Shown: piece after piece, positions 1 through 64,000 of the stretch
Layout: the number at the start of each line of letters is the position of its first letter
Position numbering within the stretch: position 1 is the stretch's first letter
Origin: Bacteroidia bacterium 43-41
GTDB lineage: Bacteria; Bacteroidota; Bacteroidia; Bacteroidales; Dysgonomonadaceae
Reading direction: 5' to 3'
Length of the DNA stretch: 64,000 nt
Assembly: GCA_001898165.1 (NCBI GenBank)
Contig: MKTD01000033.1
Span: 1 to 64,000, forward strand
The notes under the pieces: model-generated
The model's database searches: none
Seen by the model: only the letters and a program-made list of their open reading frames with translations
Told to the model about the DNA's origin: nothing
Translations under genes and position numbers: made by a program

Positions 1-58
1 CATGATTGTTGCAATTTTTGTTGTATCATTGTTGCAAAAAATGTTGTATTCTTATTTG

Positions 59-748
59 CTAAAACTGCTGTACTTCTGAATGCTGTTTACAACAACGTTC
101 ATTGATGGGAATAATGGGTTCATGAACCAGTAAAAACTTAAATTTTGCATCCGAAGAGGAGAGGTTCTTCTCCAGAACCGCCAGAAGATCTTCTCTTTTA
201 TCCCAGGGGTCAAAAGCTACAAACAGGTTTTCACCTATCCGATGAGCATAGTTTGCCGAAGTAATATCATTCCTGTCCAATTGTTTCCGGAACATGGAAA
301 CATAGTGCTTGTTGAACGCTTCAACAGCTCCCGGGCCGGTGATGTCATGATTGCCCTTGGTGATAATCCAGGGAATAGGCATATTGACTGCTTCCACACC
401 TTTTACCACCCCCCTGGCCATCTGGTCGGCTTTTTCAATACTGCCGGCAAGGCCCTCGGAAATATCCCCAAGCTGTACTACCGCTTTCACTTTTGAGTTA
501 CTATTTACGGCTACCTGCCGGAGATGTTTACTGAAGGCAGGCCATATCTCTTCCGTAATTCTCGTGTACTCTTTCACCTGTCTTACATCATCGGGTTTAG
601 TACTTAACCACTCCATATCATGATCTTGCATACGATCATAATGGATGTCGCCCAGCACAATGAAACTTTGCTCCTGGGCATTTAATGTAGCCTCATGTAA
701 TGCAAAAAAGATAAATGAGTAAATGATGACTATTGATAATCTGTTCAT
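59..748 (-). CDS. Secreted metallophosphoesterase, C-terminus apparently truncated
   Basis: A calcineurin-type metallophosphoesterase that should hydrolyse phosphate esters in the periplasm or at the surface. The start at 748 is preferred over the upstream one at 808 because it opens directly with a signal peptide (hydrophobic residues 5-17, cleavage near residue 24) and avoids overlap with the GH92 gene. Metal-ligand motifs are visible: GDIHY (33-37), GDIS (about 92), GNHD (about 130) and VHEP near the end. The family normally continues past the VHEP histidine to a GHxH motif, but here the frame stops at TAG (59-61) after 229 residues. The DNA beyond the stop is open in another frame for the rest of the window, so a frameshift at the T-run just before the stop, or a genuine truncation, are both possible. 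It is the last visible gene of the susC operon. Family assignment is sure; completeness is not. Confidence 0.75.
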   Translation of the reverse strand: MNRLSIVIIYSFIFFALHEATLNAQEQSFIVLGDIHYDRMQDHDMEWLSTKPDDVRQVKEYTRITEEIWPAFSKHLRQVAVNSNSKVKAVVQLGDISEGLAGSIEKADQMARGVVKGVEAVNMPIPWIITKGNHDITGPGAVEAFNKHYVSMFRKQLDRNDITSANYAHRIGENLFVAFDPWDKREDLLAVLEKNLSSSDAKFKFLLVHEPIIPINERCCKQHSEVQQF

Positions 749-767
749 GCAATTCAAAAAACTTTTT

Positions 768-3047
768 TTATTTGACTCCTTCCGACGGAGGAGCATCTTC
801 GGGTGCACTCCCCCATTCTTTATTAGCTTTATCGCCCATCACAAGTTCCAAAGTACCCCCATCTTTAATGTCATCGTGACTGAACCACGGTTTGTTCCAC
901 TCTTTACCGTTGAGGCGGACCGACTGGATATATTTATTTTCAGGGCCATTATTTCCGGCTACGATGCGGAAGGTTTTCCCATTGCCCATACGTACGGTGA
1001 CCTCATCGAAAAAGGGACTGCCTATGTTATAGGTAGGACTGCCGGGTGTGACGGGATAAAATCCCATCTGCGAGAAAACCACGAATGCCGACATGCCTCC
1101 TCCGTCTTCATCGCCGGGAATACCCATCAGGTCGTTCCTGAACCACTCCGATACAAGTTTGCGGATACGCTTCTGCGTTTTCCAGGGGGCTCCGGCATAG
1201 TTGTAGAGATAGGGAATGTGAAAGGACGGTTCGTTGGCCATAGAAAACTGCCCCACATTTCCCGTATGATCGGGTAGCTGAGCATAGAACTCATACTTGC
1301 TCTTCCCTAACGGCTCACGGAACGTCTGATCCAGATTACGTATAAAATTCTCGCGGCCTCCCATAAGGTGAATCAGGTCGGCTACATTATGAGGCACATC
1401 CCACCGATATATCCATGCATTGTTCTCCCCGTAGTACTCTCTGGCTCCCATCCCGCCGGAAAACTTATAATCGAACGGATTAATGAAATTTCCTTCTTTA
1501 TCCTTGGGATGGAAGAAGTTTGTTTCAGGATTGAAAAGATGACGGTAGTTATAGGATTTCTGCAGAAACAGCTCATAATCGTCTGTTTTCCCCAGTTCCT
1601 TAGCTAATTGCGCCAGACACCACTCATCGTAAGCAGTACCAAGAGTTACGGCTACAGGCTGGCGCTTTTCCCATGAATGAACTTCGGGGATAGTCTCCTT
1701 CTCACCTTCCCTGAGTGCCGGAATGTAACCATGTTCCTGGTAGAACCGATCGAGTTCGCCAGCCGGTTTTGCCGACCATGGAGCCAGCGTCTTTTCTACC
1801 AACGCATTACGCATGGCAGTATATTTTCTCTCCAGGTCGATCCCCTCCAACCCTTTTCGGCAGGCATCAAGTACAGTGGCAATACCGTGGTTGGAATTCA
1901 TGCGGCGACTATCCCCTGTAATCTCAGGAAAAGTAGGCCACCAAAAGTTGGGCATCTGTTCTGACATTCTTAAAAAAGAATGCAGGATATCGACCTCCAT
2001 AGCGGGTTCGATCATCACGCGAAGAGGATGTGTTGCACGGTAAGTATCCCATATCCAATCGTCGGTATAGAAAGGTGTTCCGTTGTCATTGTGGACCATA
2101 CCGTCAAAAGCGCTGAAATAGCGCCCCCCTTCGGAAATACAGACGGGACGCTCATAAGTACGGTAAAGAGAGGTATAGAAAACCTTCCTGTTTTCTTCCG
2201 TCCCACCCTTAACACTGATCTTACCCAGCGTTTCGTTCCAGAGCTTCCGCCCTTCTTCAGCTATATCATCTACATCAAAGTCGTTTATCTCTCTTTGCAG
2301 ATTCTGTTTTGCCTGCTCTTCATCTATAAACGAAATGCCGTAGCGAAGATTTAGTTTTTCCGTTTCTTTTGAGAAATGGAGTACCAGATTGGCATTTTTT
2401 CCTGATGCCTCGTGCGTATCCAACTGACGGCCATCCTGAAGGGAACTAACCTTCTGCGGTTCAACTTCAGTTTCCAGATAGAGATAGACTCTGGTGTTGT
2501 TGACCAGCTGCTGGTAACCCGACACGGCGGCGCCATTCCATCTCAGGACACCGTCGCGGGAATTTAGTACCAAAAAAGTATTACCATTACCGCTACCACT
2601 GAAACCAAGGGAATAAACCCCCGATTGATGCGAAAGAGCATATCTCACATCTATACCATAGTCGTCGAGATATACCGAGTAACTGTAAGGAGTGATCTTT
2701 TCGTTATCGTAACTATATTGTACGACAGGTTGCAAACCTTCCATATCTCCACGGTAAGGACTTAAATTGAAAGCAGAGCTGCCGCGGTGGCTGGTTACCA
2801 CAACAGGCAAGCCGGACAAACGATCTCCGGTGTAATCATTTCGTTCGGGATAAACCCGCAACATACTGTTGGGCAAATGCACCGTAGGATAAGCAGGCAC
2901 CAGGAGGTGACTGATATTACCCATATAGGGATTAACGTAATCTACAGGATCGCTCGCGGTTACGCTTTGCGGTTGCTTACATCCTGTAAGACAAAATCCT
3001 GCAAGAAAAAAGAGGAACCCTGAAAATAAATTGATTGATTGTCTCAT
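768..3047 (-). CDS. GH92 exo-acting alpha-mannosidase, lipoprotein
   Basis: Glycoside hydrolase family 92, calcium-dependent exo-alpha-mannosidases that trim yeast mannan or N-glycans. The start at 3047 gives a lipoprotein signal peptide ending LTGC; the longer upstream start adds 16 residues ahead of it. The 759-residue length is normal for the family. Family blocks are clear: DDWIWDTYRATHP near residue 327, NEPSFHIPYLYNYAG near 602, and GDEDGGGMSAFVVFS near 649, which carries the acidic residues expected at the active site. It sits 119 bp downstream of the GH71/99-like gene and is followed by the metallophosphoesterase, all in the direction of susC. The linkage specificity cannot be read from sequence. 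Confidence 0.93.
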   Translation of the reverse strand: MRQSINLFSGFLFFLAGFCLTGCKQPQSVTASDPVDYVNPYMGNISHLLVPAYPTVHLPNSMLRVYPERNDYTGDRLSGLPVVVTSHRGSSAFNLSPYRGDMEGLQPVVQYSYDNEKITPYSYSVYLDDYGIDVRYALSHQSGVYSLGFSGSGNGNTFLVLNSRDGVLRWNGAAVSGYQQLVNNTRVYLYLETEVEPQKVSSLQDGRQLDTHEASGKNANLVLHFSKETEKLNLRYGISFIDEEQAKQNLQREINDFDVDDIAEEGRKLWNETLGKISVKGGTEENRKVFYTSLYRTYERPVCISEGGRYFSAFDGMVHNDNGTPFYTDDWIWDTYRATHPLRVMIEPAMEVDILHSFLRMSEQMPNFWWPTFPEITGDSRRMNSNHGIATVLDACRKGLEGIDLERKYTAMRNALVEKTLAPWSAKPAGELDRFYQEHGYIPALREGEKETIPEVHSWEKRQPVAVTLGTAYDEWCLAQLAKELGKTDDYELFLQKSYNYRHLFNPETNFFHPKDKEGNFINPFDYKFSGGMGAREYYGENNAWIYRWDVPHNVADLIHLMGGRENFIRNLDQTFREPLGKSKYEFYAQLPDHTGNVGQFSMANEPSFHIPYLYNYAGAPWKTQKRIRKLVSEWFRNDLMGIPGDEDGGGMSAFVVFSQMGFYPVTPGSPTYNIGSPFFDEVTVRMGNGKTFRIVAGNNGPENKYIQSVRLNGKEWNKPWFSHDDIKDGGTLELVMGDKANKEWGSAPEDAPPSEGVK

Positions 3048-3166
3048 ATAATAATTTAATGATTTATTTTTTACTACATAACCTGCAAAAGCCAATTGCT
3101 TTTATACGACCGATGTCCTCCGTAATCCGGAACCTCCACTTCGCCTTTGATATGCCGTTTTATCTT

Positions 3167-4495
3167 TTAATTGTTATTTGACGGCAACCTCGCAGGTTTT
3201 ATATCTGTATAACCATTCCCCCCTTTGATCCATCGTGCTGCCTGTCCCGAAAGCCACAGATAATAATCGGATTCCAGATCATCTTCTATTCCTACAAATT
3301 TACGGTTCCCGTTCAATGGCACCTCACTATTTCTCAAACACTTAAACAAAGCAGTTCCTTCATCAATCTCATCAAACATGGCAAGGTATAGCGACTGAGC
3401 CCCTGATAATTTAGCTCCGGCAACCTGTTTCCAGAAAAACTCTCCCTTCTCCCGGGGTATTGAGTTGTACTGAACGGAGTCGTTTTTTAAGTTTCCCCAG
3501 CTGAATCCGGGAAAAACAAGCGGAACATAATCAATATTATTCTCTTTACACCACCTGATATCCCCGGCAAGTACCGCACCGGCTTTCTCCCGATAACTGC
3601 CTGAATCATATCGACCTACAGCCCACGGCATTATAATATCGGCCTCTTTAATCAGGGTATGTAACAATGGATTATTTTCCGTGTCATTACTCAATGTACG
3701 CCAGTAATAGGGCACGCCAAGCATTAATGAGAACTTATCCCCGGATTGATTTAATGTCCCAACCAGTTGTTGAACATCGGAGAGCGAATATTTCCGACCA
3801 TCATTGAAACCAACTCCCCAAATAGCAAGCAATGGCCGTTTATGATGCCTTAGATAAGTAGGATTACTTCTACTATTAAACAAATCAAACTTTACCTGCA
3901 GCTCCGCCCAATCATCTGCTATAACTGCCAAATCAACTGAAGCACATCCACTTAAATCATACATGATACAGATAGCCCTTTCGTACTTGGCTGCCGCCTT
4001 CAAAGCGCTCTCCAACACTTTGTTGAAATGATTCTTTCCTCCCGGATCTTTTATTTCAACTACAAACCGTTGCATGAAAACCCCATCAATTCCATAATCT
4101 TTCATCCACTTAAAATGCAGGTCCACACTCTCTTCATCGTATGAACTATAGACATAGGCCGGAGTTCCGTCCGAATGCTTAAACTTTGTCTCATATATCC
4201 GGCTATAGTCACTCACATCGGGCCAAAAATCAACGGATGTGGTTTCGGGTTTAAACTGTCCACTCTTCTGATAGTGATGCCAGCCTCTGCCTGCTCCGTC
4301 TTCCTCTGCAGTGAACCAACCCTGATAGCCGGCCATCACCAATCCATTGTATGAAGTGTAGATACTCCCCGTATCGTCATAAGCGGTATTTTGCTTTGCC
4401 AGACTGTTTGTCTTATCTTCTTTTATCCTGAAAAATAAAATAAAGACCAATATGAGTACGAATAAAATAATAATCAGCTTAACTGTCTTTCCCAT
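3167..4495 (-). CDS. GH71/GH99-like glycoside hydrolase, membrane-anchored
   Basis: A 442-residue protein with an N-terminal hydrophobic helix (about residues 5-22) that would tether it to a membrane, followed by a TIM-barrel-like domain of the GH71/GH99 superfamily. The conserved opening block is MAGYQGW (near residue 54), and the block FDEIDEG (near 373) places two glutamates three residues apart, as in the WNEWxEG motif that carries the catalytic pair of GH99 endo-alpha-mannosidases. The opening block differs from that of true GH99 proteins, so I place it in the GH99/GH71-like group rather than GH99 itself. It lies 6 bp from the alkaline phosphatase gene and 119 bp from the GH92 gene, which supports a role in mannan breakdown. 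No lipobox is seen. Confidence 0.8.
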   Translation of the reverse strand: MGKTVKLIIILFVLILVFILFFRIKEDKTNSLAKQNTAYDDTGSIYTSYNGLVMAGYQGWFTAEEDGAGRGWHHYQKSGQFKPETTSVDFWPDVSDYSRIYETKFKHSDGTPAYVYSSYDEESVDLHFKWMKDYGIDGVFMQRFVVEIKDPGGKNHFNKVLESALKAAAKYERAICIMYDLSGCASVDLAVIADDWAELQVKFDLFNSRSNPTYLRHHKRPLLAIWGVGFNDGRKYSLSDVQQLVGTLNQSGDKFSLMLGVPYYWRTLSNDTENNPLLHTLIKEADIIMPWAVGRYDSGSYREKAGAVLAGDIRWCKENNIDYVPLVFPGFSWGNLKNDSVQYNSIPREKGEFFWKQVAGAKLSGAQSLYLAMFDEIDEGTALFKCLRNSEVPLNGNRKFVGIEDDLESDYYLWLSGQAARWIKGGNGYTDIKPARLPSNNN

Positions 4496-4501
4496 GATGT
4501 T

Positions 4502-5602
4502 TTATTTATTTTTCAGATTTAAAGAAAAAATAAATCGTTCCTTAAAATCAGTATTATCAAAAAAACCTGAGAAAATTTCACTCCCTGGACCATAGGAATA
4601 TACAGGCAGCATTACACCTGTATGACCTTTAGTGGAAAAGTTTACTTTTACTTCCCCCGTTTCATAATTCCCCTTTAACACGGTAACACCACCCGTCTCA
4701 TGATCTCCCGTAACAACGACTAATGTTTCACCATTCTCCCGGGCAAAATCAAGAGCGACGCCAATCGCTTTATCAAAATCGAGCATTTCTGCTAAAAACT
4801 GCTCCTGATCATTATTATGACACGCCGGATCAATCTGAGACCCTTCCACCATCAGAAAAAAACCTTTATCATTGTCTTTATTCAAACTATAAAGCGCCAT
4901 TTCTACAGCTACAGGTAGAAAATCCCCTCTTCCATTGATTTTAAAGGGCATATGTGAATTGGCTGTTAAAGCTAAAACTTTATCCCGGGAACTATTTATT
5001 TGCGATACATCTTCAAAAAAATCATACCCTTGTTTTTTCATTTTTTCCACAAGATTAAGCTTATCTGCTCTGTCGGTAAAATGTTTCAATCCTCCTCCAA
5101 TAATAATATTTATTCCGGAATTTGAAATATCCGCAGCTATCTCTTCATACATATTACGGTCGGGCTGGTGAGCTATAAAGGCTGCCGGCGTAGCATGAGT
5201 AATCGTATTTGTAGCAATAAGTCCCGTTTTAAAGCCCTGCTTAATTAAAACTTCTATAATTGATTCCGTAAAGGCGCCATCCGGATTTATCCCTACAACA
5301 CCATTCCTGGCTTTTTCACCGGAAGCTAAGGCCGTTGCAGAAGCGGCAGAATCTGTAATGTAATTGTCGGATGATTCGGTTTCCTGTAATCCTATTACCG
5401 GAAACTGCTGGAGATTCAGTTTTTTCTGTGACACCGTCATTGCAGCATGAACATGACTCAACCCCATTCCATCACCTATCATGAAGATTACATTTTTAGG
5501 GGAGGTTCTAATCTCTTTTTCTATGTTTTGACAAAATATTGAGTTTGAAAAACACAATAGAATCAAAAATATATATAATCTTAAATGATTCACTTTTTTC
5601 AT
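4502..5602 (-). CDS. Alkaline phosphatase family protein
   Basis: A secreted alkaline phosphatase of the PhoA superfamily, 366 residues, shorter than E. coli PhoA. The start at 5602 is chosen because it begins a signal peptide (hydrophobic residues 8-20, cleavage after SIFC-Q); the longer frame to 5683 adds 27 residues with no signal character and runs into the upstream gene. The nucleophile motif TDSAASATALASG (near residue 83), the metal-binding IGDGMG (near 40), GDHETGG (near 299) and KGHTG (near 326) are intact, so it is expected to be active. Its place inside a polysaccharide utilisation locus suggests removal of phosphate from the glycan or its fragments; that is inference. The next gene starts 6 bp downstream. 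Confidence 0.92.
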   Translation of the reverse strand: MKKVNHLRLYIFLILLCFSNSIFCQNIEKEIRTSPKNVIFMIGDGMGLSHVHAAMTVSQKKLNLQQFPVIGLQETESSDNYITDSAASATALASGEKARNGVVGINPDGAFTESIIEVLIKQGFKTGLIATNTITHATPAAFIAHQPDRNMYEEIAADISNSGINIIIGGGLKHFTDRADKLNLVEKMKKQGYDFFEDVSQINSSRDKVLALTANSHMPFKINGRGDFLPVAVEMALYSLNKDNDKGFFLMVEGSQIDPACHNNDQEQFLAEMLDFDKAIGVALDFARENGETLVVVTGDHETGGVTVLKGNYETGEVKVNFSTKGHTGVMLPVYSYGPGSEIFSGFFDNTDFKERFIFSLNLKNK

Positions 5603-5633
5603 TGTTATTAAATTCTTGTTTGTTTTAAGACGA

Positions 5634-6785
5634 CTATTTAACTTTAAATTGATTCCTGATGATATCCAAATACGTTTCTCCATATTCCTCAGCCGGTTCT
5701 ATTTGCAAATCATACCTCCAAACATTCCATGACTCAATTATAACAATTCTGTTCTTATCTGCATTACTTTTCCCTACATTACAATATTTTTCAAAAAATG
5801 AAGGATCTTTTTCGAAATATGGATTATAATAAGGACTTATTGCATTTCCGCTATTTAGATTAGAATTGTATGATGGCCCAATATTTGGAATGTATTGAAT
5901 ACCCCAATCATTAAACATTTTTTTTGAATATTTCCAGTTCTGATCAGTTACTTGATGAAATTGATATAAACGGGTTAGATCATTTGTTGCAATACCTAAA
6001 AAGTTATCGTGATATATTGCATCTACAGCATTATGTAATCTATGTTCATACCTTTGTGGAGGCGACCATTTTTCTTGTTGCCCAACTAAGAATATTTCTT
6101 TACCTTGGGACTTTAATTTTTCTTTTACAAGTCGAGTTACCTCCGAATTATTCTTCGCCCACAATCTATAGGCGTTTTTTAAAAAAATCAAGCTCTTATT
6201 ATCAACTTTCATATAATTTGGATGATCAAAATACAAAGCCATATAATCTGTATAATCTTTAATATAATTATTCAGGGCGTTCGTTTTATATTCGATTATC
6301 ATACTGCTGTCATTAGGTGAAGGCACGGTTGAACCTAACCCTAACCCCCCATAATCATACGCGAAAGCTATCTTTATATCTTTTAAATTGGGAGAGGAAA
6401 AAATTCTATTGATATAGGCCGTATCGGATCGGAAACTTGAGGCTGCCGTTGATCCTGACCGGATATTTAATATAACAAAGTCAATTTTTGCTTTATTCAT
6501 CCATTCCAAGTGAGTATCAACAACTAAGCCACTACTAATCGACGAGTTATTAAGAATATTCTTATATTCCCCTAAAATTGGTGTTTTCCCAAACATATCT
6601 TTATACCTTTTGTCTCCATATGAAGATACTGAATATTCATAAAAAACACCTACCAGATAATCACGGTCCACGGGTACTTCCTGTATTTCATAATTCAAGA
6701 AATGATCCTTAATATAAAACTGCTCTTCACTTTTTGTACAGGACAAACAAAAGAGTATTAGTAATAAAAATACAGTATATTTCAT
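5634..6785 (-). CDS. GH99-like surface lipoprotein with altered catalytic motif
   Basis: A 383-residue lipoprotein: the start at 6785 opens a signal peptide with lipobox LSC at residue 16; the 52 residues upstream of it are not signal-like. The rest resembles the GH99/WbsX-type TIM barrel, with an early block HLEWMNKAKIDFVILN and a late block SWNVWRYDLQIEP (near residue 353). In active relatives that late block reads WNEWxEG with two catalytic glutamates; here both positions are replaced (V and Y). The gene follows susD directly, the slot usually taken by a surface glycan-binding lipoprotein, so it may bind rather than cut. An enzyme with a different mechanism is also possible. Confidence 0.65.
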   Translation of the reverse strand: MKYTVFLLLILFCLSCTKSEEQFYIKDHFLNYEIQEVPVDRDYLVGVFYEYSVSSYGDKRYKDMFGKTPILGEYKNILNNSSISSGLVVDTHLEWMNKAKIDFVILNIRSGSTAASSFRSDTAYINRIFSSPNLKDIKIAFAYDYGGLGLGSTVPSPNDSSMIIEYKTNALNNYIKDYTDYMALYFDHPNYMKVDNKSLIFLKNAYRLWAKNNSEVTRLVKEKLKSQGKEIFLVGQQEKWSPPQRYEHRLHNAVDAIYHDNFLGIATNDLTRLYQFHQVTDQNWKYSKKMFNDWGIQYIPNIGPSYNSNLNSGNAISPYYNPYFEKDPSFFEKYCNVGKSNADKNRIVIIESWNVWRYDLQIEPAEEYGETYLDIIRNQFKVK

Positions 6786-6894
6786 ATGACTAAAAGTATT
6801 TATTTTCAAAGATATCGTATGGAATCTGCCTCTAATATTGCAATTGTATATAAATGGGTTGCATGCTCGTTTCATAATTAATAAAATTTTAGAT

Positions 6895-8673
6895 TCATTG
6901 TTCAATAAAATATGTTTCATTTTCAACCAAACCTGCTTCAATTAAATCCAATTCAGTTTCTCCATACCATTTAATCCAGGCACGATTATTAATTCTCAAA
7001 TTTACTACCCTCCACTCATCATATGTTTTACGATTATATTCTCTCGAAAGGTTAAGGTAGGTTGAAAGAAAATCAAAACCTCCATTTAGGTTTTTAACAG
7101 CTTCTTTGTAAGCTTTATTGTTGTAAGTTATTTCAGAATTGGGATATTGTAATCTCTCCGGCATATTAGCAATTCGAGTACCGGCACCGGCCGCATCGGT
7201 TGATGGGGCAAAATGCGGTAATAATTCAATCTTACGTGTCCTTCTAATATAACAGTATGCGTCATGAGATCCATAAAAAATACCGGCTAGCCACCTCTGT
7301 ACTATTATTTTATGTAGAGGATCATTTGGAATATTGGAATTAATTAACATTCTGTGATCAGGCAACGCATCTGCTTTATCTGTATTCCATTTAATGCCCG
7401 GCTGATTCAAATAATTATCTGCCTGATTAATAGCCAGTCCGAAGTAGTCAAATGAAGCACGTACACCATCGTAATAATATTGTTCTACTGTTTTTTGGCC
7501 ACCCCAATTCAATAGTTTTGCTTCTGCTTGCATAAAACAGATGTCTGCGTACCAAATTAAATTCTGTGTGGCACTTTCTCTCAAGTAATCTTTCTTTAAA
7601 TAAGAATACTGAGTTGGATTCATCGATCGATATGGGTCTGCCACTTCCTCAACATAGCCATCGTTTTCCCCCAAATCTGCTTTCTGTGTCGTTTTCTCTT
7701 TACCGTTATAAGGAACTTGATAGCGATAGAGCTTTTTTTCCGTATATGTCCGGTCAGTGTACAAAGAGTCAAAAACCAAAAACTGTCCTTCTGTTTTATT
7801 AAAAATAGCTCCCATTCTTGGATCTCCATATGATCTGTAATACAAAAACATTACATGTGAAAGAGCCGGCAAATCTTTGTTACTATTGAGCAAATAAGTA
7901 TTGTAATAATATGAATATTCCGATGTATTCGTTCCTCCCCATTTAAATTTAATATTTTCTTGATTTGACTTAATAAGCAGATCTTGAAAATTATTCATAA
8001 CATCTTTTCCGTGCATTTCTGCTTCATGAGGTATTGCATTTTGGGTTTCCAATGCAATTTTCAATCGTAAGGCCACCGCTAACTGTTTCCATTTATTTAT
8101 ATCCGAATCTTCAAACAATATGTCAGGAATAAGTTTGTCAGCCTCTGTGTCAAGCTCTTCAGAAGCAATTTTTAAAACATCCAGAATACTCTTATAGATA
8201 TCGTTCTCTTTGTCAAACGGAATTTCAATTAAATCATCTCTTCCTGCATATGTATATGGGACTCCTCCAAATGTCGTTGTAAAAATATAAAACATATAGG
8301 ACTCCCAAATCTTGGCAATTTGAACCCGATTCTTATACTGTTCGTTTTCACCATATTTCTTTTGAATTTGACGCAACAATGATATCGTTTCATAAAACTG
8401 CCTCCACCATGAATTTATTGAAGAATAGCTTGCCCCATAAGATGCAGTACTTCCCATCCCAGATACCGTAAGATGATGTGAATATTGCCAATATACGTTC
8501 GCGTTCAATTCTGATAGTAAATTCATTGAGCTTTTTACAACAGACGACATCAGATATTCTGGTTCAACGTTTGTAAACTCATGTTTATCAACATTGATAT
8601 TCTCAAAGTCGTCTGTACATCTTACAAACACCAGCATTATCACTATTAAACCAATTAAGTATATTTTTTTCAT
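6895..8673 (-). CDS. SusD/RagB-like outer-membrane lipoprotein
   Basis: A 592-residue nutrient-binding lipoprotein of the SusD-like group 2 family. The signal peptide ends in a lipobox VRC at residue 19, followed by TDDF. The N-terminal block FENINVDKHEFTNVEPEYLM is typical of this subgroup, as are the helical TPR-like region and the late block VQRWLAGIFYGS. SusD proteins sit on the extracellular face and form a lid on the SusC channel. The gene lies 14 bp downstream of susC, and the GH99-like lipoprotein follows after 109 bp, so the three are probably co-transcribed. Confidence 0.95.
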   Translation of the reverse strand: MKKIYLIGLIVIMLVFVRCTDDFENINVDKHEFTNVEPEYLMSSVVKSSMNLLSELNANVYWQYSHHLTVSGMGSTASYGASYSSINSWWRQFYETISLLRQIQKKYGENEQYKNRVQIAKIWESYMFYIFTTTFGGVPYTYAGRDDLIEIPFDKENDIYKSILDVLKIASEELDTEADKLIPDILFEDSDINKWKQLAVALRLKIALETQNAIPHEAEMHGKDVMNNFQDLLIKSNQENIKFKWGGTNTSEYSYYYNTYLLNSNKDLPALSHVMFLYYRSYGDPRMGAIFNKTEGQFLVFDSLYTDRTYTEKKLYRYQVPYNGKEKTTQKADLGENDGYVEEVADPYRSMNPTQYSYLKKDYLRESATQNLIWYADICFMQAEAKLLNWGGQKTVEQYYYDGVRASFDYFGLAINQADNYLNQPGIKWNTDKADALPDHRMLINSNIPNDPLHKIIVQRWLAGIFYGSHDAYCYIRRTRKIELLPHFAPSTDAAGAGTRIANMPERLQYPNSEITYNNKAYKEAVKNLNGGFDFLSTYLNLSREYNRKTYDEWRVVNLRINNRAWIKWYGETELDLIEAGLVENETYFIEQ

Positions 8674-8687
8674 TGTTGTTATTAATT

Positions 8688-11600
8688 TTAAAATGAAACT
8701 TTTAGATCAAATCCGTAATATGCAGTAGGCAGCGTAAAACCCGACTCTATACCTTGTGCATTACCTGAAGATACTGTTGCCTGGGGATCTATACCTTTTG
8801 GAGTATTCTTATAAATTGTAAGAAGATCTCTACCAACTAATGCAATAGTAACGGATTTTAAGGGTAAATTTTTAAGTAGTGACGATGGCATATTATAACT
8901 GAACGAGATCTCACGTAATTTAACAAAAGAGGCATCATAAATGAACCAATCCATCAAATAATTACCTGCATGCTGCCAGTATTGCTGCGGTTGAATAAAT
9001 GCCATATTCGGACCCATTTTGGTATAAGTCCCGGTTTCTTCATTAAACTTATATAATATTCCCTCAAATCTTGCTCCTTTAATCCGATCGGTATCCGTGT
9101 AGGGTATATAAGGATCATCTTTATTAACTCCATACCTTTCCTCATTCGATTCGTTCAATACAGAATAACTGAAAGTATAATCATCTCTATTAGCGAGGGT
9201 ACGTAACCAGTTTCCTTCTCTAACTCCGTGGAGCGAAGATCTTGAAAATAATTTTCCCCCAACTTTGTAGTCCATAAGGACAGATAAGTTTACTCTTTTA
9301 TATTTAAAAGAAGATTTAACAGATCCCATAAAGTCGGGGCTAATCTTTCCAAGATAAGCATCGGATTCAACTATGGCTCTATTGTTGGCTTCATCAACCA
9401 TTAAATTGCCATCCTCATCACGCATTTGTCTTGATCCTCTTAATATTCCGTATGGCTCATTTTCTTCAACAGTAATTCTTAAGTTTGAACTTACTTCCAT
9501 TAGGGTATAAACTTTCAAGCTATCCATAATTGAAACCACTTTACTGTTGTTTTTAGACCAGTTCATAGTTACGTCCCAATCAAAATTATTCGTTTTTACA
9601 GGTGTAACATTTAGCGTTAGTTCTATCCCTCTATTTTGAATTTCTCCTGAATTAAATGTCCCTTCCACATAACCGGTACTTGGTGAAATTCGAGGATTCA
9701 TAATTTGATCAACCGATTTCATATAGTAATAAGTTGCATCAAAGGCAGCTCTATTATTAAATAGCTTCAGATCAACACCCAATTCAGTTGTAAATGTAGT
9801 CTCAGGTTTAAGCACGGAGCTTTTTAAACGCGACCCCAGCTCAAAAGTCGGAATCGTATTGAAAATACCACTATAGCTATAATTATTATATAATTGATTA
9901 AACGATGTTCCATTTCCCACTTTTGCCCAAGACCCTCTTAACTTACCCAATGTCAAAATATTTTGAGGAATATCTAAGACTTCTGAAAAGATTACACTTG
10001 TACTTATGGATGGATAGAAGAACGAACAGTTTTTAATTGGTAAAGTCGAATTCCAATCATTTCTTACAGTAGCATCAATAAATAACCAATCTTTATATCC
10101 AAGTGTTGCCGCACCGTAAATACTTTCGCGACGAATCCGTTCAAGAGATTCAAATGTCTGCACTGGCTCAGCACTGTTAGACAGGCTCGCTACATCATGC
10201 AAGATAAGGCTTGATGTGTATGAGGTGTTTTTATACAAGTAGTTATCTCTCCAACTAGCCCCCAAATATGCATTCAACGAAAAGAGATTAAATCTCTGAT
10301 AATAACTCAATAGTGCCTCGTGCTGATAGTTTTTCACATTTCTATAAAAAGTGCTGTAACTGCCGTTTTCTTTCCCTATAGTCCCTTTGTTTGTAAAATC
10401 AAACCCCAAGGTATTTTGAATATCAGCAGCCGTTTTAATCCTTAACTTTATATTCTTTGTTATATCTGCATTAACTGTAACATCAGCTAAAAACCAATTT
10501 TTCTCGTCTTCGTTTTTGTTTTCATTAATTGCCCAATATGGATTATAATATTCAGAGACATTCTCGCTGCTAAGCCTTATGGCATTACCATTATCATCCT
10601 TCCATGGTATCAATTCGTCTATACTTAAATCCCTTGGGAAAAAAAGATAAGCCATCAAAGGATTCCTCACGCTCCACCCACTATAAGATCTGTTTTTCAA
10701 CTTATCAATCGAGTATCTTACATTACCTTCTATTTTTAGATAATTAGTCAGGTTGTAGTCAGATCTCAAGGAAAAGTTGTGTCTATTTCTCAAATTTGCC
10801 CCCTCCAATACATCATTTGCAATCGTATTTGAATAAGAGAATCTGAATGAACTGACATCATTTGATTTACTGACGGAGAAATTATTAGTCAATTGATACG
10901 AACTGGAGAAATAATCCCTCACATTATCAGGATTTGGAGAATAGGATTTAATTTCACCATTTCTTCCAACAACAGGAAACCCTAACATTGGTAATCCCCA
11001 AGAGCGAGCATTATAGGGTGACAAAAGAGCTAGATTTGGCTCACTCATATATCGATATTTATTAGTTTCTCCTAATCTATGACTATTCCCTCCACCATAG
11101 ATATTTTGAAATTCGGGATATTCAGTAATGGTACTAAACATCATATTGGAATTAAAACTTAATCCGATATTTTGATGTTTTCTGGCTTTTTTAGTTGTAA
11201 TCAGTATTACACCATTAGCTGCATCAGAACCATAAAGAGCTGCAGCATTTCCTCCCTTAAGAATTTCGATACTCTCAATATCATCAGGATTTATATTCGC
11301 AGCAACATTTCCATAGTCGATGTCAGATGTCCCTTGTGCACCAAAATAGCCAGTCTCGTTTTTACCCATATCATTTTGAATAATCACCCCATCAATTACG
11401 TACAAAGGTTGATTATTACCGGTTAATGATGTATTACCTCTGATTTCAACTCTCGTAGATGCTGTTGGTCCACCTGTCGAAATAATATTAACTCCGGCGG
11501 CTTTCCCTTCAAGCATGTTGAGCATGTTTGCACTTCGAGCCTCTGTCATAGATTCTACATCTACAGCTTGCCGAGCATAACCCAAAGATCTGGCTTCTCT

Positions 11601-11936
11601 TGAGATACCTAAAGCTGTTACTACAACCTCTTCAAGATGTGTAGAACTTTCGACTAAGGTTATTTTCAGCTCCATATTACCTTTAAACTCGACCTCTTGT
11701 GTATCAAAACCTATAAAGGTGAAGACCAATGTTCCTTCCTTTATTTCAGGAAAATTGAACTGAAATTCACCTTTTGCATTAGTGATAGTACCAACTGTCG
11801 TATTTTTCAAAGTAATGCTGGCACCGGGTAACTCAACACCAAACTCATCCAATACGACTCCTTTTACAATAGTTTGTCCATAAATTATTGCATTACAAAA
11901 AAGAAATAAAAAAATTGATAGAATATACCTTTTCAT
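8688..11936 (-). CDS. SusC/RagA-type TonB-dependent outer-membrane transporter
   Basis: A 1082-residue SusC-family transporter. Order of parts: signal peptide (1-21), a carboxypeptidase-regulatory-like domain (about 23-105) with the usual VVLDEFGVELPGASI opening, a TonB-box-like EEVVVTAL segment, a plug domain (about 120-225, with PLYVIDGVI), and a beta-barrel ending in the aromatic C-terminus LKVSF. It imports oligosaccharides captured with SusD using TonB energy. It is the first gene of the locus on the minus strand. No sigma/anti-sigma pair, hybrid two-component or SusR-like regulator is adjacent, so the regulator must lie elsewhere or beyond the downstream edge. I found no clear TAnnTTTG box directly upstream. 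Confidence 0.96.
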   Translation of the reverse strand: MKRYILSIFLFLFCNAIIYGQTIVKGVVLDEFGVELPGASITLKNTTVGTITNAKGEFQFNFPEIKEGTLVFTFIGFDTQEVEFKGNMELKITLVESSTHLEEVVVTALGISREARSLGYARQAVDVESMTEARSANMLNMLEGKAAGVNIISTGGPTASTRVEIRGNTSLTGNNQPLYVIDGVIIQNDMGKNETGYFGAQGTSDIDYGNVAANINPDDIESIEILKGGNAAALYGSDAANGVILITTKKARKHQNIGLSFNSNMMFSTITEYPEFQNIYGGGNSHRLGETNKYRYMSEPNLALLSPYNARSWGLPMLGFPVVGRNGEIKSYSPNPDNVRDYFSSSYQLTNNFSVSKSNDVSSFRFSYSNTIANDVLEGANLRNRHNFSLRSDYNLTNYLKIEGNVRYSIDKLKNRSYSGWSVRNPLMAYLFFPRDLSIDELIPWKDDNGNAIRLSSENVSEYYNPYWAINENKNEDEKNWFLADVTVNADITKNIKLRIKTAADIQNTLGFDFTNKGTIGKENGSYSTFYRNVKNYQHEALLSYYQRFNLFSLNAYLGASWRDNYLYKNTSYTSSLILHDVASLSNSAEPVQTFESLERIRRESIYGAATLGYKDWLFIDATVRNDWNSTLPIKNCSFFYPSISTSVIFSEVLDIPQNILTLGKLRGSWAKVGNGTSFNQLYNNYSYSGIFNTIPTFELGSRLKSSVLKPETTFTTELGVDLKLFNNRAAFDATYYYMKSVDQIMNPRISPSTGYVEGTFNSGEIQNRGIELTLNVTPVKTNNFDWDVTMNWSKNNSKVVSIMDSLKVYTLMEVSSNLRITVEENEPYGILRGSRQMRDEDGNLMVDEANNRAIVESDAYLGKISPDFMGSVKSSFKYKRVNLSVLMDYKVGGKLFSRSSLHGVREGNWLRTLANRDDYTFSYSVLNESNEERYGVNKDDPYIPYTDTDRIKGARFEGILYKFNEETGTYTKMGPNMAFIQPQQYWQHAGNYLMDWFIYDASFVKLREISFSYNMPSSLLKNLPLKSVTIALVGRDLLTIYKNTPKGIDPQATVSSGNAQGIESGFTLPTAYYGFDLKVSF

Positions 11937-12325
11937 AGTTTTAAATTAATTAAAATCATTTGAATAAATAAACATAATATACAATTAAATAAATTAACAA
12001 AAAAAGCTTTATGAGATTTTAAAAGTAGGATAATCCGATTAAATTAACATTAAAATTACATTAAACGGGGAGTGTTTAATTTATTTTTATATTAATTACT
12101 CTTTATTCACATCTGGATTCTTTATGTATATGCAGGATTCGCAAGAGCTATATAAATATTTTATATCCAATATATTAAATATAGTTTTCATTGTTTATTT
12201 GACGTAAAAAAACACATCTACGGTCAAAATGGCTATATTATGAAATATAACTCACAGGAAGATTGTTACGACTTGATATTTTCTTTTCCACCTAGGAAAA
12301 GTCTATTTACCCTTACAACCGGTGA
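11937..12325. other. AT-rich region upstream of susC, no gene
   Basis: About 390 bp of very AT-rich sequence between the susC start and the decayed transposase. It must contain the susC promoter and any regulator site, but I see no TAnnTTTG -7 box on the minus strand within the first 150 bp and no strong inverted repeat. Nothing else can be supported here. Confidence 0.5.
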
Positions 12326-12640
12326 CATAAATTAGTGGACTCCATGCCATGGGACAAGATAAAACATATGTACAATAAACACCTCTGCAATAAACATAGC
12401 TGTGACGGTAACAAACCGACCTGCATGATTATCGGGGCTTTAATCATCAAACATAAGATGGTCCTTTCCGATGAAGAAACAATCTAAATCATTTCGGAAA
12501 ATCTCTATATATAGTATTCAATTGTATTATAGCTACTTACAATAAATTAGCTTTCAATTCGAGTTTGTTTGCATACATCCAAAGACGTATTGATATAGAA
12601 TCATTTAATGAGACATCCCTTACCATAGATGGAAGAAGAA
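12326..12640 (+). pseudogene. Decayed IS transposase fragment (IS5/IS1182-type N-terminal region)
   Basis: Conceptual translation gives recognisable pieces of the N-terminal region of an InsH/DUF772-type transposase, broken by stops and at least one frameshift. In one frame from 12326 it reads LVDSMPWDKIKHMY, then MIIGALIIKHKMVLSDEETI, a stop, and IISENLYI; in another frame from about 12562 it resumes with FAYIQRRIDIESFNETSLT. The order matches intact transposases (hydrophobic GALIIKH helix, SDEETI, ENxYxQYF, then DIESFNE). No catalytic core or terminal inverted repeats were found, so it cannot be functional. Weak similarity may continue to about 12770. Confidence 0.7.
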
Positions 12641-12798
12641 TACAAGGAGGAAGGACAGGAAGGGAAGGGAATGAACTAAATAGAAAAAACAGGCTTTCCA
12701 GGGTGGATTTATACATAAACCAAGTAAATTTACCTGTGAATCTAATAAACTGTTTAAATTTCTTACTCAACTTCCGCAGGTACTAACTACTCACAAAT

Positions 12799-12870
12799 AC
12801 AGTTAAACCTTACGTCTGTTTCATCTGACGGGTACCCCACAAAACATTTATATATCTTAAATTTAGCCGT
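12799..12870 (-). repeat. Inverted-repeat-ended element, family A, short copy
   Basis: A 72-bp copy of the element seen in full at 47551-47706, in opposite orientation. It shares the core TCTGACGGGTACCCC and AAAACATTTATAT and has imperfect ends (ACAGTTAAAC and ATTTAGCCGT). It looks like an internal-deletion derivative: the central hairpin of the long copy is missing while both ends remain. It lies between the decayed transposase and a family B copy. Confidence 0.7.
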
Positions 12871-12901
12871 AATCGAATATACGCGAAACTTGAATAATGA
12901 A

Positions 12902-12971
12902 TGCGACTAAAGCAGAAACATTTAGATGTTTTTTGGAGTACCCATAGCTCGCGATGAACGATTTAGTCGCA
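12902..12971 (-). repeat. Inverted-repeat-ended element, family B, short copy
   Basis: A 70-bp element bounded by perfect 10-bp inverted repeats TGCGACTAAA (12902-12911) and TTTAGTCGCA (12962-12971). Its reverse complement aligns with 35322-35435, sharing the AGCTATGGGT core and CTGCTTTAGTCGCA end but lacking about 45 bp present there. It ends 6 bp from the stop codon of the next gene. Like family A it carries a GGAGTACCC/GGGTACCCC-type core next to an AAACATTTA motif, so the two families are probably related. Confidence 0.75.
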
Positions 12972-12976
12972 ATGAG

Positions 12977-14194
12977 TTATTCATTCAGGCCGAGAACAAA
13001 GCACGTTTTTTTAGCCACCAGCTTACCTTCTTTGCTCAACATCTTTTGGATGCCTGTTACATCCGACTGTCCCATTTTTTCATCAACAATGACCAGGGCA
13101 TTATCCACAGGACCCAAAGGTGCTGAATCTTTAACAGTGATTTTTTGTTCCTTCAGAAGATCACTGTCGTATTCGTTTACAGCCATCCACTCCAAAGAGG
13201 CGATTCCGGTGTCGTTCCCCTCTCTTATACGAACTCCTGAGAGAAACGCCATCTCTTCCATATCCTGTTTTTTCGTTGAGGTACGCACCTGAAACTCCCC
13301 CCTTTTCTCGTCTACACCAAAAACTCGCGGCACAGTATAAAGAAGCAGCAAAGGTTTGCTTTCTTTGAGCTCGTCAAAAGGGATACCCTTTCTACCGGAA
13401 ATATCTTTCAGAGCCTCTTCGTAAGCCAGGGGGAGGACCTGATTGATAAACGTGATGACAAAATCGGTGGAAGAAATCCTATCGTTCTGCAACGAAACAT
13501 AAACAGGGTTGCCGCTGTTTTTTTCAATCGTCTCTACAATCATATTCTTCAACACCTCAACCGATTGATCGCTCAAGCCCTCCTCTTTTGTTTTAAACCA
13601 TTCAGAACGATAGTGATTTATATACATCACCGCATTAACCGAATTAATTAAAATTGAAATCAAATTTCGATTGTCGGTCGCCCTGAAATTAACATCCTTC
13701 GGGCCAATCCCTTTTTCCCGACAATACCTCTGCACCTGCTCCCAATAGAAAAAGGGATTGGATTGTACCTGCTTTACAATACTTTCAGGTTCGCCCGCCT
13801 GAAGGGAGGTAAATGTGATCGACAAAGGGAACTCTTCCTTTACTTCTTTCGAAGAGACACTCTTTTCTTTCGAAACACCTCCGCACCATCCGCTATACGC
13901 CTTACGCACAGCGTCTTTCACTAGAGTAACACTCTGCATCGGGGTATCATTTTCTGCACCCAGGATAAAATCGACAGGTGCTGAGGTATTTTCGTTAATT
14001 TTCCGGGCGATTAAACCGCTGAAGACTTCTACTAAATCGGGCTTTTCGCTCACATCAACAACTTGCATCAAAGCACTGTCCGCATTCTCACTCATCAGAA
14101 ACAACCGCCCTTTTGCATCCAGGTACAGATAAGCCAGGTAATTTTCTTTCTCCACCTTTCTTACCGAGAGAAAGTAATCTGCAACAGTTAGCAT
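12977..14194 (-). CDS. Conserved hypothetical protein, cytoplasmic
   Basis: A 405-residue protein that I do not recognise. It has no signal peptide or membrane segment and a charged, soluble composition, so it is likely cytoplasmic. The N-terminal 110 residues look like one alpha/beta domain; a short K/E/S-rich linker follows near residues 105-120; the remainder is a larger mixed domain. No catalytic motif is evident. It is divergent from typA with 101 bp between the starts and ends beside a family B repeat. Codon use and length make it a convincing gene, but no function can be given. Confidence 0.7.
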   Translation of the reverse strand: MLTVADYFLSVRKVEKENYLAYLYLDAKGRLFLMSENADSALMQVVDVSEKPDLVEVFSGLIARKINENTSAPVDFILGAENDTPMQSVTLVKDAVRKAYSGWCGGVSKEKSVSSKEVKEEFPLSITFTSLQAGEPESIVKQVQSNPFFYWEQVQRYCREKGIGPKDVNFRATDNRNLISILINSVNAVMYINHYRSEWFKTKEEGLSDQSVEVLKNMIVETIEKNSGNPVYVSLQNDRISSTDFVITFINQVLPLAYEEALKDISGRKGIPFDELKESKPLLLLYTVPRVFGVDEKRGEFQVRTSTKKQDMEEMAFLSGVRIREGNDTGIASLEWMAVNEYDSDLLKEQKITVKDSAPLGPVDNALVIVDEKMGQSDVTGIQKMLSKEGKLVAKKTCFVLGLNE

Positions 14195-14264
14195 AGTTAT
14201 TAACTATAAACAAATATTTTTCAATAAATCCATTGTAATTCACTCTGTTTTCACTTAAAAAGCG

Positions 14265-14272
14265 TACCTTTG
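14265..14272 (+). promoter_or_regulatory. -7 box of typA
   Basis: TACCTTTG, a perfect match to the Bacteroidota -7 consensus TAnnTTTG, 23 bp before the typA start. No TTTG -33 box is seen at the usual distance. Confidence 0.6.
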
Positions 14273-14295
14273 CACTCCAGAAAAAGATTGTTTTT

Positions 14296-16101
14296 ATGCA
14301 AAAAATCCGCAATATAGCCATTATCGCCCACGTTGATCATGGAAAAACCACCTTGGTGGACAAGATGCTCCTTGCCGGAAACTTGTTCAGGGAAAATCAA
14401 CTTACCGATGATTTAATTCTCGACAACAATGACCTGGAGCGTGAACGGGGCATTACTATTTTATCCAAAAATGTTTCCATCCAATACAAAGATGTAAAAA
14501 TAAACATTATCGATACACCCGGACACGCCGACTTTGGAGGTGAAGTGGAAAGGGTGCTGAATATGGCAGACGGCTGCCTGCTTGTGGTAGATGCCTTTGA
14601 AGGCCCGATGCCCCAGACCCGCTTTGTTTTGCAGAAAGCACTGGAGATAGGATTAAAACCTATTTTGGTCATCAACAAGATCGATAAACCCAATTGCCGT
14701 CCCGAAGAGGTACAGGAAAATGTTTTTGACCTGATGTTCAGCCTTAATGCTACCGAAGAGCAACTGGACTTCCCTACCGTTTACGGTTCGGCCAAACAGG
14801 GATGGATGTCCGACGACTGGAAAAAGCCGTCAACCAACATTATCCCGCTCCTCGACGCTATTGTCAAATACATCCCCGCGCCCAAATCGCAACAGGGCAC
14901 GCCGCAAATGCTCATTACGTCACTCGATTATTCCAACTACGTGGGCAGGATTGCCGTTGGACGCGTCCATAGGGGAACCATTGAGTCCAATAAAGATTAC
15001 GCGCTTTGTAAACGCGACGGCAGCATCAACAAGATCCGGATAAAGGAAGTAGATGTTTTTGAAGGATTGGGAAGAGTCAAAACCGATGCCGTTTCGTCGG
15101 GAGATATTTGCGCATTAGTCGGCATTGAAGGGTTTGAGATTGGCGATACGATCACCAACCTGGAAAAACCGGAACCCCTCGATCCCATTGCTATTGACGA
15201 GCCCACCATGTCGATGCTCTTTACCATCAACACTTCGCCGTTTTTCGGACAAGACGGCAAATACGTAACGTCGCGCCACATCTATGAAAGGCTGATGCGT
15301 GAGTTGGATAAAAATTTAGCTTTGCGTGTGGAAGAAACCGGCAGTTCCGATTCGTGGACGGTGTTCGGACGTGGTGTACTGCATTTATCCGTCCTGATTG
15401 AAACCATGCGGCGCGAAGGTTACGAGTTACAGGTGGGACAACCGCAAGTGATCATCAAAGAGATAGCCGGGGAGAAATGCGAACCGGTAGAACAACTCAC
15501 CGTAAACCTTCCCGAAGAATCGGCAAGTAAAATCATCGATGTCATCTCCCGCAGGAAAGGCGAAATGAAAAGCATGGAGAGCAAGAACGGCCGCATGCAT
15601 ATCGAGTTTATCCTCCCATCACGCGGTATCATCGGGTTAAACAATATCGTCCTCACCCTTTCCGCCGGAGAAGCCATTATGGCACACCGGTTCCTGGAAT
15701 TTCAACCGTGGAAAGGAAATATTGAAAAGCGCTTGAACGGCTCCATCATTGCCGGGGAATCGGGCAATGCGTATGCTTATGCATTGGATAAGCTTCAGGA
15801 CAGGGGACGCTTTTTCATAGAGCCGCAGACCGATGTATATGAAGGGCAAGTTGTCGGCGAGCATAACAAAGAAGGTGATTTGGTGGTTAATGTCACCAAA
15901 TCGAAAAAACTGACCAATGTCCGTGCATCGGGCACCGACGACAAAGCACAGCTCGCCCCGCCGATAATTTTCAGCCTCGAGGAGGCGCTGGAATACATCA
16001 AGGAAGATGAGTACGTAGAAGTTACGCCCAAAGCGATACGACTACGGAAGATACTTTTGGATGAGAACGACCGGAAGAGAACAACGAAGAAAGTTATTTG
16101 A
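14296..16101 (+). CDS. typA: Ribosome-associated GTPase TypA/BipA
   Basis: A translational GTPase of the EF-G family that binds the ribosome and supports growth under stress and late ribosome assembly. All G motifs are present: AHVDHGKT (residues 11-18), DTPGHADF (about 72-79) and NKID (about 127), followed by domain II, the EF-G III-like domain and the TypA-specific C-terminal domain. The 601-residue length is normal. Start at 14296 begins directly with the family N-terminus [17 protein letters not shown]. The last 8 bp overlap the end of the convergent folE gene. Confidence 0.97.
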
Positions 16102-16666
16102 TCAAGGCTATAAACTCTTCGCGGGTCTTCTGTTCTTTAAAAACTCCGGTAAAATCGGAAGTGGTGGTTATGGAGTTCTGTTTTTCAACACCCCGCATCT
16201 GCATACACATATGCTGGGCTTCGATCACCACCATCACGCCCATCGGGTTAAGGGTTTTCTGAATACACTCCTTTATCTGGGTGGTCAATCGTTCCTGGAC
16301 CTGCAAACGCCGGGCATAAACTTCTACCACGCGTGCAATCTTGCTCAGTCCCGTAATATATCCGTCAGGGATATAAGCCACATGAGCCTTCCCGAAAAAC
16401 GGCAGGATATGATGCTCGCACAACGAGAACAGATCGATATCTTTTACGATAACCATCTGCCGGTAATTTTCCCTGAAAAGGGCAGAACGCAAAATCTCTT
16501 CGGGATCCTGGTAGTAACCCCTCGTCAGGTATTGCCAGGCTTTTGCCACACGATCGGGCGTTTTAACCAACCCATCACGGGTCACATCCTCACCCAACAA
16601 CGAGATCACCTCTTTTATGTGATCCGCAATGATTAATTTTCTGTTCTCTGTTTCTTCCGGCGACAT
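16094..16666 (-). CDS. folE: GTP cyclohydrolase I
   Basis: Converts GTP to 7,8-dihydroneopterin triphosphate, the first step of folate synthesis (pabB and pabC, for the aminobenzoate branch, lie at 48.9-50.5 kb). The 190-residue protein has the zinc-ligand region [13 protein letters not shown] (about residues 76-88), the active-site block [12 protein letters not shown] and the C-terminal [12 protein letters not shown] block. It is downstream of the SPOR gene (7 bp apart) and probably co-transcribed with it. Its 3' end overlaps typA by 8 bp, so the two transcripts are convergent. Confidence 0.97.
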
Positions 16667-16673
16667 GGATAAA

Positions 16674-17192
16674 TTATTCTTGAAGTTGACCGATAGGAAT
16701 TTTCACTTCGTCTATCACAATATACATTTCTTTGCCAAAAGCAGGGAAGGTTTTCCGCATATCGTCCAGCACCGCGGCAGCCTCATCACGGGTCTTAAAA
16801 TTTCCAACACGCAGCCGCCAGAAAGGAGAATCGAAAGTAACAACGGTCTCTTGTCCGGGAAATGACGTGTTTATAAGTCCCTGCTTGTAATAAGCCTCAT
16901 TTTTTGAAGTTCTTTGATTATTTCCTGAAAATGCCTGAATCTTAAATCCGCGCATCTTCACATATTGAACCGACCCGTCGCCGGTAGCATAAACCGTTCT
17001 TGACGGTGCCATGCTGCGTCCGAGCACCTCAGCAATAGCCTTATCTTCAAAAACCGCCACCCTGCCCTGGCCGGGTTTTACGGTATTCAGGTCGTCCAGG
17101 ATTTCTTTGTGTTGCTTTTGCGTTTGTGCTGTTGCTGCAAAGCAAAACACCAGAAACAGAGGCAAAAGCAATATGTTAAATGAAACCTTCAT
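16674..17192 (-). CDS. Secreted SPOR-domain protein
   Basis: A 172-residue exported protein. The start at 17192 opens a signal peptide (hydrophobic residues 5-20, cleavage after ATAQ), and the longer frame to 17228 crosses the -7 box. The C-terminal part (about residues 90-165, with [11 protein letters not shown] and [15 protein letters not shown]) is a SPOR fold, which binds denuded peptidoglycan glycan strands. It lies just ahead of folE in the tpiA-SPOR-folE order familiar from Bacteroides genomes. A role in the envelope during division is likely but unproven. Confidence 0.88.
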
Positions 17193-17208
17193 ATTCAAAA
17201 AATTTGTG

Positions 17209-17243
17209 CAAAGATAGAGAATTACCACAGATCCGGGTTCAAA
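17209..17243 (-). promoter_or_regulatory. Promoter of the SPOR-folE unit
   Basis: On the minus strand a -33 TTTG (17240-17243) and a -7 TATCTTTG (17209-17216) lie 23 bp apart, a little longer than usual. The -33 box falls in a 9-bp inverted repeat (ACCACAGAT and ATCTGTGGT, about 17223-17252), which could be a terminator stem for tpiA or an operator. The 200 bp from there to the tpiA stop show nothing else. Confidence 0.5.
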
Positions 17244-17452
17244 TCTGTGGTAAAATTCTTTAACATTCTAAGAATGTGTTTTGAATTTTACGAATTATAG
17301 TTGTACTTCCCTCTTTTATGCTGTTTTGTGCCTTTTTTCGCCTCTTTGAACTTTCCTTTCTTTCGTATAGCCCGCTATACGATGCGAAACGAAAATCCAA
17401 ATCCATCAAAAAATGACTAAAAAACAGTACATAAAAAAATTCAAAACATATT

Positions 17453-18208
17453 CTAAAAAGCCTCGATAATGGGCATAAACTTATCAACTCCCAACGACGC
17501 TCCGCCGATTAATCCGCCATCGACATCGGGATTGGAGAACAGCTCTTTCGCATTTGAAGCGTTGCAGCTTCCTCCGTAGAGAATAGAGGTATTTTCAGCC
17601 ACTTTTTCTCCGTACTTCTCCGCCAGGGTCTTGCGGATAAAAGCATGCATCTCCTGTGCCTGGCCGGCAGTTGCGGTTTTTCCGGTTCCAATAGCCCAGA
17701 CAGGCTCGTAAGCCAGTACGATTTTTGAAAAATCTTCTTCCGGCAGATCGAACAACGACGCTGTAATCTGCGATTTAACCACCTCGAAATGATTGTTAGC
17801 TTCACGTTCTTCAAGCACTTCTCCGATACAGAAAATAGGTGTAAGGCCATTCTTCAGCGCCAGCAATACTTTTTCTTTCAGTATTTCGGGTGTTTCGTGA
17901 TAATATGCACGGCGTTCGCTGTGTCCTAAAATCACATATTTTGCACCCGTACTGGCGACCATTTCAGCCGAAACTTCACCGGTGTATGCTCCCGATGCCT
18001 TATCGGCACAATTTTGTGCTGCCACGCCAATCCTTGCTGTATCAACGGCGTTTACCACACCGGCCAGGTGAATGAACGGAGTTCCGATAACCACATCGCA
18101 ATTCACCGATTTTCCTTTTAAAGCGGCATCAAGTTCTTGTGCCAAAGCCAACCCTTCCTGCAGGTTTTTGTTCATTTTCCAGTTACCTGCTACAATCTTT
18201 TTTCTCAT
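17453..18208 (-). CDS. tpiA: Triose-phosphate isomerase
   Basis: Interconverts dihydroxyacetone phosphate and glyceraldehyde 3-phosphate in glycolysis. The 251-residue protein starts [14 protein letters not shown] with the catalytic lysine, and carries the histidine motif GHSERR (about 97), the catalytic glutamate in [11 protein letters not shown] (about 165-175) and the phosphate-binding GGASLG near the C-terminus. It follows the DoxX gene by 51 bp. Complete and typical. Confidence 0.98.
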
Positions 18209-18259
18209 AATTTTTTATTCTTAAATGTATTGTTTATAGTTGTTTAGACCCACTACTCA

Positions 18260-19522
18260 TCACTTTTCCCACAGTTTCAGCAGTAGAAGCGGAACGAAGA
18301 ATATCAGGAATATAACCATTAGTTTACCCCAAAAGTTCGTTTTCAATCCTTCAACCTTTGCCAGGCTTTCCACTCCTCGCGATTCAAAATCGGGAATATC
18401 ACTATCGTCCCACTTATTGATGACGTTACCGTTTAACAGCAACATCAGTCCCGGATTAGAACGGATCATCGTTTTCAGTACCCTCTCATCAGCATGTACA
18501 AACCGAAAACCGGCATTGTTCCTCGCACTCCACGCCCCGATAAAATCGGCCGGAGACGAGGTAAGGCAATAAAAACCGCAACCGTTATTTTTTGCGAACC
18601 CGGCTGTTTTCTTAAAATCGTCAAGATGCTTTTTGTTCATCCCCTCCAACGAATGTGAAACCATCAAAAAATTGTAGTTCGTATCCGATAAAATCTGCTG
18701 TGTAATATCTTCCCCGGCAACAAAACCTTGCGACAAACTATCGTAAACAAGCGCCGAGAGATAAAAATCTTCTATTTTCGGCTTTTCACCCTCTTTAATC
18801 AGTTTGGTTTTCATCTCCACAAAGGTCCAGGTGGAATCGTTCCACGGATAGTTTTCTTCTGTAAACTCCTGCTCAATCCCATCTTTACTGTAAATAAAAA
18901 CATTTTTCACCACATCTGCTTTTTCAGGATCGATGTACATATTCTCAGGAATGTTGGCCCCGATATGATACGGGCGAAAATCGAAAACCGGCAGTTTCAC
19001 AACGTTGTAAACAGAAAAAGAGAATCCGAAAATAACAGAGAAAACAGCTGCCCGCCAAGCCCTCTTTGCGGAAAACAGAGAAGCCATCCGTTGGTGATAG
19101 CGTAATAAGACGACGGTACAAATTCCTAAAACGATATTTTTATAAAACGTCGCCCAGTTACTGATTATCAGCGCATCGCCAAAACAGCCGCAATCTTTGA
19201 CCGGGTTTTTCAACGCAATCCAAAGCGTGAGCGGAAGAAAAAAGGCCATAAAAACAGCTGTGAGCACGACAGTGGGTTTACGATAAATCCCCAACAGCAA
19301 AAAAACACCAATCAGAAATTCAAGAACGACCAGGACGATGGCTGCCGGCAAAGCTAAGGGAAAAAGGGCGGTAAGATCCAACGAGACAAGATAATCCTGA
19401 ATTTTATAAGTGAAACCTAACGGATCAACTGCTTTCACAAAGCCCGAAAAAGCAAAAGTAACCCCGAGAACAATCCGGGACAATTCGGTTAGAATTTTAA
19501 TAAATTTGTTTCGGGAATCCAT
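18260..19522 (-). CDS. DoxX-family membrane protein with C-terminal soluble domain
   Basis: A 420-residue inner-membrane protein. Four to five membrane helices occupy roughly residues 10-150 and match the DoxX/MauE-like fold, including GFVKAVDPLGF and the cysteine pair in VKDCGCFGD. Another helix near 160-180 leads to a periplasmic domain (about 190-395), and a final helix lies at the C-terminus (VIFLIFFVPLLLL). The CGCFGD motif and the soluble domain suggest thiol or redox chemistry in the envelope, as proposed for MauE-like proteins; that is inference. It is between the DUF1599 gene and tpiA in a conserved Bacteroidales order. Confidence 0.8.
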   Translation of the reverse strand: MDSRNKFIKILTELSRIVLGVTFAFSGFVKAVDPLGFTYKIQDYLVSLDLTALFPLALPAAIVLVVLEFLIGVFLLLGIYRKPTVVLTAVFMAFFLPLTLWIALKNPVKDCGCFGDALIISNWATFYKNIVLGICTVVLLRYHQRMASLFSAKRAWRAAVFSVIFGFSFSVYNVVKLPVFDFRPYHIGANIPENMYIDPEKADVVKNVFIYSKDGIEQEFTEENYPWNDSTWTFVEMKTKLIKEGEKPKIEDFYLSALVYDSLSQGFVAGEDITQQILSDTNYNFLMVSHSLEGMNKKHLDDFKKTAGFAKNNGCGFYCLTSSPADFIGAWSARNNAGFRFVHADERVLKTMIRSNPGLMLLLNGNVINKWDDSDIPDFESRGVESLAKVEGLKTNFWGKLMVIFLIFFVPLLLLKLWEK

Positions 19523-19676
19523 CTCTTTTATTGTTTATTATGCTCACTACCCGCAAAGTGTTCTCATCCTTTAGCGCCTACCGGGGCGAAGCATTCTACC
19601 TGCATTTATTATTTTACAGTTCGTTTGTTATTCACCATTGAATTACTACTGAATAACCATCGAATTACTATCGAAT

Positions 19677-20222
19677 TTATTCTTCTCCAAAATGAAGTTT
19701 TATCAAACCAAACAGGGCATAATTAACAATATCGGTATAATTCGCATCAATACCCTCGGAAGCAATGGTTTTTCCCTGCTTATTCTCCATCTCTTTTATC
19801 CGGAATAACTTCGCCAGTATCAAATCGGTGTATGAGCTGACACGCATACTGCGCCAGGCCTCATCATAATCGTGATTTTTGGCGTACATCAATTCTTTGG
19901 CAGCGGTGATGTATTTATCGAAAAGCTGCAATGCCGTTTCTTTGGTGATATCAACACTATCGGCATACCCCAGTTCAAGCTGTATCAAACCCATAATGCC
20001 GTAATTGACAATTCCGATGAATTCCGGAAAAATGCCCTCGCCTACCTTACTTTCCTTCTTTATCTCTAACGAACGAATCCGGTTCGCTTTAATCAATAAC
20101 TGGTCGGTTACCGATTCGGGACGCAAAATCCGCCACGTAGGACCGTAATCGCTCGATTTTTTCTCGAACATGCTTCTGCAGATGGCTATCACCTCATCGA
20201 ATTGCCGGTTTGTTTCACTCAT
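19677..20222 (-). CDS. DUF1599 protein with internal duplication
   Basis: A 181-residue soluble protein of the DUF1599 family. It consists of two copies of a motif of about 80 residues: the first has KKSSDYGPTWRILRPES and the second KNHDYDEAWRSMRVSS, each followed by a helix with an (L/K)xxRIxxxE pattern and a closing GLIxLxxG segment. The D-Y-x-x-x-W signature recalls all-alpha NTP pyrophosphohydrolase-like folds, but the function is unknown. It heads the DoxX-tpiA direction with a 154-bp gap before the DoxX gene. Confidence 0.8.
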   Translation of the reverse strand: MSETNRQFDEVIAICRSMFEKKSSDYGPTWRILRPESVTDQLLIKANRIRSLEIKKESKVGEGIFPEFIGIVNYGIMGLIQLELGYADSVDITKETALQLFDKYITAAKELMYAKNHDYDEAWRSMRVSSYTDLILAKLFRIKEMENKQGKTIASEGIDANYTDIVNYALFGLIKLHFGEE

Positions 20223-20248
20223 ATGGATGGCTTTAAGTTATGGAGCAA

Positions 20249-20279
20249 CAAAGTTAAACAAAAAAAGAAAAAGGCACAA
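20249..20279 (-). promoter_or_regulatory. Promoter of the DUF1599 gene
   Basis: On the minus strand a -7 TAACTTTG (20249-20256) is preceded by CTTG (20276-20279, three of four matches to the -33 TTTG) with a 19-bp spacer. The DUF1599 start lies 26 bp downstream. Confidence 0.5.
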
Positions 20280-20321
20280 GTTCAACATCCTGTACCTTCT
20301 CCTCTTAATTATGAATTTATT

Positions 20322-21335
20322 TTATGAAACTCTCAATGATTTTCCTACCCGTAACGTGGTCTTTGGTGTAATGTTGTTCAGACTGCATAACCTGGATACG
20401 GACAAGCCGTGCGTTCTGGCAATGGCTCCCAGCGTATCACCGCTTTTAATCCGGTGATATTTCACACTTCCCGAAACGTATTTGTTATTGTTGGTAGATG
20501 TGGGTTCCTTATAGTTGCCGTTACGGGCAAGGACCCTGCTGCTTTGGGATGTTTTTCTGTAACTCGAATTGGTAACCAGATACTCATCGCGGTGACAAAC
20601 GTTGTTGTTGAAGTCGATGAGAAAATTCGGATCGATGGGTTTTCCCAGAAACCGGGTTTCAAAGTGCAGGTGGGGACCGGTTGATCTTCCTGTGTTTCCA
20701 CCCAATGCGATGGGTTGCCCTGATTTAACAAAGTCGTTTTCCTTCACTAAAAACTTCGACAAGTGCCCATAGACGGTCTCTAATCCATTTACGTGGCGGA
20801 CAACCGTATAATACCCGTAACCTCTTCTCTCAAATTGCTGTACCCTGACTTTCCCGTCGAAAGCGGCATAGACGGTGTCACCAACCTGTAATTTCAAATC
20901 AATGCCGTAATGGTAACGACGGCTTCCCCTTCTTCCGAAGTTTGAAGTCATCTTGCCCTCCCGGGGCATTGAAAAATTGGTGAGATTAACAATAAAAGAA
21001 TCGGGAGCATTTTTTAAAGCCCCGTAAATATCCACATGGGCATTTTGCCATACACCACCGTAAATATCGTCGCACGGGATTTCGTTTACATCAAATGTTT
21101 CACGGGTAGCTTCAGCTTCATCAAGAACGGACAAGTCCATTTTGAGTTTTATACCGTCGGCAAATAATCCTTCCTGATTTCCTAAACTTGTACTGTGTAA
21201 TTGTTTGTAATTAACTTCCGATCTGGACTTTGCGGATGATTCCACTTTTGACTGAGCAAAAGCACTTAATGTGGAAAACACCAAAGATACGGACAATAGT
21301 ACTTTTACCTTAGATAAGTTTTTATTCCTCTCCAT
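20322..21335 (-). CDS. M23-family murein peptidase with C-terminal LysM
   Basis: A 337-residue secreted peptidoglycan endopeptidase. The signal peptide ends near SAFAQ (residue 28). The LytM/M23 domain (about residues 130-245) has its zinc ligands in HYGIDL (about 149-154), YGHLS and GPHLHFE (about 226-232), so it should be active. A single LysM repeat follows at the C-terminus (about 290-336, YHRIKSGDTLGAIA), which would bind glycan strands. It is downstream of ndk with 27 bp between them. Confidence 0.93.
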   Translation of the reverse strand: MERNKNLSKVKVLLSVSLVFSTLSAFAQSKVESSAKSRSEVNYKQLHSTSLGNQEGLFADGIKLKMDLSVLDEAEATRETFDVNEIPCDDIYGGVWQNAHVDIYGALKNAPDSFIVNLTNFSMPREGKMTSNFGRRGSRRYHYGIDLKLQVGDTVYAAFDGKVRVQQFERRGYGYYTVVRHVNGLETVYGHLSKFLVKENDFVKSGQPIALGGNTGRSTGPHLHFETRFLGKPIDPNFLIDFNNNVCHRDEYLVTNSSYRKTSQSSRVLARNGNYKEPTSTNNNKYVSGSVKYHRIKSGDTLGAIARTHGLSVSRLCSLNNITPKTTLRVGKSLRVS

Positions 21336-21362
21336 AATAATCGCTTAATTCATTCACTGATG

Positions 21363-21824
21363 TCAGACTTCATCGTTAGCATAAAGATTAACGAAAGCCG
21401 GTGGCGGATAATTAAAAATTTCGTTTTCCGAAAAAAAGCGTTTTAATTCTGCTTCTGCCGTCTCAGGAGAATCAGACGCGTGAACGACATTCTCCTGCAC
21501 ACTAACACTGTAATCTCCTCTGATAGTTCCCGGTTGAGCTTTTCTTCCGTTTGTCGGCCCCGTCATCATTCTCACCACTTCAACGGCTTCTAAACCTTCC
21601 AACGCCATAACAATTACCGGGCTTACCTGCATCGATTCTTTAATACGTTTGAAAAATGGCTTCTCCTTTAAATGAGAATAATGTTCTTCCAATATTGAGT
21701 CAGACAGAGACACCATTTTCATTCCCACAATTTGAAGCCCTTTTTTTTCGAACCGCGAAACAACTTCACCCACAATGCTCCGTTGTACCGCCGAGGGCTT
21801 TAGAATTACTAATGTTTTCTCCAT
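21363..21824 (-). CDS. ndk: Nucleoside diphosphate kinase
   Basis: Moves the gamma-phosphate of NTPs to NDPs through a phospho-histidine. The start at 21824 (MEKTLVILKPSAVQR) matches the family N-terminus; the longer frame to 21890 adds a hydrophobic stretch with no family match. The 153-residue product has the ATP-site KPSAV motif and the catalytic histidine in VVHASDSPE (about 118), where most relatives have HGSDS. The C-terminus ends NLYANDEV. Complete. Confidence 0.95.
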   Translation of the reverse strand: MEKTLVILKPSAVQRSIVGEVVSRFEKKGLQIVGMKMVSLSDSILEEHYSHLKEKPFFKRIKESMQVSPVIVMALEGLEAVEVVRMMTGPTNGRKAQPGTIRGDYSVSVQENVVHASDSPETAEAELKRFFSENEIFNYPPPAFVNLYANDEV

Positions 21825-22197
21825 TAAATCTGATAATAATAAAAAGAAAATGACCTTTGAATAACTATTTTTTTCCTTAATCCTTTCCAAAGTAAGTTGT
21901 TTCCTTTTTTTTGACCAAATTATCTTTCAACTAATTTATGCGTGTAAACTTCAACAAAATTAAACTTTTGTTAAAATATTAGACTATATCGCTAATTATA
22001 AGCATATTAAATGGAAATATGTTTAAAAACATAAATCGCCGCTTTTAACTTTTACAAATATCGATTAACATTCATTTGAGTGCAAGTTTGAAGTTATCGT
22101 GCAAAAGAAACTTGTTGAAGCATATTGTTTTTTACTTTTTTTAATAACATCTAAGTAAAAATGAGGCTTTAACACAAAAACATACTGATTGTTTTCT
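21825..22197. other. AT-rich divergent intergenic region
   Basis: The 420-bp gap between the divergent ndk and DUF2723 starts is very AT-rich. Apart from the -7 box at 22198 I see no hairpin, repeat or small frame that can be supported. Confidence 0.5.
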
Positions 22198-22205
22198 TAC
22201 CTTTG
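22198..22205 (+). promoter_or_regulatory. -7 box of the DUF2723 gene
   Basis: TACCTTTG matches TAnnTTTG exactly. It overlaps the TTG at 22203, which rules out that codon as translation start and supports the ATG at 22245. Confidence 0.6.
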
Positions 22206-22244
22206 CTCAAATTTTCGGTTACGCACTATTTTGATCACGAAATA

Positions 22245-25200
22245 ATGAAGAAATACAAACTTATCAACACAATTTCAGGCTGGGCTGTTTTTGTAGTTGC
22301 CGCGATTGTTTATCTCTTAACAATAGAATCGTCGGGCAGTTTCTGGGACTGTGGCGAATTTATCTCAACAGCTTATCGATTAGAAGTAGGGCACCCGCCC
22401 GGAGCCCCCATCTTTATGCTCCTCGCAAACCTGTTTACGCAATTCACCGGCGACCCCGGACAAGTTGCCAAAATGGTCAACAGCATGTCGGCATTACTAA
22501 GCGCATTCACCATCCTTTTCCTGTTTTGGACCATTACGCACCTGACCCGCAAATTAGTGATGGGGGAGAAAAACGAAGAGTTAACTCCCGGACAAACTAT
22601 CGCCGTGATTGGCAGCGGGTTGGTTGGAGCTTTGGTTTATACATTTTCAGATACGTTTTGGTTCTCCGCGGTGGAAGGTGAAGTTTATGCCTTTTCATCG
22701 ATGCTCACCGCACTGGTTTTCTGGCTGATACTCAAATGGGAAGATAATGCGGAAAAGCCCGATTCCGATAAATGGATCGTCCTCATTGCATACATTATGG
22801 GGCTTTCCATCGGCGTTCACCTGCTGAACCTGTTGTGTATCCCCGCCATTGTGATGGTTTATTACTGCAAGAAAACCGAAAATCCGACGTGGAAAGGCGG
22901 ATTATTATCGTTGTTGCTCTCTTTCGGCCTGATCCTTATTTTAATGTACGGAATTATTCCGGGATTCACGAAAGTGGGCGGCTGGTTCGAACTTTTCTTT
23001 GTGAACACATTGGGCATGTCCTATAATTCTGGAGTTACCGTTTACCTGATCCTGTTGGTGGCAAGCATCGTTTGGGCGTTGTTCGAAAGCCTTTCCGGCA
23101 AAGGCGACCTGAAGAGGGCCAGAATAGCTTTCTTATTCAGCATCGGCTTGTCAGGAATTTTATTTATCGGAAGCAGCGCCTGGCTCTGGATCGTTCTTAT
23201 CGGGGTAGCCCTCTATTTCGTTTTCTCCAAGAACAAGCTGAACGTCAAATTTCTCAATCTTTCCATGTCGTGCCTGTTGGTTATCCTTATCGGATTTTCC
23301 GCGTACGCCATTATCCCGATCCGGTCATCGGCCAATACCCCGCTGGACTTGAATTCTCCCGAGGATGTATTCTCACTCGGCAGTTACCTCAACCGTGAAC
23401 AGTACGGGCAAACGCCCATCATCTACGGGACCACGTATGCTTCACAAATTGTAAGGGACAATCAGGGACGCGCTGAAATTGCCAATGAAAAAAAATCGTA
23501 CAGCAGGGTTGTAAAAACCTCCGAAAATCAGAAAGACCGATACATAGAGTCCAAAGTTTCCACATACAAATACGACAACACCATGCTCTTTCCGCGCATG
23601 CATACACATCCGTCGGAGCCGGGCTACGGTAACCATATCCAGGGGTATGAAAATTGGGGCGGCATTACCGACAGAAATAAAAAACCCACGCTGATCGAAA
23701 ACATGAAATTCCTTTTCAATTACCAGATCAATTTCATGTATTGGCGCTACTTCATGTGGAATTTCTCCGGCAGGCAAAACGATATCCAGGCAGATGGAGG
23801 AATTACCAAAGGGAACTGGATAACCGGAATAAAGTTTATCGACGATGGGATTCTCGGCCTGGGCCCGCAAGACCATATCGCTCCCGAAGTAGTCGATAAC
23901 AAAGGACACAACAAATACTACATGCTGCCTTTCCTTTTGGGAATCATCGGCATTGTTTACCAACTGAAACGGAAACAGAAAGGACAACAAAGCTTTTCTA
24001 TCGTCTTTCTGCTGTTCTTCATGACGGGATTAGCCATCGTGTTGTACCTCAACCAAACACCTTATGAACCTCGCGAACGTGATTACGCCTATGCCGGATC
24101 ATTCTATGCCTACGCCATCTGGGTGGGTATGGGGGTTGCCGGGCTCGGCCGTTATCTGCGGAAATTTATAAAGAACACTGCGTTGGCAGCATCGCTTGCC
24201 AGTGCTGCCTGTTTGCTGATCCCCCTTCAAATGGCGGGACAAACCTGGGACGATCACGACCGGTCGGGGCGTACCCTGGCTCGTGATACCGGCATGAACT
24301 ACCTGAGTTGCGTTGAGCCGAACGGCATTCTCTTCACCAATGGCGACAACGATACTTATCCGCTTTGGTATGCTCAGGAAACAGAAGGTTTCCGTACCGA
24401 TGTCCGCGTCACCAACTTAAGTTTCCTGCAAACCGAATGGTATGTAGATCAGATGCTTCGCCAGTCATACGAGTCAACTCCGCTGCCCATCAAATGGGAC
24501 AGGGATAAATATTGGGGCGATGCGGCAAGCGCGGCTTTCGTCATTTCAAAAAACGAAATTCAAAACGTATTGAAGCAAAACAACATCCCATCCGTTTCAT
24601 ACGGGCAATACTACGATGTAAACGCTTACAGGGACAGCATTCCGCTCAAGGAGTTAATGGAAAACCTGCGTACGGGGCAATACAAACCGGCAAACCCGTT
24701 CAACACCGGAAATACACAGGTTATCCCCTCAAACAAGCTTTACCTGGAGATAGATACTGCAGCTATAGATTGGGCGTCGTTCAATTCCAAACCGGCAGAG
24801 AAGATGTTCATCAACCTGGGTGAAAAATCGGCCGTTTACCGCCAGGAAATGATGATTATGGACTTGCTAGCCAATATCAACGACGACAACTGGAAGCGCC
24901 CGATATACTATGCAACAACGGTTGACAGAAACCTGTATATGAACCTGCAGAATTCCAATTTTTCCCTCACGGGCCTTGCCTATCAGATTGTTCCCGGCAC
25001 ACCGCTGAGCGGCGGCGTGAACACCGAAAAAACCTACGACAACATGATGAATAAGTTCCGCTGGGGAGGATTGGAGAAAAATCCGGATATCTATTTAGAT
25101 GAAACCTGCCGCCGGATGATATCGACCTTCAGGCTCTACTTCAATCAATTAATCGAAGCACTGATTGAAGAAGGCAAGAACGACAAAGCCATCGCCGCCC

Positions 25201-25706
25201 TTGATAAGGCAACAACGGTAATGCCCGGGAAAGCAGTAGCTTACGGCAACGACGGCATTATGTTTGCCCGGGCATATTACCGGTTGGGCGAAACAGAAAA
25301 AGCGCAGAGGCTGATGGATGAAATTGAGAAGAGGCTACAGGAAAACCTCGGTTGGTACGATCGGCTCACCCCAAGGCAAATGGGCAATACGATGGTTGAT
25401 ATCTACTACAACGTCAACTCGTTACTACTCATAACATCTGTTTATCAGGAGTTCGACAAGGAGAAATACAAAACCTATACGGATGATCTGCTGCAACGCG
25501 CCCAAACATACTATATGCAAGGTGCGGGATATGTAGGCGACATGATCCTGAAGGATGTGACAGACAGCTCTATTCGCGGGTATTATCGTTCGGGAGACGA
25601 TACTACCCTGCAGGCCTCGGAAGAAGCGACTATGCAAAAAGCATTGAAGCTGATGCAGCAGTTCAGCCCCCGATTGCTGGAACAATACAATAAGTCCCAA
25701 CAGTAG
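22245..25706 (+). CDS. DUF2723 (GT117-like) polytopic membrane protein
   Basis: A 1153-residue membrane protein of the DUF2723 family, regarded as a GT-C-type glycosyltransferase. The opening block after the first helix, SGSFWDCGEFISTAYRLEVGHPPGAP split over residues 31-56, carries the acidic residues expected in the first loop of GT-C enzymes. About a dozen membrane helices lie before residue 670, then a periplasmic domain, then a TPR-like C-terminus (about 975-1060, with KNDKAIAALDKAT). The acceptor is unknown; transfer of sugar to exported protein or lipid is likely. The start at 22245 is fixed by the -7 box at 22198. The deacetylase gene follows after 28 bp. Confidence 0.88.
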   Translation: MKKYKLINTISGWAVFVVAAIVYLLTIESSGSFWDCGEFISTAYRLEVGHPPGAPIFMLLANLFTQFTGDPGQVAKMVNSMSALLSAFTILFLFWTITHLTRKLVMGEKNEELTPGQTIAVIGSGLVGALVYTFSDTFWFSAVEGEVYAFSSMLTALVFWLILKWEDNAEKPDSDKWIVLIAYIMGLSIGVHLLNLLCIPAIVMVYYCKKTENPTWKGGLLSLLLSFGLILILMYGIIPGFTKVGGWFELFFVNTLGMSYNSGVTVYLILLVASIVWALFESLSGKGDLKRARIAFLFSIGLSGILFIGSSAWLWIVLIGVALYFVFSKNKLNVKFLNLSMSCLLVILIGFSAYAIIPIRSSANTPLDLNSPEDVFSLGSYLNREQYGQTPIIYGTTYASQIVRDNQGRAEIANEKKSYSRVVKTSENQKDRYIESKVSTYKYDNTMLFPRMHTHPSEPGYGNHIQGYENWGGITDRNKKPTLIENMKFLFNYQINFMYWRYFMWNFSGRQNDIQADGGITKGNWITGIKFIDDGILGLGPQDHIAPEVVDNKGHNKYYMLPFLLGIIGIVYQLKRKQKGQQSFSIVFLLFFMTGLAIVLYLNQTPYEPRERDYAYAGSFYAYAIWVGMGVAGLGRYLRKFIKNTALAASLASAACLLIPLQMAGQTWDDHDRSGRTLARDTGMNYLSCVEPNGILFTNGDNDTYPLWYAQETEGFRTDVRVTNLSFLQTEWYVDQMLRQSYESTPLPIKWDRDKYWGDAASAAFVISKNEIQNVLKQNNIPSVSYGQYYDVNAYRDSIPLKELMENLRTGQYKPANPFNTGNTQVIPSNKLYLEIDTAAIDWASFNSKPAEKMFINLGEKSAVYRQEMMIMDLLANINDDNWKRPIYYATTVDRNLYMNLQNSNFSLTGLAYQIVPGTPLSGGVNTEKTYDNMMNKFRWGGLEKNPDIYLDETCRRMISTFRLYFNQLIEALIEEGKNDKAIAALDKATTVMPGKAVAYGNDGIMFARAYYRLGETEKAQRLMDEIEKRLQENLGWYDRLTPRQMGNTMVDIYYNVNSLLLITSVYQEFDKEKYKTYTDDLLQRAQTYYMQGAGYVGDMILKDVTDSSIRGYYRSGDDTTLQASEEATMQKALKLMQQFSPRLLEQYNKSQQ

Positions 25707-25734
25707 AGACTTGTTCAATCCATCAAAGAGAGCT

Positions 25735-26352
25735 ATGCTGATTGAGCAACCGCCCCGTTTATACAGGATGCTGTTTCCGAACACCGTTTGGAGAATTGAA
25801 AATCCCGACCGGAAAACAGTTTACCTCACTTTCGACGACGGGCCCATTCCCGAAGTTACACCCTGGGTACTGGACATTTTGAACAGGTATGCCGTTAAGG
25901 CGACTTTTTTCTGCGTGGGCGACAATGTACGCAAATATCCCGGGGTTTACCGGCAAGTGACGGCGAACGGGCATCGGACGGGAAACCATACTTTTAACCA
26001 TTGGCAAGGGTGGAAACACGGCCTGAGGAAATTCATCCACAATACAAACCGGGCAAAAGAACTGATCGACTCGCCACTGTTTCGTCCCCCGCACGGCCAT
26101 CTTGGGATGAACCAGTGCAAAAAATTGCAGGATGCCGGATACCGGATTATTATGTGGGACGTCGTCACACGCGATTACAGCCGGTTTATGTCGCCCGAAC
26201 AGGTCTTGCAAAATGTGAAACACTATACAAGAGATGGCTCCATCATTGTATTTCACGACTCACTAAAAGCCGAAAAGAACCTGAGGTATGCCTTGCCTAA
26301 GGCCATTGAGTGGTTGCTGGAAGAAGGATATACATTTGAATTGATCCCCTGA
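25735..26352 (+). CDS. Polysaccharide deacetylase (NodB homology)
   Basis: A 205-residue carbohydrate esterase family 4-type deacetylase. The NodB motifs are visible: TFDDGP (about 33-38) with the catalytic and metal-binding aspartates, HTFNH for the histidine ligands, and RPPHGH for the third motif. The start at 25735 follows an AAAGAGAG ribosome-binding stretch; the TTG at 25711 is less likely. No signal peptide is seen, so it may act at the cytoplasmic face or be exported in another way. It is 28 bp downstream of the DUF2723 gene, suggesting one transcript. A small hairpin (ATTCCGG/CCGGAAT, 26410-26430) lies downstream without a T-run. Confidence 0.9.
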   Translation: MLIEQPPRLYRMLFPNTVWRIENPDRKTVYLTFDDGPIPEVTPWVLDILNRYAVKATFFCVGDNVRKYPGVYRQVTANGHRTGNHTFNHWQGWKHGLRKFIHNTNRAKELIDSPLFRPPHGHLGMNQCKKLQDAGYRIIMWDVVTRDYSRFMSPEQVLQNVKHYTRDGSIIVFHDSLKAEKNLRYALPKAIEWLLEEGYTFELIP

Positions 26353-26499
26353 TGGGCAACAATCATGCCCCCCGGACCTATCAGGCTGCAGGATCATGGA
26401 GACCCCAGCATTCCGGTCAGTTTCCGGAATATCTGGATAAGAGAGTTGTAAGAATAAAGATTTTTTTCACTATTCTTCCTTTTTTGAAATTAAAACACT

Positions 26500-26507
26500 T
26501 ATCTTTG
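26500..26507 (+). promoter_or_regulatory. -7 box of the nqr operon
   Basis: TATCTTTG matches the Bacteroidota -7 consensus; the nqrA start lies 108 bp downstream, leaving a leader of about 100 nt in which no leader peptide or riboswitch was recognised. Confidence 0.6.
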
Positions 26508-26615
26508 CACCTTAAACGGAAAATGGCTATCCATCTTCACAGCTTGTTTCTTATAAAACTCTGATTGACAGCCATTCATCCCGAAAAAACCAACAGTTAT
26601 TTTTATCAATCAAAT

Positions 26616-27962
26616 ATGGCTAATCGAATTAAAATCAAGAAAGGCTTGCAAATTCCTTTGTTAGGAAAACCCGAAGAAACGTTTCGCGGCGAAATAACAA
26701 GCGAATATGTACAGGTATGCCCGGAAGATTTTCAAGGAATCACGCCCAAGCTGAAAGTCAAGGTGGGTGATACCGTGAAAGCCGGACAAGCGCTATTTTT
26801 CTCAAAGATGTATCCGGATATGATGTTTGCATCTCCCGCCAGCGGAACAGTCACGGCCATCGATCGTGGAGAAAAAAGGCGAATCCTGAATGTTACCGTC
26901 AAAGCCGACAGAGAAAATGTTTACGAAGACTACGGCAAAAAAGAGATTGCTACGTTGTCTGCCGAAGAGATCAAAAAGGCACTGCTCAACGCCGGTATCT
27001 GGTTTGTCATCAAACAACGCCCTTACGATGTTGTCGCCAATCCCGGCAAAGAACCGCGCGATATTTTCGTTACCGGATTCGATACCGCTCCACTGGCCCC
27101 CTCGTATGATTTTATCCTGAAAGGGCAGGAAGCCGACTTACAAACCGGGTTGAACGCATTAGCCAAACTCACCAAAGGGAAAGTATATCTCTCCATTAGT
27201 CCCAACACGAAGAACGAAGGGTTAAGAAATGCCAAAAACGTGACAATAACCGAGTTTGAAGGACCGCATCCCGCCGGGAACACCGGTGTGCAGATCAATC
27301 ACCTGGCTCCCGTAAACAGGGGCGAAACGGTTTGGACGTTAAACGCCCTGGATGTTCTGTTTATCGGAAGGCTTTTCAACAAAGGCGTTGTCGATCTTAC
27401 CCGCACAGTAGCACTCACCGGCTCGGAGATAAAACAAACCGGCTATTACAAGATACTGATCGGCACGCAGTTGACTAAACTCTTCGCAGGGAACGTTAGC
27501 GGAAAAGGCAACTTGCGCCACATCAGCGGAAACGTGCTGACCGGAACCAAAATAACGGGCGACGGCGTGCTTCGCGCCAACCACTCCCAAGTGACCGTAA
27601 TTCCGGAAGGCGACGATGTTCACGAAGCTTTTGGATGGGCATCGGTATCGCCAAAACGCTACAGCGCCGGAGCCACCTATTTACAACTGAAAAAAGCCTA
27701 TCGCCTGGATGCACGTCTGATGGGCGGTCCCAGAGCCATTATCGTTTCCAACGAATACGACAAAGTATTTCCCATGGATATTTTCCCCGAACAGTTGATT
27801 AAATCTATCCTGGCTTTCAATATCGACAAGATGGAACAACTGGGGATCTACGAAGTAGCGCCCGAAGATTTCGCACTTTGCGAGTTTGTGGACACCTCCA
27901 AGCTGGAACTCCAGAGAATTGTCCGCACAGGATTGGACATGCTGAGAAAAGAGATGGAATAA
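26616..27962 (+). CDS. nqrA: Na+-translocating NADH:quinone reductase subunit A
   Basis: Cytoplasmic, cofactor-poor subunit of the Na+-pumping NADH:quinone oxidoreductase, involved in quinone binding. The ATG at 26616 gives 448 residues, the usual length, and starts MANRIKIKKGLQIPLLGKP; the upstream TTG at 26565 is rejected. Blocks KVKVGDTVKAGQALFF, ASGTVTAIDRGEKR and the C-terminal RTGLDMLRKEME are typical of NqrA. First gene of nqrABCDEF, with 30 bp to nqrB. Confidence 0.96.
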   Translation: MANRIKIKKGLQIPLLGKPEETFRGEITSEYVQVCPEDFQGITPKLKVKVGDTVKAGQALFFSKMYPDMMFASPASGTVTAIDRGEKRRILNVTVKADRENVYEDYGKKEIATLSAEEIKKALLNAGIWFVIKQRPYDVVANPGKEPRDIFVTGFDTAPLAPSYDFILKGQEADLQTGLNALAKLTKGKVYLSISPNTKNEGLRNAKNVTITEFEGPHPAGNTGVQINHLAPVNRGETVWTLNALDVLFIGRLFNKGVVDLTRTVALTGSEIKQTGYYKILIGTQLTKLFAGNVSGKGNLRHISGNVLTGTKITGDGVLRANHSQVTVIPEGDDVHEAFGWASVSPKRYSAGATYLQLKKAYRLDARLMGGPRAIIVSNEYDKVFPMDIFPEQLIKSILAFNIDKMEQLGIYEVAPEDFALCEFVDTSKLELQRIVRTGLDMLRKEME

Positions 27963-27992
27963 CAGTAACATAAAATATAAAACTATAATATA

Positions 27993-29204
27993 ATGTCGTT
28001 AAGAAAATTTCTCGATAAAATAAAACCGAATTTCGAAGAAGGAGGTAAATTTCATTGGTTGTATTCTACATACGATGCCTTTGAGACATTCCTCTACGTA
28101 CCCGCTACGACATCGAAATCGGGAGTACATATCCACGATGCCAGAGACTCAAAACGCACTATGGTTATCGTGATAATAGCACTTATTCCGGCATTGCTGA
28201 TGGGGATGTATAATGTTGGATACCAGCATTATCTGGCCATAAACACCCAGGCAGGCTTTTGGGGAACTTTCCTTTACGGATTCCTGGCCATCCTGCCGCA
28301 AATAGTTGTTTCGTATGTGGTGGGCCTGGGTATTGAATTTGCCATGGCCCAGGTGAAGAAGGAAGAGGTGGCCGAAGGTTTTCTGGTCTCGGGACTGCTC
28401 ATCCCCATGATTATGCCTGTGGACACCCCGCTTTGGATGATTGCCGTAGCTACCGCTTTTTCCGTAATTTTCGCGAAAGAAGTTTTTGGCGGAACCGGAT
28501 ACAATATCTTTAACGTGGCATTGATTGCCCGCGCATTCCTCTTCTTTGCCTACCCCTCTAAAATGTCGGGCGACCAGGTATGGGTCCGCACTGCCGATAC
28601 ATTTGGCCTGGGCGGGGGCAATGTGGTTGACAGTTTCTCGGGCGCAACACCTCTCGGACAATTGGCCGTATCGGATGCTGCCCGTTTTGGCGACTTCACC
28701 TTCCAGGGAATTACGGGCAACCCGTTGTCGTTGTGGGACATGTTTGTCGGATTAATCCCCGGGTCGGTCGGTGAAGTTTCCACACTGGCCATTTTGCTGG
28801 GTGCGGTGCTGCTGATAATCACCGGTGTAGGAAGCTGGAAAACGATGATTTCCGTATTCCTCGGAGGATTGTTCACTATTCTCCTCCTTAATTTATTCGC
28901 ACTGAATGCCTCTATGGAAATGCCGCCGCAGTACCATTTCTTACTCGGTGGTTTTGCATTTGGAGCCGTGTTTATGGCAACAGACCCGGTAACATCGGCA
29001 CGCACGGAGAAAGGGAAATGGATATTCGGCTTTCTGATTGGCGTTGTGGCCATCTTAATCCGTATTTTCAACCCGGGATATCCCGAAGGCATGATGCTGG
29101 CCATCTTGTTTATGAACGCGTTCGCTCCGCTTATCGATTTCTATGTGGTGGATGCCAATATCAAACGCCGCTTAAAACGAGCCGCGCTCCCGAATAACCA
29201 CTGA
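27993..29204 (+). CDS. nqrB: Na+-NQR subunit B
   Basis: Integral membrane subunit with a covalently bound FMN, part of the Na+ channel. The 403-residue protein has about nine membrane helices. The flavinylation motif SGATPL is present (near residue 214, in DSFSGATPLGQ), with the threonine that accepts FMN. No ApbE flavin transferase gene is found in the window, so it must be encoded elsewhere. The next gene, nqrC, starts 14 bp downstream. Confidence 0.97.
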   Translation: MSLRKFLDKIKPNFEEGGKFHWLYSTYDAFETFLYVPATTSKSGVHIHDARDSKRTMVIVIIALIPALLMGMYNVGYQHYLAINTQAGFWGTFLYGFLAILPQIVVSYVVGLGIEFAMAQVKKEEVAEGFLVSGLLIPMIMPVDTPLWMIAVATAFSVIFAKEVFGGTGYNIFNVALIARAFLFFAYPSKMSGDQVWVRTADTFGLGGGNVVDSFSGATPLGQLAVSDAARFGDFTFQGITGNPLSLWDMFVGLIPGSVGEVSTLAILLGAVLLIITGVGSWKTMISVFLGGLFTILLLNLFALNASMEMPPQYHFLLGGFAFGAVFMATDPVTSARTEKGKWIFGFLIGVVAILIRIFNPGYPEGMMLAILFMNAFAPLIDFYVVDANIKRRLKRAALPNNH

Positions 29205-29218
29205 ATTACAATTGAAAT

Positions 29219-29914
29219 ATGAACAGAGAAAATAGCACATATACAATAATATACGCATCGGTAATGGTGATTATCGTTGCTATAGGTTTGGCTTTTACCC
29301 ATCAGGTGTTGAGCGACAAACAAACCGCCAATGTAAATATCGACAAGATGCAACAGATACTCCGGTCGCTGCGCGTTGATGCTTCCGCTGCCAAAGCCGA
29401 CGGCATTTACAGGGATCTGGTTAAATCGGCATACCTTATTACTCCCGAAGGGACAAAAATTGAGGGAACGGAAGGAATTGAGCCTACCGATCCCGCATTT
29501 TCGGGTGAAGGCGAAGGGCTTCCCGTATTTGAAGCCGAGATAGAGGGCTCCAAAAAGTATGTCATCCCCATGCACGGAGCCGGACTGTGGGGACCTATCT
29601 GGGGATACCTCTCCGTTGAAGACAACGGCAACACCGTTTACGGGTCCGAGTTCGGGCACGCGGGCGAAACCCCGGGCCTGGGAGCAGAAATAGTTAATCT
29701 ATCTTTCCGCAATCAATTCAAGGGGAAAGAGCTGATCAAAAACGGCGAATTTAAATCGATTGCCGTGGTAAAACCCGGACGGACCGACCCCGAAAGGGAT
29801 TACGTCGACGGCATATCGGGCGGGACCATCACCAGTAAAGGAGTGGATGCGATGCTGTTGAAAAGCGTTGGGCAATACAAGAATTTTTTATTACAATTAA
29901 ATGAGGGAAAATAA
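29219..29914 (+). CDS. nqrC: Na+-NQR subunit C
   Basis: A 231-residue subunit with one N-terminal membrane helix (about 10-30) and a periplasmic FMN-binding domain. The flavin attachment motif is SGGTITS (about residue 200), a variant of the SGATLTS seen in Vibrio, retaining the acceptor threonine. The block GAGLWGPIWGYLSVE is typical of the FMN-binding fold. It lies between nqrB (14 bp) and nqrD (6 bp). Confidence 0.96.
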   Translation: MNRENSTYTIIYASVMVIIVAIGLAFTHQVLSDKQTANVNIDKMQQILRSLRVDASAAKADGIYRDLVKSAYLITPEGTKIEGTEGIEPTDPAFSGEGEGLPVFEAEIEGSKKYVIPMHGAGLWGPIWGYLSVEDNGNTVYGSEFGHAGETPGLGAEIVNLSFRNQFKGKELIKNGEFKSIAVVKPGRTDPERDYVDGISGGTITSKGVDAMLLKSVGQYKNFLLQLNEGK

Positions 29915-29920
29915 AAGAAT

Positions 29921-30553
29921 ATGGCATTATCAGCAAAAGCAAAACAGGCTTTCTTAGGGCCTCTCAATAAAAATAACCCTATCTTGGTACAGGTGCTCGG
30001 CATCTGTTCGGCATTAGCTGTAACTTCCAAGTTAGAACCCGCATTGGTAATGGCAATTGCCGTAACCATCGTTACCGCTTTCGGAAATGTTATTATTTCG
30101 CTGTTGAGAAAAACTATCCCCAACCGTATCCGTATTATCGTTCAGTTGGTTGTGGTGGCAGCTTTGGTAACTATCGTGAGCGAAGTGCTGAAAGCATATG
30201 CTTACGATGTGAACAAACAGCTGTCGGTTTTTGTGGGACTGATTGTTACGAACTGTATTTTAATGGGACGATTGGAAGCCTTTGCCCTGGGTAACGGGCC
30301 GTGGCCTTCGTTCCTCGACGGAATCGGCAACGGACTGGGTTACGGATGGATATTGGTAACGGTGGGTTTCTTCCGCGAATTACTGGGATCCGGCACTTTG
30401 CTCGGACACCGGGTAATACCGCAAGCATTCTACAATGCCGGCTACGAAAATAACGGCCTTATGATGCTGGCTCCTATGGCGTTGCTCCTTGTCTCGGTTA
30501 TTATCTGGATACATCGGTCGAGAAATACAGATTTACAGGAAGGCGCCAATTAG
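29921..30553 (+). CDS. nqrD: Na+-NQR subunit D
   Basis: A 210-residue integral membrane subunit with six predicted helices. With NqrE it forms a pseudo-symmetric pair that holds a membrane-embedded iron-sulphur site; the conserved cysteines in LGICSALAVT and VTNCILMGR are present. The block GNGLGYGWILVTVGFFRELLG is split over two helices and typical of NqrD/RnfE. A 58-bp gap separates it from nqrE. Confidence 0.96.
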   Translation: MALSAKAKQAFLGPLNKNNPILVQVLGICSALAVTSKLEPALVMAIAVTIVTAFGNVIISLLRKTIPNRIRIIVQLVVVAALVTIVSEVLKAYAYDVNKQLSVFVGLIVTNCILMGRLEAFALGNGPWPSFLDGIGNGLGYGWILVTVGFFRELLGSGTLLGHRVIPQAFYNAGYENNGLMMLAPMALLLVSVIIWIHRSRNTDLQEGAN

Positions 30554-30611
30554 TTACACGTCATTCGGACGCCGGATAACTATCGAATAACAAAAAAATA
30601 AAAAAATAAAT

Positions 30612-31226
30612 ATGGATGCTATTAGTCTAATTGTAAGATCGATATTTGTAGATAATATGATATTCGCATACTTTCTGGGTATGTGCTCGTTCCTTGCTGT
30701 GTCAAAGAACGTAAAAACTGCTTTCGGGCTGGGTATCGCAGTTACCTTCGTGCTCGTGCTTACCTTGCCCATCAACTATATGCTCGAGAACTACGTACTT
30801 AAGGCCGGAGCATTAGCGTGGTTAGGCCCGCAATTTGCCGGGGTTGACCTGAGCGTATTCAGCTTGCTCATTTTCATTGCCGTTATTGCCTCGTTCACGC
30901 AATTGGTGGAAATGGTGGTTGAAAGATTCAGCCCGGCACTGTACAATTCACTGGGTATCTTTTTGCCGTTGATTGCTGTAAACTGCGCTATTCTCGGCGG
31001 TTCGCTGTTCATGCAACAGCGCGAGTTTGCCAATGTGGGCATGGCTACCGCTTACGGATTCGGCTCCGGTATCGGATGGATGCTGGCCATTGTGGGTATG
31101 GCAGCCATCAGGGAAAAACTGGAGTATTCCCACGTTCCGAAACCACTGAAGGGATTGGGCATAACATTCATTATCACGGCCCTGATGGCCATCGGGTTTA
31201 TGAGTTTTTCGGGAATCAATATTTAA
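30612..31226 (+). CDS. nqrE: Na+-NQR subunit E
   Basis: A 204-residue, six-helix membrane subunit, partner of NqrD. Conserved cysteines appear in [10 protein letters not shown] and AVNCAILGG, matching those that hold the membrane iron-sulphur centre. The start [15 protein letters not shown] is typical of the family. It is 36 bp ahead of nqrF. Confidence 0.96.
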
Positions 31227-31262
31227 TCACCTAAGTTTTCAATATATAAAACAGTATATACA

Positions 31263-32543
31263 ATGAATGTGTTGTTAATGAGTTCAGGCGGAATAACCAT
31301 TTTAACCAGTGTAGTGGTTTTCTTGTTGATAATTCTGATTTTGGTTATTATTATTCTGGTAGCCAAAGCAAAACTGATGCCCTCGGGGAATGTGAAGATC
31401 ACAGTTAATGAAGAGAAGAATTTAGATGTTCCCATGGGGTCAACCCTACTTAATACGCTGCAATCACAGAATATATTCCTTTCGTCTGCGTGCGGAGGAG
31501 GAGGAACATGCGGCCAATGCCGTTGTCAGGTAGTGGAAGGCGGCGGTGAAATCCTTCCCACCGAAACAGGCCACTTTACCCGCAAGGAGCAAATGAATCA
31601 CTGGCGGCTTAGCTGCCAGGTAAAGGTTAAGGAAGACCTTTCCATAAAAGTTCCCGAAGCCGTTTTCGGTATCAAGGAGTGGGAATGCGAAGTGGTCTCT
31701 AACCGGAACGTGGCATCGTACATCAAAGAATTTAAAGTAAGGCTTCCCAAAGGAGAAAAGCTCAATTTCATTCCGGGGTCATACAGCGAAATACGGGTTC
31801 CTGCATACGATACCATCAATTATTCCGATTTCATCATCAATGATATATACAAATCGGAATGGGACAAGTTCAAGCTGTGGGACCTGAAAGTAAAGAATGA
31901 AGAAGATACCGTTCGCGCATATTCCATGGCCAATTATCCCGCCGAAGGCGATGACATCATTACACTGAATGTGCGTGTGGCCACACCTCCGTTCGACAGG
32001 GCAAAGAACGGATGGATGAATGTAAAACCGGGAATTGTATCATCCTATATTTTTAACCTGAAGCCCGGAGACAAGGTGAAGATGTCGGGCCCTTACGGAG
32101 AGTTTCATCCCCTGTTCAACAGTAAACGTGAAATGTTGTGGGTAGGCGGCGGCGCCGGTATGGCTCCTTTGCGCTCGCAAATTATGCACATGACCAAAAC
32201 ATTGAAGGTTACCGATCGTAAAATGTCTTACTACTACGGAGCCAGGTCATTGCAGGAAGCGTTTTACTTAGAGGATTATTTCCAGCTGGAAAAAGAATTT
32301 CCCAACTTTTCGTTCCACCTGGCATTAGACCGTCCCGACCCCCTGGCAGACGAAGCCGGAGTAAAATACACGCCGGGATTTGTTCATCAGGTTATTTACG
32401 ATACTTACCTCAAGAATCACGATGCACCCGAAGATATAGAATACTACATGTGCGGCCCCGGGCCGATGGCAGCCGCAGTACAACGGATGCTCGACAGCCT
32501 TGGCGTTCCGCCGGAAATGATCATGTTCGACGATTTCGGATAA
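31263..32543 (+). CDS. nqrF: Na+-NQR subunit F, NADH-oxidising
   Basis: The 426-residue electron-entry subunit. Parts in order: an N-terminal membrane helix (about 9-36), a 2Fe-2S ferredoxin domain with CGGGGTCGQCRC (about 78-89) and a fourth cysteine in LSCQVKV, a FAD-binding domain with RAYSMANYP, and an NADH-binding domain with GGGAGMAPLRS and the conserved C-terminus FDDFG. All cofactor ligands are intact. It is the last gene of the operon and is followed directly by an intrinsic terminator. Confidence 0.97.
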   Translation: MNVLLMSSGGITILTSVVVFLLIILILVIIILVAKAKLMPSGNVKITVNEEKNLDVPMGSTLLNTLQSQNIFLSSACGGGGTCGQCRCQVVEGGGEILPTETGHFTRKEQMNHWRLSCQVKVKEDLSIKVPEAVFGIKEWECEVVSNRNVASYIKEFKVRLPKGEKLNFIPGSYSEIRVPAYDTINYSDFIINDIYKSEWDKFKLWDLKVKNEEDTVRAYSMANYPAEGDDIITLNVRVATPPFDRAKNGWMNVKPGIVSSYIFNLKPGDKVKMSGPYGEFHPLFNSKREMLWVGGGAGMAPLRSQIMHMTKTLKVTDRKMSYYYGARSLQEAFYLEDYFQLEKEFPNFSFHLALDRPDPLADEAGVKYTPGFVHQVIYDTYLKNHDAPEDIEYYMCGPGPMAAAVQRMLDSLGVPPEMIMFDDFG

Positions 32544-32550
32544 TAATTAA

Positions 32551-32577
32551 AAACCATCCTTCGGGATGGTTTTTTTT
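32551..32577 (+). terminator. Intrinsic terminator of the nqr operon
   Basis: A perfect 9-bp stem AAACCATCC / GGATGGTTT closed by a TTCG tetraloop and followed by a run of seven T. It lies 7 bp past the nqrF stop. Confidence 0.92.
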
Positions 32578-32581
32578 ATGC

Positions 32582-33829
32582 CTAATCATTGAGTGAAAAG
32601 CGCAATCCAAGCCTGATACTGAAGTTTAACGGCTTCTCCCTGTAAATGGTTTCCACCTCGCTTCCGTTCTTGAAATGGTAAGCCACGCCCGGCTCGGCGT
32701 AAAGCCCGATGGGTTTCGACAGCTGATACTGAACACCCACGGCGGAGTTTACAGACCATTGCAACGGCTTGACGGATATCCGATCCCGGCTGCGTTCTAC
32801 AATCTTGTTATCTATAACATAATCAGTCAATAATGTGCCTTTCATATTCTTCTCCACCACTCCACCCCCCGAAATATACATTGAGACTTTATCGCCCCGC
32901 CAAACGGTATAATTAAGGTTTACAGGAATGCCGAGGTAGTGCAGCGTCTGCTGGCTGTTGTAATAATGACTGTGGTCGCCGGAGCGTAATTGCGATGAGA
33001 GAAGAGTATAGTTGAGCCCGCTTGTAATGCTCCACTCTTCGTTGAAATTATATTTCAGCGAAGCGCCAAACGTTATCGGCTGAAAATGCTTAATATCGGT
33101 ATAAACGTGCTGGTAGGCGGCCCGCATAAGAATATCGCCGGGCAAATCGGGGCCTGCGGCACGAAAATGCTCGCCCACTTCCGATGGAAAATCATAAGGA
33201 GTGAAAATACGGTATCCGTCATAATGTTTTGCGGAACCCGACGGAATGTTCGACGCGTAAATGTCCGTTTGCCATTTCGCAGGCGCCTGGTTACGCCTGT
33301 GCGCGGGCAAATGAAATGCCGGCTCGTTGTTTATTCCGGAACTGGGGTCCTGGTCGGTATCGGGATGAGGATGACGGCTTCCGGGCTCTTCCGAAGGCCT
33401 GACCTCTTCGGGTTGCTGTTCGCTTTCTTCGCCTTGTCCGACTTGTTCGCTTTCTTCGTGCTCCGTTGCACCGCTCCTGCGCGGCAACACCTCCGGTTCC
33501 GGAGTTCTTTTTTCGGTTTTGTGAGCAAACAACAGTTCCTCAACTTTTGCAGGCTCTTCTTTTTTAGTGGAATGCACAATGGGAACGGGCCGGATGATTT
33601 TCTGATTTTCCTTCAATGTGAACAGCCCGATAAAAAACAAGACAAGCGCCACTGCCGCTATCGCTCCGGTACGCCTGCTCCACAACCGGATCCTCTGTCC
33701 CGCGTGCAGCGTATCCACAGCGCTTTCGGCTCTCATGATCCGCTCAACGTCATCCCACAATCCTTCGGGAGCAGGCTCCTCATGATCTTCCATCCGATTG
33801 CGCAGATTATCCTGCCATTGATCCTTCAT
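32582..33829 (-). CDS. Predicted dual membrane-spanning anti-sigma factor (Dma-like)
   Basis: A 415-residue protein of unusual build. Residues 1-50 are a short charged cytoplasmic domain with the GLWDDVERIM pattern often seen in anti-sigma factors; 54-72 are one membrane helix; about 73-190 are a low-complexity linker rich in E, P, S, Q and H; about 200-415 are a beta-barrel that ends in the aromatic RLGLRFSLND tail. No signal peptide precedes the helix. One chain could thus run from the cytoplasm through the inner membrane and periplasm to the outer membrane. Its start overlaps the ECF sigma gene by 4 bp, indicating translational coupling and a sigma/anti-sigma pair. This matches the Dma class reported in Bacteroides thetaiotaomicron; I infer membership from architecture and context, not from alignment. 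Confidence 0.75.
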   Translation of the reverse strand: MKDQWQDNLRNRMEDHEEPAPEGLWDDVERIMRAESAVDTLHAGQRIRLWSRRTGAIAAVALVLFFIGLFTLKENQKIIRPVPIVHSTKKEEPAKVEELLFAHKTEKRTPEPEVLPRRSGATEHEESEQVGQGEESEQQPEEVRPSEEPGSRHPHPDTDQDPSSGINNEPAFHLPAHRRNQAPAKWQTDIYASNIPSGSAKHYDGYRIFTPYDFPSEVGEHFRAAGPDLPGDILMRAAYQHVYTDIKHFQPITFGASLKYNFNEEWSITSGLNYTLLSSQLRSGDHSHYYNSQQTLHYLGIPVNLNYTVWRGDKVSMYISGGGVVEKNMKGTLLTDYVIDNKIVERSRDRISVKPLQWSVNSAVGVQYQLSKPIGLYAEPGVAYHFKNGSEVETIYREKPLNFSIRLGLRFSLND

Positions 33830-34395
33830 AGTGCCATTTTTTTTAATCGATACAAATCTATTTCCCGCATCAACAGCCCTTTGGCCCTGTGTAACTGCGA
33901 CGCCGAAGTGTTTTCCGCAATATCCAATATCGAAGCGATCTCTTTATGACTTTTTTCCTCGAAAACATACAGGTTGAACACGGTCCGGTAACCCAAAGGG
34001 AGTTTACGAATCATTTCCAGGATAACCGATGTAGGTACATCATTGAAATCGGGCGCCCGGTCGTCGGCCATGTCGGGCAAATCCCAGCTTGGCAGATTCG
34101 TGATATTCAGTTTATTGCTCTCCCTGATGTGTTTCAACGCTTCATTTACTACAATGCGGGACGACCACGCTTTTAACGATCCCGCTCCCTTATATTCGAA
34201 CCGGTCAACAGCCTTGAATATTTTAATGAAACTTTCCTGTAGAACATCCTTAACATCCTCCTGATTAGATATGTAACGAGAGCATACCGCGGTAAGATAC
34301 CCCGAATACATGTCGTAAAACTCCTTCATGGCAATGGTGTTACCGCGCACAATTTGCTGAAGAAGGGCCTGCTCTCTGTTTTCTTCTCTTATCAT
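33826..34395 (-). CDS. ECF RNA polymerase sigma factor
   Basis: A 189-residue sigma-70 family protein of the extracytoplasmic function type. Region 2 (about 25-90) has DVLQESFIKIFK and region 4 (about 125-180) has SHKEIASILDIAENTSASQLHRAK across its helix-turn-helix. The 4-bp overlap with the downstream predicted anti-sigma gene means the two are made together. The NigD-like lipoprotein gene lies 149 bp upstream in the same direction. The target regulon is not visible, but the promoter palindrome at 34454 may be part of its control. Confidence 0.95.
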   Translation of the reverse strand: MIREENREQALLQQIVRGNTIAMKEFYDMYSGYLTAVCSRYISNQEDVKDVLQESFIKIFKAVDRFEYKGAGSLKAWSSRIVVNEALKHIRESNKLNITNLPSWDLPDMADDRAPDFNDVPTSVILEMIRKLPLGYRTVFNLYVFEEKSHKEIASILDIAENTSASQLHRAKGLLMREIDLYRLKKMAL

Positions 34396-34453
34396 TTACG
34401 GATTTCGTTCTAACCAACACTAAAATACGCCCTTTTCTTTTACGAAAAAAGGT

Positions 34454-34476
34454 GTACCTTTATTGTGCAAAGGTAC
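34454..34476 (-). promoter_or_regulatory. Promoter with perfect palindrome ahead of the ECF sigma gene
   Basis: A perfect 8-bp inverted repeat GTACCTTT / AAAGGTAC with a 7-bp spacer. The right arm contains a -7 box on the minus strand (TACCTTTG, 34468-34475), so a protein bound to the palindrome would cover the promoter. The sigma gene starts about 60 bp downstream of the left arm. Confidence 0.55.
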
Positions 34477-34544
34477 AGCCTTTTATTGTTTTTTAAAAAA
34501 AGTCTTTATTTTGCGGTAACGGTAACAATTTTCCCGTCATGTGG

Positions 34545-35279
34545 TTATTGCAGCGGAAGCACACTTCGCTCACTGGCAATAGCTGACCCGGCAGGTGTTG
34601 CGGCACGCGTCTTATAGTCAAACTCCGCCGTTTTGTCGCCGCTAAACGATTTCCATTTCAGTTTCAATTTCACAGTCTCCCCTTTCGTGTCGGGCAGTTT
34701 GTCAAGCCTGAAGGCCACCAGTCCGTCGCCAACCCTCTCTGCCGTATCGCCGTTGGCATTGTGCCTGAATTCCACTTCGTACGGGTTGTCGGGGTTATTG
34801 GTCGGGATAAGATTCACATAATGGATAGTTTGCTGGTAGCCCCACCTCGTCCTGAAACGCAGCGTGAGATAGCCGTCCTCGGCAATGGTCACCCAATCGC
34901 TTACAATTTCAACGGGGTCGTCGCCATAAGCTTCCGTGTTTCCCGAGCCTAAGTTGGGAGCCATCGGTTTTGTGCGAATACTGTCAATCCAATTCACGTA
35001 CACAGCCTGGTCGTATTCTTTGCTCGGATCATCCACCTCTTTATAGTTCACCAAAGCCCTCACCTCTTTTTTATCAAAGAGCGAAGATTTTAAATTCACG
35101 GGAAGCAGTGTCGTTTTATCGTCCAACTGCAAAAAAACGGTTTCATCCCCGGCATGCTTTACGGTTACCAGAGCATTGGGATACAAAAGATCCCTATCCG
35201 TATTGTCATCCAGACAAGACGGAAAGAGCAGGAAGCCCATCAGCATTCCTGTTGTTAAAAGAAAACGAGTAATTTTCAT
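34545..35279 (-). CDS. NigD-like lipoprotein
   Basis: A lipoprotein of about 244 residues in the NigD family: lipobox FPSC with cysteine near residue 22, an N-terminal beta-domain and a C-terminal domain (VKLKLKWKSFSGDKTAEF). NigD proteins have no established biochemical role. The start at 35279 is preferred because a GGA lies 5 bp upstream; the ATG at 35288 would add three residues. It precedes the ECF sigma and Dma-like genes in the same direction. NigD1 has been linked to the Dma1/Das1 vesiculation pathway in B. thetaiotaomicron (from memory), which makes this order notable. A family B repeat ends 43 bp upstream of the start. Confidence 0.85.
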   Translation of the reverse strand: MKITRFLLTTGMLMGFLLFPSCLDDNTDRDLLYPNALVTVKHAGDETVFLQLDDKTTLLPVNLKSSLFDKKEVRALVNYKEVDDPSKEYDQAVYVNWIDSIRTKPMAPNLGSGNTEAYGDDPVEIVSDWVTIAEDGYLTLRFRTRWGYQQTIHYVNLIPTNNPDNPYEVEFRHNANGDTAERVGDGLVAFRLDKLPDTKGETVKLKLKWKSFSGDKTAEFDYKTRAATPAGSAIASERSVLPLQ

Positions 35280-35321
35280 AAATTCCATTGTTTTTAATTC
35301 AACTTTTGCAAGTTACCGGAT

Positions 35322-35435
35322 TGCGACTAAATCATCATCTGACGATATTTTACGACCCATTCTCGCTCACATTTACGTTCGTCGCAAGCTATGGGTCCCC
35401 CGCAAAATAGCTAAAATGTCTCTGCTTTAGTCGCA
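35322..35435 (+). repeat. Inverted-repeat-ended element, family B, long copy
   Basis: A 114-bp element with perfect 10-bp terminal inverted repeats TGCGACTAAA (35322-35331) and TTTAGTCGCA (35426-35435). It aligns with the reverse complement of 12902-12971, with an extra internal block of about 45 bp starting TCTGACGATATTTTAC, a block that also occurs at about 43212. It encodes nothing. It sits directly upstream of the NigD-like gene and may affect its promoter. Confidence 0.8.
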
Positions 35436-35587
35436 CGTACTATCCGAGGATCCCTTGCGAAAGTCCAGTTTTTAATAAATTCTCTAACTTATTAAATCCC
35501 CTTAGGACCGAAATCTTGCACGCTATTTTGTTATTTTTTGTTAAACTCACAGAAGCTGCGGGGCGCCCAACTTAACAATAAAGCTAT

Positions 35588-35629
35588 ACAGCTAAATATG
35601 AAACCTATAAATGTTTTGCGGGGCACCCA
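35588..35629 (+). repeat. Partial family A element overlapping the end of the EamA gene
   Basis: Starts with the family A end ACAGCTAAAT and continues with the family's CTATAAATGTTTTGCGGGG(C)ACCCA block, closely matching 47551-47594. The second end is missing. The copy runs into the EamA coding region and provides its stop codon and last eight codons or so. A second GCGGGGCGCCCAA block lies just outside it at about 35558-35570. Confidence 0.7.
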
Positions 35630-36522
35630 CAACCCCTCGTTCGGCGCTGGCTCAAATATTCGTTCAGCAAAATACCGAAAACAATCAGGAACAAACCTAT
35701 ATAAGTGGTAAAATAAATGGTTTCGCCCAATACCGCATGGATTATAAAGAGAGAGATAAAAGGAGAAAGGTAACACAATTGATTGGTAAGTGCGGGATTA
35801 GTGGTTTTCTGTAACGCCAGCCCGAAAAAAATAAACGGCACAGCCATTTCGAACATCCCCACGTAAATGCCCGACAAAAATCCCTGCAAGGAGCCTAAAT
35901 TGACCGGAATAAAAAGTGTCGCCAATGATAAATAGAGAGAGCCGGAGATAAAACTCAGGAACAAACCCAAAACAGTGTCAACGTTTTTATTCCTCCTGTT
36001 CACAATCCAGAAGGATGCCCACAGGAATGCGCTCAGGAACGCCAATAAAATTCCCGGTTTCGATAATTGAACTCCGGCGATACTTTCCGTCCCGGCGGAA
36101 ATAAGGACCACGCCGCCAAACGAAATAATCATCCCGATATATTTGAACGCGGAAATAGGTTTTTTTTCGATAACCGCCAACAAAATAGCCAACAGAATGG
36201 GCCAAAAATAATTGATGGGTTGTGCAATTTGTGCAGGAAGCAAATCGTACGACTTGAAAAGAATCAGGTAATAAACGGCAGGATTAAGCAGGCCGGTAAA
36301 TGCATAGCCTCCCAACTCTTTCAAAGTCAACCTTCTCAGGGAATGCCACTTCTTTTGAAAAGTGATCACTGCCGCAAAAATCAATGTCGCGGTTACTGCC
36401 GAAACCAAGATCAACTCAAAATAGTTGTAGTGACGCAACCCGATCTTGAACGCTGAGGCAACCGTCGACCAACTGGCAACAGCAATAGCGGTAAATAAAA
36501 GTGCTTTATTGTTTTCTTTCAT
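35605..36522 (-). CDS. EamA/DMT-family transporter
   Basis: A 305-residue inner-membrane protein with ten predicted helices arranged as two EamA repeats, the drug/metabolite transporter fold. The first repeat includes NYFWPILLAILLA and the second NQLCYLSPFISLF and GETIYFT. The substrate cannot be read; relatives export amino acids or other small metabolites, and the neighbour is the branched-chain amino acid cluster, transcribed divergently. The C-terminal tail GCGCPAKHL is encoded by a family A repeat, so the original C-terminus was probably replaced when the element inserted. Confidence 0.9.
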   Translation of the reverse strand: MKENNKALLFTAIAVASWSTVASAFKIGLRHYNYFELILVSAVTATLIFAAVITFQKKWHSLRRLTLKELGGYAFTGLLNPAVYYLILFKSYDLLPAQIAQPINYFWPILLAILLAVIEKKPISAFKYIGMIISFGGVVLISAGTESIAGVQLSKPGILLAFLSAFLWASFWIVNRRNKNVDTVLGLFLSFISGSLYLSLATLFIPVNLGSLQGFLSGIYVGMFEMAVPFIFFGLALQKTTNPALTNQLCYLSPFISLFIIHAVLGETIYFTTYIGLFLIVFGILLNEYLSQRRTRGCGCPAKHL

Positions 36523-36553
36523 TCAAACGAAACGCCGTAAATAATCCGGCACA

Positions 36554-36561
36554 CAAAAATA
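36554..36561 (-). promoter_or_regulatory. -7 box of the EamA gene
   Basis: On the minus strand TATTTTTG, a full TAnnTTTG match, 31 bp upstream of the EamA start. Confidence 0.5.
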
Positions 36562-36721
36562 GTGAAAATTTCTCTCTTTTGCAGCATTTTCACCAAGACT
36601 AAGAGACTGAAAAACAATTTATTCAATTAGCGGAGGGACAGGTGTAGAAATAAATATTGTAACCGATTATTCTCTTTTAATTTCAAATTGTAATTTTTTT
36701 TGAATAAAAATTGGAAAAAAT

Positions 36722-36752
36722 TTTGTTATTTCGTTTTTTTGCTTTTTCTTTG
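36722..36752 (+). promoter_or_regulatory. Promoter of the leu leader
   Basis: TTTG (36722-36725) and TTTCTTTG (36745-36752) are separated by 19 bp, the expected geometry of a Bacteroidota -33/-7 promoter; the -7 box differs from TAnnTTTG at one position. Transcription would start near 36757, about 22 nt before the leader peptide ATG. Confidence 0.65.
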
Positions 36753-36778
36753 CAAACAATTTAAAATTCATTTCATCA

Positions 36779-36844
36779 ATGAACAATCAATATATCGCTA
36801 TTCTAGTCATTTCTATTCTACTTCTGGAGGACTTCGGAGGGTGA
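36779..36844 (+). CDS. Leader peptide of the branched-chain amino acid operon (attenuator)
   Basis: A 21-residue open frame whose middle is almost wholly Ile, Leu and Val: after MNNQY comes IAILVISILLL, then EDFGG and a TGA stop. It lies between a promoter and an intrinsic terminator in front of leuA. This is the layout of a ribosome-stalling leader that senses charged Leu/Ile/Val tRNAs. The segment around its stop codon (GGTGAG, 36840-36845) is complementary to CTCACC (36898-36903) in the terminator arm, giving a possible antiterminator when the ribosome stalls earlier on the Leu/Ile codons. Too short for standard gene calling. No initiation evidence beyond position is available. Confidence 0.8.
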   Translation: MNNQYIAILVISILLLEDFGG

Positions 36845-36888
36845 GGCTGGTATATCGATATTAAAATAAAGAAAATTAAAAAATAAAG

Positions 36889-36922
36889 AAAACCTTTCTC
36901 ACCGTGTGGGGAAGGTTTTTTT
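36889..36922 (+). terminator. Attenuator terminator ahead of leuA
   Basis: Stem AAAACCTTTCTC / GGGGAAGGTTTT (with two G-T pairs) around a short loop, followed by a T-run to 36922. It lies 44 bp past the leader peptide stop and 32 bp before the leuA ATG. Part of its 5' arm (CTC at 36898-36900) and the adjacent ACC can instead pair with GGTGAG at 36840-36845, the alternative antiterminator. Confidence 0.85.
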
Positions 36923-36953
36923 CTTACAGAAACAACAAAAAATTCAGGTTATA

Positions 36954-38441
36954 ATGGAAAGGATTTATGTTTTTGACACTACATTGCGCGACGGGGAGCA
37001 GGTCCCCGGATGTCAGTTAAACACCATAGAAAAAATTCAGGTGGCCAAAGCATTGGAGTTGTTGGGAGTAGATGTTATTGAAGCCGGCTTCCCGGTATCC
37101 AGCCCCGGCGATTTCAACTCTGTGGTTGAGATTTCAAAAGCCGTTACCTGGCCCGTGATATGTGCACTCACGCGTGCGGTGGAGAAAGACATCGAAGTGG
37201 CCGCCGAATCGCTGAAATATGCCAAACGCAAACGGATCCACACCGGTATCGGCACATCGGAGATACACATCAAGCACAAGTTCAACTCCAACCGCGAAGA
37301 GATTATCGAACGTGCCGTAAAAGCCGTGAAACATGCCCGCCGGTTTGTGGACGACGTGGAGTTCTATGCCGAGGATGCCGGACGTACCGACAATGAATAC
37401 CTCGCACGGGTTGTACAAGCCGTTGTAAATGCGGGAGCAACCGTAATCAATATTCCCGACACCACCGGTTACTGTTTTCCAAACGTTTACGGGGCAAAAA
37501 TCAAATACCTGGTGGAGAATGTAGATCTAAAAAACGCCATCCTCTCCACGCATTGCCATCAGGATTTGGGAATGGCTACTGCCAATACGCTCTCGGGAGT
37601 CCTCAACGGAGCCCGTCAGGTGGAGGTTACCGTCAACGGGATTGGTGAACGTGCCGGGAATACTTCGCTCGAAGAGGTGGTTATGGCGCTGAAAAGCCAC
37701 AAAGATCTCGGATTCGAGACCAACATCAATACCACTAAAATATATTCCACAAGCCGCCTGGTTTCCACATTAATGAATATGCCCGTCCAACCCAACAAGG
37801 CCATTGTGGGACGAAACGCTTTTGCACACTCTTCGGGTATTCATCAGGACGGAGTGCTGAAAAATGTGGAAACATACGAAATTATCGACCCGAAAGATGT
37901 GGGGATCGATGAAAACTCCATCGTGTTGACGGCACGAAGCGGCCGCGCTGCACTGAAAAACAGGCTGACCTTACTGGGAGTCAATCTCGATAACGGCGAA
38001 TTGGATGAAGTTTACCAGAAGTTCCTCTCCCTCGCCGACAAGAAAAAGGACATCAAAGACGACGATATCCTTACTCTGGTTGGAAAAGAATCCCAACTGA
38101 ACCGGATCCAGATAGATTACCTGCAAGTGACTTGCGGAGTGGGGCTGCGCAATGTGGCAAGCATCGGCCTGAACATTGCCGGGGAACATTTCGAAGCGTC
38201 GGCTACCGGAAACGGCCCGGTGGATGCGGCAATAAAGGCGGTGAAGAAGATCATCAGCCGCGAAACGGTAATTCAGGAATTCCTGATCCAGGCCATCAAC
38301 CGCGGAAGCGACGATGTAGGTAAAGTCCACATGCAAGTGGAGCACAACGGAATGTTGTATTACGGCTTCTCGGCAAATACCGATATCGTTTCGGCATCGG
38401 TGGAGGCGTTTATAGATGCCGTGAATAAGTTTGTAGAATAA
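36954..38441 (+). CDS. leuA: 2-isopropylmalate synthase
   Basis: First committed step of leucine synthesis, condensing acetyl-CoA with 2-oxoisovalerate. The ATG at 36954 gives 495 residues starting [16 protein letters not shown]; the GTG at 36906 is inside the terminator and is rejected. Motifs are the metal-binding TTLRDGEQ (about 10-17), [11 protein letters not shown] with the HxH pair, NGIGERAGN, and a C-terminal LeuA regulatory domain that binds leucine. First structural gene after the attenuator, with 15 bp to leuC. Feedback by leucine and leader attenuation would act together. Confidence 0.96.
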
Positions 38442-38456
38442 AAAAAAGATAATTAT

Positions 38457-39839
38457 ATGAAGACGCTTTTTGATAAAATATGGGACGCACACGTGGTCAC
38501 TACAGTAAAAGACGGGCCTACGCAATTGTATATCGACCGGCATTTGTGCCACGAGGTAACCAGCCCGCAGGCCTTTTCGGGATTACGCGCAAGGGGATTG
38601 AACGTTTTTCGCCCCGAGCAAACGTTGCTCACTGCCGACCACAACATCCCGACCACGGGACAAGACAAACCTATTCAGGATGAAGTTTCCCGGTTTCAGG
38701 TTGACACCCTGGCTAAAAATGCACGGGAATTCGGATTAACCTACTACGGATTGAGGAATTCCAGGAACGGGATTGTTCACGTTATCGGACCTGAGAACGG
38801 TTTTACACAGCCCGGAATGACTATCGTTTGTGGCGACAGCCACACATCCACTCACGGAGCATTCGGCGCCATTGCTTTCGGCATCGGGACCAGTGAGGTG
38901 GAGATGGTCTTATCATCGCAATGTGTCCTGCAAACGCGCCCGAAAACGATGCGGGTGAATTTCAGGGGAACACTCCAACAAGGTGTAAGCGCAAAAGATA
39001 TGGCGTTGTACATGATCTGGCAACTCACCACAGGCGGCGCAACCGGCTATTTTGTGGAGTATGCGGGAGAAGCTATCCGTAACCTCACCATGGAGCAACG
39101 GATGACGCTTTGCAACCTGAGTATAGAGATGGGCGCCCGCGGAGGATTGATTGCCCCGGACGAAACAACATACGATTACTTAAGGGAGCGCGAATTTGCG
39201 CCCAAAGGCGAAAGATGGGACAAAGCGATGGCCTACTGGAAAACGTTGAAATCGGACGACGATGCCGTTTTCGATAAGGAAGTCACGTTTGATGCATCCC
39301 AAATAAAACCGATGATAACCTACGGGACAAATCCGGGAATGGGTATGCCCATAGACGGATCGATCCCCGAACTTTCCGATATCGACGAAGCGGGAAAAAT
39401 ATCGTTTGAGAAATCGTTGAAATACATGGGTTTTGAGCCCGGACAAAAACTGGCAGGGAAACCGATAGATTATGTTTTTCTGGGAAGTTGCACCAACGGG
39501 CGCATCGAGGATTTTCGCCTGTTCACCCAGTATGTGAAAGGGAAAAAGAAAGCCGGAAACGTAACGGCATGGCTCGTCCCCGGAAGCTGGCAGGTCCGCA
39601 GGCAGATCGAAGCCGAAGGCCTGGATAAGATACTCGAAGAGGCCGGCTTCGAATTGCGCCAACCGGGATGTTCCGCCTGCCTGGCCATGAACGACGATAA
39701 AGTCCCCGCCGGGAAATACGCCGTCTCCACATCCAACCGGAACTTCGAAGGGAGACAGGGACCCGGGGCACGCACCATCCTGGCAAGCCCGCTGGTTGCC
39801 GCGGCAGCCGCAGTATCGGGAAAAATAACGGCTCCGTAA
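38457..39839 (+). CDS. leuC: 3-isopropylmalate dehydratase large subunit
   Basis: Isomerises 2- to 3-isopropylmalate with LeuD, using a 4Fe-4S cluster. The 460-residue aconitase-type protein has the cluster cysteines in GSCTNGR (about 346) and [10 protein letters not shown] (about 403-412), and the substrate block [13 protein letters not shown] (about 126-138). The start [14 protein letters not shown] is typical. It sits 15 bp after leuA and 9 bp before leuD. The LeuCD enzyme would also serve a citramalate route if the gene at 40485 is a citramalate synthase. Confidence 0.97.
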
Positions 39840-39848
39840 AAATATTCA

Positions 39849-40454
39849 ATGGACACATTAAAAGATATGGAAAAATTCAAAACACTCACATCAACATACG
39901 TCCCGCTTCCCATAGAGAACGTGGACACCGACCAAATCATTCCCGCACGGTTCTTAAAAGCTACTACACGCGAAGGATTCGGGGATAACCTGTTTGCCGA
40001 CTGGCGATACGAAAAATCGGGAGAACCGAAAACCGATTTTGTACTGAACAACCCCACCTACAGCGGTGAAATTCTGGTTGCAGGGAAAAACTTCGGAAGC
40101 GGGTCGAGCCGCGAACACGCCGCATGGGCAATCGCAGGATACGGCTTTAAAGTGGTGGTATCGAGCTTCTTTGCCGACATCTTCCGGAACAATGCGCTCA
40201 ACAACGGCCTGTTGCCCGTTATCGTAAGCGAAGCGTTTCTGACCGGACTGTTCGAAAATCCTCCGCATGCCACCCTGACGGTCAACCTGGAAGAGCAGTT
40301 CATAAGGAACAATGAAAACGGAAAAACGGAATCGTTCGACATAAATCCTTATAAAAAGGAATGTTTGCTGAAAGGGCTCGACGACATAGATTTTCTTCTG
40401 TCGAACAGGGATAAAATAGAAGAGTACGAAAAGAGCCGTCCTTTTGTGTATTGA
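39849..40454 (+). CDS. leuD: 3-isopropylmalate dehydratase small subunit
   Basis: Swivelling-domain partner of LeuC. The protein has up to 201 residues; an alternative ATG at 39867 ([15 protein letters not shown]) gives 195 residues and begins closer to the usual family N-terminus. Motifs [15 protein letters not shown] (about 23-37) and [13 protein letters not shown] are intact. It lies 9 bp after leuC and 30 bp before the citramalate synthase-like gene. Confidence 0.96.
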
Positions 40455-40484
40455 ATATAAAATGAAGTTTCAGATCATCAAGAT

Positions 40485-42041
40485 ATGGTAAAGCGGAAAA
40501 TCGAAATAATGGACACAACGTTGCGCGACGGGGAACAAACCTCGGGCGTGTCGTTCGCAGCTGAAGAAAAAGTGAGCATTGTCCGCTTGCTCATCGAAGA
40601 ATTGAATGTCGACCGGGTCGAGATCGCCTCAGCGCGGGTATCGGAAGGAGAATTTAAATCGGTAAAAAAAATCGCACAATGGGCAAACAGCCGCGGACAT
40701 ATCGATAAAATAGAGATCCTTGGCTTTGTGGACGGGAATGCGTCACTCGACTGGATCTCCTCCGCAGGATGCCGGGTGGTCAACCTCCTCTGCAAGGGCT
40801 CGGAAAAACATTGTACCCACCAGCTCAGAAAAACTGTTCAGGAACATCTTGCCGATATAAAATCGGTAATTGCGGAAGCCAAAAAGAGGGGAATGACCGT
40901 AAATGTTTACCTGGAAGACTGGTCGAACGGGATGCGCGACTCCCTGAAGTATGTTTTCGAAATGATGGATGAGCTTCAACATCAGCCCATCACCCGGTAT
41001 ATGTTGCCCGATACGCTGGGCATATTAAATCCTTCCGAGGCCAAAGAGTTTTGCGAGACAATGATCAGCAGATACCCCGGCCTGCACTTCGATTTTCACG
41101 CGCACAACGATTACGACCTGGCTGTTGCCAACGTTTTCGAGGCGGTGAAGGCAGGAGTAAAAGGGGTCCACGTCACTATAAACGGTTTAGGTGAACGCGC
41201 CGGCAACGCACCCCTTACAAGCATCGTCGCCCTTATCCACGATCAGCTAAAACTCAGTACCAACGTTGCCGAAGACAAACTTTACAGCGTAAGCAAAATC
41301 GTGGAAAGTTACTCCGGCGTACGTATTCCCAACAACAAACCCATTATCGGCGACAATGTATTCACGCAGGTGGCGGGAGTCCATGCCGACGGCGACAAGA
41401 AGAAAAACCTCTACCACAACGACCTCGTGCCTGAACGGTTTGGACGTTCGCGGGAATACGCCCTGGGGAAAAACTCCGGCAAGGCCAACATCCTGAAGAA
41501 CTTAGAGGTGCTGGGAATTGAAGTGGACGATGAGTCGGCAAAAAAGATAACGGCACGCATCATTGAGCTGGGCGACAAAAAAGAACTGGTCAGCCCCGAT
41601 GAACTTCCGTACATCGTTTCCGATATCCTGAAAAACGGAATCGATAACCAGGAGATCCAGCTGCTCAATTATTCGCTGAACCTCACCGACGGGATGCGCC
41701 CCACGGCCACCGTAAAAATATCCGTCAGGGGTGAGGTTTACCAGCAGTCGGCAGCAGGCGACGGACAGTACCATGCCTTCTCCAAAGCAATGTATAAAAT
41801 CTACAAAAGCCTCAACAAACCCACACCCGAACTGATCGATTACGTGGTGGTCATTCCGCCCGGCGGGAAAACCAATGCGTATGTGCAAACCATTATCACA
41901 TGGAAATTCGACGGAAAGGTTTTCAAGACCCGGGGACTGGATGTTGACCAGACGGCAGCAGCCATCAAGGCTACGATAAAGATGCTGAACATGATAGAAA
42001 AAGGAAATATTCCGGTTATCCGACAGATGGAATTACCGTAA
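40485..42041 (+). CDS. Citramalate/2-isopropylmalate synthase family protein
   Basis: A second LeuA-superfamily protein, 518 residues, between leuD and leuB. It has the metal-binding [11 protein letters not shown] (about 10-20), the HAHNDYDLA block with the HxH ligands, [10 protein letters not shown], and a C-terminal LeuA dimerisation/regulatory domain (about 390-510). Since LeuC, LeuD and LeuB can turn citramalate into 2-oxobutyrate, and no threonine deaminase gene is present, a citramalate synthase (CimA) role in isoleucine synthesis is the best guess. A second 2-isopropylmalate synthase or another homologue cannot be excluded from sequence alone. Confidence 0.75.
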
Positions 42042-42054
42042 AAAAAATAAAAAA

Positions 42055-43128
42055 ATGAATTTGAATATAGCAGTATTACCCGGCGACGGCATTGGCCCCG
42101 AAATTATGGAGCAGGCATTGAAAGTTACACGTGCCGTATGCGGGAAATTCAACCACGACGTAACGTTCAAAGAAGCTATTGTCGGCGCTTGTGCCATTGA
42201 TGCCGTTGGCGACCCATACCCGCCGGAAACGCACGAAGTGTGTATGCAGGCGGATGCGGTGCTGTTCGGTGCCATCGGACATCCTAAATTCGACAACGAC
42301 CCCAACGCTAAAGTCCGTCCCGAACAGGGATTGCTCCGTATGCGCAAGCAACTGGGATTGTACGGGAACATCCGTCCCGTGATGACATTCCCGTCGCTGA
42401 TCCACAAATCGCCGCTCCGGGCCGACCTGGTGGAAGGAGCCGATTTCGTCTGTATCCGCGAACTTACCGGAGGAATGTATTTTGGCCGTCCGCAAGGACG
42501 GAGCGAAGACGGAAACACGGCTTACGACACGTGTGTTTATACGCGCGAAGAGATAGAACGTATTTTACATCTGGCCTATAAATTTGCCGGACAACGCCGC
42601 AAAAAACTTACCGTGGTGGATAAGGCAAACGTGATTGCTACATCGCGCCTGTGGCGGCAGATAGCACAGGAGACGGCTCCGCAATATCCCGACATCGAGA
42701 CCGATTATCTGTTCGTGGACAACGCGGCCATGCGTATTATCCAGTGGCCCAAAAGCTTCGATGTGCTGGTGACCGAAAATCTTTTCGGCGATATTCTCAC
42801 CGACGAAGCATCGGTCATTACCGGATCGCTGGGAATGCTCCCATCGGCTTCGATAGGGATACACACTTCGTTGTTCGAGCCTATCCACGGTTCCTATCCG
42901 CAAGCGGCCGGGAAAGATATAGCCAACCCGACAGCCATGATCCTCTCCGCCGCACTGATGTTTGAATACGCTTTCGACCTGCCGGACGAAGGCGCGGCCA
43001 TTCGCCGGGCCGTTAACGCGAGCCTCGAAGCCGGAATTGTTACCGAAGATATTGCCGAAGGGGGAAAAGCATACAAGACAAGTGAAGTGGGCGATTGGGT
43101 GGAGGAATATATTAAAGCAACCAAATAG
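42055..43128 (+). CDS. leuB: 3-isopropylmalate dehydrogenase
   Basis: NAD-dependent oxidative decarboxylation of 3-isopropylmalate to 2-oxoisocaproate. The 357-residue protein starts [16 protein letters not shown]. Substrate and metal residues lie in [10 protein letters not shown] (about 137-146), [13 protein letters not shown] (about 192), and the acidic [12 protein letters not shown] block (about 243-254); the coenzyme site [12 protein letters not shown] is near 283. Complete. It closes the leu half of the cluster; a 180-bp gap with repeats follows before ilvD. Confidence 0.97.
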
Positions 43129-43142
43129 TTCACTGAAGTTAG

Positions 43143-43267
43143 ACTATTGCTCGCTGTGGCATAATGCAAGTAAACTTGCCTTCTGCTCATTCGGCTTAAC
43201 GCAATAGTTCGTCTGACGATATTTTGCACCTCACAAAATAAGCTAAAAGGCCTCTCGTTTTAGTCGC
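43143..43267 (+). repeat. Composite repeat between leuB and ilvD
   Basis: An 8-bp inverted repeat ACTATTGC (43143-43150) and GCAATAGT (43201-43208) encloses a small hairpin GCAAGT-AA-ACTTGC. It is followed by a block (about 43211-43267) that matches the right half of the family B element at 35322, from TCTGACGATATTTT to CTAAAAGGCCTCTCG and TTTAGTCGC. The left family B end is absent, so this is a partial or rearranged copy. A promoter for ilvD may lie here but none was recognised. Confidence 0.6.
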
Positions 43268-43308
43268 TTTAATAAAAAAAATAGAAAATAAGAATAAAGA
43301 TAACAGGA

Positions 43309-45150
43309 ATGGACAATAAAGATAAAAAACAGCTCCGGAGTAACAAGTCAACAGCCGGGCGGCTGATGGCCGGCGCGCGCGCGTTATGGCGTGCCAACGG
43401 AATGAAAGACGAACAGATGGGAAAGCCCATTATCGCGGTGGTGAACTCGTTTACCCAGTTTGTTCCCGGACATGCACACCTGCACGATATCGGGCAAATG
43501 GTGAAAGCGGAGATCGAGAAACTGGGGTGCTTCGCCGCCGAGTTCAACACCATCGCCGTGGATGACGGCATCGCCATGGGACACGACGGGATGTTGTACT
43601 CGCTGCCGTCGCGTGACTTGATTGCCGACTCAATAGAATACATGATCAATGCACACCAGGTGGATGCGATGGTATGCATCAGCAACTGCGACAAAATAAC
43701 GCCGGGCATGCTAATGGCGGCCATGAGGCTGAACATCCCGGCCATTTTTGTCTCGGGCGGGCCAATGGAAGCCGGAAAAATAGGCGACGAACAAATCGAT
43801 CTGATTGACGCGATGATTGAATCGGCAGACGAGGCGGTTCCCCTGGAGCGTATTTCGCAGCTCGAAAAGCTGGCCTGCCCCACGTGCGGCTCCTGCTCGG
43901 GAATGTTTACCGCCAATTCCATGAACTGCCTCAACGAAGCCATCGGCCTGGCACTGCCCGGCAACGGAACAGTCGTTGCCACACACGCCAACAGGATCGA
44001 CCTCTTCCGTAAAGCAGCCGGACAAATTGTGAAAAACGCCTACCGCTACTATTTCGACGGCGACGAAAGCGTCCTGCCGAGAAGCATCGCCACACGGGAA
44101 GCATTCCTCAACGCGATGTCGCTCGACATTGCCATGGGCGGCTCCACCAACACTATCCTGCACTTGCTGGCCATTGCCCGCGAAGGAGAAGTGGATTTCA
44201 CGATGGACGATATCGACGCACTCTCGCGCAAAGTGCCCTGCGTGTGCAAAGTGGCGCCCAACAGCAAAAAATACCACGTACAGGATGTGAATCGCGCCGG
44301 AGGTATTTTGGGAATCGTGGGAGAGCTGGCCAAAGGCGGGCTGATCGACACATCGGTTTATCGTGCCGACGGGCTGACGCTAAAACAAGCGATAGAGAAA
44401 TACGACATCACCACAGAAAATATCCATCCCGAAGCGCAAACGATATACGGCTCCGCTCCAGGGAACAGGTTTAACCTGGTTATGGGATCGCAGAACGCCG
44501 TTTATAAGACACTCGACACCGATCGGGAGAACGGTTGCATAAGGAACATCGAAAACGCCTACACCCGCGATGGCGGGCTCGCTGTCCTGAAAGGGAACAT
44601 CGCACAAAACGGCTGTGTGGTGAAAACGGCGGGGGTAGATGAAAATATCTGGAAGTTCTCGGGAAAAGCAAAGGTCTATCATTCGCAGGATGAGGCATGT
44701 ACCGCAATCCTGAACGGAGATGTAGAAGCGGGCGACGTAGTCGTCATTGTGTACGAAGGGCCTAAAGGCGGACCGGGGATGCAGGAGATGCTCTACCCCA
44801 CTTCGTACATCAAAGCAAGACATTTAGGAAAAGCCTGCGCGCTGATTACCGACGGACGGTTCTCGGGAGGCACATCCGGCCTGTCCATCGGGCATATATC
44901 GCCCGAAGCAGCTGCCGGAGGCAATATCGGACTGGTAAAAGAGGGAGATATCATAGAGATCGATATCCCCAACCGGAGCATCCGTGTCCAACTGTCGGAC
45001 GCCGAACTGTCGGAACGGAGAAAACAGGAAGAATCGAAAGGAAAGGATGCTTTCAAACCGGTAAGGGAGCGGAAGATTTCCAAAGCGCTGAAGCTCTACG
45101 CTCACTTCGTCAGTTCAGCCGATTTAGGCGGCGTAAGAATAATACAATAG
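43309..45150 (+). CDS. ilvD: Dihydroxy-acid dehydratase
   Basis: Dehydrates 2,3-dihydroxy-isovalerate and -methylvalerate in valine and isoleucine synthesis. The 613-residue protein has the iron-sulphur cysteines in SNCDKITPG (about 124) and [11 protein letters not shown] (about 190-200), and the C-terminal [17 protein letters not shown] block (about 523). The start [15 protein letters not shown] is normal, preceded by an AGGA ribosome-binding stretch. ilvB follows 54 bp downstream; the gap holds T-rich imperfect repeats (about 45171-45200, TTAGTTTTTAGTTTTTAA). Confidence 0.97.
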
Positions 45151-45204
45151 TGAAAAGTGAAAAAAATTCTTAGTTTTTAGTTTTTAATTTTTAGTTTTAG
45201 CAAT

Positions 45205-46962
45205 ATGAATACGAGTAATCATTCACCATCCACCTGTTCTCCCGCCGGGGAAACAAAAGTAAACATTTCCGGTAGCGAGGCGCTTATCCGCTCGTTAATT
45301 GCAGAAGGCGTGGATACCATGTTCGGATATCCCGGCGGCGCTATAATGCCCGTTTTCGACGCTCTGTATGATCATAAAAACGACATAAAACATATCCTGG
45401 TCCGCCACGAGCAAGGGGCCCTTCATGCGGCACAAGGCTATGCCCGCGTATCGAGAAAGGCCGGCGTTGCCCTGGTTACATCCGGCCCCGGCGCGACCAA
45501 CGCTATTACGGGAATTACGGACGCCATGATGGACAGCACCCCCCTGGTGGTGATATCGGGGCAAGTGGTATCGGGCTTGTTGGGTTCCGATGCCTTTCAG
45601 GAAGCCGATGTTATCGGGATCACCCAACCCATCACCAAGTGGGCATACCAGGTGAGGCGGGCGGAAGAAATCCCCTGGGCTGTCTCCCGCGCATTTTACA
45701 TTGCCAACAGCGGCCGTCCCGGCCCGGTTGTCCTCGACATAACGAAGGATGCGCAGATCAACAAGATCGATTATGAATACAGCAAAACATCGTTCTTAAG
45801 AAGCTATATCCCCTTTCCCGAGCCGGAAGTAGAGAATATTAAAGCGGCGGCGGAACTGATAAACCGGGCAAAAAAACCCATGGCGCTGGTGGGACAAGGC
45901 GTGATCCTCGGAAACGCAGAGAAGGAGTTGCTGGCCTTCTTGGAGAAAGGCGATATCCCATTCGGTTCTACCATCCTCGGGCTTTCCGCCATCCCATCCG
46001 ATCATCCGCTCAACGGGGGAATGCTGGGAATGCACGGCAATATCGCCCCCAACATGAACACCAACGAGTGTGATGTGCTTATTGCTATCGGGATGCGTTT
46101 CGACGACCGCGTTACGGGCAACCTCAACACCTATGCCAAACAGGCGAAAATCATCCATTTCGATATCGATCTGGCGGAAATGGATAAAAACGTGAAAACA
46201 ACCGTAAAAGTGCTGGGGAATGCCAAAGAGACACTCCCGCTGGTCACCGGATTGATCGAGGAGCGTAAACATACGGAGTGGATTGAAAAATTCAGGCAAT
46301 ATAAGGAGACGGAATTCGATTGCGTGATAAAAGCCGAATTGTTTCCCGAAAACGGCGGTGAACTGAAGATGGGTGAAGTGGTGAACAAAGTGTCGGAAGC
46401 CACGGGACATAAAGCAGTATGTGTGACCGACGTGGGACAGCACCAGATGATGGCGACACGCTACTTTAAATCTACCCTGCCGCGCAGCATGGTCACATCG
46501 GGCGGACTGGGCACAATGGGGTTCGGGCTTCCTGCCGGGATAGGTGCGAAATATGGCGCTCCCCACCGTACCGTCTGCATTTTTGTGGGCGACGGCGGCC
46601 TGCAAATGTCCATCCAGGAATTCGGCACCATTCTGGAATACAATGTCGATGTGAAGATCATCCTTCTGAATAACAATTACCTGGGAATGGTCCGCCAATG
46701 GCAGGAACTGTTTTTCGATGAACGGTACTCGGAAACACACCTGAAGAATCCCGATTTCGTAAAAATTGCCGATGCTTACGGTATAAAAGGGAGGAAGGTT
46801 ACAGAGAGGAAGGAGTTGGACGGCGCCATCGAAGAGATGTTATCGCACAAAGGCGCTTATCTGCTCGAAGCAGTGGTGGAAACCAAAGGAATGGTTTATC
46901 CGATGGTGCCCGCAGGCGGAAGCGTTACTGATATATTGATTGGAAACGGACGTAAACTATAA
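45205..46962 (+). CDS. ilvB: Acetolactate synthase large subunit
   Basis: Thiamine-diphosphate enzyme forming acetolactate and acetohydroxybutyrate. In 585 residues it has the N-terminal GYPGGAIMPVFDALY block (about 41-55), the catalytic glutamate in RHEQGALHAAQGYAR (about 70-84), a central FAD-binding region and the C-terminal ThDP site GDGGLQMSIQE with the following NNNYLGMVRQW (about 456-495). The first 20 residues are not conserved and the true start may be slightly later. ilvN follows after 12 bp. Confidence 0.97.
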   Translation: MNTSNHSPSTCSPAGETKVNISGSEALIRSLIAEGVDTMFGYPGGAIMPVFDALYDHKNDIKHILVRHEQGALHAAQGYARVSRKAGVALVTSGPGATNAITGITDAMMDSTPLVVISGQVVSGLLGSDAFQEADVIGITQPITKWAYQVRRAEEIPWAVSRAFYIANSGRPGPVVLDITKDAQINKIDYEYSKTSFLRSYIPFPEPEVENIKAAAELINRAKKPMALVGQGVILGNAEKELLAFLEKGDIPFGSTILGLSAIPSDHPLNGGMLGMHGNIAPNMNTNECDVLIAIGMRFDDRVTGNLNTYAKQAKIIHFDIDLAEMDKNVKTTVKVLGNAKETLPLVTGLIEERKHTEWIEKFRQYKETEFDCVIKAELFPENGGELKMGEVVNKVSEATGHKAVCVTDVGQHQMMATRYFKSTLPRSMVTSGGLGTMGFGLPAGIGAKYGAPHRTVCIFVGDGGLQMSIQEFGTILEYNVDVKIILLNNNYLGMVRQWQELFFDERYSETHLKNPDFVKIADAYGIKGRKVTERKELDGAIEEMLSHKGAYLLEAVVETKGMVYPMVPAGGSVTDILIGNGRKL

Positions 46963-46974
46963 ACTAAAAAAATC

Positions 46975-47544
46975 ATGGAAGAAAAAACGTTATACACCGT
47001 CACCATTTTTTCCGAAAATACGGTAGGCGTGCTTAATCAGATTACCACCATCTTCACGCGCCGGCAACTGAATATCGAGACTCTCTCGGTTTCTCCCTCG
47101 GCGTTGGCGGGTATTCATAAATTCACCATCACCGTCTTTGCGGAATCAGACGAAGTGATGAAAAAACTGGTCCGCCAGATCGATAAACGGATAGATGTCC
47201 TGAAAGCCTATTTCAATGTGGACGACGAACTGATCCATCAGGAACTGGCCCTCTATAAACTGGCTACGGATAAAATAATGGAGCACGGGTCCATCGAATA
47301 CCTGATCCGGAAATACAATATCCGGGTGCTCGAGGTGTCCAGCGACTGCGTAGTGTTCCTCAAAGCGGGGCATTACGCCGAAACGCAGGGGCTTTTCAAC
47401 GAACTGGCCGAGAAGATAGGCGTACTGCAGTTCATCCGTTCCGGAAGGATTGCTATCACTAAATCGAAAGTGGAACGCCTGAGCGATATGCTCTCGAAAA
47501 GGGAAGAGAATAAGCCTGAACAACTTTCGCATATATCAATATAA
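46975..47544 (+). CDS. ilvN: Acetolactate synthase small (regulatory) subunit
   Basis: A 189-residue regulatory subunit. The N-terminal ACT domain (about 5-80, YTVTIFSENTVGVLNQITTI) binds valine for feedback inhibition, and the C-terminal domain (about 85-170) is the usual small-subunit fold. It is longer than E. coli IlvN and near the length of IlvH-type subunits. A family A repeat begins 7 bp after its stop. Confidence 0.95.
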   Translation: MEEKTLYTVTIFSENTVGVLNQITTIFTRRQLNIETLSVSPSALAGIHKFTITVFAESDEVMKKLVRQIDKRIDVLKAYFNVDDELIHQELALYKLATDKIMEHGSIEYLIRKYNIRVLEVSSDCVVFLKAGHYAETQGLFNELAEKIGVLQFIRSGRIAITKSKVERLSDMLSKREENKPEQLSHISI

Positions 47545-47550
47545 GTGATT

Positions 47551-47706
47551 ACAGCTAAATATAAGACATATAAATGTTTTGAGGGGGTACCCGTCCGATG
47601 AAACAGGCGTAATCTGATAAGCTGTTTGAGCGTAGCGAGTTATTTATCAGATAGCCTGTGAATCGAAAACGGGTCGCAAAACATTGTCAGTCGAGGATTT
47701 AGCTGT
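47551..47706 (+). repeat. Inverted-repeat-ended element, family A, full copy (MITE-like hairpin)
   Basis: A 156-bp element with perfect 10-bp terminal inverted repeats ACAGCTAAAT (47551-47560) and ATTTAGCTGT (47697-47706). It is an imperfect long palindrome: further pairs are ATGTTTTG / CAAAACAT, ACCCGT / ACGGGT, ACAGGC / GCCTGT and TCTGATAA / TTATCAGA. A transcript of ilvN-ilvC would fold it into one long hairpin. Copies or fragments occur at 12799-12870 and 35588-35629. No target-site duplication is visible. Confidence 0.8.
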
Positions 47707-47801
47707 TATGATAGAATATGTAAAACTTAAAATACAATAATCCGACCAAGGGTATAAGACGTCTTTGTTCTTTGCTCTTGGTTCTAAAAATCTAAAAAAA
47801 T

Positions 47802-48848
47802 ATGGCAAAAATGAATTTTGGCGGGGTAGAAGAAAATGTAGTTACCCGCGACGAGTTTCCGTTGAGCAAAGCACAGGAAACACTGAAGAATGAAACAATC
47901 GCTGTTATCGGTTACGGTGTACAGGGACCGGGACAGTCACTCAACCTGCGTGACAACGGCTTTAACGTGATAGTCGGCCAGCGCAGGAACAGCAAATCGT
48001 GGGACAAGGCCGTTTCCGACGGCTGGGTTCCCGGCAAAACGCTTTTCGACATCGAAGAGGCTTGCCAACGCGGCACAATCATTCAGTACCTGCTTTCGGA
48101 TGCCGCACAGATTGCTCTTTGGCCAACCGTAAAAAAACACCTGACGGCAGGAAAAGCGCTCTATTTTTCCCATGGCTTCGGAATCACCTATAAGGAACGT
48201 ACCGGAATTATCCCGCCTGCCGATGTGGATGTAATCCTGGTTGCCCCTAAAGGGTCGGGAACAAGCCTGCGCAAAATGTTCCTCGAAGGACGGGGGCTGA
48301 ACTCCTCTTACGCTATCTTTCAGGACGCTACCGGAAAAGCGTACGACAGGGTCGTTTCCTTAGGGATTGGCGTTGGATCCGGATACCTGTTCGAAACCGA
48401 TTTCAAACGCGAGGTCTATTCCGATCTTACCGGCGAGCGCGGAACGCTGATGGGAGCCATCCAGGGCTTGCTGCTGGCGCAGTACGAAGTGCTTCGCGAA
48501 AACGGGCACACACCGTCGGAAGCGTTCAACGAAACGGTAGAAGAACTTACGCAGTCGCTGATGCCGCTGTTTGCCGAAAAAGGGATGGACTGGATGTATG
48601 CCAATTGCTCCACCACAGCTCAGCGCGGCGCCCTCGACTGGATGGGCCCGTTCCACGATGCCACCAAGCCTGTTTTCGAGAAGCTCTATAAGGAAGTGGC
48701 CAGCGGGAACGAAGCGCAACGCTCTATCGACAGCAATTCGCAGACCGATTACCGCGAAAAACTGGAAGAAGAGCTCAAAACCCTTCGCGAAAGTGAAATG
48801 TGGCAGACCGGAGCCGTAGTAAGGAAATTACGTCCGGAAAATAACTGA
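47802..48848 (+). CDS. ilvC: Ketol-acid reductoisomerase
   Basis: Converts acetolactate to dihydroxyisovalerate with NAD(P)H and Mg2+. The 348-residue protein has the Rossmann motif GYGVQGPGQS (about 33-42), where Q replaces a residue more often S, and GLLLAQYEVLRENG in the C-terminal knotted domain. The coenzyme loop VGQRRNSKSWD (about 54-64) is basic, which favours NADPH. It is separated from ilvN by 257 bp containing a family A element; in Bacteroides an acyl-ACP thioesterase gene usually fills this place (from memory) and is absent here. Confidence 0.96.
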   Translation: MAKMNFGGVEENVVTRDEFPLSKAQETLKNETIAVIGYGVQGPGQSLNLRDNGFNVIVGQRRNSKSWDKAVSDGWVPGKTLFDIEEACQRGTIIQYLLSDAAQIALWPTVKKHLTAGKALYFSHGFGITYKERTGIIPPADVDVILVAPKGSGTSLRKMFLEGRGLNSSYAIFQDATGKAYDRVVSLGIGVGSGYLFETDFKREVYSDLTGERGTLMGAIQGLLLAQYEVLRENGHTPSEAFNETVEELTQSLMPLFAEKGMDWMYANCSTTAQRGALDWMGPFHDATKPVFEKLYKEVASGNEAQRSIDSNSQTDYREKLEEELKTLRESEMWQTGAVVRKLRPENN

Positions 48849-48868
48849 CCGGTTTAAGTCTTTTTTTG

Positions 48869-48899
48869 TCCGTCGGGTCGTCACCAATGGCCCGACGGA
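48869..48899. terminator. Hairpin between convergent ilvC and pabC
   Basis: A perfect 9-bp stem TCCGTCGGG / CCCGACGGA with a 13-bp loop. The right arm is inside the last codons of pabC. A T-run lies before the stem on the plus strand, not after it, so it is not a canonical intrinsic terminator in either direction; a bidirectional role is only possible. Confidence 0.4.
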
Positions 48900-49501
48900 T
48901 ATATATTCCGTACCGGGATCCCCACCCCATCCTCTATGTCGAGCATGGAGTTGATAAGATATACATGTTCGTATTCATGCAGGTTATCTACAGTGATTTC
49001 TGCCTCGCGGATGATGGATTCACGCAACAACTTCTGCCGTTTCGTCCCATTCAACAAACAGGTGCCGGGCGTGAAAAACTCCTTATTTTTCCGGAAAACC
49101 ACATTGCTGTAGGTTGTATCGGTGATGCAGCCGTTTTGTACGATAAGCGCTTCATCGCACTGCCCTCTCCGGTTATTTAAAGCATCCAGCCGGGCCCTGT
49201 CGGAAAACTTGAACGAATAATCTACGTTATCTGCCTTCACAAGCCTGAGCGACCGGATTACTTTCGGAGTATATGCCGTAAATCCGATATTGCAGATAGT
49301 CCCTTTGTACTCGATCCTGCACTTCACTTTCTTATCACGAAGCGGCTCGGGCAGCATCACTTCGAGACAGGGCAACTCCGGAGCGGCAAAACCGAAATGC
49401 TCCGCAGTCCGTCGCATCCGTTCAACGTGAGCCTGTAAATTTCTTACGGCGCCGTTCTTTATGCAAATGGTTTCGAGGAACATGGGTCTGATCTGTTTCA
49501 T
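48881..49501 (-). CDS. pabC: Class IV aminotransferase, aminodeoxychorismate lyase-like
   Basis: A 206-residue PLP enzyme of fold type IV. The start at 49501 (MKQIRPMFLETICIKNG) is chosen because it aligns with the family and lies 10 bp after pabB; the longer frame overlaps pabB. The PLP-lysine region is YSFKFSDR and the cofactor glutamate block is CDEALIVQNGCITDTTYSN. Next to pabB it most likely releases 4-aminobenzoate and pyruvate from aminodeoxychorismate, feeding folate synthesis with folE. The last codons form part of a hairpin shared with the ilvC 3' side. Confidence 0.88.
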   Translation of the reverse strand: MKQIRPMFLETICIKNGAVRNLQAHVERMRRTAEHFGFAAPELPCLEVMLPEPLRDKKVKCRIEYKGTICNIGFTAYTPKVIRSLRLVKADNVDYSFKFSDRARLDALNNRRGQCDEALIVQNGCITDTTYSNVVFRKNKEFFTPGTCLLNGTKRQKLLRESIIREAEITVDNLHEYEHVYLINSMLDIEDGVGIPVRNIYPSGHW

Positions 49502-49511
49502 CCGTATTCTA

Positions 49512-50480
49512 TTAAAAAGGCAGATATACCTTCCTGACAGCTTCCGCATACTCTTTTTCACATTCGCTGTTGACGGTAATGCCGCCTCCGCTCCGAAAAT
49601 AAAAGCCCTCTTCAGCCTGCTCAATATAACGGATCAACACGCATGAGTCGAGGTTTGTGCCGTCAAAATATCCGGCTACCCCCGTGTAAAAGCCGCGCGG
49701 CTCCTGTTCCGCTTCGCGGATAATACCGATCGTCGCGTCCTTGGGCGCTCCGGAAACCGACCCCGCAGGCAGCAGTTCAAAGAAAAGCGTTCCGATGTTT
49801 TCAAGGTACTCATCGGGAAGTGTCCCTTCAATCTCGGAGCTGACTTGCAAAATAGGGCCATCGTTTGTTTCCACCTTGTCGATATAGCGAAAACGGTTCA
49901 CCTTCACCCCGGTGGCTATCCTGCTTATATCGTTGCGGATTAAATCTACAACGGTGTGATGTTCGGCTTTTTCTTTGTAATCGTTCAGAATCGTTTCGGC
50001 CGCATTTTCCACCGAAGCGTCAATAGTCCCTTTCATCGGATGCGAGAATATTTTTCCGTCTTTAATTTGCACAAACCGTTCGGGAGAAAAGCAGACAAAC
50101 CTGCCGGGAACATATAACCGATACTTTGCCCGGCTGCGCAGGAATATCTCCTTCAGGGATAGGTCGGTCTTTACAGGCGTCTTTATCGTCAGGTTCGTAA
50201 GAAAGGAGTTTCCGGAACGCAGTCCGTCCATTACACGCGAGAACCTCCGGGCATACCGGTTGCTGTCTTCGGGAAAGGCAGAAAAATAAAAGGGTTTTTC
50301 TGCCGCTTTTTCCGTACCATTCATCACTCCGTCTATGTCGAAAAGTATTTCCGGCTGTTGCAGGGGATTTTCTATAAAAAAACCTTCGCCCAGCTCAAAA
50401 TCGAGGCCGAACAAGAAAGGCGTTTTTGCCCGTCCGGCTTCGTCCATGCTTAGTTTTATATTGTTGCACGAGGTAAACAT
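49512..50480 (-). CDS. pabB: Aminodeoxychorismate synthase component I
   Basis: Chorismate-binding enzyme of 322 residues, shorter than E. coli PabB since the N-terminal tryptophan-binding domain is reduced. The catalytic core is intact: HPMKGTID, DLIRNDISRIA, and the C-terminal PAGSVSGAPKDATIGIIREAE block split around residue 250. It would aminate chorismate with ammonia from a glutaminase partner not present in the window. Its start may be leaderless, since a -7 box lies only 4 bp upstream (50485-50492). An alternative ATG at 50447 would allow a leader. Confidence 0.92.
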   Translation of the reverse strand: MFTSCNNIKLSMDEAGRAKTPFLFGLDFELGEGFFIENPLQQPEILFDIDGVMNGTEKAAEKPFYFSAFPEDSNRYARRFSRVMDGLRSGNSFLTNLTIKTPVKTDLSLKEIFLRSRAKYRLYVPGRFVCFSPERFVQIKDGKIFSHPMKGTIDASVENAAETILNDYKEKAEHHTVVDLIRNDISRIATGVKVNRFRYIDKVETNDGPILQVSSEIEGTLPDEYLENIGTLFFELLPAGSVSGAPKDATIGIIREAEQEPRGFYTGVAGYFDGTNLDSCVLIRYIEQAEEGFYFRSGGGITVNSECEKEYAEAVRKVYLPF

Positions 50481-50484
50481 CCTG

Positions 50485-50522
50485 CAAAATTAACCGAATT
50501 CGATCTTTTTCCGCTATTTTTG
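50485..50522. promoter_or_regulatory. Divergent -7 boxes for pabB and fmt
   Basis: TAATTTTG on the minus strand (50485-50492) faces pabB; TATTTTTG on the plus strand (50515-50522) faces fmt. Both match TAnnTTTG. The fmt box rules out the TTG at 50520 as a start and supports the ATG at 50538. Confidence 0.55.
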
Positions 50523-50537
50523 CATAAAAAAGAGAAA

Positions 50538-51485
50538 ATGAATAAAAAAGATTTACGCATTGTCTTTATGGGAACACCCGGCTTCGCCGTGGAATCGTTA
50601 AAGGCACTGGTCGAAAATAACTATAATGTTGTCGGTGTAATCACTGCTCCCGACAAGCCTGCCGGAAGGGGTTACAAGTTTCAGCCATCGGCAGTAAAAG
50701 AGTATGCCCTGTCGACAGGATTACCTGTTTTACAGCCTGAAAACCTGAAAAACGAAATTTTCTTGAACGAGCTGAGGCGCCTGGAAGCGGATATTCAGGT
50801 GGTTGTAGCTTTCCGCATGCTGCCCGAGGCCGTTTGGACCATGCCGCCCCTTGGCACGTTCAACCTGCACGCCTCGCTGCTGCCCCAGTACCGGGGAGCA
50901 GCTCCCATCAACTGGGCCATCATCAACGGCGAAAAGGAAACGGGCGTGACCACATTCTTTCTCAAGCACGAAATAGATACCGGCGAGATCATTTTTCAGG
51001 AAAAGACAGCCATTGGGGAGGACGACAATGCAGAAACCGTGCACGACACCCTGATGGTCCTGGGCTCACGTTTGGTTTTAAAAACCGTGGATGCGGTTAT
51101 TGACGGGACAATCCGGCCGCAGCCGCAAAGCAACTATATCGAAAATGAAAAGGAGTTAAAACCAGCGCCAAAAATATACAAAGAGACGTGCCGGATCAAC
51201 TGGAACAGGCCTGTACAGGAGATCCACAACTTCGTCCGCGGACTATCGCCCTACCCTGCTGCCTGGACGGAATTCGAAGTGAACGGCGAGAAGATGAATT
51301 TCAGGATATTCGCGACAAGGGCAAACCGGGAAACGCATCAGCTGCAACCGGGAGAAATTATTACAGACAACAAGACCACCTTACGGGTCGCCGCGCAAGA
51401 TGGCCTTATTGATATTCTGGATATTCAGCTATCGGGAAAAAAACGGATGAAAACCGGAGATTTCCTCAACGGATTCTCGTTCTAG
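50538..51485 (+). CDS. fmt: Methionyl-tRNA formyltransferase
   Basis: Formylates initiator Met-tRNA using 10-formyltetrahydrofolate. The ATG at 50538 (MNKKDLRIVFMGTPGFAVE) gives 315 residues. The catalytic region includes FNLHASLLPQYRGAAPINWA (N and H) and the aspartate in HEIDTGEI; the N-terminal PDKPAGRG loop and the C-terminal tRNA-binding domain are present. Complete and typical. Confidence 0.97.
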   Translation: MNKKDLRIVFMGTPGFAVESLKALVENNYNVVGVITAPDKPAGRGYKFQPSAVKEYALSTGLPVLQPENLKNEIFLNELRRLEADIQVVVAFRMLPEAVWTMPPLGTFNLHASLLPQYRGAAPINWAIINGEKETGVTTFFLKHEIDTGEIIFQEKTAIGEDDNAETVHDTLMVLGSRLVLKTVDAVIDGTIRPQPQSNYIENEKELKPAPKIYKETCRINWNRPVQEIHNFVRGLSPYPAAWTEFEVNGEKMNFRIFATRANRETHQLQPGEIITDNKTTLRVAAQDGLIDILDIQLSGKKRMKTGDFLNGFSF

Positions 51486-51579
51486 CCCAGCCATTCAATC
51501 AAGATTACGTTTCATTCGCAAAAATACACACTCTTTGTAGATTATCGCGAATGATCTGCTTTCACTATTCACTTTTAGT

Positions 51580-51655
51580 TCTTTTGTCTTTTGTCTTTGC
51601 TCTTTGCTCTTTGCTCTTGGTTCTTGGTTCTTGGTTCTTGGTTCTTGGTTCTTTG
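51580..51655. repeat. Low-complexity heptanucleotide repeat tract
   Basis: A run of short direct repeats: CTTTTGT and CTTTGCT units turning into five copies of CTTGGTT. It lies in the convergent gap between fmt and the DUF3078 gene and stops 2 bp from that gene's stop codon. A shorter piece of the same wording occurs at about 47761-47788 upstream of ilvC. Slippage during replication could change the number of units. Confidence 0.7.
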
Positions 51656-51657
51656 TT

Positions 51658-53145
51658 TTACCATTTATAATTCAACCCGAAACTGAGCAGTTCCGTAACT
51701 TGCAAAAAGTGGTATTTGGGATCGGGCGGGACACTGTCGTCGAACCGCAGGTTCAGGTAAAACCGGGTAGAAAAGGCATTGGTCAGGGCCATATTCAATG
51801 TATTTTCTAACTCTGCTTCCACCTTTTCGTAGCTTGTGAAATACTTTAGCTGTGAATTCCACGTAATGTACCGGTTGAAATCATATATAAAGTTGGCTGT
51901 AACGGTGGAACCAAAATCTATAGTGTGTGTTTTCCCTTCCTCAATTCCGTAACGGGTCACGTTCACCTTATCATTACCTATATACCTGAAGTTAAAACTT
52001 ATGGGGGCCAAATGCAGGTCTAATCGTGTCCTGCGATGCCTTACCTGTTCCGACCGTTTATCCAGGTTGTATTTCAACCCGATACCGCCGTTTACATACA
52101 ACGGGGCTAAAAATGCCGATCGGAGCTCGTTGGAATTGGTCAGGTAATTATTGAAAAGCTGCGACTTCACATCTAAGTTGACCGAGTAAGACCAGTGTTT
52201 ATTAAACGCATCCACGCCAAAGTCCCCGTAATAACGCAACAGATCTTCACCTATCCTGAACTTCCTTATGGAATCGTCGGGAGCGGTAAAAACGGAGAGC
52301 CTCCACTCAAACGTATTGTTAAAGCGGATCCTCTCTTTCCGGTAATTCATTCTTATGATATGGTTGTTGATGATATTAACGTTGCTTGTCCCGCCCTTAT
52401 GCCAGTTTGGAGAGAAATAGCTTTGCGACAGCTGCAAGGAATGTTCCCCGCTGTTGATCCAGTATTTCCGCTTTATCTCCACACCCTCCACCTGGGGAGC
52501 ATTCAATGAATAACTTGTTTCCGTAGAAATTAACTCCCTGAAAGGATTAAAAGTTTCAATCACATCGTTGTCTTTGCTGGATGACGGCAGAGAATCCAGG
52601 TGAAAAACCGAAAGTTTCACGCGATCGGGGTATTCCATGTAAAAATCCCTGCGCGTTTTGTTTATAAACGCCGCATGCCGCAGGTCGGGGGCAAATGTCT
52701 TCTCCTGTGGGATCAGCAATCCCTTATAAAGGTTGCTCTCTTTGGGCGGATAAAAAGATAAATCAGGCGGCAGCATCTTTCCCGTGAATATCATCGGAAG
52801 AAACAGCGGATTATAAAACAGGGTATCCCTGAGAGTCAAACCGCTCAGGGAGCCTGGATCGTATAAATTATCAGGCAGTTGCAGCGTACCGTTTGCTTTT
52901 CTGTGATACAAAGAGTCTAACGGCACACCGACAGTCGCAGCCGAAGATTTCTTATAGATGTTTTTTTGTTGCGAAACAGCAGGTGCAATCCCGAGAGGGC
53001 TGCTTTGATCCCCTCTCTGCTGAATTAATTTTTCTATATCTGTTATGTTCTCGAAAAGCTCCAGACTATCGGGCACCTGGGCAACGGTTTTCGATAAAAT
53101 AAACGGAGCAACCCAAAAAATGAGAAACAAACCAATCTGTTTCAT
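51658..53145 (-). CDS. DUF3078 outer-membrane protein
   Basis: A secreted protein of about 495 residues of the DUF3078 type. The start at 53145 opens the signal peptide (MKQIGLFLIFW, cleavage after TVAQ); ATG at 53163 is also possible. The C-terminal half (about 240-495) is a run of amphipathic beta-strands with aromatic ends, closing in SFGLNYKW, as in an outer-membrane barrel. The block WHKGGTSNVNIINN is typical of the family. The role is unknown; no operon partner is adjacent. Confidence 0.82.
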   Translation of the reverse strand: MKQIGLFLIFWVAPFILSKTVAQVPDSLELFENITDIEKLIQQRGDQSSPLGIAPAVSQQKNIYKKSSAATVGVPLDSLYHRKANGTLQLPDNLYDPGSLSGLTLRDTLFYNPLFLPMIFTGKMLPPDLSFYPPKESNLYKGLLIPQEKTFAPDLRHAAFINKTRRDFYMEYPDRVKLSVFHLDSLPSSSKDNDVIETFNPFRELISTETSYSLNAPQVEGVEIKRKYWINSGEHSLQLSQSYFSPNWHKGGTSNVNIINNHIIRMNYRKERIRFNNTFEWRLSVFTAPDDSIRKFRIGEDLLRYYGDFGVDAFNKHWSYSVNLDVKSQLFNNYLTNSNELRSAFLAPLYVNGGIGLKYNLDKRSEQVRHRRTRLDLHLAPISFNFRYIGNDKVNVTRYGIEEGKTHTIDFGSTVTANFIYDFNRYITWNSQLKYFTSYEKVEAELENTLNMALTNAFSTRFYLNLRFDDSVPPDPKYHFLQVTELLSFGLNYKW

Positions 53146-53181
53146 AATTGTATTATTCGACATTTTTTCTATTTTTAAGAG

Positions 53182-53189
53182 CAAAGATA
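53182..53189 (-). promoter_or_regulatory. -7 box of the DUF3078 gene
   Basis: Minus-strand TATCTTTG, a full TAnnTTTG match, 19 bp before the ATG at 53163 and 37 bp before that at 53145. Confidence 0.55.
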
Positions 53190-53276
53190 AAAATAATTGT
53201 TGAATTACTGCTCATGGGTGATCGATGCAACTTAAGAGAATTTGTAATAATTACAACAATTGTGGCTTTATTTTGT

Positions 53277-53284
53277 TAATTTTG
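53277..53284 (+). promoter_or_regulatory. -7 box of the rfbACB operon
   Basis: TAATTTTG matches TAnnTTTG and lies 30 bp before the rfbA start. No clear -33 TTTG at the right distance. Confidence 0.5.
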
Positions 53285-53314
53285 TAGTAGCTTTATTTAC
53301 TTTAGATAATCTGT

Positions 53315-54205
53315 ATGAAAGGAATCGTTCTTGCCGGAGGCTCCGGCACCCGGCTTTATCCCATCACCAAAGGAGTTTCCAAACAACTTATCCCTGTTTA
53401 CGATAAGCCCATGGTCTATTACCCCATTTCTGCCCTTATGCTCGCAGGAATTAAGGATATCCTCATCATTTCCACTCCGCACGACCTTCCCGGCTTTAAG
53501 AGGTTATTAGGCAACGGCTCGGACTATGGCGTAAACTTTGCTTATGCCGAGCAGCCCAGCCCCGACGGGCTGGCCCAGGCGTTTATCATTGGCGAGGAGT
53601 TTATCGGCGGCGATTGCGCCTGCTTAGTGCTGGGCGATAATATTTTTTACGGGCAGGGTTTCCCCAATTTGTTGAGAGAGGCCGTTAAGAATGCAGAGGC
53701 GGACAACAAAGCCACCGTCTTCGGATATTACGTGAACGACCCGGAAAGATACGGGGTAGCCGAATTTGATAAAGAAGGCAATGTGCTGGGTATTGAGGAG
53801 AAGCCCCTGCAGCCAAAATCGAATTACGCGGTTATTGGCCTTTACTTCTACCCGAACAGGGTGGTGGAGGTGGCGAAAAATATTCGACCCTCGGCAAGAG
53901 GAGAGTTGGAGATAACCACCGTAAATCAGGAGTTTTTAAAAGAGAAGCAGCTTAAAGTTCAACTTCTCGGACGCGGTTTCGCCTGGTTGGATACGGGCAC
54001 CTTCGGCTCTTTATCCGAAGCATCCACTTTTATCGAAGTGCTGGAAAAGAGGCAGGGGCTGAAAATATCCTGCCTCGAAGAGATTGCCTGGCGCAACGGC
54101 TGGATTGATGACGAAAGGCTTCGGAACTTAGCGGAACCGATGAAAAAAAATGAATACGGCAGGTATCTGCTGAGATTAATTGATAATGAACAGGTAAACT
54201 TATGA
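53315..54205 (+). CDS. rfbA: Glucose-1-phosphate thymidylyltransferase
   Basis: Makes dTDP-glucose, the first step to dTDP-rhamnose and related sugars. The 296-residue protein has the nucleotide-binding [13 protein letters not shown] opening (8-20), the metal-binding aspartate in [10 protein letters not shown] (about 107-116) and [10 protein letters not shown] (about 224-233). It overlaps rfbC by 4 bp, so the genes are translationally coupled. Complete. Confidence 0.97.
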
Positions 54206-54747
54206 ACATTATAACAACAGAGATAGAAGGCATTGTTATTCTTGAACCGGAAGTGCTTGGCGATGAGCGGGGCTATTTCTTCGAATCGTTCTCGCAGCGG
54301 GAATTTGAAGAAAAAGTGTGTAAAACCACCTTTGTCCAGGACAACGAGTCCAGTTCCCAGTACGGCGTCCTGCGCGGTTTACATTTCCAGAGACCACCCC
54401 ATACACAAGCAAAATTAGTGCGCGTGGTAAAGGGGAAAGTGCTGGATATTGCCGTGGATATCCGGAAAGGGTCGCCAACGTTCGGCAAACACGTTTCGGT
54501 AGAATTGTCCGGCGAGAACAAACGTCAGCTTTTTATCCCCCGCGGATTCGCCCACGGTTTTGCGGTGCTGAGCGATGAAGTTGTTTTTCAGTACAAATGC
54601 GATGATTATTACGCTCCCCACACCGAAGGCGGCATCTTGTGGAACGACCCTGCCTTGGGGATCGATTGGAAATTGCCGGCAGAAGACCTGATCTTGTCGG
54701 AAAAAGATAAAAAAAATATATTATTAAAAGAGTTAAAACTATTCTGA
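54202..54747 (+). CDS. rfbC: dTDP-4-dehydrorhamnose 3,5-epimerase
   Basis: Cupin-fold epimerase of the dTDP-rhamnose pathway, 181 residues. Active-site blocks are GVLRGLHFQ (about 57-65) with the catalytic histidine and [14 protein letters not shown] (about 111-124), followed by the tyrosine in FQYKCDDYY. It overlaps rfbA by 4 bp and rfbB by 1 bp. The reductase gene rfbD, which would complete the route, is not in the window. Confidence 0.97.
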
Positions 54748-55805
54748 TGGAAAGCCCGTTCAAAAAAAATATCCTGATTACCGGCGGAGCCGGATTTATC
54801 GGCTCACACGTGGTAAGGCTGATGGTAAACAACTATCCCGGTTACCGCATCGTAAACCTCGATAAACTCACTTACGCAGGCAACCTGGCCAACCTGCGCG
54901 ACGTTCAGGATAAGCCCAATTATCTGTTTGTGAAAGCCGACATCTGCGACTTCAACGCTATGTTGCGCGTGTTTGAAGAATACCGGATCGACAGCGTCAT
55001 TCACCTGGCAGCCGAAAGTCATGTGGACCGCTCCATTACCGATCCGTTTTCATTTGCCCAAACAAATGTCATGGGCACACTCAACCTGCTTGAGGCCGCG
55101 CGAAGGTCATGGCGGGGCTCAAACCTCTTCTACCACGTCTCCACCGACGAGGTGTACGGAGCATTGGAGTTCAACGATGCCCTTTTCACCGAAGAGACCC
55201 GGTACGATCCGCACTCGCCCTACTCTGCCTCCAAGGCAGCCTCCGATCACTTCGTACGCGCCTATCACGATACATACGGATTACCTGTTGTTATCTCCAA
55301 TTGCTCCAACAATTACGGGCCGTATCAGTTCCCAGAGAAACTAATCCCGTTGTTTATCAACAATATACGGAACAACAAACCGCTTCCGGTTTACGGGAAG
55401 GGTGAAAACGTGCGCGACTGGCTCTACGTGGAAGACCATGCCCGTGCCATCGACCTGATCTTTCACCGGGGGAAAACAGGCGACACCTACAACATCGGCG
55501 GGTTTAACGAGTGGAAAAACATCGACCTGATAAAAGTGATGATCAAAACCGTTGACCGGTTATTGGGACGCAAGGAAGGCGAATCCGAAAAACTGATCAC
55601 TTACGTTACCGACCGTGCCGGCCACGATCTGCGTTATGCCATCGACTCCGCCAAGCTAAAAGATGAACTCGGGTGGGAACCGTCGTTGCAGTTTGAAGAA
55701 GGTATTGAAAAAACCGTCCGCTGGTACCTCGACCATCAGGATTGGCTGGACAACGTCACCAGCGGCGATTATCAGCAGTATTACAAGAAAATGTACGGCG
55801 ACTGA
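54747..55805 (+). CDS. rfbB: dTDP-glucose 4,6-dehydratase
   Basis: An extended short-chain dehydrogenase/reductase, 352 residues, that converts dTDP-glucose to the 4-keto-6-deoxy form. The NAD-binding GGAGFIGSHV is at 13-22, the STDEVYG block with catalytic Asp/Glu near 133, and the YxxxK motif YSASK near 160. Last gene of the rfbACB unit. Immediately after it lie duplicated fragments of the downstream AbiE/ATPase island. Confidence 0.97.
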   Translation: MESPFKKNILITGGAGFIGSHVVRLMVNNYPGYRIVNLDKLTYAGNLANLRDVQDKPNYLFVKADICDFNAMLRVFEEYRIDSVIHLAAESHVDRSITDPFSFAQTNVMGTLNLLEAARRSWRGSNLFYHVSTDEVYGALEFNDALFTEETRYDPHSPYSASKAASDHFVRAYHDTYGLPVVISNCSNNYGPYQFPEKLIPLFINNIRNNKPLPVYGKGENVRDWLYVEDHARAIDLIFHRGKTGDTYNIGGFNEWKNIDLIKVMIKTVDRLLGRKEGESEKLITYVTDRAGHDLRYAIDSAKLKDELGWEPSLQFEEGIEKTVRWYLDHQDWLDNVTSGDYQQYYKKMYGD

Positions 55806-55821
55806 GTTTTTAAAAATTTTT

Positions 55822-55877
55822 CATTGATACGGCAACAAACTTTTAAAAAACCGATGTAGTTAAATTCAAACTACAAG
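55822..55877 (+). pseudogene. Duplicated 3' end of an AbiEii-type gene
   Basis: These 56 bp match 57264-57319 with two mismatches. They include the last codons (IDTATNF and stop) of the AbiEii-like gene at 56674-57288 and its downstream sequence. Only the tail is present here, so it is a remnant of a former copy whose body was deleted. Confidence 0.8.
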
Positions 55878-55939
55878 AAATGCCGACGTTGTACTACAAG
55901 AAATGTCTGCATTTTACTACAAGAAATGTCCGGATTTTC
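55871..55939 (+). repeat. Three tandem 23-bp repeats
   Basis: Three direct copies with period 23, each starting CTACAAGAAATG (at 55871, 55894 and 55917) followed by a variable C-G-rich centre and a TTTTA-like end. The first copy begins in the duplicated tail of the AbiEii-like gene, and the partner locus at 57313 has only the first CTACAAG. They mark the deletion junction between the two remnants. Confidence 0.8.
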
Positions 55940-55957
55940 CGTAAAAACAATTTTTCA

Positions 55958-56144
55958 CGGGTGCTGTTGGAGAAAGATTATATTACCGGCGAAAACGATG
56001 TTTTTGGGATTTATGACCGATTTTTTAGGATGTGGATTGTAGAGAATTGGTAAATTGGTGGGGAATAGCCCGGTTGCGTCGTGGTGGTAAAAATTTTATA
56101 GTTCAGAGCCGGCATATTCAGGTAATTGTTTATACCTTTGTATA
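55958..56144 (+). pseudogene. Duplicated 3' end of the AAA-ATPase gene plus promoter
   Basis: These 187 bp align without gaps to 58450-58636 with about six mismatches. They contain the last 30 or so codons of the ATPase (VLLEKDYITGENDVFGIYDR..., ending ENW) and the downstream sequence, including a -7 box TACCTTTG (56133-56140). No ATPase body remains upstream. The copy now places that promoter ahead of a broken nucleotidyltransferase gene. Confidence 0.88.
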
Positions 56145-56169
56145 TTGTGTGAATGTATGAAGCGTAACC

Positions 56170-56367
56170 ATGAGACGAAAAGAAATTATAAAGCAAATCA
56201 AAGACGTTGTTCAGGACGTAGCTCCTACGGCAAAGACCATTTTGTTCGGCTCGGAAGCACACGGCGAGGCACGTCCCGATAGTGATATTGATTAAATATA
56301 GTCAACGAGGGCATTGTATTATGAAAATTACAAACTTGCCGACTATGAATTTGGGAATAAGAAATAA
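56170..56367 (+). pseudogene. Truncated MNT-type nucleotidyltransferase
   Basis: An open frame of 41 codons (56170-56295) with the nucleotidyltransferase signature LFGSEAHGEARPDSDID, cut by a TAA directly after the catalytic D-x-D. Intact MNT proteins (MntA of MntA/HepT toxin-antitoxin pairs, or related) go on for about 60 more residues. A further in-frame piece downstream reads ALYYENYKLADYEFGNKK to a stop at 56367 in another frame, which looks like the end of the same or a partner gene. So the gene is decayed. Confidence 0.7.
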
Positions 56368-56405
56368 AATGTGTATCTTTATATGCCGTTAAGAATAAGA
56401 TTATT

Positions 56406-56699
56406 ATGCAGAAAAGAAGCCCCGAAGTAAAAGAATTTATTCGTGAACACTCCTCCTTGTTCTGGTATATTCCCGAAGATAAAAAGGAAGATATCAGTGA
56501 CGAAACATTGATGGAGTTTATTTTGAATTACGGCAGTATGGACGATGTTTTGCAATTGAAAAAACTATGGGGTTTGGATTACTTTTCTTCTTTGTTTCTC
56601 AATTTAAAAGGACGGAAAAAATTGAATTATTATCCCGAAATTTATAATCTTTTTCACCTCTATTTCAGCAGATATGCACAAAGAAATTCTGGATACTAA
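56406..56699 (+). CDS. Small protein preceding AbiEii-like toxin (putative antitoxin)
   Basis: A 97-residue protein with a SSLFWYIPEDK opening and an NYGSMDDVLQLKKLWG block. I believe it resembles the DUF6922 group of small proteins found ahead of nucleotidyltransferase toxins. It overlaps the downstream AbiEii-like gene by 26 bp, which fits an antitoxin-toxin pair. It is small, mainly helical and lacks a signal peptide. The counterpart at 58638 has a similar LFW/VFW opening. Confidence 0.6.
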   Translation: MQKRSPEVKEFIREHSSLFWYIPEDKKEDISDETLMEFILNYGSMDDVLQLKKLWGLDYFSSLFLNLKGRKKLNYYPEIYNLFHLYFSRYAQRNSGY

Positions 56700-57288
56700 C
56701 CAAAATTTACTGCTCGATTTAGTAAAATCTTTCAGACGGGAGTTTTATATGGTTGGTGGCACAGCAATTGCCTTACACATCGGCCACCGGCGCTCTATCG
56801 ATTTCGACTTGTTTAAAGCGACACCGTTTCAGGCGAAAAAAATTTTAAATAAAATAGATAAGCAAGGGTACAACTATCTGATTACACGAAATGTAACGGG
56901 TCAATTAAATCTGATTATCAATAATGTAAAATTCACTTTTTTCGAATATCCATTTAGTATCGAAGCAAACGAAGACTTCGATAAAAAAATAAAGATTCCC
57001 ACATTATTGGATTTGGCTGCGATGAAAGCGTTTGCACTCGGACGCCGGTCGAAATGGAAAGACTACGTTGATTTGTACTTTATTATCAAAAACCATTATT
57101 CTTTTAATCAAATAAGTGTTCGGGCATCGGAACTTTTTAATCAACAGTTTTCCGGAAAGCTTTTTCGTGCCCAACTCTCCTATTTTGATGATATCAACTA
57201 CGAAGAAGCAGTGGAATACCTCATTCCTTCACCTCCATGCGAAACTGAAATCAAAGAATTTCTCATCGATACGGCAACAAACTTTTAA
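56674..57288 (+). CDS. AbiEii/AbiGii-like nucleotidyltransferase (toxin-type)
   Basis: A 204-residue protein of the AbiEii family, nucleotidyltransferases that act as toxins in abortive infection systems. The core motif is GGTAIAL (about 28-34) followed by the metal-binding pair in SIDFDLF (about 43-49), and KWKDYVDLYFI (about 128-138) typical of the family. It overlaps the preceding small gene. Its 3' end is duplicated at 55822-55877. Which nucleotide or RNA it modifies is not known. Confidence 0.82.
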   Translation: MHKEILDTNQNLLLDLVKSFRREFYMVGGTAIALHIGHRRSIDFDLFKATPFQAKKILNKIDKQGYNYLITRNVTGQLNLIINNVKFTFFEYPFSIEANEDFDKKIKIPTLLDLAAMKAFALGRRSKWKDYVDLYFIIKNHYSFNQISVRASELFNQQFSGKLFRAQLSYFDDINYEEAVEYLIPSPPCETEIKEFLIDTATNF

Positions 57289-57359
57289 AAATCCGATGTA
57301 GTTAAATTCAAACTACAAGCGCCTCCTTATCGGGAGAGTATAAAATTATTGCATTTGCA

Positions 57360-57390
57360 TTACTCAAAAATAATAATTACTTTTGAGCAA
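57360..57390. promoter_or_regulatory. Inverted repeat overlapping the -7 box of the ATPase gene
   Basis: TTACTCAAAA (57360-57369) and TTTTGAGCAA (57381-57390) form a 10-bp inverted repeat with one mismatch. A -7 box TACTTTTG (57378-57385, plus strand) overlaps the right arm, so a repressor bound here would block the ATPase gene 33 bp downstream. The arrangement suggests autoregulation. Confidence 0.5.
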
Positions 57391-57417
57391 TTTAAATTTC
57401 AACGATAAGGAACAATC

Positions 57418-58545
57418 ATGAAACCTATAAATCCATTTATCACAAGCGGTTATATTTCATCGGAATACTTTTGTGATAGAGAAATAGAGACCGGGCAGTT
57501 GCTCACCGAGCTTATCAATGGTAACGATGTGGCATTAATTTCCACTCGCAGAATGGGAAAAACCGGATTAATCAAGCATGTGTTTAACGATCAGCGTATT
57601 TCAAAAGCTTATTATACCTTTTTCATCGATATTTACGCGACCAAATCGCTTCGGGAATTTATTTTTGCATTAAGCAAAGAAATAGTTGACGGCCTAAAAC
57701 CTTTTGGCAGAAAGGCTTATGAGACTTTTGTCTCTACTGTTAAATCTTTGCAGGCAGGGATTTCGTTTGATGTGTCGGGCATTCCGAATTTTCATCTGAG
57801 TTTGAGTGATATTCAGAATGAAAAAGCAACGCTAGACGAGATATTTCATTTCATTGAAAAAGCCGAAAAACGGTGTATTATTGCTATCGATGAATTTCAA
57901 CAGATCGCTTCTTATCCGGATAAAAACATTGAAGCAATCTTGAGAACACATGTTCAGCATTGCAACAACGGGCGCTTTATTTTTGCCGGCAGTCAAAGGC
58001 ACATCATGGGAAATATGTTTTTGAGTGCGTCCCGTCCGTTTTACCAAAGTGTTTCGATGATGCAATTAGGACCCATTTCGATGGAGCATTACATCGCTTT
58101 TGCTCAAAAACATTTCGATAAAAGCGATAAGACCATTACCAGAGAAGCTATAATTTCAATTTATAATCAGTTTGAGGGTATTACGTGGTACGTTCAAAAA
58201 TTACTGAATACGTTGTTTTCAAATACGCCCAAAGGCGGAACGTGTTCCGAGAATATGATTGCTCCCGCTATCGATCAGATAATTAATTCATTCCGGTATG
58301 TTTACGCGGAAACCATGTTTCGTCTCCCCGAAAAGCAAAAAGAATTGCTGATCGCGATAGCGAAAGCCGGAAAAGCAGAAAGATTAAAATCGGCGGAATT
58401 TATAAGCAAATACAAACTATCATCGGCCAGTTCCGTCCAATCCGCTCAGCGGGTGCTGTTGGAGAAAGATTATATTACCGGCGAAAACGATGTTTTTGGG
58501 ATTTATGACCGATTTTTTGGGATGTGGATTGCAGAGAATTGGTAG
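57418..58545 (+). CDS. AAA/STAND-type ATPase (ATPase_2-like)
   Basis: A 375-residue P-loop ATPase of the archaeal-type ATPase_2 family. Walker A is STRRMGKTGL (about 43-52), Walker B CIIAIDEFQQI (about 158-168), and the sensor-like FIFAGSQRHIM (about 190). The C-terminal quarter has a winged-helix-like block ending in YDRFFGMWIAENW. It lies between two AbiE-like gene pairs, 129 bp after the first. The last 32 codons are duplicated at 55958-56050. Members of this family are common in Bacteroidota and their role is unknown; a defence or signalling function is only suggested by context. Confidence 0.82.
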   Translation: MKPINPFITSGYISSEYFCDREIETGQLLTELINGNDVALISTRRMGKTGLIKHVFNDQRISKAYYTFFIDIYATKSLREFIFALSKEIVDGLKPFGRKAYETFVSTVKSLQAGISFDVSGIPNFHLSLSDIQNEKATLDEIFHFIEKAEKRCIIAIDEFQQIASYPDKNIEAILRTHVQHCNNGRFIFAGSQRHIMGNMFLSASRPFYQSVSMMQLGPISMEHYIAFAQKHFDKSDKTITREAIISIYNQFEGITWYVQKLLNTLFSNTPKGGTCSENMIAPAIDQIINSFRYVYAETMFRLPEKQKELLIAIAKAGKAERLKSAEFISKYKLSSASSVQSAQRVLLEKDYITGENDVFGIYDRFFGMWIAENW

Positions 58546-58636
58546 ATTGGAGGGGAATAGCCCGGTTGCGCCGTGGTGGAAAAAATTTTATAGTTCAGAG
58601 CCGGCATATTCAGGTAATTGTTTATACCTTTGTATA
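58450..58636 (+). repeat. Donor copy of the 187-bp duplication
   Basis: The partner of 55958-56144: the 3' end of the ATPase gene plus about 90 bp of downstream sequence including a -7 box. About 97 per cent identical and gapless between the two sites. The next gene begins directly after the duplicated part in both loci. Confidence 0.9.
58625..58632 (+). promoter_or_regulatory. -7 box of the second AbiE-like pair
   Basis: TACCTTTG matches TAnnTTTG. The ATG at 58638 is only 5 bp past it, so the transcript would begin at or next to the start codon and may be leaderless. Confidence 0.5.
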
Positions 58637-58637
58637 G

Positions 58638-58967
58638 ATGGGCAATAGAGATGAGATTAAATCGCACTTATTGGCCAAACTGCATGAAGAAAATGTCTTT
58701 TGGTCATTTGATAAAAGTTCTTGTCAAAAAATTAGTGACTGGAACCTAATTAAATACGTACTCATCTATCTGGATCTCCCTGAAATTGACCTGTTGTTTA
58801 AGGTATTTCCCAGAAGAAAAATAAAACGAGTTTGGCTTCATGAGGCGGTTGTTCAGGGAAATTATTTACGTAATATGAATATCTGCATAGCCAATCTGTA
58901 CTTCGATATCAAACATCCCGTCCAATACCTGAAAAGGATGGAAACGTATTATTTAAATAGAGCCTGA
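58638..58967 (+). CDS. Small protein preceding second AbiEii-like toxin (putative antitoxin)
   Basis: A 109-residue soluble, largely helical protein. The NVFWSFDKSS opening resembles the LFW block of the small protein at 56406, and the middle block IKYVLIYLDLPEIDLLF aligns in position with its NYGSMDDVLQLKKL block. It is followed after 19 bp by a second AbiEii-like gene, so a cognate antitoxin role is likely. No DNA-binding motif is obvious. Confidence 0.6.
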   Translation: MGNRDEIKSHLLAKLHEENVFWSFDKSSCQKISDWNLIKYVLIYLDLPEIDLLFKVFPRRKIKRVWLHEAVVQGNYLRNMNICIANLYFDIKHPVQYLKRMETYYLNRA

Positions 58968-58986
58968 CAACCAATCCGAATTGTCC

Positions 58987-59658
58987 ATGGATAAGTCATT
59001 AGTCGATAAAACGAAAAAAGTCATCGAATCGATATCCAAAATGGAATCGATCAAACCCTACATCCTTGTCGGAGGCACGGCCCTTTCTCTGCAATTATCA
59101 AGCAGGATGAGCGAAGATCTCGATTTTATGAGATGGCAACAATACCGCGGTGAGAAAATGGATGTAGATATCAAATCTATTACAAAAGAAGTGAAATTGG
59201 GGCACGTTATCGACAAAATAAATATTCTGGATAACAATCAGGTGGAGTTTTTTATTGACGGAGGAGTTAAGCTTTCCTTTTATGCACCGGAAAGAAAAGC
59301 TCCTCAAATAAATAAGGTACATTTTCTGAATAATTTATACTTAGCGGACATAGATACCATCGCATCCCTTAAAATGGAGACGATGCAACGCCGAAATAGT
59401 TTTCGCGATTATTATGATCTTTACTGTATTCTCAAAGAAAAAACGAATGAAGAGATAATCCGTATTATCGATAATTCCCTCAAATATTCCGACCATTTAA
59501 TGAAAAGCAAGAACTTATTGGGGAAATTAGGTAATTATGAAAGGTTTACGAAAGATGAAGACTTCAAGCAGTTGGAGCCTAAATACGATATTTCTTCCCG
59601 GGAAATTGCCGAATTTATGGATCTCAAAGTAAAAACAGCCTATAAAAACAGGCAGTAA
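58987..59658 (+). CDS. Second AbiEii/AbiGii-like nucleotidyltransferase
   Basis: A 223-residue protein of the AbiEii family starting at ATG 58987 (MDKSLVDKTKK); the TTG at 58981 is less likely. The motif GGTALSL (about 26-32) is followed by the metal-binding pair in SEDLDFM (about 39-45) and by FRDYYDLYCI (about 138). It is only distantly similar to the first AbiEii-like protein at 56674, so the two are separate cassettes rather than a recent duplication. The upxY gene starts 11 bp downstream. Confidence 0.82.
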   Translation: MDKSLVDKTKKVIESISKMESIKPYILVGGTALSLQLSSRMSEDLDFMRWQQYRGEKMDVDIKSITKEVKLGHVIDKINILDNNQVEFFIDGGVKLSFYAPERKAPQINKVHFLNNLYLADIDTIASLKMETMQRRNSFRDYYDLYCILKEKTNEEIIRIIDNSLKYSDHLMKSKNLLGKLGNYERFTKDEDFKQLEPKYDISSREIAEFMDLKVKTAYKNRQ

Positions 59659-59669
59659 ACAAAGAGAGG

Positions 59670-60194
59670 ATGACAGAAAAGAGATGGCTGGCGACCTATG
59701 TGAAGATGCACCACGAAAAGCGGGTACGCGACCGGCTTACGGAGATGGGCATCGAGAACTTCCTGCCGGTGCAGGAAGAAGTACGGCAGTGGAGCGACCG
59801 CAAGAAGAAGGTGGAGCGGGTGCTCATTCCCATGATGATCTTCGTGCGGGTAGATGCCGAAGAGCAGCGCACCGTCATTACCCTCCCTTCGGTGTTGCAT
59901 TACCTGACGCTGCGCGGCGAACACGCCCCCACCGAGATCCCCGGGGAGCAGATGGATCGCTTCCGCTTCATGCTCGACCATTCCGATAGCGCCGTCAGTT
60001 TCAGCGCCGGCGACCTGCAGCCGGGCGAAAGGGTACGTGTGATCAAAGGCTCGCTTGCCGGCCTCGAAGGCGAATTAGTTACTGTAGAAGGTTTATCCCG
60101 TATTGCTATCCGCATCCACCAGTTGGGTTGCGCCGTGGTAGAGATGAGCGCCTCCATGGTGGAGAAAATAACCAATAATTATTGCCCGTTATAA
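59670..60194 (+). CDS. UpxY-like transcription antiterminator (NusG paralogue)
   Basis: A 174-residue specialised NusG paralogue. The NGN domain (about 4-100) has RWLATYVKMHHEKRV and FLPVQEEVRQWSDRKKK, and the KOW domain (about 120-170) has PGERVRVIKGSLAGLEGE. UpxY proteins in Bacteroides bind RNA polymerase early in a capsule operon and stop premature termination. It stands in front of polysaccharide export genes, as expected. It starts only 11 bp after the AbiEii-like gene, so it may be read from the island's promoter, an uncommon setting. Confidence 0.92.
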   Translation: MTEKRWLATYVKMHHEKRVRDRLTEMGIENFLPVQEEVRQWSDRKKKVERVLIPMMIFVRVDAEEQRTVITLPSVLHYLTLRGEHAPTEIPGEQMDRFRFMLDHSDSAVSFSAGDLQPGERVRVIKGSLAGLEGELVTVEGLSRIAIRIHQLGCAVVEMSASMVEKITNNYCPL

Positions 60195-60204
60195 AAATAA
60201 CCAC

Positions 60205-60212
60205 TATTTTTG
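60205..60212 (+). promoter_or_regulatory. -7 box of the polysaccharide export operon
   Basis: TATTTTTG, a full TAnnTTTG match, 10 bp after the upxY stop and 52 bp before the export gene start. It suggests a second promoter between upxY and the export operon. Confidence 0.5.
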
Positions 60213-60263
60213 TACTTGGTTTAACGATTACAGACCAGCTTTAACGAAAAGACTTATAACTAC

Positions 60264-62645
60264 ATGCATAAAGAGTATAAATTTATCGGCCTGTTAACCT
60301 TGCTGTTCTTCCTCTCCACCGCACTATTCGCACAGATGAGCGACCAGCAGGTGATGCAGGAAGTAATGAAGTACAACAGCCAGGGAATGTCGCAACAACA
60401 GATATTGCTTGAGTTGAACAAGAAAGGTGTTACGGCAAGCCAACTACAGCGTATTCAGGAACGGTACAATCAACAGAATAACCAAGCAGTGCCGGCAGCA
60501 TCGAATAAAGACACCCAACAAGGTGTGAGCAGGGTACTGCCCGACATTCAACCTATAGAGAGGATAAACCCCAACGATACCATCCCGCCCGGAGAACGCA
60601 TTTTCGGACAAGATTTTTTCTCTAAGGAAAACCTGACTTTCGCACCCAACGTAAATATGCCCACCCCGGCCAATTACATATTGGGACCGGGCGACGAAGT
60701 CATTATCGACGTTTGGGGAGATTCGGAATTAAATGTGCGTTACACCATTACTCCCGACGGGTACATCACCGTGCCGGGGCTGGGGAGGATCCAGCTCAGC
60801 GGAATGAGAGTCGATCAGGCAACCGGCCGCATCCGCAATGAATTTTCTGGCATTTACTCCGATCTCAATTCAGGCCAGCCGCATACTTTTCTTGCCCTTT
60901 CCGTAGGAAATACCCGCACCATAAAAGTGAATGTGATGGGTGAGGTGACCACTCCCGGAACCTATACGCTGACCTCTTTTTCATCGGCCTTCCACGCACT
61001 GTACGCCGCCGGGGGAATAACCCATATCGGGAGTTTACGTAATATCCGCGTATTCCGGGAAGGGCGTGTGGCGACCACGGTCGATCTGTATGAGTACCTC
61101 CTGAAAGGCAATAACATGAACGATATTACCCTGCAGGACGGGGATATTGTGATGGTTGATCCCTACTTGGGGCTTGCCCAAATTACTGGGGAGATAAAAC
61201 GCCCCATGAAATACGAAATGCGCCCCGATGAAACGCTTAAGGACCTGCTTGGTTTTGCCGGCGGTTTTACGGGCGAAGCCTATAAAAACAACGTTCAGAT
61301 AGACCGGAAGGGAGAGTACGAAAAAGAGACCTTCACGGTGAACCAGTCCGATTATTCCTCTTTTCAACTGCACGACGGCGACTCCGTAACCATCTCTTCC
61401 ATTTTGAAACGGTTTTCGAATATGGTGGAAATAGACGGCGCCGTTAACCGTCCGGGGCAGTACGCCATTGGAGACCAGATAAGAACGGTGAAAGATCTGG
61501 TAGCGATAGCCCGGGGGATAACGGGCGACGCTTATGTTTACCGTGCACTGCTTTATCGTGAGCAGGAAGATCTGCGGCAGACCATGGAGTCGTTCGACTT
61601 AGACGCCCTGCTGAATAACCGGATCGCGGATATCCCTTTGCGAAAGAACGACCGGCTCCATATTCCCTCCATCTTCTCGCTCGAGGACCACGTTACGGTA
61701 TCTGTCGGCGGCTCCGTACGCGCTCCGGGCAATTATCCTTTCGCCCTGAACATGCGCATTGAGGACGCTATCCTACGGGCGGGCGGGCTCAAAGAGGAAG
61801 CCTCCACGGAGCGGGTCGATGTTTTCCGGCGTATTAAGGATCCCTCCAGCACCACCGTTCCGTCCACAATGAGCGAAGTATATACTTTCACGCTCCAGGA
61901 AGGGAAGATCGTCTCAAACGATCCCTCGTTCGTACTGCAACCGTATGATGAGATCGTGGTGCGCCATTCCCCCGGCTACGAACCCCAAAGCATGGTTACC
62001 ATAAAAGGAGAAGTGCTCTTTGGCGGTCGGTATGCCAAAAAGACCCGGAATGAGCGGCTTTCGTCATTAGTAGAGAGAGCGGGGGGGCTGACCGGCTACG
62101 CCTATCCTAAAGGAGCGAGGCTTACGCGCCAACTGAACGACGAAGAGTTTGAGCGTTTAAAACATGCCTTTGAGACAAAAGCCAAAATGGATAAACTCAA
62201 TATGGACTCGTTGAATTTTGATTCATTGGGTTTGCGACATCAATACGTGGGAATCGACTTGGAAAAAGCATTAAAGAGACCTGGGGGAGACGATGATATT
62301 GTTTTAAGGGATGGCGATGTGATTTCAATTCCCCAATACGAAGGAACTGTAAAAATATCGGGAGGGGTGCTTTATCCGAATAACGTTACTTACGACAAGC
62401 GGTTGAGCCTGGATGGTTACGTCCGCCAAGCCGGGGGATATTCGCGCTTAGCAATGAAGAGCAAGCCTTTCGTCGTCTATATGAACGGAAAAGTAGCTAC
62501 CGGCCGGTGGGCGAAGATAGAGCCCGGATGCGAAATCGTAGTGCCAGAGAAGCCGGAACGACAACCCATGTCTTTACAAGGCATACTCGGGATTTCAACC
62601 AGTATTGCTTCTTTAGCATTGCTTGTTTCCAATCTGGTAAAATAA
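60264..62645 (+). CDS. Wza-like polysaccharide export protein with SLBB domains
   Basis: A 793-residue protein for export of capsule or exopolysaccharide. A signal peptide (1-24) is followed by a Q-rich helical stretch (about 26-90) unlike E. coli Wza, then the poly-export domain (LGPGDEVIIDVWGD, about 140-153) and at least four SLBB repeats (VMGEVTTPGTY, ITGEIKRPMKYE, IDGAVNRPGQYA, VGGSVRAPGNYP, ISGGVLYPNN). A C-terminal membrane helix (IASLALLVSNLVK) would anchor it. No lipobox is evident. The length is about twice that of Wza, as is usual in Bacteroidota. The Wzz-like gene follows after 9 bp. Confidence 0.92.
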   Translation: MHKEYKFIGLLTLLFFLSTALFAQMSDQQVMQEVMKYNSQGMSQQQILLELNKKGVTASQLQRIQERYNQQNNQAVPAASNKDTQQGVSRVLPDIQPIERINPNDTIPPGERIFGQDFFSKENLTFAPNVNMPTPANYILGPGDEVIIDVWGDSELNVRYTITPDGYITVPGLGRIQLSGMRVDQATGRIRNEFSGIYSDLNSGQPHTFLALSVGNTRTIKVNVMGEVTTPGTYTLTSFSSAFHALYAAGGITHIGSLRNIRVFREGRVATTVDLYEYLLKGNNMNDITLQDGDIVMVDPYLGLAQITGEIKRPMKYEMRPDETLKDLLGFAGGFTGEAYKNNVQIDRKGEYEKETFTVNQSDYSSFQLHDGDSVTISSILKRFSNMVEIDGAVNRPGQYAIGDQIRTVKDLVAIARGITGDAYVYRALLYREQEDLRQTMESFDLDALLNNRIADIPLRKNDRLHIPSIFSLEDHVTVSVGGSVRAPGNYPFALNMRIEDAILRAGGLKEEASTERVDVFRRIKDPSSTTVPSTMSEVYTFTLQEGKIVSNDPSFVLQPYDEIVVRHSPGYEPQSMVTIKGEVLFGGRYAKKTRNERLSSLVERAGGLTGYAYPKGARLTRQLNDEEFERLKHAFETKAKMDKLNMDSLNFDSLGLRHQYVGIDLEKALKRPGGDDDIVLRDGDVISIPQYEGTVKISGGVLYPNNVTYDKRLSLDGYVRQAGGYSRLAMKSKPFVVYMNGKVATGRWAKIEPGCEIVVPEKPERQPMSLQGILGISTSIASLALLVSNLVK

Positions 62646-62654
62646 TGTGAGTTT

Positions 62655-63794
62655 ATGGAGGAAAAAACAAATATACCCATTTCCGGATATAACGCTTCGG
62701 ATGAAATTGATCTGAAAGACATTATAATCCAGCTCTGGAAAAAACGCAAGTTTATTCTGTCTGTAACCGGTCTGTTTCTACTGTTAGGAATCTTCATCGC
62801 CCTATTCTCCCCAGTCAAATACAGCGCTCACTGCACCGTTATACCGCAAAGCGGAAAGGATGGATCGAGCAGCAGTCTGGGTGGATTGGCCGCCATGATG
62901 GGTGTCAATATCGGTGCCACGGGAGCTACTGGAGGAACTCTCTCCCCCAACGTTTATCCGCAGATCGTAAAAAGCGTGCCTTTCACCCGCGAGATCATGC
63001 AAACGCCTATAAAGGTAGAAAGATCCGGGGGAAAAGAGATCAGGCTGTACGATTATTATACAGACAAGCAATATCAACCGTTCAATCTCCTCGGGAACAT
63101 CAAAAAATATACTATTGGGTTGCCCGGGGTGTTGATCGGAACGATTCGCGGAGGCAGCAGGCAAGAGCAGGCAGTGCCCTCCGACACCGTTTCGTCACTG
63201 CCCATCCTCAGCATGGAAGAAGAACAGGTATATCAAGCTATTCAGCGTTCCATGCAACTGGACCTAAATTCAAAGGACGGATACATCATCATCAGTTATA
63301 CTTTTCCCGAAGCCGGAGCAGCAGCCCGGATCACCGATCAGGTACGTAAAACACTTGAAAAGTATGTTACCGCATTCAAATCAGAAAAGGCAGAGGACAA
63401 CCTCGCTTTTGTGGCACAGAGTTTTGATGATGCCCAAGTCGATTTCTTAGATAAACAGAACAGGTTGGCTTCCTTCCAGGATGCCAACAGGGGACTGACT
63501 ACTGCTTCGGCGCGCGCTACCGAACAACGCCTTCGAAGCGAATACGATGTTGCTTTCACCATCTACAACGAACTGGCCAAACAGCTGGAGCAAGTCAAGC
63601 TGGCAGTAAAAGAGACTAAACCGGTGCTTACGGTTATCGAACCGGTAGTGGTGCCGGTGCAGAAAAGTGCCCCCAAACGTAGTATGATTCTGATTGGATT
63701 CCTCTTTTTGGGATTGATTGTCGCTATCGGATGGATGTTCGTTAAGCCTTTTGTTACAGAGATTTCGCAAAGCGTTCGGCAAAATCAGGGTTAA
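62655..63794 (+). CDS. Wzz-type chain-length determinant protein
   Basis: A 379-residue inner-membrane protein that sets polysaccharide chain length and works with the export channel. Two membrane helices (about 35-55 and about 343-363) flank a periplasmic domain with a long coiled-coil region (about 235-320). The N-terminal block EIDLKDIIIQLWKKRKFI is typical of the Wzz family, and a proline-rich motif lies before the second helix. There is no C-terminal tyrosine kinase domain. It is the last clear gene in the window. Confidence 0.92.
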   Translation: MEEKTNIPISGYNASDEIDLKDIIIQLWKKRKFILSVTGLFLLLGIFIALFSPVKYSAHCTVIPQSGKDGSSSSLGGLAAMMGVNIGATGATGGTLSPNVYPQIVKSVPFTREIMQTPIKVERSGGKEIRLYDYYTDKQYQPFNLLGNIKKYTIGLPGVLIGTIRGGSRQEQAVPSDTVSSLPILSMEEEQVYQAIQRSMQLDLNSKDGYIIISYTFPEAGAAARITDQVRKTLEKYVTAFKSEKAEDNLAFVAQSFDDAQVDFLDKQNRLASFQDANRGLTTASARATEQRLRSEYDVAFTIYNELAKQLEQVKLAVKETKPVLTVIEPVVVPVQKSAPKRSMILIGFLFLGLIVAIGWMFVKPFVTEISQSVRQNQG

Positions 63795-63944
63795 TATCCT
63801 GATAAACATATATACTTCAGCGAGGGCAGAATTTTTTCGCTGATTGTTTTTAAATTGTAATTCTGGACTACCCCACCTATGTAACAATGTGACAGGTAGC
63901 CACGAAGTGTGCCCGGAATTAATGAAAAGACTTCCATAAACATT

Positions 63945-64000
63945 ATGAATGTACTTAAAGCTTGCTATCTTCCCATTTTGACAGAGGAGATCGGTCTAAT
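63945..64000 (+). CDS. Possible start of a further gene, cut by the window edge
   Basis: An ATG at 63945 opens a frame (MNVLKACYLPILTEEIGL) that stays open to the end of the window. Too short to identify. The 150 bp before it, from the Wzz-like stop, contain no gene. Confidence 0.25.
   Translation, partial: MNVLKACYLPILTEEIGL

Follow-up and report, generated by a model that had tools for sequence, protein, structure and literature searches.

Three adjacent genes on the reverse strand of the window (the whole stretch of DNA analysed, 64,000 nucleotides) are a new member of the published class that comprises Dma/Das and EcfO/Reo. They encode a NigD-family lipoprotein, an ECF sigma factor (Das) and its presumed anti-sigma factor (Dma). 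As a whole, the observations are best explained by a Dma-family envelope-stress circuit, in which Dma would hold Das and released Das would act on nigD, and we consider this explanation probable. What enters into it on gene order, architecture, clade placement, promoter-like element and hairpin comes from the sequence or from a model. The features of the locus are as follows.

35493–35520, reverse strand: Das-type promoter-like element, TGCAAGATTT-N14-TTTA (sole exact genome match, conservation)
35468–35476, reverse strand: 9-bp target duplication ATTAAAAAC, promoter side (sequence comparison)
35299–35467, reverse strand: MITE-like dispersed repeat of 169 bp within the leader of nigD (genome copies, alignment)
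35290–35298, reverse strand: 9-bp target duplication ATTAAAAAC, nigD side (sequence comparison)
34545–35279, reverse strand: nigD, encoding a 244-aa NigD-family lipoprotein when read from the conserved start (Pfam, NCBIfam, 3k0y)
35214–35279, reverse strand: putative NigD signal peptide with a lipobox-like FPSC (sequence read by eye)
34453–34477, reverse strand: T-tailed, terminator-like hairpin between nigD and das (scan; fold z -3.3)
33826–34395, reverse strand: das, ECF sigma factor, 189 aa (Pfam, TIGR02937, identity to Das1)
32582–33829, reverse strand: dma, anti-sigma gene, 415 residues (OMP_b-brl match, AlphaFold2)
33692–33829, reverse strand: presumed cytoplasmic anti-sigma domain of Dma, residues 1–46 (AlphaFold2, conservation)
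33608–33676, reverse strand: inner-membrane helix of Dma, about residues 52–74, model helix 47–78 (hydropathy, AlphaFold2)
33287–33595, reverse strand: disordered periplasmic tether of Dma, about residues 79–181 (pLDDT, composition)
32591–33286, reverse strand: OmpA/OmpW-like outer-membrane barrel of Dma, about residues 182–413 (pLDDT, Foldseek, VIA-align)
32549–32574, reverse strand: terminator-like hairpin 3' of dma (scan; gap to convergent gene)

The sequence-only reading had described a NigD, an ECF sigma factor and a 415-residue anti-sigma factor in one direction; the ORFs are there, Pfam agrees with them, and the start of dma overlaps the stop of das by 4 bp (ATGA). The outer coordinate of nigD, 35279, is the second in-frame ATG, at which several relatives likewise begin (MKI...); the mechanically called ORF begins 9 bases beyond this, at 35288, and encodes 247 aa. 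The protein carries both an NigD_N OB domain (79 bits) and a NigD_C beta-sandwich (139 bits), both above the Pfam gathering threshold, scores 240 bits against NCBIfam NF051862 (NigD1/NigD2 family lipoprotein; cut-off 60), and has a solved relative in 3k0y (E=8.5e-32). The codon of its predicted lipidated cysteine, in the FPSC read by eye, is 35214–35216. Das consists of sigma-70 regions 2 and 4 only (Sigma70_r2, 51 bits; Sigma70_r4_2, 56 bits; both above gathering) and exceeds the cut-off of the NCBIfam sigma70-ECF model TIGR02937, while the C-terminus of Dma matches OMP_b-brl at 33 bits, again above gathering. Two Rfam matches at the locus were both under gathering. In the same-genus genome G002 the three proteins occur in identical order at 60–85% identity, and a window-type Dma is present in five of ten same-genus genomes, the window's own counted, most of the remaining five being less complete. 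The retained order and identity, together with this recurrence, indicate that the triad is not due to chance. Chance ORFs or a mis-called barrel were ruled out by the Pfam matches, the AlphaFold2 model and the VIA-align comparison.

As modelled, Dma probably spans both membranes, with its barrel in the outer one. Residues 1–46 form two helices, W5, P21 and W25 of this segment are conserved among relatives, and the N-terminus resembles an NCBIfam anti-sigma model weakly (E=8e-4, under the cut-off). The AlphaFold2 helices lie at residues 2–14, 24–37 and 47–78, and only a single one is hydrophobic, as 19-residue Kyte-Doolittle windows above 1.6 begin only at residues 52–57. For residues 79–177 pLDDT is mostly below 50, and the tether is rich in P, E, Q, S, K and R (composition of residues 76–240). 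The first barrel strand is 186–194 (pLDDT 90 in block 181–190); residues 201–240 are weakly modelled (50–68), and blocks in 241–410 reach 88–98. Foldseek matched the barrel to OmpA, OmpW and OmpX. In VIA-align, which covered residues 179–415 alone, Z was 17.7 to 6x9z, 15.7 to OmpA 1qjp and 15.2 to OmpW 2f1t, or 15–17 to the barrels of OmpA, OprF and OmpW, and the best structural matches are 8-stranded. No sequence relative of Dma was found in the PDB at E up to 1. Structure prediction of 32582–33829 had been set beforehand as a test, and it returned both a long membrane helix and a confident barrel; the layout proposed earlier, a helix, a disordered linker of about 115 residues and a barrel, is thereby borne out with a tether of about 100 residues.

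Pardue 2024 reportedly describes Dma1/Das1 with NigD1 in B. thetaiotaomicron, and Ndamukong 2013 is said to describe the EcfO/Reo system; we take BT_4719/4720/4721 to be the B. theta nigD-das1-dma1 locus. According to the available passages of PMC13088901, Dma1 and Dma2 of B. theta restrain Das1 and Das2 and vesiculation, and NigD1 is BT_4005; the Dma/Das/NigD set named in the sequence-only reading is real literature. As far as those passages go, its likeness to the window triad lies in the domain order of the anti-sigma factor, the adjacent ECF sigma factor and the link to a NigD. The sequence kinship of the window pair is to Das1/Dma1 of other Bacteroides species: near-full-length matches include named Bacteroides, Phocaeicola and Barnesiella Das1/Dma1 loci, and at four named Bacteroides/Phocaeicola loci Dma is 27–31% identical over nearly its full length and Das 41–47% identical to Das1.

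A tree of Das and Dma was built from the window and 101 of 102 listed loci, which included 31 of 80 named loci (L097 was dropped, its Dma ORF having 269 residues; the 102 rows include 93 distinct ones, and some genomes were entered twice). The window falls in a 28-row clade with support 100, 22 rows of which have a co-directional nigD. This clade joins 30 rows with a divergent nigD (groups of 5 and 25; Bacteroidaceae/Barnesiellaceae Dma1) at an SH-aLRT of only 87, in a quick tree with long branches that does not resolve the branching inside the union. Window-type, Dma1 and Dma2-like rows together form a 64-row group (support 100), within which the Dma2 look-alikes L098 and L100 have a branch of their own. 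By this tree, the window Dma belongs on the Dma1/Dma2 side of the Das/Dma family. In the available passages of PMC13088901, Dma2/Das2 (BT_1558/BT_1559) share the architecture and the ECF sigma partner. Beside them lie DUF4943, DUF4858 and a gene annotated as enoyl-ACP reductase/nitronate monooxygenase, with no NigD.

The linked NigD differs from that of Bacteroides. In the NigD tree (46 rows, 40 of them different; L205, L206 and L215 were omitted, having no scored NigD), the triad NigD lies in a separate clade with support 100, whereas the NigD beside das1 in five Bacteroides species belongs to another. The triad nigD is co-directional with das, while at the Bacteroides das1 loci compared (B. 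theta not included) the linked nigD, where found, is divergent. The promoter-like element differs as well, and the window das has none. That the linked NigD is a B. theta-type partner is not supported: its clade differs from that of the NigD beside Bacteroides das1, and the available passages of PMC13088901, in which NigD1 is BT_4005, do not put that gene beside dma1. The match to the B. thetaiotaomicron set that had been suggested stands for architecture and for sequence identity to Bacteroides relatives, less firmly for tree position, where the joining node has a support of 87, and falls for NigD clade, orientation and promoter wiring.

The available parts of PMC9308784 and PMC13114119 report that Reo/EcfO of P. 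vulgatus responds to antibacterial toxins and is required for NigD production, that three nigD genes are under the control of EcfO, whose own gene is also induced, and that the anti-sigma factor, the sigma factor and a nigD of the regulon have the tags M0N98_03760, 03761 and 03762. From these consecutive tags we infer that the three are neighbours in triad order. EcfO/Reo (P. vulgatus, B. fragilis) thus resembles the window, on those partial sources, in the succession of a sigma gene and an anti-sigma gene that encodes a barrel, next to a nigD at the consecutive tag, and, as presumed for the window, in envelope stress with NigD as output. It differs in having three nigD targets and an induced sigma gene, whereas the window genome has a single exact site, at one nigD, and das lacks any.

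The same genome holds a second Das/Dma pair (L043; C14, 119.9–121.9 kb). It is like the window pair in length, barrel match and possession of its own ECF sigma factor, and differs in the next gene (a 237-aa lipoprotein-like gene), the promoter code and the larger number of sites; the two Dma are 25% identical over nearly full length and the two Das 41%. Its element, TGCARCGTTT-N-CATCT, has 8 sites in the genome, one at its own sigma gene and one at another nigD, which is apparently under the second Das. This pair sits in a separate 38-row group (support 100) outside the 64-row group, and tree and identity rule out that the window Dma is of the same type. In the host's family, Dysgonomonadaceae, 58 of 61 genomes have some Dma match; the best match is at E 7e-59 or better in 18, and in the other 40 it does not go beyond the weaker kind that the second pair represents (best E from 2e-34 to 7e-14). 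It is possible, though doubtful, that the window Dma is a separate lineage-specific paralog rather than the equivalent of Dma1 or EcfO/Reo, and that the second pair does the Dma1 job in the family. The 40 genomes, the linking node of 87 and the 8 predicted sites of the second pair, at its own sigma gene and a nigD among others, speak for this, as does the published EcfO, which in the parts of the sources available likewise governs several nigD genes. However, the second pair lies outside the group that unites window-type, Dma1 and Dma2-like rows, and among the family loci examined nigD adjoins das/dma of the window type only, not of the second-pair type.

In the Dma-family circuit that we favour, the N-terminal helical domain would lie in the cytoplasm and sequester Das, by analogy with B. 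theta and P. vulgatus, and the chain would cross the inner membrane as one helix, pass the periplasm as a floppy tether and end as an OmpA-like barrel in the outer membrane. A change there (barrel folding, lipid/LPS state or a pull on the tether) would alter the N-terminal domain and free Das, release on envelope stress being modelled on the same two species. LPS/BamA-type signals are candidates for this input. Freed Das would start transcription at TGCAAGRTTT-N14-TTTA, and the NigD lipoprotein made would probably reach the cell surface and vesicles. Basal transcription of das-dma could come from a promoter within the terminator hairpin of nigD, with a possible increase via read-through from nigD. 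Vesiculation control by the triad can only be presumed from its relatives. A protease cascade would not be needed for the release of Das. Many membrane anti-sigma factors do act via regulated proteolysis, and Dma offers a protease-cuttable periplasmic linker and a membrane helix, so that the barrel might merely anchor or sense while a site-1/site-2 protease cascade frees Das. We regard this as unlikely, since barrel and presumed anti-sigma domain share one chain, which makes a separate sensor unneeded; moreover, the hypothesis in the available passages of PMC13088901 is that Dma2 senses surface glycan and then releases Das2.

The element TGCAAGRTTT-N14-TTTA matches the 3.6-Mb genome exactly only once, upstream of nigD; this is also the single match in the window, and none of 100 shuffles contained one. 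Of 21 nigD rows, 18 had 141 bp or more of DNA upstream, and 17 of these carry the element upstream of nigD with few mismatches (10 exactly), a match that is not independent, as the element was derived from these nigD promoters themselves. L061, L026 and L064, with 66, 31 and 0 bp upstream, had no match and stand outside the 18; L049, within them, has nigD and dma and no detected das. Upstream of das, the element was found in 2 of 20 loci. Mean rates in sequences resampled from a first-order chain, 200 times per row, were about 0.15 (nigD) and 0.07 (das). L055 has a near match at an odd position, 179 bp upstream of nigD, and two triad-type NigD genes have no das in the locus DNA covered, one of them lacking the element and the other carrying the near match TGCAGGATTC. 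In six of the eight genomes scanned the exact element occurs once, next to the nigD of the triad. G004 has no exact element at nigD and seven exact matches, six of them identical and one within an ORF; the repeated copy that was read adjoins what is presumably an IS30-like gene. One-mismatch counts beat the reversed-pattern control in all eight genomes, with an excess of 1–3 in seven (G000, 6 vs 4) and of 13 in G066 (17 vs 4). nigD may be the sole direct target of the window Das, though the one-mismatch excess leaves room for others. Scanning for sigma-70-type promoters gave 6 sites against 4.5 in shuffles, too small a difference to be informative, and no published ECF21 promoter was found in a literature search that included the available part of PMC8999054 and had most subscription papers outside its reach.

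Related elements lie upstream of das in the other two clades: an RTR type in 23 of 28 divergent-nigD rows and an RCG type in 8 of 31 rows on the second-pair side, with rates below 1% in resampled sequences (upstreams shorter than 150 bases and duplicates were dropped, giving n=9 for nigD of the window clade; the three code groups leave out 6 of the 102 tree rows). Because TGCA-NNN-TTT with clade-specific middle bases occurs at das in these clades, the element, where present, tracks the sigma clade. This argues against the view that nigD is constitutive or under another regulator, whose operator the element would be, with the Das targets elsewhere. Although the genome-wide case consists of a single exact match per genome and nigD transcription is predicted only, we find that view improbable.

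The 169-bp repeat and its duplications stand between the promoter-like element and nigD. The repeat has 57 matched pieces in its own genome and imperfect terminal inverted repeats (20 copies aligned), the leader RNA that contains it folds strongly (z -2.9), and the insertion may have changed nigD expression in the window strain. That the circuit is impaired there, the repeat halting or lowering expression between promoter and start codon, would fit the insertion with its 9-bp duplications and the folded leader, but we give it little credence, as a scan found no terminator-like or sigma-70-type promoter-like site in the leader and none of the three conserved ORFs is interrupted. The left arm of the nigD-das hairpin contains TAnnTTTG, a house-keeping promoter motif of Bacteroidota. 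Similar hairpins occur in 13 of 14 distinct rows, chosen for carrying TGTAYMTTT(T)G (L022 duplicates L052), and are absent from six other rows. Past the hairpin 3' of dma, the convergent gene is presumably nqrF-like, judged by eye.

The different elements of the window pair and the second pair suggest two insulated circuits. A joint reading, to which we give even chances, is that two insulated dual-membrane circuits use one promoter frame (TGCA-xxx-TTT ... -10). The window pair would act through TGCAAGRTTT/ATTTA on its own NigD alone, and the second pair through TGCARCGTTT/CATCT on itself, several lipoprotein-like genes and a NigD other than that of the triad, with the Bacteroides-type TGCARTRTTT/ATTTA at das1 and the divergent nigD; code, NigD partner and orientation would have shifted jointly in the course of the family tree. 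The triad bears on two open questions, how Bacteroidota report the state of the outer membrane to transcription and what NigD does. An apparently single-target Dma circuit outside Bacteroides would be a clean place to study the role of NigD and the signal of the barrel, and clade-specific promoter codes would allow Dma regulons to be predicted from sequence across many genomes.

The three genes were recovered on the minus strand in the order nigD, das (the ECF sigma gene) and dma (the anti-sigma gene):

34545-35288, minus strand: nigD (ORF call; NigD_N and NigD_C in domain libraries)
33826-34395, minus strand: das (ORF call; sigma regions 2 and 4 in domain libraries)
32582-33829, minus strand: dma (ORF call; outer-membrane barrel at the C-terminus in domain libraries)

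The sequence-only reading had placed three same-direction genes at 32582-35279, and these ORFs are present; the mechanical nigD ORF starts at 35288, while the NigD start in several relatives is the codon equivalent to 35279. The reported 4-bp overlap of the sigma and anti-sigma genes was recovered as the ATGA common to the das end and the dma start, and the domain libraries concurred with the NigD-like, ECF sigma and C-terminal barrel identities of all three proteins.

The structure of Dma, for which a helix plus barrel had been proposed, was predicted with AlphaFold2 from the window protein aligned to 43 relatives (mean pLDDT 73, pTM 0.57):

Residues 2-14 and 24-37: N-terminal helices
Residues 47-78: long helix, containing the protein's only hydrophobic stretch
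Residues 79-177: low-confidence segment (pLDDT mostly <50)
Residues 186-194: first strand
Residues 201-240: weak stretch (pLDDT 50-68)
Residues 241-410: confident blocks (pLDDT 88-98)

The long helix and the confident barrel blocks bear out that proposal, and the low-confidence segment agrees with the disordered linker expected between them. The strands were split by DSSP into eleven elements; we describe the barrel as 8-stranded solely because OmpA, OprF, OmpW and NspA, its closest barrel matches, have 8 strands. The best natural barrels gave Z values of 15-17 against residues ~182-414 (VIA-align). Whole-chain Foldseek TM-scores were low (0.35 at best), because half of the chain lies outside the barrel. 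The model gives no fixed position of the barrel with respect to the membrane helix, and Dma is predicted to sit in both membranes at once.

Next, Das and Dma were placed in a joint tree (102 rows, quick IQ-TREE, SH-aLRT support). The second Das/Dma pair of the own genome fell inside a 38-row group (support 100), and a 64-row group (100) held the Dma2-like rows, the Dma1 rows of Bacteroidaceae and Barnesiellaceae, and the window clade. This last clade (100) comprised 28 rows, with nigD co-directional in 22 and none detected in 6. It joined the 30 rows with divergent nigD at a node of 87, without finer resolution inside; these 30 formed two groups, one of 5 Phocaeicola rows (99) and one of 25 rows of Bacteroides with Barnesiellaceae (86). 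In the NigD tree (46 rows), in which several inner forks are open, the window NigD lay within a 15-row clade (100), and the NigD encoded divergently from das in five Bacteroides species formed a separate group (8 rows including duplicates, 98). Since the two lie in separate clades, the two groups have different linked NigD proteins. The proposed match to the Dma/Das/NigD set is partly supported: the architecture of Dma agrees with it, the union with the Dma1 rows is at the node of 87, and the linked NigD belongs to another clade.

Some Dma match (E up to 0.001) was found in 58/61 family genomes drawn, 18 of them with a window-type Dma (best E 7e-59 or better) and 40 with weaker matches only. 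Window-type Dma occurred in 5/10 same-genus genomes, including the own genome (3.6 Mb in 80 contigs), and in the order 40/197 genomes drawn gave matches with E of 1e-10 or lower. The scan of named references covered the best 80 of 280 confirmed loci, mostly Bacteroides, with B. thetaiotaomicron absent from those 80. Among loci with a nigD, the gene was divergent from das-dma in Bacteroides, Mediterranea, Phocaeicola, Barnesiella and Coprobacter; it was upstream and co-directional, like in the window, in Proteiniphilum, two Muribaculaceae and Cryptobacteroides. Genome G068 has an apparently split triad: of its loci L048 and L049, one carries das-dma without nigD in 10 kb; in the other, nigD and dma are present, and das was not detected between them. 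In B. ihuae (L100) and genome G117 (L098), the Das/Dma pair is followed by two small genes and, by eye, a nitronate-monooxygenase-like gene; these loci resemble the Dma2 operon, here in genomes other than B. theta.

The nigD upstreams of co-directional loci have in common the element TGCAAGRTTT-N13-14-TTTA. When at most 2 mismatches were allowed in its first box and at most 1 in its second, the element was found upstream of nigD in 17/18 of the loci offering 141 bp or more of upstream sequence, a count that includes the near-identical genomes G002 and G009; ten matches were exact, six had one mismatch and one had two. The sole exception at this tolerance was G004. In L055 the element sits 179 bp upstream of nigD. 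Upstream of das it appeared in only 2/20 loci, with totals of 2 and 3 mismatches. Control rates in resampled sequences were 0.03-0.29 (nigD) and 0-0.22 (das). The element at nigD is the sole match within the window, and 100 shuffles gave 0.

Genome-wide, the exact fixed-spacing element occurred once, at the triad nigD, in six genomes (G000, which is the own genome, G002, G008, G009, G064 and G076) and twice in G066, once at nigD; G019 had no exact match, and its nigD carries a one-mismatch element. Counts at up to one mismatch exceeded the reversed control in every genome, by 1-3 in seven (6 vs 4 in G000) and with 17 vs 4 in G066. This excess is small, and therefore a wider regulon of the window-type element is neither claimed nor excluded. 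The variable-gap pattern gave 7 matches in G004, none at nigD; six were identical and one lay in an ORF. Of the six identical exact matches (L219-L224), the one read, L219, is upstream of a transposase gene that we take to be IS30-like. These six are probably a coincidence carried by an insertion sequence.

A different form, TGCARCGTTT-N-CATCT, marks the second pair, with 8 sites in G000, 8 in G002 and 3 in G004 (reversed control 0). Every one of the 19 sites precedes an ORF start, at a distance of 22-201 bases, and no site is located deep within a longer ORF. By eye, the targets common to G000 and G002 comprise the second pair's das, the nigD on contig C75 and another three genes, of which two are lipoprotein-like. 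Each of the eight own-genome sites (L226, L229, L232, L234, L236, L238, L240 and L242) precedes an ORF; several of these ORFs are lipoprotein-like and one is nigD. From their sequence, the sites mark a predicted regulon of the second Das. The second pair itself (L043, C14:117000-125000) adjoins, by eye, an sppA-like protease gene, and the pair is followed by a 237-aa lipoprotein-like gene. A third NigD gene of the own genome (L045, C76:23417-23989), whose longest ORF call extends into the gene before it, had no recognised Das-type element upstream.

The forms of the element were compared by the middle bases of TGCA-NNN-TTT. In the window clade, 8/9 nigD upstreams had AGR and 0/24 das upstreams had any form; divergent-nigD rows had RTR at das in 23/28 and at nigD in 12/27; on the second-pair side, 8/31 das upstreams had RCG and 1/31 RTR, most upstreams there being without any of the three. 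Judged from these upstreams, the element, where present, tracks the clade of the sigma factor, and this is the chief argument for Das as its reader. Against this reader stand two NigD genes of the triad type whose examined locus has no das (L189, Phocaeicola coprocola C33, and L004, genome G023): one has a near match and the other lacks the element.

The nigD leader of the window holds an insertion:

35299-35467, minus strand: 169-bp MITE-like dispersed repeat with inverted ends, flanked by 9-bp copies of ATTAAAAAC

Matched pieces of this repeat numbered 57 in the own genome, 2 each in G002 and G009, and none in G004 and G008. Fetched copies had the inverted ends in common, and a simple test for flanking duplications gave an exact one, 7-12 bases long, for 4/20. 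A partial copy lies in the window at 12902-12960 (plus strand). With the repeat present, the promoter-like site is 232 bp from the nigD ORF start (223 from 35279); this spacing is 47-114 bp in 11/12 relatives with an ORF call beginning downstream of their site.

Between nigD and das lies a hairpin:

34453-34477, minus strand: terminator-scoring hairpin with T tail (terminator scan; fold z -3.3)

Its left arm contains TAnnTTTG, presumably the Bacteroidota house-keeping -7 motif, which was found in 16/22 upstreams. The hairpin was present in 13/14 distinct rows, chosen for carrying TGTAYMTTT(T)G, with changes on both arms (e.g., L047 and L053 vs L052; L054). It was not seen in same-genus L018 and L056/L030, nor in the non-family rows L104, L176, L183 and L185. 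We infer that the hairpin is a nigD terminator doubling as a basal das promoter.

The window triad belongs to the already described Dma kind of system. According to PMC13088901, Dma proteins have the same domain order as the window Dma and hold ECF21 partners in check, and vesiculation rises through NigD1 when Dma1 is lost. The P. vulgatus pair, according to PMC9308784 and PMC13114119, answers toxins and is proposed to sense envelope stress, and NigD production depends on it. By analogy, the window triad would most likely work in the same way as these published pairs. In conclusion, the new elements of the window triad, all computational, are its NigD partner, its promoter code and an apparent two-circuit layout.
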